33,169 nucleotides of DNA from Maribacter sp. (GTDB lineage: Bacteria > Bacteroidota > Bacteroidia > Flavobacteriales > Flavobacteriaceae). How positions within the stretch are numbered: the stretch's first letter is position 1; every line of letters begins with the position of its first letter. The position numbers were made by a program, and so were the translations under genes. The notes below the pieces were generated by a model. The model did not search any database. It saw nothing but the letters and a program-made list of their open reading frames with translations, and had not been told where the DNA came from. Below are positions 1 to 33,169 of the stretch, in pieces. Location: assembly GCA_022865355.1 (NCBI GenBank), contig JALHST010000056.1, positions 1-33,169 of the forward strand, written 5' to 3'.

Positions 1-1
1 A

Positions 2-1231
2 GTGTCAAATGTTCTTCGGAACATTGACGATTTCATTACTTCCGATCCCGAGAACGAAAATAATTTGAAGCTAAAAAAGATCCTACTTCAAAATGCCCAA
101 AAGAATCCTGATGTAATATGGAATGAACTGTTAAGTTGGCTTTTTGTCCAGCAAAAACAATATGAAAGCGCCTTCCGTCAGGAGAAAGCCATTTACAAAC
201 GCATGGAGTCTGCTACTATGCAACGACTTGAGGCGTTGGCCAATCTTTCCTTACAAGAAAAGGCTGCGTCCACCGCCAGGGAAATATTTACCTATATCGT
301 CGATAACTCCCAAGACGAGATTACCAGATTAGATGCCCAATTGAACCTTATCGATATCGAACTTTTGAATCCCAGCCCGAAGTCAATTGAAGATATCGAC
401 AAAAAATTCGAGGCCTTAATGGCCCTCCATGGCTATGAAAATCAATCCTTACAATTGCAAGTGGCCTATGCAAATTTCCTGACCTTTCGCAAAGATATGC
501 CCGAACCGGCCATCGCCATCCTTAAAAAGAGCTTGGCGCTCCCTCTGAATCAGCGCGGGGAGGCCTATATAAAATTGGCTCTTGGAGATATCCTGGTGTA
601 TGATAAAAAATTCAATGAGGCACTTATCTATTTTTCCCAAGTACAAAAAAACTTGAAAAATGATATCCTTGGTCAAAACGCGCGCTTTAAAGTCGCGCAA
701 ACGAGTTTTTATAAGGGCGATTTTGATTGGGCTTTGACCCAATTAAAAGTGCTCAGAAGCTCTACTTCCCAATTGATAGCGAACGATGCCATGCAACTCA
801 GCTTATTGATTTCAGACAATTCCGTGGAAGATTCGACCCAGACCGCTCTCAAGAAATATGCCCGTGCCGATTTATTGGCCTATCAGAACAAAACCAAGGA
901 AGCCATTACGGAATTAGACGATATTCTGAAAAACCACAAAGGCGAGAAAATCGAGGATGAGGCGCTGCTCAGGCAGGCAGAACTATTGGAAAAGATCAAA
1001 GATTATGAGGCGGCCAAATTCAACTATCAGAAAATCGTAGAGTTCTATAGCAATGGTATTTTAGCCGATGATGCCCATTTCGCTTTGGCGGAACTTTACC
1101 GGAATATCTTGAACGACCCGGAAAAGGCAAAGGAACATTACGAGAAAATTATTTATAACTATCAGGATAGCTATTATTTCCCCCAAGCAAGAAAATATTT
1201 CAGAATGCTCCGAGGTGATAGTATCAACTAA
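2..1231 (+). CDS. Tetratricopeptide repeat protein, 3' part (5' end outside window)
   Basis: The frame is open from the first bases of the window to a TAA at 1229-1231, so the first codon here (GTG) is probably not the true start. The visible 409 residues are almost entirely helical and degenerate TPR-like. Helix-turn-helix pairs recur with A/L/Y/F spacing, for example EAYIKLALGDILVYDKKFNE near residues 187-206 and DAHFALAELYRNILNDPEKA near 357-376. From memory, flavobacterial relatives are exported TPR proteins of roughly 590 residues with an N-terminal signal peptide, so about a third is missing. The role is probably protein-protein interaction in the periplasm or envelope; no partner is evident. 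The next gene starts 32 bp downstream on the same strand, so co-transcription is plausible. Confidence 0.8.
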   Translation: MSNVLRNIDDFITSDPENENNLKLKKILLQNAQKNPDVIWNELLSWLFVQQKQYESAFRQEKAIYKRMESATMQRLEALANLSLQEKAASTAREIFTYIVDNSQDEITRLDAQLNLIDIELLNPSPKSIEDIDKKFEALMALHGYENQSLQLQVAYANFLTFRKDMPEPAIAILKKSLALPLNQRGEAYIKLALGDILVYDKKFNEALIYFSQVQKNLKNDILGQNARFKVAQTSFYKGDFDWALTQLKVLRSSTSQLIANDAMQLSLLISDNSVEDSTQTALKKYARADLLAYQNKTKEAITELDDILKNHKGEKIEDEALLRQAELLEKIKDYEAAKFNYQKIVEFYSNGILADDAHFALAELYRNILNDPEKAKEHYEKIIYNYQDSYYFPQARKYFRMLRGDSIN

Positions 1232-1263
1232 ACCGCTCCTTAGGGGAGATTATAACCGGGCCC

Positions 1264-1908
1264 ATGTATATCTACAATGTTACCACAAATATTGAAGAAT
1301 CGGTCGCTCAACAATGGTTGCAATGGATGCGCGATACCCATATTCCCGATGTGCTTGCCACCGGAAAATTTCTGTCAGCCAAAATCTGTAAGGTCCTGGT
1401 TGAAGAAGAGATGGGGGGAGTTACCTATGCGGTGCAATTTACAACACCCGATTTGGCAACACTTAAAAGCTATTATAAGGAGGATGCCCCAAGATTGCGA
1501 GAAGATGCCTTGAGAAAGTTCAAAGGTCGTTTTGTCGCTTTTAGAACCGAGATGGAAGTTGTAGGAGATCTTCATTCAGAAAGCTTAGCTGCGACCCAAT
1601 ACCTTTTCACCTATGGCACCTTGCAGGATGAAACTGTTCAATATGCCCATTTTAAAAGAAAACTTGTAGGCGATCAAGACGTGCTTCCCTACTATAGAAT
1701 AGCTGAGGAATTGATCGCGAACGCTTATCCGAATGTCACTTATACGGGAAATCCGGATGACTCGGTACCGGGCATCACCTACCTTTTGACCAATAAAGAA
1801 CTGCTAAAGGCCGATACATATGAAGGCCAGGCGTATCAACGCATCGAGGTCGAATTATCCTCGGGCAAAAAAGCGTGGTTGTATCTAGGGAAAATCAATA
1901 GGGATTAA
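1264..1908 (+). CDS. DUF4286 domain fused to a gamma-glutamylcyclotransferase-like (AIG2/GGACT) domain
   Basis: The protein has 214 residues in two parts. Residues 1-100 match the small DUF4286 family (opening MYIYNVTTNIEESV, with the WMRDTHIPDVLATGKF block), which usually forms a whole protein of about 100 residues. Residues 112-214 look like a gamma-glutamylcyclotransferase fold. They carry the substrate-loop motif YGTLQ (117-121), a TYEGQAYQR block with E187 as the likely catalytic acid, and a closing strand ending in WLYLG. The second domain may act on gamma-glutamyl or related amide-linked compounds; the substrate is unknown. The gene lies 32 bp after the TPR gene and 9 bp before rsmA, so it probably belongs to the same transcript. 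The domain identities are recognised by eye; the fusion is seen directly as one open frame. Confidence 0.75.
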   Translation: MYIYNVTTNIEESVAQQWLQWMRDTHIPDVLATGKFLSAKICKVLVEEEMGGVTYAVQFTTPDLATLKSYYKEDAPRLREDALRKFKGRFVAFRTEMEVVGDLHSESLAATQYLFTYGTLQDETVQYAHFKRKLVGDQDVLPYYRIAEELIANAYPNVTYTGNPDDSVPGITYLLTNKELLKADTYEGQAYQRIEVELSSGKKAWLYLGKINRD

Positions 1909-1917
1909 AAAAGGGCC

Positions 1918-2787
1918 ATGTCAAAAAGAAAAAAAGAAAATGTATCGAGCCAAAGGCCAAATAAGAAACCATTTAAGAATCATAGCCCTGTCAAGGCTAA
2001 AAAATATTTAGGTCAACATTTCTTAAAAAATGAAGCAATTGCAAAAAAAATTGCCCATTCCCTCTCATTGGCCGGCTATAAAAATGTCCTTGAAATCGGC
2101 CCTGGAACGGGGGTATTGACGAAATATTTGTTGCTGCGTGGTATGAATTTGATCGCCATGGACTTGGATTCCGAATCGATTGCTTTCCTAAAAAACGATT
2201 TTTACCGAGCGAATCCTGAAGTGGCATTGGCGCAGGGAACGCTTAAATTAATTGAAGCCGATTTTTTGAAATACGACCTGAGTACGCTTTTCGTTGACCA
2301 GCAATTTGGTATCACGGGCAACTTCCCCTACAACATATCTACCCAGATCGTTTTTAGGGTGTTAGAGCAAAAAGAACGCATCCCAGAGTTTTCAGGCATG
2401 TTCCAAAAAGAAGTGGCACAAAGAATCTGTGAAAAAGATGGCAGTAAAACCTATGGGATCTTGTCAGTGCTTGTACAGGCCTTTTACGATGTCGAATATT
2501 TATTTACTGTGCCTCCCGAGGTATTCGACCCCCCTCCCAAGGTAGAGTCGGGGGTCATACGTCTACTTCGCAAACATGATTATGCTTTGGGATGCGACGA
2601 AAAATTGTTTTATCAGGTCGTCAAAACGGCCTTCAACCAAAGGCGGAAGACCCTTCGAAACAGTCTAAAATCATTCGGGCTTTCGGATATTTTGAAAGCG
2701 GACGCCCTTTTTGATCTCAGACCGGAGCAACTCGGCGTATCTGACTTCATTGCACTTACAAAAAAAATTCAGGAAGATGTCGCGTAG
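1918..2787 (+). CDS. rsmA: 16S rRNA (adenine1518-N6/adenine1519-N6)-dimethyltransferase RsmA (KsgA)
   Basis: RsmA dimethylates two adjacent adenines in the 3' terminal helix of 16S rRNA, using S-adenosylmethionine, late in 30S subunit assembly. The 289-residue product shows the family signature KKYLGQHFL (28-36), SAM-binding motif I EIGPGTG (59-65), and motif IV NFPYNIS (135-141), which supplies the catalytic face. The C-terminal domain contains [12 protein letters not shown]. The start at 1918 gives a basic, lysine-rich extension of about 25 residues before the usual N-terminus. No better ATG lies between it and the conserved core, so I keep it. It follows the DUF4286/GGCT gene by 9 bp and is probably co-transcribed. 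Confidence 0.97.
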
Positions 2788-2973
2788 CATTATTGGCGAT
2801 ATTATTGTTAGCTTCAAATTAGCCTCAATTTTCGAAAGCGTTAATTCGCTGGGGTATTTTTATCAACTATCCATTAAATGCAGGGGCACCAAACTAAACC
2901 TCCCCTTCAAGAAGCCAACTCCAAACTTTTATTTAGCTTTGCGCTTGTCATCAATCTTTATAAACGACACGGC

Positions 2974-4329
2974 ATGACACCTTTTAAACTCTCCGAAGAA
3001 CTTATAGCTGAAATCGAGCAGCTTATTGAAAATCAAAAGGATTCTGATTTGAGGATCCTCTTGGAAGAAGTTCATTATGCCGATATTGCCGAAATTATTG
3101 ATGAACTGAATGCCGACGAAGCGACCTATCTTATAAAACTTTTAGATAGTGATAAAACCTCCGATGTGCTTACCGAGCTTGACGATGATGTTCGTGAAGC
3201 TATCTTAGGAAATCTTTCGGCCAAGGAAATTGCCAGCGAGTTAGGGGAATTGGATACCGATGATGCCGCGGATATCATTAGCGAACTTCCTGATGATATT
3301 GTAAACGAAGTAATTTCAGAAATTGAGGATAGGGAACATGCCAGGGACATCGTCGACTTGCTTCGCTATGACGATAATTCGGCAGGTGGCCTCATGGCGA
3401 AAGAACTGGTCAAGGTAAACGAGAACTGGGACGTACTTAAATGTGTCAAGGAAATGCGGGCACAGGCCGAATATGTCACCCGGGTCCACTCTATTTATGT
3501 CGTAGATGACGAGGATAAACTAAAAGGACGCCTCTCGCTCAAAGATTTGCTGACCACTTCGACCCGCACCCATATAAGTGAGGTATACATCCCAAAAGTA
3601 GATTCGGTCAGCGTAAACGAAAAACCAGAGGAAGTAGCCAAAATTATGAGTAAATATGATTTGGAGGCCATTCCCGTAGTTGATGAAATTGGGCGGCTGG
3701 TAGGCCGCATTACCATTGATGATATCGTAGATGTCATCAAGGAAGAGGCCGAAAAGGATTATCAAATGGCTGCCGGTATCTCAAGCGATGTCGAAGCCGA
3801 CGATAGCATATGGGATCTTACAAAAGCACGATTGCCCTGGTTGATCATTGGCATGTTCGGGGGAATTGGCGCCGCGAGCATTATCAATAGCTTTCAGGTC
3901 GTAATGTTGGAGTTTCCGATTCTCCTCATTTTTGTACCACTGATCCAGGCCACCGCCGGAAATGTTGGCGTGCAATCTTCTGCCATTATGGTGCAAGGTT
4001 TGGCCAATGATTCGGTGAAAGGTGAAATTCTGAATCGCCTCCTAAAGGAATTTTTACTCGGCCTGATCAATGGTGGGGTAATCGCCCTTATTGTCTTATT
4101 GATCAGTCATTTCGCCTTTCAGACTTCGTATTTGATCTCGATTACGATTTGTATCGCATTGATCACCGTCATCATAATTGCAGCGCTCATCGGAACCTTT
4201 ATTCCCATCTTTCTTGATAAGCGTGGCATAGATCCAGCCGTCGCTACCGGACCTTTTATTACCACAGGCAATGATATTTTTGGCATTTTGATCTATTTTT
4301 CGATCGCCAAAATTGTTTTGGGAATATGA
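2974..4329 (+). CDS. mgtE: Magnesium transporter MgtE
   Basis: MgtE is a Mg2+-gated Mg2+ channel of the inner membrane. Starting at ATG 2974 (MTPFKLSEELIAEI) gives 451 residues, the usual family length; the frame is open further upstream but that part is not MgtE-like. The order is an acidic N-terminal superhelical domain (about 1-125, with repeats of the DDAADIISELPDD type), a CBS pair (about 130-255), and a membrane domain of five helices (about 280-451). The membrane part holds the pore-region motif GNVGVQSSAIMVQGLA. Mg2+ binding to the acidic N and CBS domains closes the pore in characterised homologues. The 186-bp gap upstream shows no Mg2+ riboswitch that I can identify. A cupin gene follows on the same strand. 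Confidence 0.96.
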   Translation: MTPFKLSEELIAEIEQLIENQKDSDLRILLEEVHYADIAEIIDELNADEATYLIKLLDSDKTSDVLTELDDDVREAILGNLSAKEIASELGELDTDDAADIISELPDDIVNEVISEIEDREHARDIVDLLRYDDNSAGGLMAKELVKVNENWDVLKCVKEMRAQAEYVTRVHSIYVVDDEDKLKGRLSLKDLLTTSTRTHISEVYIPKVDSVSVNEKPEEVAKIMSKYDLEAIPVVDEIGRLVGRITIDDIVDVIKEEAEKDYQMAAGISSDVEADDSIWDLTKARLPWLIIGMFGGIGAASIINSFQVVMLEFPILLIFVPLIQATAGNVGVQSSAIMVQGLANDSVKGEILNRLLKEFLLGLINGGVIALIVLLISHFAFQTSYLISITICIALITVIIIAALIGTFIPIFLDKRGIDPAVATGPFITTGNDIFGILIYFSIAKIVLGI

Positions 4330-4377
4330 TTCTTGCAAAGCATTTCTATTAAAGTACCGCCTAAAAAATTGCAATCG

Positions 4378-4743
4378 ATGAAACCCATTAACCTAAAGGA
4401 AAAACAAACACTGTTCACCGAGTATTGGCATCCACGGCAAATAGCCGTTGTAGATGATATGCAGGTTTTGCTGGCCAAAATACGCGGGGAATTCATTTGG
4501 CATTCCCACGAATTCGAAGACGAACTTTTTCACGTGTTAAAAGGAACACTATATATGCAATTCCGCGATCGAACCGAAATTGTCGAAGAAGGAGAAATGA
4601 TAGTGGTTCCTAAGGGCGTAGAACACAATCCCATGACCAAAAACGGCGAGGTAGTACATATCCTGCTTTTTGAAAAGCAAACTACTATGCATACAGGAAA
4701 TGTGAAGCATGAAAGAACGCAGTCCCAATATCCAAGGATATGA
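4378..4743 (+). CDS. Small single-domain cupin protein
   Basis: The product is a one-domain cupin of 121 residues. Cupin motif 1 is complete: GEFIWHSHEFEDELFHVLKG, in which H-S-H, E and the last H are the expected metal ligands. Motif 2 is GEMIVVPKGVEHNP. A divalent metal site is therefore likely, but the reaction is unknown; many such proteins are of unassigned function. I chose ATG 4378 (MKPINLKEKQTLFTEYW), which matches how relatives I remember begin. A TTG at 4333, 4 bp after mgtE, would add 15 unlike residues. The stop TGA overlaps the ATG of the next gene (ATGA at 4740-4743), so the two are likely translationally coupled. Confidence 0.85.
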   Translation: MKPINLKEKQTLFTEYWHPRQIAVVDDMQVLLAKIRGEFIWHSHEFEDELFHVLKGTLYMQFRDRTEIVEEGEMIVVPKGVEHNPMTKNGEVVHILLFEKQTTMHTGNVKHERTQSQYPRI

Positions 4744-5714
4744 AATTGATGCCCATGAAAGTCCTCCATATTGATACCAATCACCCGATTTTAATTCAAG
4801 GTCTCTCCGAATTGGGATTTCAAAATGATGAAGATTATTCTTCGTCCAAAGAGGAAGTCGAGAAGAAGATACACAAATACGATGGCCTCATACTGCGCAG
4901 CCGTTTTGCGATTGATAGTTCTTTTTTGGAAAAGGCTACGCGTCTAAAATTCATTGGCCGAGTCGGTGCCGGCCTTGAAAACATCGATGAAGATTTTGCG
5001 AAGGCCAACGATATTTATTTAGCGGCCGCGCCCGAAGGCAATCAAAATGCCGTAGGCGAACATACCTTGGGCATGTTGCTCGCATTGTTGAATAAGTTTA
5101 ATAAGGCCGATCGAGAGGTGCGTTCGGGAATCTGGGATCGCGAAGGAAATCGGGGCAATGAACTAGACGGCAAGACCATCGGTATTATAGGGTATGGCCA
5201 TATGGGAAAAGCCTTTGCCAAAAAACTCAGGGGGTTTGATGTCGAAGTGATTTGCTATGATATCAAAGGGGGTGTTGAAGATGAAAATGCACGCCAAGTG
5301 GGCATCATGGAGCTCCATCAAAAAGCAGATGTTCTGAGCCTGCATGTCCCTCAGACCCCCCTAACGATTAAAATGGTCGATCTAGGATTTATTAATAAAT
5401 TCCATAAACCCTTTTGGTTTATAAATACGGCCCGGGGTAAGAGCGTAGTTACCGAAGATCTTGTCAAGGCGTTAAAATCGGGCAAAGTATTAGGGGCTGG
5501 CTTGGATGTCCTGGAATATGAAAAAACATCGTTTGAAAATATGTTCCAAGGTAGTAATAGCTCGAATGCAAAAGAGAAACTTCCCGAAGCGTTTGAATAT
5601 TTGTTACAGGCCGATAATGTGTTGCTAACCCCACACATTGCCGGTTGGACCATCGAAAGCAAAGAAAAATTAGCACAGACCCTGGTCGATAAAATCAAAG
5701 CAAAATTTTGTTAA
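4740..5714 (+). CDS. D-2-hydroxyacid dehydrogenase (phosphoglycerate dehydrogenase-like)
   Basis: The protein is an NAD(P)-dependent dehydrogenase of the D-isomer-specific 2-hydroxyacid family. Its 324 residues contain the substrate-domain block GRVGAGLENID (73-83), the Rossmann glycine motif GYGHMG (151-156), and the catalytic triad Arg232 (NTARGK), Glu259 (LDVLEYE) and His299 (LTPHIAG). It resembles the short SerA-like proteins of Bacteroidota that lack a regulatory ACT domain. The substrate could be 3-phosphoglycerate or another 2-oxoacid and is not settled. The start at 4740 overlaps the cupin stop; an alternative ATG at 4755 (MKVLHIDTNHP) would remove five residues and also fits. No serC-like transaminase is adjacent, which weakens a firm serA call. 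Confidence 0.88.
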   Translation: MKLMPMKVLHIDTNHPILIQGLSELGFQNDEDYSSSKEEVEKKIHKYDGLILRSRFAIDSSFLEKATRLKFIGRVGAGLENIDEDFAKANDIYLAAAPEGNQNAVGEHTLGMLLALLNKFNKADREVRSGIWDREGNRGNELDGKTIGIIGYGHMGKAFAKKLRGFDVEVICYDIKGGVEDENARQVGIMELHQKADVLSLHVPQTPLTIKMVDLGFINKFHKPFWFINTARGKSVVTEDLVKALKSGKVLGAGLDVLEYEKTSFENMFQGSNSSNAKEKLPEAFEYLLQADNVLLTPHIAGWTIESKEKLAQTLVDKIKAKFC

Positions 5715-5941
5715 CTTAGGGTATTGATACCAAGCATTATCTACGATTCCTCTAAAAGACTTTGTGTGCTTGATTTTAATTTGCAGAAAAAATCATAGGC
5801 CAAAATTAGGCAGCCTCCTTGCATTATAAATATGTAATGGGGTATGCAGAATTTTAAAAGAATTTCTGACACTCTATAAAAGTATGGAGATGCGCATCAA
5901 AGATTTACTATTGATTGCCATGGCTTGAACTTTAGCAAGAA

Positions 5942-6041
5942 GGGCTAAAAAAATACGGGAATCTATTTTTGTGAAGGTAGCCACCGACACAAAAGAGTAA
6001 AAGTGAACTATCAAGATATACATCGCATACTTGCAGGTTAA
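5942..6041 (+). pseudogene. Probable relic of a LytTR DNA-binding domain, frameshifted
   Basis: The 338-bp gap 5715-6052 has no intact gene. Two short reading frames together resemble the start of a LytTR domain. In one frame 5956-5994 reads RESIFVKVATDTK before a stop. In the neighbouring frame 5985-6041 reads HKRVKVNYQDIHRILAG and then stops. LytTR domains begin with a pattern of the type 'FVK...(K/R)xVK(I/V)xxxDIxxI.A', which is matched if a one-base frameshift is assumed near 5985. No receiver domain or remaining LytTR strands are visible. The rest of the gap shows nothing I can name. This rests on a short resemblance, so confidence is low. Confidence 0.28.
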
Positions 6042-6052
6042 TACGCACAATT

Positions 6053-6508
6053 ATGCAATATAAAGCTTCTTCTCCAGAAGAATACATTGAACAACTTCCA
6101 AAGGAACGTCAAGCGATAATTGCCAGATTACGAAATGTCATCCTTCAAAACCTGCCCAAAGGCTTTGAAGAGCAAATTAGTTATGGCATGCTAGGGTATG
6201 TTGTACCGCATTCGCTATATCCCAAGGGCTATCATTGCGACCCTAAATTACCGCTGCCATTTATCAACTTGGCTTCCCAGAAGAACTTTGTGGCGGTCTA
6301 TCACATGGGCATCTATACCAATCCAAAAATACATGCCTGGTTTTTGGCCGAATATCCGAAACATTGCCATCGAAAATTGGATATGGGCAAAAGTTGCCTG
6401 CGATTTAAAGATATGAATGACATTCCCTATGACCTTATCGGGGAACTTTGCGCGAAAATAACGCCCCAACAATGGATTGAACTGTATGAAAAAAACATAA
6501 AAAAATAA
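6053..6508 (+). CDS. DUF1801 (YdhG-like) domain protein
   Basis: The 151-residue protein matches the DUF1801 family. Typical features are the opening EYIEQLPKERQAIIARLRNVI, the central ISYGMLGYVVP block, and INLASQKNFVAVYHMGIY near residues 81-98. The C-terminal KSCLRFKDMNDIPYDLIGEL is also typical. The fold resembles the small alpha/beta proteins related to frataxin/YdhG, but the biochemical role is not known. There is no signal peptide, so the protein is probably cytosolic. The stop is 3 bp before the ATG of the VOC protein, which implies a two-gene operon. Confidence 0.85.
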   Translation: MQYKASSPEEYIEQLPKERQAIIARLRNVILQNLPKGFEEQISYGMLGYVVPHSLYPKGYHCDPKLPLPFINLASQKNFVAVYHMGIYTNPKIHAWFLAEYPKHCHRKLDMGKSCLRFKDMNDIPYDLIGELCAKITPQQWIELYEKNIKK

Positions 6509-6511
6509 CAC

Positions 6512-6898
6512 ATGAAAAATAGAGTTACTGGACTAGGCGGATTTTTCTTTAAGACCAAAGATCCGAATATGATAAAAGAATGGTACAAAAATCATTTGGG
6601 ATTGGATACCGACCGATATGGCTGTACCTTCTGGTGGAAAGACAAAAAGGGCAATGACTGTTCGACGCAATGGAGCCCCATGAATGAGGATACGACGTAT
6701 TTTCAGCCTAGTGAAAAGCCTTTTATGATGAACTTTCGGGTCGAAAATTTAAAGGAACTACTTGCCGTTCTTAAAACGGAAGGCGTAACTGTAATTGGTA
6801 AAATAGAGGAATATGAGTATGGCAAATTCGGGTGGATAGTAGATCCCGAAGGCAATAAATTAGAGTTGTGGGAACCCGTAGACAAAGCTTTTCTTTGA
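6512..6898 (+). CDS. VOC (glyoxalase/bleomycin-resistance superfamily) protein
   Basis: The 128-residue protein has two beta-alpha-beta-beta-beta modules of the vicinal oxygen chelate fold. The first starts GLGGFFFKTKDPNMIKEWYKNHLGL, and the second ends IVDPEGNKLELWEP. That last block is the hallmark of the superfamily, with Glu (in LELWEP) as a usual metal ligand. The first ligand position, commonly a His or Gln near the N-terminus, is not obvious here. Without that ligand pattern I cannot say whether it is an enzyme or a binding protein. It lies 3 bp after the DUF1801 gene. Confidence 0.85.
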   Translation: MKNRVTGLGGFFFKTKDPNMIKEWYKNHLGLDTDRYGCTFWWKDKKGNDCSTQWSPMNEDTTYFQPSEKPFMMNFRVENLKELLAVLKTEGVTVIGKIEEYEYGKFGWIVDPEGNKLELWEPVDKAFL

Positions 6899-6921
6899 TC
6901 CGAAAATAATTATTACATTTA
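6894..6921 (+). promoter_or_regulatory. Candidate Bacteroidota promoter for the TM2-domain gene
   Basis: TTTG at 6894-6897 is followed after 16 bp by TACATTTA at 6914-6921, seven of eight matches to the TAnnTTTG -7 box of Bacteroidota. It would start transcription about 25 bp before ATG 6953. The upstream element overlaps the end of the VOC gene, and the spacer is slightly short. Confidence 0.3.
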
Positions 6922-6952
6922 AAGGAAGTTTAAACAACCAAAAACAAAAAAT

Positions 6953-7399
6953 ATGTCAGACGAAAATAAAGATTTAGGAGATAAGGCCGAAGATGCTTTC
7001 GATGGTGCTAAGGATAAAGCAAAAGACTTTGCCAAGGAGGCCAAGGAAGCAGCCAGTGAATTTGCCGAAGAAGCCAAAAAGACGGCCAATGAATTTACCG
7101 AAAATGCCAAAGAGGCTTTTGAAAAGGCAGGGGGAGAAAACAAAAAAATATTGGCAGGAATTTTGGCGATCGTACTAGGTTCGCTGGGAATCCATAAATT
7201 CATTCTAGGGTATCAAAAGGAAGGAATTATTCTTTTGTCCATTACTTTAGTCGGATTCGTGCTTAGCTGTGTAGGTATAGGCATATTTATAGTTTGGATC
7301 ACAGGGCTTATCGGACTTATTGAAGGTATCATCTATCTGACCAAATCGGATGCGGAGTTTTATAATACGTATCAAGTAGGCAAAAAACCATGGTTCTAA
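6953..7399 (+). CDS. TM2-domain membrane protein with an amphipathic Lys/Glu/Ala-repeat N-terminus
   Basis: The 148-residue protein has two parts. Residues 1-60 are a charged, Ala-rich helical stretch with loose 11-residue periodicity (AKDFAKEAKEA, SEFAEEAKKTA, NEFTENAKEAF). This is the style of LEA or apolipoprotein-like helices that lie on membranes or form coiled coils. Residues 64-135 are a TM2 domain: a short polar link KKILAGILAIVLGSLGIHKF, then a helical hairpin whose second helix carries GLIGLIEGIIYL. There is no cleavable signal peptide. TM2 proteins are widespread and mostly uncharacterised; I infer a cytoplasmic helical arm attached to an inner-membrane hairpin. It appears to be a single-gene unit with its own terminator. 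Confidence 0.8.
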   Translation: MSDENKDLGDKAEDAFDGAKDKAKDFAKEAKEAASEFAEEAKKTANEFTENAKEAFEKAGGENKKILAGILAIVLGSLGIHKFILGYQKEGIILLSITLVGFVLSCVGIGIFIVWITGLIGLIEGIIYLTKSDAEFYNTYQVGKKPWF

Positions 7400-7405
7400 A
7401 AGACA

Positions 7406-7437
7406 CAAGGCGAATTATTTAAATCCGCCTTTTTTTA
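7406..7437 (+). terminator. Rho-independent terminator after the TM2-domain gene
   Basis: AAGGCG at 7407-7412 pairs with CGCCTT at 7426-7431. After one mismatch the stem continues with three A-T pairs around a short AT loop. A run of seven T follows directly (7430-7436). It begins 7 bp after the stop codon and separates this gene from the ars cassette. Confidence 0.75.
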
Positions 7438-7454
7438 TTTCATTTATTATCGTA

Positions 7455-7466
7455 ATATTGCAATAT
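7455..7466. promoter_or_regulatory. Palindromic operator candidate for ArsR
   Basis: ATATTGCAATAT is a perfect 12-bp palindrome ending 11 bp before the arsR start codon. ArsR/SmtB repressors usually bind AT-rich imperfect palindromes in their own promoter region, so this is the natural autoregulatory site of the cassette. That it binds ArsR is inference. Confidence 0.5.
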
Positions 7467-7477
7467 AAAAATATGTA

Positions 7478-7801
7478 ATGGGACTTACCAAAACACAGAT
7501 ATTCAATACGAGACAGAACCAATTGGCCATAATTTTCAAGGTTTTGGCCCATCCTGCCCGCATCGCTATTTTACAGTACATCAGTAACCAAAAAGAGTGT
7601 ATCTGTAATGATATCGTCGACGAAATTGGTCTAGCACAACCCACCATATCCCAACATTTAAAGGAATTAAAGAGCATCGAACTTATTCAAGGGGAAATAG
7701 AGGGTAAGAAAGTCTGCTATTGCATAAATCTTAAAAAATGGAAGGAAGTTCAAGTACTCCTGAATACCTTTTTTGATCAAACAAAATTTAATTGTTGTTA
7801 A
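7478..7801 (+). CDS. arsR: ArsR/SmtB-family metalloregulator of the arsenic cassette
   Basis: The product is a 107-residue winged helix-turn-helix repressor. The DNA-recognition helix region is LAQPTISQHLKEL (52-64), preceded by the family's HPARIAILQYI. Cysteines C41 and C43 lie in the KECICNDI stretch, where ArsR proteins carry their ELCVCDL-type As(III)/Sb(III) site. Further Cys pairs are C80/C82 (VCYC) and the terminal C106/C107. Binding of trivalent arsenic would release DNA and induce the genes that follow. ATG 7478 starts 11 bp after a 12-bp palindrome. The next gene begins 11 bp downstream. Confidence 0.9.
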   Translation: MGLTKTQIFNTRQNQLAIIFKVLAHPARIAILQYISNQKECICNDIVDEIGLAQPTISQHLKELKSIELIQGEIEGKKVCYCINLKKWKEVQVLLNTFFDQTKFNCC

Positions 7802-7812
7802 AGAATTTATCT

Positions 7813-8304
7813 ATGAAAACGTACGAATTTTTATCCCTTTTAAAGGAACATGCGAACAAGAGGCTGCATTTTGAATATAAAGCAGGACATGAAATTGGCG
7901 CCAACTACCACATTACCGAGGTAAAAAATGTCAGCATAGACTCGGTAGACTGTGGTGCTGGAACCGATTTCTGGAAGGAAACCATTATTCAACTATGGGA
8001 AAGCCCGTTAGAGATAGAAAATCCCGAATATATGACGACGTATAAAGCCCTCGGTATTCTGAGCAAGGTCGATACGATCAAACCCATGGAAAAAGATGTG
8101 GAAGTCAAGTTTGAATACAGCAATCCCCAATTTCACACCGCCCAACTTTTTGTACAAGGTTTTGAAATTAAAGGGAACACCCTACTAATGAAGCTGGGCA
8201 TTGCACAAACCGATTGCAAGGCGAAGGAAACCTGCGGGGTTCCCGCTGTCGAAGCCCATCATAATGAGGAAGCTTGCTGCCAACCGGGCAGCGGCTGTTG
8301 CTAA
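7813..8304 (+). CDS. DUF6428 family protein with Cys-rich C-terminus, arsenic cassette
   Basis: The 163-residue protein has no assigned activity. I recognise it as the DUF6428 family that commonly sits in flavobacterial arsenic operons. The body (1-130) is a mixed alpha/beta domain with one Cys (C47 in SVDCGAGTDFWKE). The tail (131-163) carries C135, C141, C155, C156, C162 and C163 plus a His pair (AHH), ending QPGSGCC. Clustered thiols next to arsR and arsC suggest As(III) or metal binding, perhaps as a chaperone or buffer; this is inference. I chose ATG 7813, 11 bp after arsR, over an upstream TTG at 7792 that would overlap arsR. The acetyltransferase gene begins 11 bp after the stop. Confidence 0.75.
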   Translation: MKTYEFLSLLKEHANKRLHFEYKAGHEIGANYHITEVKNVSIDSVDCGAGTDFWKETIIQLWESPLEIENPEYMTTYKALGILSKVDTIKPMEKDVEVKFEYSNPQFHTAQLFVQGFEIKGNTLLMKLGIAQTDCKAKETCGVPAVEAHHNEEACCQPGSGCC

Positions 8305-8315
8305 TATTGATTACC

Positions 8316-8813
8316 TTGGAAAAAATTGAAATAAGACCCATGACCAAGAAGGATTGGTCCGCCGTTTCAAGAATCTACGGCGAAGGTATTGCCACGGGGT
8401 TTGCGACTTTTGAAACCAACATTCCTTCGTACGAAGATTGGGACAAGGCACATCTAAAAAGTTGTCGCGTTGTTGCGGTCAATGGGCATTACATTTTGGG
8501 CTGGGCAGCTTTGTCGCCAGTCTCTAGCCGTTGCGTGTATGGCGGTGTAGGCGAAGTAAGTGTGTATATCGCCGAAAAGAACCGAGGCTTTGGTATTGGG
8601 AAATTGTTGCTGACCGCGCTGATCGACCTCAGTGAAAAAGAAGGTCTATGGACCTTACAATCAGGCATTTTCCCAGAAAATGAGGGAAGTATCAGACTCC
8701 ATGAAAATGTAGGTTTTCGTCGTATCGGGAAACGGGAACGTATTGGACAGTTAAAAGGCATTTGGAAGGACAACCTATTATTTGAACGCAGAAGCAGGTT
8801 GGTGGGTTTATGA
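8316..8813 (+). CDS. arsN1: ArsN1-type GNAT N-acetyltransferase (phosphinothricin/arsinothricin acetyltransferase-like)
   Basis: This is a GNAT acetyltransferase of about 165 residues close to phosphinothricin acetyltransferase. Seen are FATFET near residue 30, the acetyl-CoA loop region EVSVYIAEKNRGFGIGKLLL, and a strongly conserved tail with TLQSGIFPENEGSIRLHENV, GFRRIGKRERIG and WKDNLLFERR. ArsN1 proteins with this tail acetylate the antibiotic arsinothricin (and often phosphinothricin), and the ars context supports that here. The start is uncertain. TTG 8316 keeps the first strand (MEKIEIRPM), whereas ATG 8340 would cut it off and an ATG at 8274 lies inside the preceding gene. Substrate choice has not been shown. 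Confidence 0.75.
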   Translation: MEKIEIRPMTKKDWSAVSRIYGEGIATGFATFETNIPSYEDWDKAHLKSCRVVAVNGHYILGWAALSPVSSRCVYGGVGEVSVYIAEKNRGFGIGKLLLTALIDLSEKEGLWTLQSGIFPENEGSIRLHENVGFRRIGKRERIGQLKGIWKDNLLFERRSRLVGL

Positions 8814-8841
8814 TGTGAGATTCCAAATTCCACCCCGATAG

Positions 8842-8861
8842 CTCCCGATAGCTATCGGGAG
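8842..8861. repeat. 20-bp perfect palindrome, REP-like
   Basis: CTCCCGATAGCTATCGGGAG is perfectly self-complementary. An extra half-copy, CCCGATAG, lies immediately before it at 8834-8841. It sits in the 124-bp gap between the acetyltransferase and arsC genes and is GC-rich relative to its surroundings. Its form suggests a dispersed extragenic palindrome or an RNA hairpin. No T-run follows, so it is not a standard terminator. Confidence 0.6.
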
Positions 8862-8937
8862 GGGCCTAATTCCAAAGCAAAAATAATATCACTATAATGC
8901 ACTTTGAACCTTGAACCTAGAATCTTAGAATAAGAAA

Positions 8938-9357
8938 ATGAAGAACATACTCGTATTGTGCACCGGCAATTCGTGCAGAAGTCAAATGGCCCATGGCTAT
9001 TTGGATAAACTTCTAAAAGGGAAGGCGTCGATTTATAGCGCAGGGATAGAAACCCATGGGCTCAATCAAGGTGCCGTATCCATTATGGCCGAAGACGGTA
9101 TTGATATAACTTCCCACACTTCTAATAATGTTGATGAGTACAAAGGCATTGCATGGGACTATATCATCACCGTCTGCGATCATGCCAAAGAAAATTGCCC
9201 CTTTATTCCCTCCAAAAAAGCAAAGAGAATACATCATAACTTCTTTGACCCTTCAAAAGTCAAAGGCAGTGAAGCAGAAAAACATGTGGCATTCCTTAAA
9301 GCGAGGAATGAGATACGTGCGTTTTGCCAAAATTTCGCGTCGAAGGAATTACCTTAA
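8938..9357 (+). CDS. arsC: Arsenate reductase, thioredoxin-coupled, low-molecular-weight phosphatase fold
   Basis: The enzyme reduces arsenate to arsenite using a Cys cascade regenerated by thioredoxin. The 139-residue product has the P-loop CTGNSCRS (C8 to R14, the CX5R motif). It also has the two resolving cysteines C80 and C87 in ITVCDHAKENCP, and a general-acid loop FFDP with D104. This C8/C80/C87 pattern matches the spacing of the Staphylococcus plasmid pI258 ArsC (C10/C82/C89), so I prefer arsenate reductase over protein-tyrosine phosphatase. It closes the ars cassette after a 124-bp gap. Its stop codon overlaps the stop of the convergent acyltransferase gene. Confidence 0.92.
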   Translation: MKNILVLCTGNSCRSQMAHGYLDKLLKGKASIYSAGIETHGLNQGAVSIMAEDGIDITSHTSNNVDEYKGIAWDYIITVCDHAKENCPFIPSKKAKRIHHNFFDPSKVKGSEAEKHVAFLKARNEIRAFCQNFASKELP

Positions 9358-11171
9358 GAGGTGCGGTTATCCTGTGATTCGGCGAACTTGCGTTCCAATT
9401 CAGCTTGAAATTCTTCCATTACGGGTTTTACCGTACTTTCTGGAAGATCCGCAATTTTGATATACATCAACCCGTCGACCGAATTATTGAATAGGGGATC
9501 GACATTAAAAGCGACGACTTTCGCATTCTGTTTTATATATTTTTTGATAAGAACGGGCAGGCGAAGATCCCCAGGCTCCACCTCATTGATCAATCGATCG
9601 AACTTATTCAGATCGGCCTCGGTCTCATCAAAAACGAATTCCTTGTCGGCATCGTTCAATTTTACCTTGAATTCCTTCTTTGGCCGAATGTATTGGGCTA
9701 CATAGGGATCCCAATAATTACTCTTCATAAATTCGATCATCAACGATTTCGAAAAATTCGAAAATTGATTGCTGATACTCACTCCCCCGATCAAAAACTT
9801 ATGCTCGGGAAATCGTAAGGTCGTATGTACGATGCCTTTCCACAACAAGAACAGGGGCATAGGTTTCTGTTGGTAATCCTTAACGATGTACGCCCTCCCC
9901 ATTTCAATCGATTTTTCCATCATTGGAAAAAGCTCCGGCTCAAATCGAAACAGGTCCTGAAGGTAAAAGCCGTCAATGCCGTATTTTTTAAAAATTTCAG
10001 ACCCCATTCCCATGCGGTAGGCACCCACGATTATTTTTTCCTGATCGTCCCAAAGAAAAAGGTGATGATAATATTCGTCGAATTGATCCAGGTCGATTGA
10101 ATTGTTGGTGCCCTCCCCAATGGCGCGAAAGGTAACTTCGCGCTGTCTCCCTATTTCCTTTAGGATAAAGGGCATATCGTTCGCTTGCGCCAAGAAAACC
10201 TCGTAATTTTTACTTTGCAATAATCGGCAATCCTTTTCCCTAAGTTTTTCAATTTCCCCCTGAATAACCTCCGTGCGCACAGCCGATGCTATTTTCCGTG
10301 GGGATTTTGGGAGCTTTAAGGTGGTGGGTATCTGATCGATCAAGCGCTCCTTTTCATAAGCATTTGAGAGTATATAGGTCTTCTTGCGCAACAGATCTGC
10401 AAATTCTTCCAGGCTTTCTTCCTCCTTCTGTGCTTCTACCGTAATGGGCTGCCCTATACGCACCTTGATTGGGCGATTTCTTTGCGAGTACACTTCCGAG
10501 GGCAACTTGGCCGTTCGAAAAACATCGTGTATCTTGGACAGGTAATAAAAGAGTTTGCTGTTACGGGCATGAAAATAGATAGGTACCACCGGCACCTCGG
10601 CCTTACGGATCAACTTTAAGGCCGCTTCCTCCCAAGGTCGATCAACGATAAGTTTCCCATCTTTATAGGTAGAAACTTCCCCAGCCGGAAAGACCCCCAA
10701 AGGATGACCCTCCCGTATATGCTGTAAGGCAGATTTAAATCCCGCAAGACTACTTTTGACATCCTTTCGATCCTCAAATGGATTAACCGATAAAATATAG
10801 GGCGCCATGGGTTGGATCCGATTTAGCAGAAAATTGGCCATGATCTTGTAATCAGACCTATGACCTACCATAAGTTTCAACAGTAGCACCCCATCAATGC
10901 CACCAAGGGGATGATTGCTTATGGTAATGAAAGGGCCATCCTTGGGCAGGCGTTTAAAATCGTCCTCCGGGACTTCGAAGTCAATGCCATAATGTTCGAG
11001 GACCGCATCTAAAAAATCAAGGCCCTCCAAATGCTTGTGCCTGTTGTAAAATCGATTGATTCCCGAAATTCTTGTGACCTTCATAAGTACCCAACCCATA
11101 GAAGTTCCCAAGAATCCGTATTTATCCAAATTGATTGCCTTGGCCACTTCTTTTGCGGTCACTAAACCCAT
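9354..11171 (-). CDS. olsF: OlsF-like bifunctional acyltransferase (PlsC-type plus OlsB-like GNAT) for aminolipids
   Basis: The 605-residue protein joins two acyltransferase domains. Residues about 60-260 are a PlsC-like glycerolipid O-acyltransferase with ISNHPLGGIDG (H87, D93) and the FPAGE block (161-165). Residues about 315-510 resemble the OlsB N-acyltransferase / hemolysin-type GNAT fold, with REVTFRAIGEGTN and IVGAYRMGMG. This order is that of OlsF, shown in Serratia proteamaculans to make ornithine lipids in two steps. A flavobacterial homologue could make ornithine or glycine lipids. The motif here is HX5D rather than the usual HX4D. It probably acts at the inner membrane. It lies 84 bp after the aspartate kinase gene and may share its transcript. 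Confidence 0.85.
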   Translation of the reverse strand: MGLVTAKEVAKAINLDKYGFLGTSMGWVLMKVTRISGINRFYNRHKHLEGLDFLDAVLEHYGIDFEVPEDDFKRLPKDGPFITISNHPLGGIDGVLLLKLMVGHRSDYKIMANFLLNRIQPMAPYILSVNPFEDRKDVKSSLAGFKSALQHIREGHPLGVFPAGEVSTYKDGKLIVDRPWEEAALKLIRKAEVPVVPIYFHARNSKLFYYLSKIHDVFRTAKLPSEVYSQRNRPIKVRIGQPITVEAQKEEESLEEFADLLRKKTYILSNAYEKERLIDQIPTTLKLPKSPRKIASAVRTEVIQGEIEKLREKDCRLLQSKNYEVFLAQANDMPFILKEIGRQREVTFRAIGEGTNNSIDLDQFDEYYHHLFLWDDQEKIIVGAYRMGMGSEIFKKYGIDGFYLQDLFRFEPELFPMMEKSIEMGRAYIVKDYQQKPMPLFLLWKGIVHTTLRFPEHKFLIGGVSISNQFSNFSKSLMIEFMKSNYWDPYVAQYIRPKKEFKVKLNDADKEFVFDETEADLNKFDRLINEVEPGDLRLPVLIKKYIKQNAKVVAFNVDPLFNNSVDGLMYIKIADLPESTVKPVMEEFQAELERKFAESQDNRTS

Positions 11172-11255
11172 ACCTTTATATTGTTAAATCTTGGCTAAGA
11201 TAGAAAAAACACTAGAGGAGGGAGCCTTTTTAACATATGCGAACCGGAGTCTTCC

Positions 11256-12506
11256 CTATTTCACTACTAGTTGTAATGTCTCTTTCCCGCGTTGTTCCAA
11301 AAGCACATCATGACCATTGATCAAAGATTCGACGGCCTCATTCGTAAAGTGCCGGATCGTATAAAGCGAGACGCCTTCTTGATGTACCACTTTAAACCTA
11401 CTTTTCAACAAATTCAAAAGTTCGTCCAAGCGGCCAAATTTATTATCGACGCAGACCGAAAAGCTGATAGCTGAATTCTGAATAAGATCAACCTTCATTT
11501 TGTGGTCGTGCAAGAGCTTGAAAAGTTCACTGATACTGTCCTCTACTATGAATGAAAAATCAAGTGACGACAATTTCATCAACACTTGGTTCTTTTTAAC
11601 AATAAAGCATGGGACCATGGGTTCAATTCCGATTCCTTTGCCAACGGTCGTGCCGGCATCGGCGGGATGTAAAAAAGATTTTACATGCAGCGGAATCTCT
11701 TTGTTTTGTAATGGTTGAAGTGTTTTTGGGTGAATAACCGATGCCCCGTAAAAAGCCAACTCAATCGCCTCCAAATAAGATATTTTGTTGAGCAGTTGTG
11801 TTTCCTTGAAATATCTTGGATCGGCATTGAGCACGCCAGGCACATCTTTCCATATCGTTACCGAATCGGCATTGAGGCAGAAGGCCAAAATTGCGGCCGT
11901 ATAATCCGATCCTTCGCGACCAAGCGTTGTACTAAAATTGTTATCGTCGCTGCCCAAAAAACCCTGCGTAAGATTCAATCGTTTCGGATCTAAATGGGCA
12001 TCTACCCTTTGTCGGGTCTTTTCCCAATTCACCTGTGCGTCCCGATAACTGGTATCGGTCTTGATCAGGTTGCGTACATCGACCCATTCATTTTTAATAC
12101 CGATCTCATTCAAATATTCACTTAAAATCGTTGTCGAAAGCAACTCGCCATAACACACTACCTGATCATAAACAAAATTATAATTGGGAGATTTGTTCCA
12201 TGCCAAAAAACCCTTGACCTCGTCAAAAAGCGAGCGTACCTTTTGGAAAATCGGATGCTTGTCATTCGAAAACAAATCCGATAAAATCGCATTATGATAA
12301 TTGATTACTTCGCGCATGGCAGTAGATAAACTCGATTTGTCCTTGAAATAGGCATCGACTACGGCTTCCATGGCGTTGGTCGTTTTCCCCATGGCTGATA
12401 TGACCAACAACGTATTATCATATCCGGTATACCGTAATACTTTTACCAAGTTTTGTATGCCCTCGGCATCTTTCACCGATGCCCCGCCAAATTTAAAAAT
12501 TTTCAT
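11256..12506 (-). CDS. Aspartate kinase, monofunctional
   Basis: The enzyme phosphorylates aspartate in the first step of the Lys/Thr/Met pathway. The 416-residue form starts at ATG 12506 (MKIFKFGGASVKDAEGI); the frame is open a little further upstream but the nucleotide-binding strand begins at this Met. Seen are KFGGASV, the aspartate-binding TLGREGSDYTAAILA, VTIWKDVPGVLNADPR and a C-terminal regulatory half with ACT-like repeats (about 300-400). There is no fused homoserine dehydrogenase. The GNAT gene lies 42 bp upstream and the OlsF-like gene 84 bp downstream, all on the same strand. I cannot tell from sequence which end-product inhibits it. Confidence 0.94.
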   Translation of the reverse strand: MKIFKFGGASVKDAEGIQNLVKVLRYTGYDNTLLVISAMGKTTNAMEAVVDAYFKDKSSLSTAMREVINYHNAILSDLFSNDKHPIFQKVRSLFDEVKGFLAWNKSPNYNFVYDQVVCYGELLSTTILSEYLNEIGIKNEWVDVRNLIKTDTSYRDAQVNWEKTRQRVDAHLDPKRLNLTQGFLGSDDNNFSTTLGREGSDYTAAILAFCLNADSVTIWKDVPGVLNADPRYFKETQLLNKISYLEAIELAFYGASVIHPKTLQPLQNKEIPLHVKSFLHPADAGTTVGKGIGIEPMVPCFIVKKNQVLMKLSSLDFSFIVEDSISELFKLLHDHKMKVDLIQNSAISFSVCVDNKFGRLDELLNLLKSRFKVVHQEGVSLYTIRHFTNEAVESLINGHDVLLEQRGKETLQLVVK

Positions 12507-12548
12507 ATACACCCATTCTTTAAAGAACCCCAAAAATGGAGTTTGCCA

Positions 12549-13034
12549 TTAGTTTTTAATATTTTCGAGGTAATTCTTAATGCCGGCTTCATTGAGTTGT
12601 ACTACGTCCCAATCACGCATAACCGCAGCTCCTTTTGCCTGATAAAATTTTATGGCAGGCTCGTTCCAATCGAGGACTTCCCAACTAATCCGTTTAACGC
12701 CCAATCGGGCCGCATACTTTACTACCTCATCAAGCAGGGCGGTTCCCAAACCACTACCCCGCATCGTTTGGGTTACAATGAGATCTTCCAAATGAATTAC
12801 CGCACCCTTCCAAGTTGAATAGCGTGGATAAACCAAGGCCATTCCGACCAATGTGCGCGAAGATTCCGCAACGAAGCATTGGAAGCGTTTATTGGCGCCA
12901 AAACCATCGTTGGTCAAATCGGCGACCGTTATCTCAACGGCATTGGCCTCCTTTTCAAATACCGCTAATTCCTTGATCAGTTGCCATACTTCCGGCATAT
13001 CGGTCGCTTTCGCTTCTCGAATGATGTAATCCAT
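12549..13034 (-). CDS. GNAT N-acetyltransferase, diamine/thialysine acetyltransferase type
   Basis: The 161-residue single-domain GNAT protein resembles the spermidine/thialysine acetyltransferase group. The opening YIIREAKATDMPEVWQLIKE is typical. So are IHLEDLIVTQTMRGSGLGTALL (acetyl-CoA loop RGSGLG), WEVLDWNEPAIKFYQAKGA and a following W. The likely substrate is a small amine such as a polyamine or lysine analogue; this is family knowledge, not shown here. It is the first gene of a possible three-gene minus-strand unit with aspartate kinase and the OlsF-like protein, and it is divergent from fbp across 110 bp. Confidence 0.85.
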   Translation of the reverse strand: MDYIIREAKATDMPEVWQLIKELAVFEKEANAVEITVADLTNDGFGANKRFQCFVAESSRTLVGMALVYPRYSTWKGAVIHLEDLIVTQTMRGSGLGTALLDEVVKYAARLGVKRISWEVLDWNEPAIKFYQAKGAAVMRDWDVVQLNEAGIKNYLENIKN

Positions 13035-13144
13035 AATTGTTACAAATAAAACACAAAGTTAAATATTTAAAAACTGAATTTTTCCCGAAATCGATATAGT
13101 TTCACAAAATACCCGATATTTGTGCCCAAATAAACAGATCATTC

Positions 13145-14146
13145 ATGTTGAACAAAAAAAACACCACTTTAGGTGAATTCATCATTGAAAACCAATCTTC
13201 CTTCCAATATTCTTCCGGAGAACTGTCAAAACTCATCAACGCCATCCGCTTAGCGGCTAAGGTAGTCAATCATGAAGTGAATAAGGCCGGACTGGTAGAT
13301 GTGCTAGGAGCAGCAGGCGACATGAACATTCAAGGCGAAAATCAGCAAAAATTGGATGTGTTGGCGAATGACAAATTCATACAGACCTTAAAAAATCGTG
13401 AAATTGTCTGTGGTATCGCTTCCGAGGAAGAGGATGATTTCATTAGTGTTAATAGTAATGATAAGCAACACCAGAATAAATACATCGTTTTAATCGATCC
13501 TTTGGATGGTTCATCAAATATTGATGTCAACGTCTCCGTCGGAACGATTTTTTCGATTTATAGGCGCATTACACCCGTTGGTTCCCCAGTCTCCATGAAA
13601 GATTTTTTACAACCAGGAAAAAATCAGGTTGCGGCCGGCTATATCATCTATGGCACCTCCACAATGCTGGTATATACGACCGGTGATGGCGTCAACGGAT
13701 TCACTCTGAATCCCGCAATAGGGACCTTCTACCTTTCACACCCGGACATGCAATTTCCGGAAACTGGAAAAATATATTCGGTAAACGAAGGCAATTACAT
13801 TCATTTTCCCCAAGGTGTGAAAGACTACATTAAATATTGTCAAAAAGAAGAGGATGATCGCCCCTATACGTCGCGATATATTGGGTCGTTGGTCTCCGAT
13901 TTTCACCGAAACATGATTAAAGGAGGCATCTATATGTATCCGAAAAGTAGCTTGGCATCGAATGGTAAACTACGGTTATTGTACGAGTGCAATCCTATGG
14001 CCTTTCTTGCCGAACAGGCAAAAGGCAAAGCCAGTGATGGCCACAGACGTATTCTCGATATCCAACCTACCGAACTTCATGAACGGGTTCCTTTCTTTTG
14101 TGGCAGTCCAAGAATGGTCGAAAAGGCCGAAGAATTCCTAAAATAA
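13145..14146 (+). CDS. fbp: Fructose-1,6-bisphosphatase, class I
   Basis: Fbp hydrolyses fructose 1,6-bisphosphate to fructose 6-phosphate in gluconeogenesis. The 333-residue length is normal for class I. The metal-binding core is seen as IASEEED (91-97) and [20 protein letters not shown] (115-134). Later blocks [23 protein letters not shown] and [21 protein letters not shown] are the family signatures for substrate binding. A weak promoter-like GATATTTG lies about 30 bp upstream of the ATG. It is monocistronic, facing a TerB-like gene. Confidence 0.97.
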
Positions 14147-14178
14147 AGTAGGAAGGAACTTTTTATATAAAAGGCACC

Positions 14179-14207
14179 TAGGCCCTTGGCCAATCGAATC
14201 GGGCCTA
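14179..14207. terminator. Candidate hairpin between convergent fbp and terB-like genes
   Basis: TAGGCCC (14179-14185) and GGGCCTA (14201-14207) form a 7-bp stem around a 15-nt loop, followed by AAAA. A separate AT-only palindrome TTTTATATAAAA lies at 14161-14172. On the minus strand T-rich sequence follows about 7 nt after the stem. It could stop transcription from either side, but the T-tract is not adjacent. Confidence 0.4.
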
Positions 14208-14215
14208 AAACCTAT

Positions 14216-14638
14216 TTAATGCTTTACCAAATACAGATAGTCATCAAAATCTATCTTTCCACTAAATATATCGATCGACCTTTGAATTAATTTTTCGGCT
14301 TTATCACCAGAAAATCCCAAACCGATCGCATATTTCTTAAGAAGTACTAACTCATCTTCATCAATAATATGATCAATAAAAATAATTTTGAATAAGTCAT
14401 ATAAGCGCTCTAAGCGCTTTTCCTGACTAGTAGGTGTTTCAATAGGATATTTGTTTTCTTTCTTCATTACCTCCTTATACTCCGCCTCGGTAATATCGAG
14501 TTTATTGGCAAAACGATCTAACAGTTGTTTTTCCTCAGGACCCAACTCCCCATCAATAGCAGCAATCGTAGCAATCGACGCAAAATGGGCCAAATTTCTT
14601 CTATGCTCCCCACTACCATATAAATCTAATATCGACAT
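14216..14638 (-). CDS. TerB-like small acidic protein
   Basis: The 140-residue protein, from ATG 14638 (MSILDLYGSGEHRRN), is all helical and resembles the TerB/DjlA-N fold. It has two acidic loops: IAAIDGELGPEEKQLL near residue 24 and FIDHIIDEDELVLLKKY near 87. The D-G/D-E loops suggest metal binding, as in TerB proteins linked to tellurite resistance and stress. The function here is unknown, and no other ter genes are nearby. The frame is open 48 bp further upstream, but a good -7 box lies just before ATG 14638, which favours that start. Confidence 0.7.
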   Translation of the reverse strand: MSILDLYGSGEHRRNLAHFASIATIAAIDGELGPEEKQLLDRFANKLDITEAEYKEVMKKENKYPIETPTSQEKRLERLYDLFKIIFIDHIIDEDELVLLKKYAIGLGFSGDKAEKLIQRSIDIFSGKIDFDDYLYLVKH

Positions 14639-14661
14639 CTTATATTCAATTTTAATATGGG

Positions 14662-14669
14662 CAAATATA
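14662..14669 (-). promoter_or_regulatory. -7 box (TAnnTTTG) for the terB-like gene
   Basis: On the minus strand this reads TATATTTG, an exact match to the Bacteroidota TAnnTTTG element, 23 bp before ATG 14638. No clear TTTG -33 element is present at the usual distance. Confidence 0.4.
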
Positions 14670-14766
14670 ATTTTTTTGAAGGTCATAAATGGTATTCGAT
14701 TGAACTTTGTTTAAACCCCAAATTTGTAATTTCACCAAGCTTGGATCTTGCAAATACGAAATCTGA

Positions 14767-14798
14767 TTGTTTTTCAAAAAGGTATAGAACTACCTTTG
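14767..14798 (+). promoter_or_regulatory. Promoter candidate for the DEXH helicase gene
   Basis: TTG at 14767-14769 is followed after 21 bp by an exact TAnnTTTG box, TACCTTTG (14791-14798). Transcription would begin near 14803-14806, giving a leader of about 80 nt. The -7 box overlaps an inverted repeat AAGGT (14779-14783) ... ACCTT (14792-14796), like that in front of pdeM. Confidence 0.45.
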
Positions 14799-14885
14799 TT
14801 ATGGCATAAAAATTTAAGGATTTTAGAATAAAATAAAATGAATGATCCTGCAATAAAATAAAAAAATCGCCTGACCCGGTGTAAA

Positions 14886-17432
14886 ATGAGAAATAATGAC
14901 GTCCTTTTTGAAATAGCCAACGAATGGTTCAGAAATCAAAACTGGAAACCATTTAGCTTTCAACAAACTACTTGGAAGGCATTTTTACAGGGAAAACACG
15001 GATTGTTGAATGCCCCGACCGGAAGTGGTAAGACCTATGCCCTTTGGTTTCCGATTGTCCTGGACTATATAAAAAAGTTTCCTGACTATAAAACGAAACA
15101 TCGTACCGGCTTAAAAGCCATTTGGATTACTCCCCTCAGGGCATTGTCGCAAGAAATAAAACAGTCGGCAGAGCGGGTTACACGTGATTTGGAAACCCAG
15201 ATGACCGTGGGAATCCGATCGGGTGATACTTCGACCAAGGAACGCGCACAACAAAAAAACCAAATGCCCGACCTATTGATTACCACCCCGGAGAGCCTAC
15301 AGCTGCTGCTTGCTACCAAAGGATATCACAAGATTTTCAAAGATTGTTCGGCCATTGTCGTAGATGAATGGCATGAATTGCTGGGCACAAAACGAGGTGT
15401 TCAGATGGAACTCGCCCTTTCAAGACTAAAATCAATTTCAAAAAATCTGCGAATTTGGGGCATCTCGGCTACCATAGGAAATCTGGAGGAAGCTAGGGAG
15501 GTTTTGCTGGGACCTCGTAGTGCTGCCTTGGAAAATTCGGTAATGATCAAGGCCGATATCAAAAAGAAAATTACGGTCAAAAGCATTATTCCAAAGGAAA
15601 TAGAAACTTTTCCATGGCGTGGTCATTTGGGATTGCGTTTATTGGAAGAGGTAATACCCATAATCAATCATAGCAAGACAACCTTACTTTTTACCAATAC
15701 CCGAAGTCAATGTGAGATCTGGTTCCAAAAAATATTGGAAAAACATCCTGAATATGCCGGCGAAATTGCAATGCACCATGGTAGCATCAACAAAGAAACG
15801 CGTATTTGGGTCGAACAGGCCATACGCGATGAACGATTAAAAGCCGTGGTATGTACCTCGAGTTTGGATCTGGGAGTCGATTTTGCGCCTGTGGAAACCG
15901 TTATACAAATAGGAGGCCCGAAAGGTGTCGCACGTTTTTTACAGCGTGCGGGAAGAAGTGGACACCGCCCTGGCAAAGAGAGTATCATCTATTTCCTGCC
16001 AACGCATGCGATCGAATTGGTCGAGGCATCCGCCTTACAGCAGGCGGTGAAACAGAATGCCGTAGAAGACCGTATTCCTTACCTCAATAGTTTTGATGTC
16101 TTACTGCAATACCTGACTACCTTGGCCATATCGGAGGGCTTCTATCCCGATGAAATTTTTAAGGAGGTGAAGCAGACTTTTTGTTTTCAAGCTATTTCCC
16201 GAGATCAATGGCAATGGCTCTTGAATTTTTTGGTAATGGGCAGCCAAAGTCTTCATTCTTATGATGAATATAAAAAGGTGGAGGTAGCACACGATGGCAA
16301 ATTCATAGTCAACAATCGGGGCATCGCCATGCGACATCGATTTCAGATCGGTACGATCGTGAGTGACGCCAATTTATCGGTACGCTATCAAAAAGGGGGC
16401 TATATAGGTTCAGTGGAGGAATCATTTGTAGCAAAGATGACCCAAGGTGATGTCTTTATTTTTGCTGGTCGAAATTTAGAGTTCATCCGTATTAAGGAAA
16501 TGCAGGTATATGTTAGAAATTCCACCAAAAAAACGAACAAGGTACCCGCCTGGATGGGCGGTAGGTTGACCCTTTCGGCTCAGATGTCCGAATTGCTTAG
16601 AAATGAGCTCTACAAAGTCTCCTCAAATACCCCAACCCAAAATCTACCTGCCGGGAGCCCGGCGGCTCCCCTTCCCAAGAAAGAACGGACTTTCGCCTCC
16701 CAGATTACCGAAGGATTAGGAGAAGAACTTCGGGCCTTGCAACCCTTATTTGAAAGGCAACAAATAGAAAGCATCGTGCCAAAACCAAACGAGTTTTTGA
16801 TAGAAACCTTTCGTACCGCTGATGGGTACCATCATATATTCTATCCGTTCGAAGGTAGATTTGTACATGAAGCCATGGGCAGTCTGCTCGGATATCGCAT
16901 AAGCCTCCTGGGGCCGATCACTTTTTCGTTGGCATTTAACGACTATGGCTTTGAATTGCTTTCAGACCAGGAAATCGATATGCAACAAGTCATAGATAAT
17001 AATTTATTTTCCACCGATTATATGCTAGATGACCTGCAAAAGAGTTTAAATGCGACCGAAATGGCACGTCGAAAATTCAGGGATATCGCCGTCATTAGTG
17101 GCTTGGTTTTCACGGGATATCCCGATAAAGGCATAAAGATGAAGCATTTGCAAAGCAATTCACAATTGCTTTTTGATGTTTTTAGGGACTATGAGCCCGA
17201 TAATCTCTTATTTCAACAAGCATTTCGGGAAACCTTTGAACACCAATTAGAGGAGGGGAGATTGCGGCTCGCCCTTGAACGTATTGCCAGGCAGAAAGTT
17301 ACATGGAAACAATGCCTGCAGCCGACCCCATTTTCCTTCCCCATTATTACCGACCGATTGCGTGAAAAATTATCAAGTGAAAAACTGACGGATCGCATTA
17401 AGCGCATGATAGCGGTATTAACGAAAAAGTAG
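14886..17432 (+). CDS. Ligase-associated DNA damage response DEXH-box helicase (Lhr-like)
   Basis: The 848-residue superfamily 2 helicase is of the Lhr-core type found with bacterial ATP-dependent DNA ligases. Motif I is APTGSGKT (43-50), motif Ia TPLRALSQE, motif II DEWH (160-163) and motif III SATIGN. The second RecA domain ends with VARFLQRAGRSGHRPG (motif VI). A winged-helix and Lhr-specific C-terminal region follow, including YPFEGRFVHEAMGSLLGYR. It is presumably an ATP-driven 3'-5' translocase in repair. The partner ligase and exonuclease genes are not adjacent; pdeM lies 2 kb downstream beyond two opposite-strand genes. A GC-rich hairpin interrupts the linker around residue 590. The stop is 2 bp from that of the convergent transporter gene. 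Confidence 0.93.
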   Translation: MRNNDVLFEIANEWFRNQNWKPFSFQQTTWKAFLQGKHGLLNAPTGSGKTYALWFPIVLDYIKKFPDYKTKHRTGLKAIWITPLRALSQEIKQSAERVTRDLETQMTVGIRSGDTSTKERAQQKNQMPDLLITTPESLQLLLATKGYHKIFKDCSAIVVDEWHELLGTKRGVQMELALSRLKSISKNLRIWGISATIGNLEEAREVLLGPRSAALENSVMIKADIKKKITVKSIIPKEIETFPWRGHLGLRLLEEVIPIINHSKTTLLFTNTRSQCEIWFQKILEKHPEYAGEIAMHHGSINKETRIWVEQAIRDERLKAVVCTSSLDLGVDFAPVETVIQIGGPKGVARFLQRAGRSGHRPGKESIIYFLPTHAIELVEASALQQAVKQNAVEDRIPYLNSFDVLLQYLTTLAISEGFYPDEIFKEVKQTFCFQAISRDQWQWLLNFLVMGSQSLHSYDEYKKVEVAHDGKFIVNNRGIAMRHRFQIGTIVSDANLSVRYQKGGYIGSVEESFVAKMTQGDVFIFAGRNLEFIRIKEMQVYVRNSTKKTNKVPAWMGGRLTLSAQMSELLRNELYKVSSNTPTQNLPAGSPAAPLPKKERTFASQITEGLGEELRALQPLFERQQIESIVPKPNEFLIETFRTADGYHHIFYPFEGRFVHEAMGSLLGYRISLLGPITFSLAFNDYGFELLSDQEIDMQQVIDNNLFSTDYMLDDLQKSLNATEMARRKFRDIAVISGLVFTGYPDKGIKMKHLQSNSQLLFDVFRDYEPDNLLFQQAFRETFEHQLEEGRLRLALERIARQKVTWKQCLQPTPFSFPIITDRLREKLSSEKLTDRIKRMIAVLTKK
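16653..16670. repeat. GC-rich inverted repeat inside the helicase coding sequence
   Basis: GGGAGCC and GGCTCCC flank a 4-nt CGGC loop, an 18-bp perfect hairpin within a Pro/Ala-rich linker (NLPAGSPAAPLPKK, near residues 585-598). Its composition differs from the surrounding AT-rich gene, suggesting an inserted palindromic element kept in frame. Confidence 0.55.
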
Positions 17433-17434
17433 CT

Positions 17435-18430
17435 CTATCGGGCGGCTATGATCAAGCCCAATCCCAGGATGTACAGCAACAACATGGCATTCAACATGAG
17501 CAAAACGCCCTTAGGTGCGCCCTTGAATTCCTTCCAGACAAAAATACCCCATAAGGCCGCTACGACCGTGGCCCCTTGCCCGAGTCCGTAGGATATGGCC
17601 GGGCCGGCTTTGTCGGATGCCAAAATACTGAACGACATGCCGACACACCATACAATGCCTCCCAAAAAGCCCATTAAATGACTTTTGGAAGTTCCTTCGA
17701 AATAATTTTTGAAACTAACGGGAGCACCTTCAAAAGGCCTGCGCATCAAAATAGAATTGAAAAGAAAATTACTTGCCAAAATCCCGAGGGAAAAAAGAAA
17801 AACCGCGGTATACGGACTTAACTTTCCATCGATCGGATTACTGAAATCGGGAAACATAGAGTTTGCCACATACTTGTAAAACAACCCCATTAGCAACCCG
17901 GCAACGACCGCCAAGATCAATCCTTTGGTTGACGCTTTTTGACGTTGCGCAGAAAGTTTCCGGTAGGCATTCGCATTCAATAAAATAGCCAAAACCACAA
18001 GTGTGACTCCTCCAAAAAGAAGTGTTGAATCCCCTACTGGGGCATCCAAATAATTCACAATAACGCCAACTACCAGTGCTAGTCCGATTCCCACGGGAAA
18101 AGCCACCGACATCCCCGCCAAGGCGATGGCTGCCACTAAGAGAATGTTCGCCCCATTGAATAAGATGCCACCCAATATCGCGGATCCCATGTTTTCCGAA
18201 TTCGCTTGGGAAATATCGTCAAAAAAAGCACGCCCTTCCAAGCCCATGCTCCCGGCCGATACCGCAAAAAGCAGCGAAAAAAATACAATGCCAAGAACAT
18301 AGTCCCAATAAAAAAGTTCGAACCGCCAACTCTTTGCAGTAAGTTTTTGGGTATTAGCCCAGGAACCCCAAGCCAACATGGTAATTACACAGAAAATAAC
18401 TGCGGTCGTATAATTGTCGATAATGAACAT
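17435..18430 (-). CDS. GRP-family sugar transporter (ribose/glucose uptake type)
   Basis: The 331-residue integral membrane protein has about ten hydrophobic segments. It resembles the glucose/ribose porter (GRP, GlcU/RbsU) family within the drug/metabolite transporter superfamily. Seen are an opening helix with MLAWGSWANTQKL, GGILFNGANILLVAAIALAG in the middle, and ISYGLGQGATVVAALWGIFVWKEFKGA near the end. The latter is typical of the family's second half. Its gene begins 5 bp after the ribokinase stop, so the pair is an operon, and ribose is the likely substrate. The 3' end nearly touches the helicase gene. Confidence 0.85.
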   Translation of the reverse strand: MFIIDNYTTAVIFCVITMLAWGSWANTQKLTAKSWRFELFYWDYVLGIVFFSLLFAVSAGSMGLEGRAFFDDISQANSENMGSAILGGILFNGANILLVAAIALAGMSVAFPVGIGLALVVGVIVNYLDAPVGDSTLLFGGVTLVVLAILLNANAYRKLSAQRQKASTKGLILAVVAGLLMGLFYKYVANSMFPDFSNPIDGKLSPYTAVFLFSLGILASNFLFNSILMRRPFEGAPVSFKNYFEGTSKSHLMGFLGGIVWCVGMSFSILASDKAGPAISYGLGQGATVVAALWGIFVWKEFKGAPKGVLLMLNAMLLLYILGLGLIIAAR

Positions 18431-18435
18431 CTTAA

Positions 18436-19344
18436 TTAATTGAATTGGTTAATGTCTTCCTTGTAGGGCGCAGAACTTTGGGCGCCCATTTTGGTCACCG
18501 AAAGGGCCGCAGCCTTGTTCGCATAATCGATACTTTCCTTCCAAGACTTATTTTGGGAAAGACATACCGCCAAAACACCATTAAATACATCTCCGGCAGC
18601 GGTTGTATCGATAGCAAGTACCTTCCGGGAGCGAACCAAAAATTGCTCTTTCGCATTGATAAAAAAAGCGCCCTTTTTCCCCAAGGTAATAAGTACATTT
18701 TTTATGCCTTTATCCAATAAAGCATGGCCAGCGGCCCGCATTGATCCTTCGTCTTTAACAGAAATCCCGGTCAAGATCTTGGCTTCGGATTCGTTCGGGG
18801 TAATCAAAAATAGGCCATCTAAAATGGCATCGGATAAGGGCCGGGCAGGTGCGGGATTTATAATCAAATTCCGATCCGATAGTTTGCAATACCTTGCCAG
18901 ATATTCGACGGTTTCTATGGGTGTTTCCAATTGAATAAGGAAAAGACAATCCTTGCCGATATCCTCGATTGTTTTCGAAATAGATTGTGGCGATAACAAG
19001 GCATTGGTGCCCGAAGCCACGACGATATTGTTTTCCCCTTCTTCGTTTACCGTGATAAGGGCGACCCCGGAGGTGGCTCCTTTGACCACTTGGACATGGG
19101 TGATATCGATACCCTCCTTTTGGTATCCCTGCAGCGCCGTTTGTCCGAAAACATCGTCCCCAATGGCACATAGGAAGATAACCTCTCCCCCTGCGCGTAC
19201 CGCCGCGACCGCCTGATTGGCCCCTTTTCCTCCTGGGAACATAAAAAAATCGCTGCCAAGGATGGTCTCCCCTGGCTGTGGAAAACGATCGGTCTTGACG
19301 ACCATATCGGTGTTTGAACTTCCGACAACGATAATTTTAGACAT
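18436..19344 (-). CDS. rbsK: Ribokinase (PfkB family)
   Basis: Ribokinase phosphorylates D-ribose to ribose 5-phosphate with ATP. The 302-residue product opens IIVVGSSNTDMVVKTDRFPQ. It carries PfkB signature 1 as FPGGKGANQAVAAVRAGG (36-53) and signature 2 as DTTAAGDVFNGVLAV near residues 243-257, with the second Asp as catalytic base. The middle block IINPAPARPL is typical of ribokinases. It is translated together with the sugar transporter. Neither a nucleoside hydrolase nor an RbsD mutarotase is adjacent. The gene is divergent from pdeM over 79 bp. Confidence 0.92.
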   Translation of the reverse strand: MSKIIVVGSSNTDMVVKTDRFPQPGETILGSDFFMFPGGKGANQAVAAVRAGGEVIFLCAIGDDVFGQTALQGYQKEGIDITHVQVVKGATSGVALITVNEEGENNIVVASGTNALLSPQSISKTIEDIGKDCLFLIQLETPIETVEYLARYCKLSDRNLIINPAPARPLSDAILDGLFLITPNESEAKILTGISVKDEGSMRAAGHALLDKGIKNVLITLGKKGAFFINAKEQFLVRSRKVLAIDTTAAGDVFNGVLAVCLSQNKSWKESIDYANKAAALSVTKMGAQSSAPYKEDINQFN

Positions 19345-19401
19345 ATCGCGCTGACTGTAATTTTAATCGCAAAATAGTCTTTCCGGTTTATAAAAACAAG
19401 G

Positions 19402-19418
19402 AAGGTTTACTACCTTTG
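19402..19418 (+). promoter_or_regulatory. Promoter -7 box with inverted repeat before pdeM
   Basis: TACCTTTG at 19411-19418 matches TAnnTTTG exactly and ends 5 bp before the GTG start codon. The predicted transcription start would fall on or beside that codon, so the mRNA may be leaderless. AAGGT (19402-19406) and ACCTT (19412-19416) form an inverted repeat over the box. Confidence 0.5.
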
Positions 19419-19423
19419 ATTAC

Positions 19424-20077
19424 GTGAATACAAAAACCATCAAAATAAATTTTCAGCAATTCGTTTTGCATCCTTCCGGTGTATTATTTTGGGAACAAAA
19501 ATCATATTTGCTAATCAGCGATGTTCACTTGGGCAAAATTTCACACTTCAGAAAATATGGGGCAGCAGTACCCCAAAAAGCCATTGCAAAAAACTTTGAA
19601 TTACTACAGGAAGTAGTCACTTTCTTTCAGCCTAATACCATCTGTTTTTTGGGTGACTTGTTTCATTCTACACTAAACCAGGAATGGGACGCATTTAAAA
19701 AATGGGTAACTGGCGTTCGGGCAAAAATCATCCTTGTAAAGGGTAACCATGATATCATATCGTACTTGAAATATGAAGCCTTGGGAATAGATGTTGTAGA
19801 GGAACTACCTTTGGATGCCTTTTTATTGACACATCATCCTGAGGAACGCGAAGGGTTTTATAATTTATCGGGGCACATACATCCCGCCATACGCCTTCGG
19901 GGACAAGGAAGACAATCGTTGCGACTGCCATGCTTTTTTAAGCGCAAAAATCATATGATCCTACCCGCTTTCGGCGAATTCACGGGAAGTCATGTCTTAA
20001 AGGTCAAAAATGACGATGAAATCTACGCAATCACGCAGAATGAGGTTATTTTAGTCTCAAAATCCAACGAATGCTAA
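19424..20077 (+). CDS. pdeM: Ligase-associated DNA damage response endonuclease PdeM
   Basis: The 217-residue metallophosphoesterase is of the PdeM type (calcineurin-like fold). All metal ligand motifs are present: SDVHLGK (D33, H35), GDLFHS (D78), KGNHD (N108, H109), THHPEE (H137) and SGHIHP (H151, H153). FRKYGAAVP after the first motif is characteristic of PdeM. PdeM proteins accompany an Lhr-type helicase, an ATP-dependent ligase and a beta-CASP exonuclease in a DNA-repair island; here only the helicase is within 2.5 kb. GTG 19424 is chosen because the family starts about 30 residues before the first motif and no ATG is available. The stop overlaps the next gene by 7 bp. Confidence 0.92.
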   Translation: MNTKTIKINFQQFVLHPSGVLFWEQKSYLLISDVHLGKISHFRKYGAAVPQKAIAKNFELLQEVVTFFQPNTICFLGDLFHSTLNQEWDAFKKWVTGVRAKIILVKGNHDIISYLKYEALGIDVVEELPLDAFLLTHHPEEREGFYNLSGHIHPAIRLRGQGRQSLRLPCFFKRKNHMILPAFGEFTGSHVLKVKNDDEIYAITQNEVILVSKSNEC

Positions 20078-21213
20078 CTTCAAAAAAATCCTGGTTCAAC
20101 CTCCCGGACACGGTGACCTATTTAAATGGGGCCTATATGTCACCTCAACTCAAAAGCGTAGAACAGGTAGGTATCGATAGTCTGAAAAGAAAGAATTTAC
20201 CCTACGAAATTTCAGCAGCCGATTTTTTTCATCCAAAGGAAATACTAAAAAAGCGTTTTGCGGAACTTATTGGAGCACCAGACCATAGGAATATTGCGAT
20301 TATTCCATCGGCATCCTACGGTTTGGCGAATGTTGCCAATAACATCCCATTGAAAAAAGGGGATGAAATTCTTATTATAGATGAACAGTTCCCTAGCAAT
20401 GTATATATATGGAAAAAAGTAGCGCTAAAACAAGGCGCATCGATAAAAACCATCAGACCTTCGAAGTTGCTTGACAATCGGGGCGAATCGTGGAATGAAG
20501 CACTGCTGCAAGCCATTAACAGTAAAACAGCTGTTGTCGCAATGCCCCACGTACATTGGGCGGACGGCACACGCTTCGATCTCGAAAAAATCAGGTCCAA
20601 AACCAACGAAGTACAGGCATTACTCGTTATTGACGGGACCCAAAGCGTAGGGGCACTTCCATTTTCCATCGAGGAAATTCGGCCCGATGCCCTGATCTGT
20701 GCCGGTTATAAATGGCTTCTGGGGCCTTATTCATTGGGATTGGCCTATTACAGCGATTTTTTCAATACGGGTCAGCCCATCGAGGAAAATTGGATCAACC
20801 GATTACAGAGTGAAGATTTTTCGCGCTTGACCCACTTTCAAGATGCATATCAAAAAAAGGCCGAACGCTACTCTGTTGGCGAATCGAGTAATTTTATTTT
20901 GGTCCCCATGCTTACGCGTGCCATAGAGCAGCTCTTGGAATGGAAAACTGCTAATATCCAGGACTATTGCGAAGAAATTTCAAGACCTGCCATTGAAGCC
21001 TTGCGGGCAAAAGGTCATTTTATTGAAGCCGATGCCTTTCGGGCGAAACACCTTTTCGGGATTTATCTGAACAAGCAAATTGATAGGGAAACGGTTAAAC
21101 AGCGATTGATTGAAAAGAACATTTATGTTTCCTATCGGGGAGCGGCGATCCGCATTTCTCCGAACGTATATAATTCAACAGCCGATTTCGACAAACTTTT
21201 ATCCTGTTTTTGA
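20071..21213 (+). CDS. Class V aminotransferase-fold PLP enzyme
   Basis: The 380-residue PLP enzyme belongs to the cysteine desulfurase / kynureninase-like class V group. The opening TVTYLNGAYMSPQ corresponds to the family's substrate-binding start. Later come H160/H162 in MPHVHWADGTRFD, the cofactor aspartate D188 in VIDGTQSVG (with Q191), and the Schiff-base lysine K214 in CAGYKWLLGPYSLG. No cysteine desulfurase active-site loop can be recognised, so an aminotransferase, racemase or lyase role is as likely as desulfuration. It overlaps pdeM by 7 bp and is therefore co-expressed with it. Confidence 0.85.
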   Translation: MLTSKKSWFNLPDTVTYLNGAYMSPQLKSVEQVGIDSLKRKNLPYEISAADFFHPKEILKKRFAELIGAPDHRNIAIIPSASYGLANVANNIPLKKGDEILIIDEQFPSNVYIWKKVALKQGASIKTIRPSKLLDNRGESWNEALLQAINSKTAVVAMPHVHWADGTRFDLEKIRSKTNEVQALLVIDGTQSVGALPFSIEEIRPDALICAGYKWLLGPYSLGLAYYSDFFNTGQPIEENWINRLQSEDFSRLTHFQDAYQKKAERYSVGESSNFILVPMLTRAIEQLLEWKTANIQDYCEEISRPAIEALRAKGHFIEADAFRAKHLFGIYLNKQIDRETVKQRLIEKNIYVSYRGAAIRISPNVYNSTADFDKLLSCF

Positions 21214-21317
21214 TCGATATGCAATAGAAGATTATGTCGCTTGCTGGCATAGCCACATAAATTTTTCGAGTTTTTGGCAACTCTGGTTCAGTATATGATT
21301 TTATCTCATTCACAAGT

Positions 21318-22115
21318 ATGAAAAAAACCTTGGCCTTCCTTAACCTTACTTCGGTAATTCTTGTCATCGGCGTGAATTATTTTACGCAGGCATTTCGTTT
21401 GAATAATACCACTATTGGCGAAATCAGTGGGCGTTATGATAATCTGTTCACCCCGGCTTCCTATGCCTTTGCGATATGGGGATTGATTTTTTTGGGATTG
21501 GTTTCCTATTCGATATTTCAGGTCAGACGTGCTTTTTTTTCAAATAAACCTTCCGAATTCATTGACCAGACTGGGTACTGGTTCGCAATTGCCAATATTT
21601 TAAATTCGGCTTGGGTCTTCGCCTTTATGTTTGATTATATCGGACTTTCGGTATTGATCATGTTGGGCATCTTATTCTCGTTGTTAAAGATTGTATTCAA
21701 AACGAATATGGAACGTTGGGACGCGCCTATCGAGATCATTGCCTTTGTCTGGTGGCCCATATGTATTTATGCCGGTTGGATATCCGTTGCGACTATCGCG
21801 AACTTCGCAGCCTATCTAACCAAGCTAGGCTGGAATGGTGGAGGCCTTTCAGCATCAACTTGGACCCAAATAATGATCGGTATCGCCACCCTACTCAACC
21901 TACTAATGATTCGAACAAGAAACATGAGGGAATTTGCTGTCGTAGGCATCTGGGCCTTGTTCGCTATCTACATGCGCCATGTAACGATTCAAGAACCCAT
22001 CGCTTATACGGCGCTCTTGGGCAGTATCATCATTTTTATTGTGGTATGTATTCACGGCTATCGCAATCGCAAGACCAATCCCTTTCAAAAATTGAAAGAA
22101 CGACGCTCGAAATAA
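21318..22115 (+). CDS. TspO/MBR-related tryptophan-rich membrane protein
   Basis: The 265-residue membrane protein has about seven hydrophobic segments. The N-terminal half contains FTPASYAFAIWGLIFLGL, the signature stretch of bacterial TspO/MBR relatives. Next come ANILNSAWVFAF, EIIAFVWWPICIYAGWISVATIANFAAYL and Trp-rich helices. Classical TspO has five helices and about 160 residues; this longer form is common in Bacteroidota. TspO binds porphyrins and lipids, but the ligand of this longer group is not known. There is no signal peptide beyond the first membrane helix. It lies 104 bp after the PLP enzyme and 61 bp before mfd. Confidence 0.8.
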   Translation: MKKTLAFLNLTSVILVIGVNYFTQAFRLNNTTIGEISGRYDNLFTPASYAFAIWGLIFLGLVSYSIFQVRRAFFSNKPSEFIDQTGYWFAIANILNSAWVFAFMFDYIGLSVLIMLGILFSLLKIVFKTNMERWDAPIEIIAFVWWPICIYAGWISVATIANFAAYLTKLGWNGGGLSASTWTQIMIGIATLLNLLMIRTRNMREFAVVGIWALFAIYMRHVTIQEPIAYTALLGSIIIFIVVCIHGYRNRKTNPFQKLKERRSK

Positions 22116-22123
22116 CAGGCCTA

Positions 22124-22158
22124 TTTTTAGGTTCGGCCCATGACGGGAGCTATCTTTG
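22124..22158 (+). promoter_or_regulatory. Promoter candidate for mfd
   Basis: TATCTTTG (22151-22158) is an exact TAnnTTTG box, with a T-rich TTTTTA stretch (22124-22129) 21 bp upstream in place of a perfect TTTG. It would give a very short leader before the TTG start at 22177. Confidence 0.4.
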
Positions 22159-22176
22159 CACCTCAAATTGTATTGA

Positions 22177-25100
22177 TTGACGCAATCTTCGATCCAACAA
22201 TTGTATTTTCAGGCTCCGCAATTGCAGAATCTGCGACAGGCTATTGCCCGTACTGAAAAGAATATCACCCTAAAGGGCCTGGTCGGCTCATCATTGTCCT
22301 TTGTTATTTCAGAATCGTTTTTAAAGTCGGACGTTCCTTTCCTACTGATTTTTGATGATAAGGAAGAAGCAGCCTATTATTTAAATGACCTTGAACAGTT
22401 AATCGGCGAAAAGGATGTTCTTTTTTATCCCGGAAGCTATCGCAGACCCTATCAAATAGAAGAAACCGATAACGCCAATGTGCTACTAAGGGCCGAAGTG
22501 CTCAATAGAATCAACTCTCGGAAAAAACCCATGGTCATTGTTACCTATCCCGATGCCCTTTTTGAGAAGGTCGTTACCCGAAAGGAGCTGGATAGAAATA
22601 CCCTCAAAATTAAAATTGGAGACCAGCTTTCGCTTGATTTCTTAAACGAGGTGCTTTTTGAATATAGCTTCAAACGCGTAGATTTTGTGAGTGAACCTGG
22701 CGAATTTTCGGTACGCGGGGGAATTGTCGATGTATTCTCGTTCTCGCATGATGAACCCTACCGAATCGAGTTTTTTGGAGACGAAGTGGAAAGTATCCGA
22801 ACTTTCGATGTGGAAACCCAATTGTCAACTGAAAAGGTGACGAAAATAACCATTATTCCCAATGTCGAGAATAAGTTCCTAAACGAGACCCGCGAAAGTT
22901 TCCTAAAATACATTTCCCCGAATACCGTAGTTCTCAACAAAAATTTAGATGTTTTAATGGCCCGATTGGATGATTTTTACAAGAAGGCCGAACACGCATT
23001 TACCCTTCTCCCAACAGCAGTAAAACACGCTGAACCATCAGAACTCTTTGTTGATTCAAAAACATTAAATCACCAATTGGAAGGGTTTTGTTTGATCAAC
23101 TTCGGCAATGCAAATACGACCCTCAGGCCAAAAACTTCTGCAGCTCAAAGTTTTGAAGGGGCCGCTTTGCCGTCGTCGGCAAGGAACCATATTACCATTG
23201 CGTTTAATACCAGGCCCCAACCCGCGTTCAATAAAAAATTCGATTTGCTCATCGAGAACCTCAACACTTTGCGCCAAAAAGGATATACAAATTATATCTT
23301 TTGTTCGAGTGAGCAGCAAGCACAGCGTTTCCATGCAATTTTTGAGGAAGTAAACGAACACGTTCATTACCAAACCATCGTTTTTTCCTTGTACCAAGGA
23401 TTTATTGACGATGAACTTAAGGTCGTTTGCTACACGGATCATCAGATCTTTGAGCGCTACCATAAATTCCACCTTAAAAATGGCTACGCCAAAAAACTGG
23501 CCATTACACTCAAAGACCTCACTAAACTTGAAATTGGGGATTATGTCACCCATATAGACCATGGCATCGGCAAATTTGGTGGGCTTCAGAAAATTGATGT
23601 TGCCGGGAAAAAGCAAGAGGCTATCAAATTGTTCTATGGCGACCGCGATATTCTTTATGTTAGCATACATTCCTTACATAAGATTTCAAAATTCAATGGC
23701 AAGGATGGGGCGGTTCCAAAAATTTACAAACTAGGTTCGGGTGCTTGGAAAAAAATCAAGGAAAAAACCAAGTCAAGGGTCAAAAAAATCGCCTTTGATC
23801 TTATCAAGTTGTACGCTAAAAGACGCCTTGAAAAAGGCTTTCAATTTGGGCCCGATAGTTACATGCAAACCGAATTGGAAGCCAGTTTTATTTATGAGGA
23901 TACTCCCGATCAAGGAAAGGCAACCGAGGATGTTAAAAGGGATATGGAAAGTGAACGGCCGATGGACCGTCTAATTTGTGGTGATGTAGGCTTCGGAAAA
24001 ACGGAGGTCGCCATCAGGGCGGCCTTTAAGGCAGTCGATAATGGGAAACAGGTAGCCGTGTTGGTACCTACCACCATTTTGGCATTTCAACATCATCGCA
24101 CTTTTACGGAACGCCTGGCTGACATGCCCGTCACCGTAGACTATCTCAACCGGTTTCGAACCGCCAAAGAACGCTCAACTACCCTTGAAAAATTGGCATC
24201 GGGAAAAGTGGACATTCTCATAGGAACGCATCAATTGGTCAATAAAAATGTAAAGTTTAATGATTTGGGACTGTTGATCGTCGACGAAGAACAGAAGTTC
24301 GGGGTAGCCGTAAAAGATAAATTAAAAGCAATCAAAGAGAATGTAGATGTATTGACTTTGACGGCAACCCCAATACCACGTACCCTGCAATTCAGTTTGA
24401 TGGCAGCCCGTGATCTTTCGGTAATCAATACGCCGCCCCCAAACCGATATCCTATTGAAAGTCAAGTGATACGATTTTCAGAGGAAAGCGTTCGCGATGC
24501 CATTCGATATGAAATTCAACGAGGTGGGCAGGTCTTTTTTATTCACAACCGGATTGAGAATATCAAAGAAGTTGCTGGAATGATCCAGCGCTTGGTTCCC
24601 GACGCGAAAATTGGGATAGGACACGGCCAGATGGAAGGCAAAAAATTAGAGACCCTTATGTTAGCTTTTATGAACGGGGCATTTGATGTTTTGGTTTCTA
24701 CTACCATTGTTGAAAGTGGGTTGGACGTTACGAACGCCAATACCATTTTCATCAATAATGCCAATAATTTTGGATTGAGTGACCTACACCAGATGCGAGG
24801 CCGGGTCGGACGTAGCAATAAAAAGGCCTTCTGCTATTTTATTACGCCACCTTACGATAGCATGACGGCCGATGCACGCAAACGCATACAGGCACTCGAA
24901 CAATTTACCGAATTGGGCAGCGGTTTCCATATCGCAATGAAAGACCTAGAGATCCGGGGTGCAGGGGATTTGTTAGGCGGGGAACAGAGCGGCTTCATCA
25001 ATGAAATAGGCTTCGAAACCTATCAAAAAATATTGGTGGAAGCCATTGACGAACTAAAAGAAAACGAGTTTAAGCAATTGTATGAGGAAGTCGAGGGGCA

Positions 25101-25605
25101 TCATGAGAAAGTCTTTGTTAAAGAAACACAAATCGATTCTGATTTTGAATTACTCTTTCCCGATGACTATATTAATAACATTACGGAGCGCCTGACCTTA
25201 TATACCGAGCTTAGCCAAATTAAAAACGAGGCCGCCCTTCAGAAATTTGAAATGGCACTGATAGACCGTTTTGGCGAATTGCCCGCTCAGGCCGAAGATC
25301 TTTTAAATTCAGTTCGCATCAAATGGCTTGCCAATGGTATCGGTCTTGAAAAAATTGTTTTGAAAAATGGCAAGTTGCTTGGTTATTTCATTGCTGACCA
25401 AAAATCAGAATTTTACCAAAGTCCCACCTTTACCAAAGTCTTACAATTTGTACAGGGCCACCACCAGGTTTGCAAAATAAAGGAAAAACAAACTCGAAAC
25501 GGACTTCGATTGCTCTTGACCTTTGAAAAGATCACTTCGATCGAAAAAGCATTGCAAGCCCTCGCCCCTTTCGAAATACCGGACACCTCAAGGGTGATTG
25601 CCTGA
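22177..25605 (+). CDS. mfd: Transcription-repair coupling factor Mfd
   Basis: Mfd removes RNA polymerase stalled at DNA lesions and recruits UvrA. The 1142-residue product has the UvrB-like N-terminal module (about 1-330, with FYPGSYRRPYQIEETDNANV and VDFVSEPGEFSVRGGIVDVF). The polymerase-interaction domain around 450-510 (LEIGDYVTHIDHGIGKFGGL) follows. The translocase comes next, with Walker A GDVGFGKTE near 601-609, DEEQ near 701-704 and QMRGRVGRS near 871. The C-terminal TRCF domain ends the protein. The start is TTG 22177 (TQSSIQQLYFQAPQLQNL), which fits the family N-terminus; no ATG is near. It is probably transcribed from its own promoter. Confidence 0.96.
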   Translation: MTQSSIQQLYFQAPQLQNLRQAIARTEKNITLKGLVGSSLSFVISESFLKSDVPFLLIFDDKEEAAYYLNDLEQLIGEKDVLFYPGSYRRPYQIEETDNANVLLRAEVLNRINSRKKPMVIVTYPDALFEKVVTRKELDRNTLKIKIGDQLSLDFLNEVLFEYSFKRVDFVSEPGEFSVRGGIVDVFSFSHDEPYRIEFFGDEVESIRTFDVETQLSTEKVTKITIIPNVENKFLNETRESFLKYISPNTVVLNKNLDVLMARLDDFYKKAEHAFTLLPTAVKHAEPSELFVDSKTLNHQLEGFCLINFGNANTTLRPKTSAAQSFEGAALPSSARNHITIAFNTRPQPAFNKKFDLLIENLNTLRQKGYTNYIFCSSEQQAQRFHAIFEEVNEHVHYQTIVFSLYQGFIDDELKVVCYTDHQIFERYHKFHLKNGYAKKLAITLKDLTKLEIGDYVTHIDHGIGKFGGLQKIDVAGKKQEAIKLFYGDRDILYVSIHSLHKISKFNGKDGAVPKIYKLGSGAWKKIKEKTKSRVKKIAFDLIKLYAKRRLEKGFQFGPDSYMQTELEASFIYEDTPDQGKATEDVKRDMESERPMDRLICGDVGFGKTEVAIRAAFKAVDNGKQVAVLVPTTILAFQHHRTFTERLADMPVTVDYLNRFRTAKERSTTLEKLASGKVDILIGTHQLVNKNVKFNDLGLLIVDEEQKFGVAVKDKLKAIKENVDVLTLTATPIPRTLQFSLMAARDLSVINTPPPNRYPIESQVIRFSEESVRDAIRYEIQRGGQVFFIHNRIENIKEVAGMIQRLVPDAKIGIGHGQMEGKKLETLMLAFMNGAFDVLVSTTIVESGLDVTNANTIFINNANNFGLSDLHQMRGRVGRSNKKAFCYFITPPYDSMTADARKRIQALEQFTELGSGFHIAMKDLEIRGAGDLLGGEQSGFINEIGFETYQKILVEAIDELKENEFKQLYEEVEGHHEKVFVKETQIDSDFELLFPDDYINNITERLTLYTELSQIKNEAALQKFEMALIDRFGELPAQAEDLLNSVRIKWLANGIGLEKIVLKNGKLLGYFIADQKSEFYQSPTFTKVLQFVQGHHQVCKIKEKQTRNGLRLLLTFEKITSIEKALQALAPFEIPDTSRVIA

Positions 25606-25854
25606 ACTTTTTATGAGGGGTAAAACCTTAATTAATACTTTTTTTCCTGTGTTTTTTCTTCGTTAATTTTTCATGGCCAATTGTTCGATTCTATTTGTTC
25701 ATTGCCAATTGTTTGAAAATCTTTACCTATGGCTTATAATTTTTGTGTACCTTAGAGTCTGTATTATAAAACGAAGTATCTCCCCCTAAAGATGGGTGTC
25801 CCCCTTTAGAACCAACGAATATTGAGACTTTACTATTAATATAATAACAATTAT
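25606..25854. other. Non-coding gap between mfd and the second terB-like gene
   Basis: I see no gene or RNA here. The gap holds two copies of GCCAATTGTT (25676-25685 and 25704-25713). A weak promoter-like pair follows, TTTG at 25712-25715 and AATTTTTG at 25738-25745. Near 25781-25810 there are two TCCCCC-led segments forming CTAAAG/CTTTAG arms. The promoter-like pair could serve the downstream gene but leaves a leader of about 100 nt. Confidence 0.35.
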
Positions 25855-26187
25855 ATGGAGTTTAATTTAGCTGAAAAACTGGCCATCGTAAAGGCAATCG
25901 ACGAGGTAATACTTGCCGATGGGATAGTTAGTTCAGGAGAGATTAAGGTTTTAAGGCAGTTAATGCCCATACTAAAATTTGATGCGGAACTTATACAGGA
26001 GGCAAGAAATATCGATGCCAAGGAAGGCTTGTCAATTTTAAGTGCAATGTCGGAGAGCAAAAAGAAGACTCTCGCAATAATATTAGAGGAAATGGCCAAT
26101 GCAGATGGCAAGGTCGACGAAGAAGAAATTAACTTGGTCTTGCGGATTTTCTCCCAGGTCGGAATTCACTATGATCAAGAATTTTGA
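25855..26187 (+). CDS. TerB-like small protein (second copy)
   Basis: The 110-residue all-helical protein is of TerB type. Two similar halves each carry an acidic loop: VILADGIVSSGEIKVL near residues 18-33 and MANADGKVDEEEINLVL near 80-96. This paired D-G loop arrangement is the TerB hallmark and may bind a divalent metal. It is shorter than, and only distantly like, the protein encoded at 14216-14638. No tellurite genes are nearby. It stands alone, converging on the adenylate cyclase gene over 186 bp that contain nothing recognisable. Confidence 0.75.
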   Translation: MEFNLAEKLAIVKAIDEVILADGIVSSGEIKVLRQLMPILKFDAELIQEARNIDAKEGLSILSAMSESKKKTLAIILEEMANADGKVDEEEINLVLRIFSQVGIHYDQEF

Positions 26188-26373
26188 GATTATTGGCCAT
26201 TAAAGCCTTCCAAATATTGATCTAACCTTCATTTTCAAAGTATTCATTCTTATAGCAATATTGTGATATCCCTGCAAATATCATACTTACATGCGTATTC
26301 CCTATCGTTTACGATTTCAATAACCTACTTTCTGTGCCTTGTATTTTAGTGGTTGTCTACGGATTTCACAAAA

Positions 26374-27762
26374 CTACACCACCAATTTTTTTATGCCATG
26401 CACAAAATACATGGGCAGTTCGCCAAGTCCCTTGACAAAAATATTTCCACGTAGCTCACAATCATAGGTATCTTTGATGATTTCGTAAAGCGAGGACGAA
26501 ACATTGATCATGTTGGGTTCACTGCTTTGTTCCAATCGCGCCGCCGTATTCACCGTTACGCCCCAAATATCGTAGGCAAATTTATTGACCCCTACGATGC
26601 CCGCAACCACGGGGCCTGTATGAATCCCTATGCGCACATCGAAACCTTGTTCGCCCATCGCCTGTTTTTCCTGGTTATAAGCGAGCATACAATCCCTTAA
26701 TTCGATTGCCGCATTCACGGCTTCGAAGGGATGGGTGTCATTTACTACCGGCAACCCGGCCACACACATATAGGCATCCCCAATGGTTTTTATTTTTTCG
26801 ATATTGTGCTTTCGAATAATATGATCAAACCTACTAAAACAATCGTGTAATTCAGCTACTAGCTTATTGGCCGACATGGTCTTTGACTTAGGGGTAAAAT
26901 CCTTAAAATCGGTAAATATGACCGTAACCGAATCATAGAACTTAGCTTGGGCGGTTCCTGTTTTTTTGAGTTCTTCGGCAGTTTCCAAAGGAAGAATATT
27001 AAGTAATAATTCATCAGATTTCTCCTTTTCCATGGTAAGTTCCTGGGTTCTTTGGTTTACCTCCGAACGCGCGGTACCTAGATCTTTTACCATTTTATTA
27101 AAAGCGATACTCAATTCCCCAATTTCATCGCGGGAAGTATTGGTTACTGATTGGGTCAAATCGCCTTTGCCCACCTTATGGGCAGCATCCCGCAGGGCCA
27201 AAACGGGTTTGGAGATGTTCCTGGCCAGCCAATAGCCAATAAATAGTCCGATAACGAATACAGTGAGGCTGGCAGCGGCAGACGCCAATCGAATCTGTCT
27301 TTTCCCCTTTTCGATTTCGGAGGTGGTAAAACTGACTTTTATCTCCCCATTCATTATTTTCGATGTAAAAGGAGCACTTTTATTTATGAAATGCTGATCG
27401 GAGACCGCTTCGGGATCTACCAGTACATTTTCAGGCGAGGTCGAGAAGATTTTTTTTTGGGTCTTGAAATTTTTTTTGTCCGCATCCCATATCGTATCGA
27501 TTTGTATGATGCTCACATAATTCAATCGATCGTCATGTCGCACAAAATCAATCGCCGTTTCAACGCCTTCGAAATTTTCCTCCTTCAAGGCAATTCGGAC
27601 ACCCAAAGCGACCGTTTTGGCCAAATTCTCAATCTGATTGTTGTAGTTATCTAGAAGATAGGCCGTTTGCCTTGCCGGATAATAGAAAAGAATAAATAGG
27701 GCAAACAACATGACAACAGATAAAACCGTAAGCAATATTTTACTCCGTACTGATAAGACCAT
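26374..27762 (-). CDS. Membrane-bound class III adenylate cyclase with periplasmic sensor and HAMP domain
   Basis: The 462-residue protein runs: TM helix 8-29, a periplasmic sensor region about 30-158, TM helix about 160-180, HAMP about 180-235, the signalling-helix motif LLLNILPLETAEELKK (252-267), and a cyclase homology domain 275-455. Metal ligands are D285 (IFTDFKDFT) and D329 (KTIGDAYMC). K325 and D398 (AYDIWG) are the pair that selects ATP over GTP, and N405 and R409 (NTAARLE) stabilise the transition state. The catalytic set is therefore complete and points to cAMP. It lies 64 bp after a periplasmic binding-protein-like gene, so the periplasmic region may sense that protein or its ligand. 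Confidence 0.93.
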   Translation of the reverse strand: MVLSVRSKILLTVLSVVMLFALFILFYYPARQTAYLLDNYNNQIENLAKTVALGVRIALKEENFEGVETAIDFVRHDDRLNYVSIIQIDTIWDADKKNFKTQKKIFSTSPENVLVDPEAVSDQHFINKSAPFTSKIMNGEIKVSFTTSEIEKGKRQIRLASAAASLTVFVIGLFIGYWLARNISKPVLALRDAAHKVGKGDLTQSVTNTSRDEIGELSIAFNKMVKDLGTARSEVNQRTQELTMEKEKSDELLLNILPLETAEELKKTGTAQAKFYDSVTVIFTDFKDFTPKSKTMSANKLVAELHDCFSRFDHIIRKHNIEKIKTIGDAYMCVAGLPVVNDTHPFEAVNAAIELRDCMLAYNQEKQAMGEQGFDVRIGIHTGPVVAGIVGVNKFAYDIWGVTVNTAARLEQSSEPNMINVSSSLYEIIKDTYDCELRGNIFVKGLGELPMYFVHGIKKLVV

Positions 27763-27826
27763 GTAGTCGTTTCTCTTAATGTATTGGGCAAAACAGCATG
27801 ATGCTACACTAATAATTGTTCAGAGG

Positions 27827-28276
27827 CTAAATTTGTTGTTTGCCATCTATGGTAATAATTTTTAATAATGGGTCCTTCGCCTTAGGAACGACCCCAATGG
27901 CCCCGGGTGTTTGTGCCACATACGCTTCCAATTCACTAGTGGTATTAAAGAAGGTTGGCGCCTTGACTTTCCCCTGAAAGACTAGGGCCAAGAAATATTT
28001 ATTCAGATCATTTCCTGACATATTGTAGAGTTTGTCACAGGTATTCATGCCAATTGGCGTATTGGTTTTCATCAGGGCAATGCTCACTCTTGTTCCGTCG
28101 TTCCATCGCAATTTTTCGCCTTTCAAAATCGACTGCAATTGCGCCATATCCATCTCGGCAGGTATAGATGCCCCATTGGCCACAACCATCAGTTGATCAT
28201 CCTGGGCATGCGCATAAATTGGCAACAAGAGACCCATCGTCATGGCTAGTATGAAATTACGAATTATACGTACCAT
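27827..28276 (-). CDS. Small periplasmic PstS-like substrate-binding protein
   Basis: The 149-residue protein begins with a signal peptide (hydrophobic core FILAMTMGLLLPIY, cleavage likely after AHA, residue 24). The mature part resembles the short phosphate-type periplasmic binding proteins: LQSILKGEKLRWNDGTRVSIAL, a middle LNKYFLALVFQGK, and a closing GAIGVVPKAKDP. This is about half the length of true PstS, so it is a single-lobe or minimal form. The ligand is unknown. There is no ABC permease or ATPase nearby; it sits between a beta-barrel gene (10 bp upstream) and the cyclase, which suggests a sensory rather than transport role. Confidence 0.75.
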   Translation of the reverse strand: MVRIIRNFILAMTMGLLLPIYAHAQDDQLMVVANGASIPAEMDMAQLQSILKGEKLRWNDGTRVSIALMKTNTPIGMNTCDKLYNMSGNDLNKYFLALVFQGKVKAPTFFNTTSELEAYVAQTPGAIGVVPKAKDPLLKIITIDGKQQI

Positions 28277-28286
28277 AGGTTATTGT

Positions 28287-29309
28287 TTAAAATCCAATCG
28301 CAAACTGAGCGGTTAGTCGATTCATGCTTCCTGTTATATCCCTGTCCAAATGCTGATATTCTAATTTTACGACCATCAGATAATTAATTTCATATCGCAG
28401 ACCTGTCAAGATGGAAATAGTGTCATCCATTCCCAAATACGATTCCGTATTTTGATAATTCAAGTAATCGAACCGGAGATAGGGAACCCATTTTTCTTTT
28501 ATCCTAATTCCTGAATACAGGTAGGCGTTAAAAGATTGTTGGCTGCCTGTACTTTCCGTTTTGTTATTTAACAAGGTTCCTTCCGCCAACAATTCATACT
28601 TACTCCCAAAATAGGCAACCGAGCCCGTATATAATTGTTGATTTATCCTTTCATCTATGGCCACATTGAATATCTCCGCCCCAGCAGAAATAATATCATT
28701 ATAAAAATAGGCGCCAATTTGTAATTTGTCCACCGGTTTAAAATGAACCGCAGCCGTTAACGACTTGTACTTGTCATTATCCTTGATATCGGCAGATCCC
28801 AAACCATTTCCTACCATCACATTATAGCCGAATTTCAATTTGCCAAGATTAAGGCCTTGGAGGGCAACCCCTGTGGTATGTAGGTCGATAATTCGGGATT
28901 CAAAGAGAAGCGGCCTGCCAACGGTAGGAAAAAAAACCCGGCCATGATGGTAGGTCTCGTTCCAATAATTTAGGGAAGTATGTTGCTTTCCGATCAGCAA
29001 ACTGTGGTTACCACTATAGTTGTAATTTATGATTACCCGCTCTACACCCACGGCAAACCCATGATGGGCATCCTCGGTGGCATCAAATCTAAATACGGTT
29101 TCTCCCAAAAATGAAATGCGATCGTTCAACTCAGAAGTGATGAACAAATCATATTCGCCAAATTCAAAATTGAGTTTATCGTCCCGAATGCTCGCCCCAA
29201 TATCACCAAAACCCCTTATATTGGTATCCTGTGCCTTTATTTGATCGAAAAAAGCCTGCCACAAGACCAATGAAATGAGTATTAGAAGACGCTTAACAAC
29301 ATTTTCCAT
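28287..29309 (-). CDS. Outer-membrane beta-barrel protein (porin-like)
   Basis: The 340-residue protein has a signal peptide (LLILISLVLWQAFF core, cleavage after IKA near residue 26). It has alternating amphipathic strands throughout (for example HSLLIGKQHTSLNYW, KLQIGAYFYNDI, YLRFDYLNY, VVKLEYQHLD) and ends AQFAIGF, with the terminal Phe typical of outer-membrane barrels. About 14-16 strands can be sketched. No TonB box or plug domain is present, so it is a passive or substrate-selective porin rather than a TonB-dependent receptor. It is the first gene of a tight unit: 10 bp to the binding protein and then 64 bp to the cyclase. Confidence 0.8.
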   Translation of the reverse strand: MENVVKRLLILISLVLWQAFFDQIKAQDTNIRGFGDIGASIRDDKLNFEFGEYDLFITSELNDRISFLGETVFRFDATEDAHHGFAVGVERVIINYNYSGNHSLLIGKQHTSLNYWNETYHHGRVFFPTVGRPLLFESRIIDLHTTGVALQGLNLGKLKFGYNVMVGNGLGSADIKDNDKYKSLTAAVHFKPVDKLQIGAYFYNDIISAGAEIFNVAIDERINQQLYTGSVAYFGSKYELLAEGTLLNNKTESTGSQQSFNAYLYSGIRIKEKWVPYLRFDYLNYQNTESYLGMDDTISILTGLRYEINYLMVVKLEYQHLDRDITGSMNRLTAQFAIGF

Positions 29310-29597
29310 AATTATTATATCATTAGCAATAAGATGGAATCACAAACCGTATCTCGGGGGGGAGATTTGTTCCTTTATAATTGCAACATGAGCGATTCGG
29401 ATCTGATGTCCGCAATTATCGCATTCAAATACTTGGTTGTGGGGAATCATTTTTTCAATTTTCAGTATTCCTTTTATTTATGAACTGAATTAATCGAAAG
29501 AATACTTATAAATATACTATTTTATTGCATGCGATTTAGCAATTTAAATACAGGTGATTTTTCATGACATAAAAACCAGGCAGGACTTTCATGTTTT

Positions 29598-30176
29598 CTA
29601 TTCCAATTGCTGCAGCTCTGCAATGCGTTTTTCCTTCTCGGGCTGCCTGTTTTTAATTGCAAAATCAGTATGATACCTATGGTTTTGCAAGAATTTTATT
29701 TGTATTTTATTCCAGTCTGATTTGGTTTGGACCAGCGCCCCCGTTTTTAATTCCTTATAAAGTTGGTCACTGATCGGATAAAAGTCAGATCGCCCCAGGT
29801 AGTCCAAATCACAGTCGCAAATAATTTTTTCTAATTTGTTTTTCGGCGATTGAGGTAAGCGCGTTGCTAAAATCAACCCTTGGACTATACGAATGTCCTT
29901 GTGGGAAAATTCGAAGGCTCTCATCAAATCAAGGGCCAGATCCTTTCCGGTCTTCTCATGCTCGACCTTAGAAACGGTAAAGCCGATGTCGTGCAAAATG
30001 ACCCCTATCCGTAACAGTTTGGCATTGCGTTTTTCGACCTCTTCGCGCTTAATATAATTATTGCAGGTCTTTAGGACATTAAGTGTATGATTGATACCGT
30101 GATAATATAATTCTTTAGGCAATTGAGTCCTTAAAATTTCAAAGGCCCTTCGTCGAAGTTTATAATATCCTTTCAT
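29598..30176 (-). CDS. HD-domain metal-dependent phosphohydrolase
   Basis: The 192-residue soluble protein has an HD domain. Its metal ligands are H26 or H30 in YYHGINHT, the H62-D63 pair in ILHDIGFTV (an HDIG-like box), and an Asp at 122-125 in CDCDLDYLG. Proteins with this domain hydrolyse nucleotides or cyclic nucleotides; the substrate here is unknown. Similar small HD proteins accompany class III cyclase domains in other Bacteroidota, as far as I recall, and a cyclase operon begins 288 bp downstream on the same strand. The gap 29310-29597 between them shows no recognisable feature. Confidence 0.8.
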   Translation of the reverse strand: MKGYYKLRRRAFEILRTQLPKELYYHGINHTLNVLKTCNNYIKREEVEKRNAKLLRIGVILHDIGFTVSKVEHEKTGKDLALDLMRAFEFSHKDIRIVQGLILATRLPQSPKNKLEKIICDCDLDYLGRSDFYPISDQLYKELKTGALVQTKSDWNKIQIKFLQNHRYHTDFAIKNRQPEKEKRIAELQQLE

Positions 30177-30537
30177 GCTACAAAACTATTTCAGGGATGT
30201 AAGAATGCCTCCACCATAAGCATTTCTCAAAAACGCATCGCTATATGGTACCGTTTAGGATATTAAAAATAACTATTTTAAGTGCGCGTTCTTAAAAAGA
30301 ATGGGATTTTTCGAAGTACGGTAGGTTTCACTGGACCTAAAACCCATAAATATAGGGTGATCATTGTATAGTAAAAGAATTGAAGCCCCAACTATCCCAA
30401 TTCATCTTTGATTCCTACCAAATACCTATTGAAATATTAAATGAATGATCAGTGAATTTAGTATCTTTTCTCTTTGAATGACGCTGAAGTATCTGGTATG
30501 CTTCTTGCTTCATAGTATAATTATAAATGGGAACCAA
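30177..30537. other. Intergenic region before the PafA-like gene
   Basis: These 361 bp separate the divergent HD-protein and phosphatase genes. I see no gene or RNA. Two weak -7-like boxes lie near the 3' end: TATCTTTT (30463-30470) and TCTCTTTG (30470-30477), each one mismatch from TAnnTTTG. Neither has a convincing -33 partner. The phosphatase frame is open back to 30478, but only from 30538 does it encode a secretion signal with the family spacing. Confidence 0.3.
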
Positions 30538-32229
30538 ATGAACAGAATACTTTTATGCACTATTTTATTGGTGCTGCCCGCTTGCTTTTTAAACGGTCAA
30601 AACCCAAATATCGGGAAACCGAAGTTGGTAGTAGGCATCGTAGTGGACCAAATGAGGTCTGATCAGCTCCATCGGTATGAAAAAAAATATTCGGCGGGCG
30701 GTTTTATGAGATTGGTTCGGGAAGGTTATAATTTTAAGAACGCAAACTATAATTACGTACCTACCGTTACTGCCGCCGGTCATGCTTCAATTTATACGGG
30801 CACTACCCCTTCCGAACATGGTATCATAGGCAATAGTTGGTACGATCGCTATACTGCTAAATTGTTGGGCAATGTTGATGATGCTACCGAAACCATTGTG
30901 GGATCTGCTGAAAAAAATGCCCTAGGAGCTTCCCCAAAAAATCTTATGACAACCACCATTTCGGACCAACTTCGGCTGGCGACGAACTTTAAGGCCAAAG
31001 TCATAAGTATTTCTTTAAAGGACAGAGGCGCCATTTTACCGGGCGGCCATACGGCAAATGCAGCCTATTGGCACGATTGGGTAACTAGCCCCGGGTATTT
31101 CGTTTCAAGCACGTATTATATGGATGAATTGCCGAAATGGGTCAGTGCTTTCAACAAATTGGAGAAATCGAACGCCTATCTAAACAACACCTGGAATACC
31201 CTTTATCCCATAGAAACCTATACTGAAAGTGAAGCGGATAATAATAATTATGAGCCTTCATTGGGTGGCAAACCGAGTCCGACCTTTCCCTATGACTTAA
31301 AAAGTATGAGGGAAAAATATAAGACCGTGGGTGCGGAATATCAATTGGTCTGGGTGACTCCGGCCGGAAATTCCCTACTTACCGAATTTGCCCTGGAAGC
31401 CGTGAAAAACGAAGAGCTTGGCAAAGATGACATTACCGATCTATTAAGTATTAGCTATACCGTACCTGATATAATGGGACATACCTTTGGACCACAATCG
31501 GTTGAAATCGAAGATGTATATCTTAGGCTGGACAAGGATATTGAAAGGCTATTAAATTCTTTGGACAACACCGTGGGCATAAATAATTATGTACTTTTTT
31601 TGACCTCTGACCATGCGGCCATGCCTGTGGCCTCCTTCTTGAAGGACCATAAATTACCTGCCGGGGTTGCGCGTATACAACAGTATCAAGATGCCGTGAC
31701 CAATTTCTTGAATTCGAAATATGGCAATAATTCCTGGATAGAAAATTTTGATGGGGAGCAATTATATCTGAATCGACCCTTGATCGCGACCCTTAAATTA
31801 GATTTAAATACGCTTCAGCAGGAAGTTGCAGACTTTTTAATCGACATACCGGGCATTCATAATGTTTTGACCGCACATGATCTACAGACCCAGAATTATG
31901 ACACAGGCATACGGCAATTAGTTCAAAACGGCTATTACGCCAAACGTTCAGGGGATGTGCTCTTGTCCTTTGATTCAGGTTTCACACAAAACCCAAATTC
32001 AAATATCGATGTATCGCAAGTAAAAGGAACTACACATGGTTCGGGCTATGCCTACGATACCCATGTACCATTACTTTGGTTCGGTTCTGGGATCCCCACT
32101 GGGGAATCGGTACGAAAAGTCGCACCGATCGATATTGCTCCCAGTCTTGCCATGATTCTTAATATCACCTTTCCGAGTGGTACCTCAGGCGAGCCTTTGG
32201 TGGAAATCTTTAAGGACCATGGCCAATAA
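30538..32229 (+). CDS. pafA: PafA-like secreted alkaline phosphatase
   Basis: The protein is a phosphomonoesterase of the alkaline phosphatase superfamily, PafA subtype of Bacteroidota. From ATG 30538 the product has 563 residues with a signal peptide (MNRILLCTILLVLPACFLNG). Key residues are D37 (VVDQMRSD), the nucleophile T78 (VPTVTAAGHA), N99 (GNSWYDR), K161 and R163 (LKDRGAILPGGH), D311 and H315 (PDIMGH), D358 and H359 (TSDHA), and H500 (THGSGYAYDTH). The first residues are offset by one from Elizabethkingia PafA (T79, N100, K162, R164), as I recall it. Cys16 in LPAC is only a poor lipobox. PafA enzymes act in the periplasm on organic phosphate esters. Confidence 0.92.
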   Translation: MNRILLCTILLVLPACFLNGQNPNIGKPKLVVGIVVDQMRSDQLHRYEKKYSAGGFMRLVREGYNFKNANYNYVPTVTAAGHASIYTGTTPSEHGIIGNSWYDRYTAKLLGNVDDATETIVGSAEKNALGASPKNLMTTTISDQLRLATNFKAKVISISLKDRGAILPGGHTANAAYWHDWVTSPGYFVSSTYYMDELPKWVSAFNKLEKSNAYLNNTWNTLYPIETYTESEADNNNYEPSLGGKPSPTFPYDLKSMREKYKTVGAEYQLVWVTPAGNSLLTEFALEAVKNEELGKDDITDLLSISYTVPDIMGHTFGPQSVEIEDVYLRLDKDIERLLNSLDNTVGINNYVLFLTSDHAAMPVASFLKDHKLPAGVARIQQYQDAVTNFLNSKYGNNSWIENFDGEQLYLNRPLIATLKLDLNTLQQEVADFLIDIPGIHNVLTAHDLQTQNYDTGIRQLVQNGYYAKRSGDVLLSFDSGFTQNPNSNIDVSQVKGTTHGSGYAYDTHVPLLWFGSGIPTGESVRKVAPIDIAPSLAMILNITFPSGTSGEPLVEIFKDHGQ

Positions 32230-32358
32230 ATCGATATAGGGGTCCTTCATGAAGGTTGATGTACCCAAATTACAAGGTCTTCATTTCGCCGGCATATGTA
32301 GAGTAGCCAAATAATAGTCCTTTTTATTCACGTTCACTTTTATAATACCTTCAAAACC

Positions 32359-33169
32359 TCATTTTGTTCGTCCGCGATCCGCAATTTCCTTTTTGAACTT
32401 GGCATCATCCTCCATAATTATAAAAAAGTCGGCGATGAATTTTCTTGCCGTGGAGAACTCCCTAGGGTCGTCGAAATTTGCTTGCAAGCCATCTACAACG
32501 GCCATCATACGCATTTTATTATCAAGAAATTCTTGCCGCACCTGTTGCAGTGATTGATCGTCTCTCTTGAATCCACGATACATTCTATCGGTTACCTTGG
32601 TAATTTCAAGGGTCTCTCCCTGCACTTGGGAAACTACCGAATAGCTGGCATTGATTAGTCCCGCCATATCAAAATCATAGGGAAGTGGGATCGTTCTTTT
32701 ATCAATAAACAAAAGTTTTCCGTTGTGCTGGTAGGCCGTCGAATAATCGGTGTTTCCGATCATATATTGAAATATGGCATTTTGAATCGATGCGACGGCA
32801 TCTTGCTGCAGGGGATGTACAAATCGCTCGAGCACATTGCCATGGTGGCGGGCCGCGACTTTTTTGTCATCCTCTATAAAAAAACCTTTGATCGTATGTG
32901 GGATGGTCTTTTTATTTCTCTGTTCCTCTAGATCTATAGCGAGCATTTTGGTCTTGAAATGATATGGGGAAATCACCTCAAATAATTTATAGGCCATATA
33001 CTCCTTTACAATATTATCGTTTGTGTTTTTTTGTAATAAACATGGTAAAACCAATTTTAAACTCTTATTTCCCTCAAACAAGGTCCCCTTCGAAACATTT
33101 TTATCGATTTTCATTTTTATCGGTGCAAAATAACAATTCTTGCGCCTAAAATTGCCACGTGCCCTTATA
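32359..33169 (-). CDS. CotH-kinase-like protein, 5' end outside window
   Basis: The readable 251 residues from ATG 33114 are only the C-terminal part. The same frame continues without a stop to the window edge and encodes IRARGNFRRKNCYFAPIK just before that Met, which matches the conserved N-terminal core of the family. The real start therefore lies beyond the window. Seen are KGTLFEGNKSLKLV, MIGNTDYS (N and D as possible catalytic pair) and LPYDFDMAGLINASY (DFD as possible metal site). This pattern resembles spore-coat CotH and HipA-type protein-kinase folds. Full-length members I recall have about 340-380 residues and an export signal. Function is unknown; a kinase activity is inference. 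Confidence 0.7.
   Translation of the reverse strand, partial: IRARGNFRRKNCYFAPIKMKIDKNVSKGTLFEGNKSLKLVLPCLLQKNTNDNIVKEYMAYKLFEVISPYHFKTKMLAIDLEEQRNKKTIPHTIKGFFIEDDKKVAARHHGNVLERFVHPLQQDAVASIQNAIFQYMIGNTDYSTAYQHNGKLLFIDKRTIPLPYDFDMAGLINASYSVVSQVQGETLEITKVTDRMYRGFKRDDQSLQQVRQEFLDNKMRMMAVVDGLQANFDDPREFSTARKFIADFFIIMEDDAKFKKEIADRGRTK

Follow-up and report, generated by a model that had tools for sequence, protein, structure and literature searches.

The YfiBNR system of Pseudomonas aeruginosa consists of co-encoded outer-membrane, periplasmic and HAMP-receptor parts. Periplasmic YfiR binds the sensor of YfiN, and YfiR is sequestered by YfiB, a Pal-like protein (PMC3375315). The outputs of Yfi receptors vary, and those named in the part of PMC3375315 available to us are GGDEF, GGDEF-EAL, kinase, Hpt and MCP. 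Binding proteins also govern membrane signalling proteins in other systems. In GtrS-GltR, the full-size periplasmic protein GltB activates the receptor kinase (PMC7927077), and in CdgH the binding-protein domains are fused to the protein that they govern (PMC5431781). Neither a lone lobe nor a paired barrel appears in the available parts of these two accounts.

A three-gene cassette in the window, by which we mean the whole stretch of 33,169 nucleotides analysed here, resembles YfiBNR in encoding outer-membrane, periplasmic and HAMP-receptor parts together, in a distant similarity of the receptor N-termini, and in the variety of outputs among its relatives (Table 1). It differs in that the periplasmic part is apparently a PstS lobe rather than YfiR, the outer part is a barrel rather than a Pal-like YfiB, and the output is a class III cyclase, which is absent from the outputs named in the available part of PMC3375315. 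The YfiR family is not among the Pfam or NCBIfam matches of 49 short proteins (E up to 0.01), nor is any OmpA-like peptidoglycan-binding family among the matches of the 43 barrels in alignment A4. The cassette thus falls outside the Yfi group, but its relay logic may be like that of YfiB-YfiR-YfiN, built from other outer and periplasmic parts. The three genes lie in one orientation with gaps of 10 and 64 bp, reading frames, strands and gaps being as the first-pass annotation had them. There is no clear conserved DNA element between the short-protein and receptor genes in the five loci compared, and the promoter motif TAnnTTTG is absent from the 341 bases upstream of the barrel gene and from two stretches around the gene gaps.

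Table 1. Genes of the cassette and its upstream flank in the window.
Feature	Position	Strand	Remarks
Outer-membrane beta-barrel, porin-like family (putative)	28287-29309	minus	340 aa; first cassette gene; assigned from the family profile (distant OprO/OprP resemblance)
Short PstS-like protein	27827-28276	minus	149 aa; signal-peptide-like N-terminus; apparently the second lobe alone of a PstS-type binding protein
Receptor cyclase	26374-27762	minus	462 aa; TM, periplasmic sensor (about 30-158), TM, HAMP 178-228, linker, class III ATP-type cyclase 273-456
HD-domain protein	29598-30176	minus	192 aa; same strand as the barrel gene and 288 bp upstream of it
PafA-type alkaline phosphatase	30478-32229	plus	divergent from the cassette

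Taken alone, the short protein of the window matches nothing credible in Pfam, NCBIfam or the PDB. The profile of its family matches PstS-type proteins (1twy at 4.5e-11, chain residues 102-220 of 290), and 27 of 49 family members match PBP_like_2, as 27 of 49 match TIGR02136 PstS (E up to 0.01), the window's own protein being outside both sets. Thus, like PstS phosphate-binding proteins, the family is homologous to a PstS stretch. Unlike them, the short protein is half-size (149 aa including the signal peptide), the first of the two lobes is missing, and the operon has no ABC transporter genes. The SGT-type loop, which we take to be the phosphate loop of PstS, is also lost: the family profile has dsevr where 1twy has SSGTR, and the window protein, read across two alignments, has TPIG at this position. 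From these comparisons the protein appears to be an isolated PstS lobe, and because such a lobe lacks the usual phosphate loop, classic phosphate binding is unlikely. The original proposal, simple binding of a PstS-type ligand by the half-protein, is thus not supported. A predicted structure of the short protein (window and loci L012-L015) has a mean pLDDT of 50, too poor for conclusions on the fold. Matches to an FH1/FH2 protein and to Cyc-maltodext_C were set aside as chance.

The barrel, too, is recognized mainly through its family. The window protein alone matches OMP_b-brl at 0.0027, under the Pfam cut-off, which makes the call from the single protein weak; it rests on the family, namely the profile match and the C-terminal Phe. 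The family profile matches the porin OprO (4rjx) at 9.1e-7 and also 2o4v, and Porin_O_P is found in 5 of the 43 A4 barrels (E up to 0.01). Unlike these, the window barrel itself has no Porin_O_P match. A C-terminal Phe is present in 40 of the 43 genes adjoining the short protein, as against 15 of 104 control reading frames, five of those 15 being cassette-type barrels left in the control set. Many of the 43 adjoining genes were called barrels from place, length and the C-terminal Phe, and Pfam supports the barrel identity of at most 21 of the 43 genes of A4, a set that partly differs from the adjoining genes and takes in three Proteobacterial genes and, in addition, two from L061.

The cassette is conserved but patchy, in scattered Bacteroidota. 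The short-protein profile matches at least 32 of 395 Bacteroidota genomes and, within the family to which the window belongs, at least 2 of 397, counts that may be low as up to nine candidates per genome were scored. Among 45 mapped loci, several of which come from the same genome or genus, a barrel-type gene adjoins the short protein in 43 and a receptor in 37, and adjacency persists where the short proteins are only about 20-25% identical. This is far above expectation for scattered genes, though the loci are not all independent, and the conserved neighbourhood on which the first-pass annotation had staked its idea is thus found. The remaining eight loci lack an assigned receptor beside the pair (six have none, one is at a contig end, and one has a convergent kinase). 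The distance matrix of the short protein agrees with that of the barrel (r=0.87) and that of the sensor (r=0.73) over 36 loci, with 0 of 2000 permutations as high; such agreement is also expected from shared inheritance. The earlier reader had also pointed to gammaproteobacterial loci combining a short PstS-like protein, a porin and a signalling protein, and Proteobacterial examples do exist. In 11 loci examined, the barrel adjoins the short gene in nine, and four of the nine also have a signalling gene: an MCP in L085 (convergent) and L094, GGDEF in L087, and EAL in L095. In all, a signalling gene is beside or near the short gene in 5 of the 11, while L086, L091, L093, L096 and L098 have no receptor adjoining the pair or the short protein. 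As receptors are lacking in these proportions in both groups, the pair may work without a receptor or in trans. Left out of the counts were L076, where a stop breaks the short-protein frame (a barrel-like fragment and a chemotaxis receptor are present), extra barrel and short-protein copies in L061, and the weak matches G641 and G557. No description of a cassette of barrel, short PstS and receptor was found in titles and abstract openings of the open-access literature.

The window receptor matches Guanylate_cyc at 7.8e-51 and HAMP at 5.9e-15. Its cyclase domain has D285 and D329, presumably the metal Asp pair, and N405 and R409, presumably the transition-state Asn/Arg, as in class III adenylate/guanylate cyclases. 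It also has K325 and D398, which we take to be the base-selecting Lys/Asp pair of ATP-type cyclases. The residues fit the complete ATP-type set described at first reading, and judged by sequence the product is very probably cAMP. On the input side, the whole receptor matches NF053592 'HK, YfiR-like protein-associated' at 6.9e-12, HAMP part included. The 185-aa N-terminus of the window receptor gives no match to CHASE8 or YfiN at the thresholds applied; among 19 receptor N-termini resembling it, eight match NF053592, six DgcN/YfiN and three, weakly, CHASE8. The predicted structure of the cyclase is fairly confident over about residues 11-180 (block means 72-86). Fold searches with this model gave matches filled by the catalytic domain, and a search of the PDB with a sequence profile of the sensor gave no credible match.

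The receptors differ most in their outputs. The 37 comprise 19 kinases, 14 chemotaxis receptors, 2 cyclases, 1 SpoIIE and 1 GAF, assigned by Pfam for 33 and by likeness for four (L070 to L055, L082 to L073, L083 to L084, and L013 to the window cyclase); L047 enters the count with the kinase that lies upstream of its barrel gene, and it has a second, propeller-type kinase downstream. The cyclase form, found only in the window and L013, is thus greatly outnumbered by kinase and chemotaxis outputs, and in three kinase loci a receiver-cyclase is present instead. For the cyclase form, the AU test gives p=0.254, which neither establishes nor rejects a single origin. In the nearest six loci the sensor and HAMP part is 57-74% identical whatever the output, in keeping with the earlier view of the cyclase as another output joined to the same input; in these loci the input half is retained and the output swapped. 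HAMP is above cut-off in only 24 of 33 scanned receptors, and 4HB_MCP_1 is above cut-off in L063, L072 and L078. Since some receptors thus have another periplasmic domain, docking cannot be through a single conserved interface.

In alignments and maps, then, a barrel-type gene, an apparently lone PstS lobe and a membrane receptor are kept together across distant genomes. The explanation we favour, if only just, is an envelope sensing cassette of three layers with an exchangeable output. We lean towards these layers forming a working relay, and the half-size binding protein is probably a protein messenger rather than a classic ligand binder. The contacts, ligand, signal direction and product would be as follows. 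The soluble half-protein would carry the message from the outer to the inner membrane and dock on the periplasmic domain of the receptor. The barrel would control how available it is, or whether it carries something that enters through the barrel. The signal would run via the second transmembrane helix and HAMP, aligning the cyclase dimer to make cAMP, which the HD protein may remove or read. If true, the Yfi-type idea (an outer-membrane part, a soluble periplasmic messenger and a receptor of swappable output) has a second build with very different components, its outputs being kinases, chemotaxis receptors, a phosphatase and nucleotide cyclases. The isolated PstS lobes would in that case belong to signalling; 8 of the 10 annotated Proteobacterial loci examined label them as phosphate ABC transporter proteins. 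The cyclase form provides a natural swap experiment, with similar input halves driving different outputs, and it points to possible signals and partners of Bacteroidota class III cyclases.

The earlier model, in which the barrel admits a small phosphate-like anion and the half-protein, perhaps as a dimer, binds it and when loaded activates the cyclase, is possible but rather doubtful. The PstS-type ancestry of the short protein, the OprO/OprP-like barrel profile and the GltB precedent agree with it; the missing first lobe and lost SGT-type loop do not. A PafA phosphatase adjoins the cassette in the window and in L013, but in only these 2 of the 45 mapped loci, both of them assigned to Flavobacteriaceae or the window's family. 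Being shared only with L013, PafA is weak evidence for a phosphate theme, and since PafA and HD genes occur together only in these two among the loci compared, a phosphate-regulon reading was dropped as the main line.

It is unlikely that the barrel and short protein are an uptake or outer-membrane assembly pair, the receptor sensing the compound directly and adjacency reflecting co-regulation only. The loci without an adjacent receptor (six of the 45 and the five Proteobacterial ones) and the varied sensor types would suit such a pair, but barrel, short protein and receptor are inherited together, and the Pfam matches of seven window genes around the cassette include no transporter family. 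It is very improbable that the genes simply move horizontally as a cluster, their products making no physical contact: the very patchy distribution, the closeness of all three window proteins to a Cyclobacteriaceae locus, L012 (64, 67 and 68% identity), and a HAMP match above cut-off only once in the window's genome, in the cassette receptor, could suggest it, but adjacency outlasts deep divergence of the short protein, and in the nearest loci the input half has stayed whole through the exchange of outputs.

The relay reading retains from the first interpretation the conserved cassette and the different output, and gives up simple ligand binding; the kinase and chemotaxis majority had been overlooked, as had the link of the HD gene to cyclases. 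The HD protein may act as a phosphodiesterase or work with the cyclase as its partner. A class III cyclase lies near all six of its closest homologues when loci are taken widely, some with PycTM-family genes, and within a 1.5-kb yardstick in 4 of the 5 closest HD loci, as against 0 of 19 longer homologues. These features recall Pycsar (PycC with PycTM), which likewise has a class III cyclase. Unlike Pycsar, the window has no adjacent PycTM (the single match in the genome is on another contig, C224), the cyclase is a membrane receptor with ATP-type residues, and nothing observed points to defence. It is a quite improbable extension that the half-protein turns an outer-membrane event into a cyclic mononucleotide whose target is a membrane-effector branch of HD and PycTM proteins, which would give Flavobacteriaceae a Pycsar-like pathway triggered at the envelope. 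In L013 a PycTM-family gene adjoins the HD gene beside the cassette, and in L124, L126 and L127 homologous HD genes occur together with cyclase and PycTM-like genes.

The barrel, the short PstS-like protein and the receptor (a membrane signalling protein with a periplasmic sensor) form a real, conserved and modular cassette, whose variant with a cyclase is rare. In the window, the first-pass annotation had proposed a tight three-gene operon, and the positions hold: all three genes run on the minus strand, separated by 10 and 64 bp. It had also proposed a check of co-occurrence across Bacteroidota, which showed conservation, though patchy. In 45 mapped loci (window, L012-L015, L045-L084 minus L076, plus L088), a barrel-type gene adjoins the short gene in 43 (exceptions L067, L074) and a receptor could be assigned in 37; loci from one genome or genus were each counted singly and are therefore not independent events. 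The receptor lies no more than about 250 bp downstream in 33 and upstream of the barrel in four (L047, L049, L050, L081). Of the other eight loci, six have none, one reaches a contig end (L051) and one has a convergent kinase (L071). In three receptor-less pairs a convergent DUF2914 gene adjoins (L058 4842-5933, L062 3163-4254, L066 2891-3982; the first two by Pfam, L066 by equal length).

Features in and around the cassette of the window
Feature	Position	Strand	Remark
Receptor cyclase	26374-27762	minus	462 aa
Short PstS-like protein	27827-28276	minus	149 aa
Barrel	28287-29309	minus	
HD protein	29598-30176	minus	upstream of cassette barrel; HD motif retained
PafA-type alkaline phosphatase	30478-32229		divergent to HD gene; near cassette in L013 too

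The window barrel by itself is only weakly recognized. Among the 43 barrels of one alignment, a set partly different from the 43 adjacent barrel-type genes, matches at E up to 0.01 were to Porin_4 (10), OMP_b-brl (6) and Porin_O_P (5), and the family profile matches OprO and OprP. Of the 43 adjacent genes, 40 encode a protein ending in Phe (Leu in L068, L083 and L084), against 15 of 104 control ORFs, 5 of these 15 being cassette-type barrels themselves. By a crude measure, signal peptides are present in 33/39 barrels, 40/45 short proteins and 44/104 controls. L061 (960-6784) has two tandem barrel/short-protein pairs with a third barrel-like ORF upstream, then one chemotaxis receptor.

The output of the receptor is exchangeable. 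The 37 receptors comprise 19 kinases, 14 chemotaxis receptors, 2 cyclases (window, L013), a SpoIIE phosphatase (L065) and a GAF-domain protein (L088), assigned by Pfam for 33 and by likeness for 4; of the 33, 24 have HAMP above cut-off. Across the six nearest loci (window, L012-L015, L045), receptor residues 1-250 are 57-74% identical whatever the output, and the alignment of near loci diverges directly after HAMP. Pfam assigns residues 178-228 of the window receptor to HAMP and 273-456 to a class III cyclase domain; by sequence, its top matches in the PDB are to adenylate cyclases of types 9, 8 and 5. D285, K325, D329, D398, N405 and R409 are all present and, with the catalytic roles that we presume for them, fit the complete ATP-type set claimed earlier. 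The AU test (p=0.254) is compatible with one cyclase gain common to the window and L013 as well as with separate gains. Kinase loci L014, L072 and L078 additionally hold a receiver-cyclase inside or beside the operon, and therefore a cyclase output may be attained via either fusion or phosphorelay. The L014 receiver-cyclase is 67% identical to that of L127, whose receiver and cyclase domains are Pfam-confirmed. The latter sits in a row of kinase-like, receiver, receiver-cyclase, HD and PycTM-like genes (L127 5205-11611; PycTM being a membrane effector family of Pycsar), the receiver being 69% identical to that of L014.

The window short protein, searched singly, has no credible match in Pfam, NCBIfam or PDB. 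A 49-member family profile aligns to 1twy residues 102-220 and corresponding stretches of 4q8r and 4gd5, indicating a single PstS-type lobe, the second by the lobe boundaries that we assume. By manual reading of two alignments, SSGTR of 1twy pairs with "dsevr" in the profile and with TPIG in the window. Since SSGTR is not conserved and one lobe stands alone, a classic clamshell phosphate site is unlikely; the protein may instead dimerize or bind a different ligand.

In YfiBNR (Yfi) of Pseudomonas aeruginosa, the YfiN sensor is bound by periplasmic YfiR, which YfiB sequesters at the outer membrane; several outputs have been reported for this core (passages of PMC3375315), and a LapD-like sensor has been proposed (passages of PMC3838380). 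The cassette would be alike in working logic, but tests of membership for YfiR- and YfiB-type parts place it outside Yfi. Among 19 receptor N-termini picked for resemblance to the window sensor, 8 match "HK near YfiR-like", 6 DgcN/YfiN and 3, weakly, CHASE8; the window's own N-terminus is below thresholds for all three. The best reading of the cassette would be Yfi logic built from different parts, and we infer a mechanism in which the barrel would signal through the short protein, as messenger, to the receptor. Over 36 loci, distances correlate at 0.87 (short protein and barrel), 0.73 (short protein and sensor) and 0.69 (barrel and sensor), which agrees with such a relay, yet shared descent gives correlated distances too. 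The 4HB_MCP_1 sensors in L063, L072 and L078 count against one fixed docking interface. The open-access literature searched held no description of the cassette.

The HD protein has a match in 62/80 family genomes, the window's counted. With wide flanks taken around the six closest other HD genes (L124-L129, of which two share a genome), a class III cyclase is always near: in five on the same strand, next or next but one, and in L128 divergent, about 1.6 kb off. PycTM-like genes occur in L124 (Pfam-confirmed), L126 and L127. Within about 1.5 kb, a cyclase flanks 4/5 closest loci (L100-L104) versus 0/19 longer homologues (L105-L123, 399-454 aa). A scan of one of these longer proteins, L105, showed HD fused to PycTM. 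A cyclase-HD-PycTM set thus recurs with the closest family homologues of the small window protein. In L013, PycTM, HD, barrel, short protein and cyclase genes are consecutive. The window genome has seven cNMP-binding matches, six above cut-off; its sole PycTM match shares a 9.6-kb contig (C224, L131) with three class III cyclase matches (3-1364, 2769-4673, 5442-7379, 8161-8745 for the four). These matches supply candidates: HD/PycTM proteins or CRP-like regulators may read or remove the cyclic nucleotide.

The distribution of the cassette is patchy. A single-protein query matched 3/296 genomes of the window's order, its own among them, and in the genus the sole genome searched (1/1), which is the window's. 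Four loci from named genomes are 52-64% identical (L012 Cyclobacteriaceae, L013 Maribacter, L014 Cytophagales, L015 Mucilaginibacter), and six relatives (L010-L015) keep barrel, short protein and receptor in identical order, some truncated by contig ends. A seven-sequence short-protein profile found 32/395 phylum genomes and 24/171 genera, the window's genome counted, and in its family just 2/397 genomes, the window's and G867 (apparently that of L013).

Outside Bacteroidota, the first-pass annotation had pointed to gammaproteobacterial loci combining a short PstS-like protein, a porin and a HAMP signalling protein. This has real examples, because signalling genes and barrels are found at Proteobacterial loci, but the combination is absent from some of the 11 opened: L085-L087 (3/6 Proteobacteria or Persicobacter records besides L088) and L091-L098 (8/23 records of another search), L086 and L091 lying on one plasmid. 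A barrel adjoins the short gene in nine (not L092, L096), and in L086, L087, L091 and L093 the order is reversed, the short gene first. A signalling gene is beside or near the short gene in five: MCP in L085 (convergent), L092 (other strand) and L094, GGDEF in L087 and EAL in L095; in L097 an EAL gene lies about 2.2 kb further on. On the Alteromonas plasmid of L093 (3498-7360), the short PstS-like gene and barrel are near the type IV CRISPR genes csf2/csf3.
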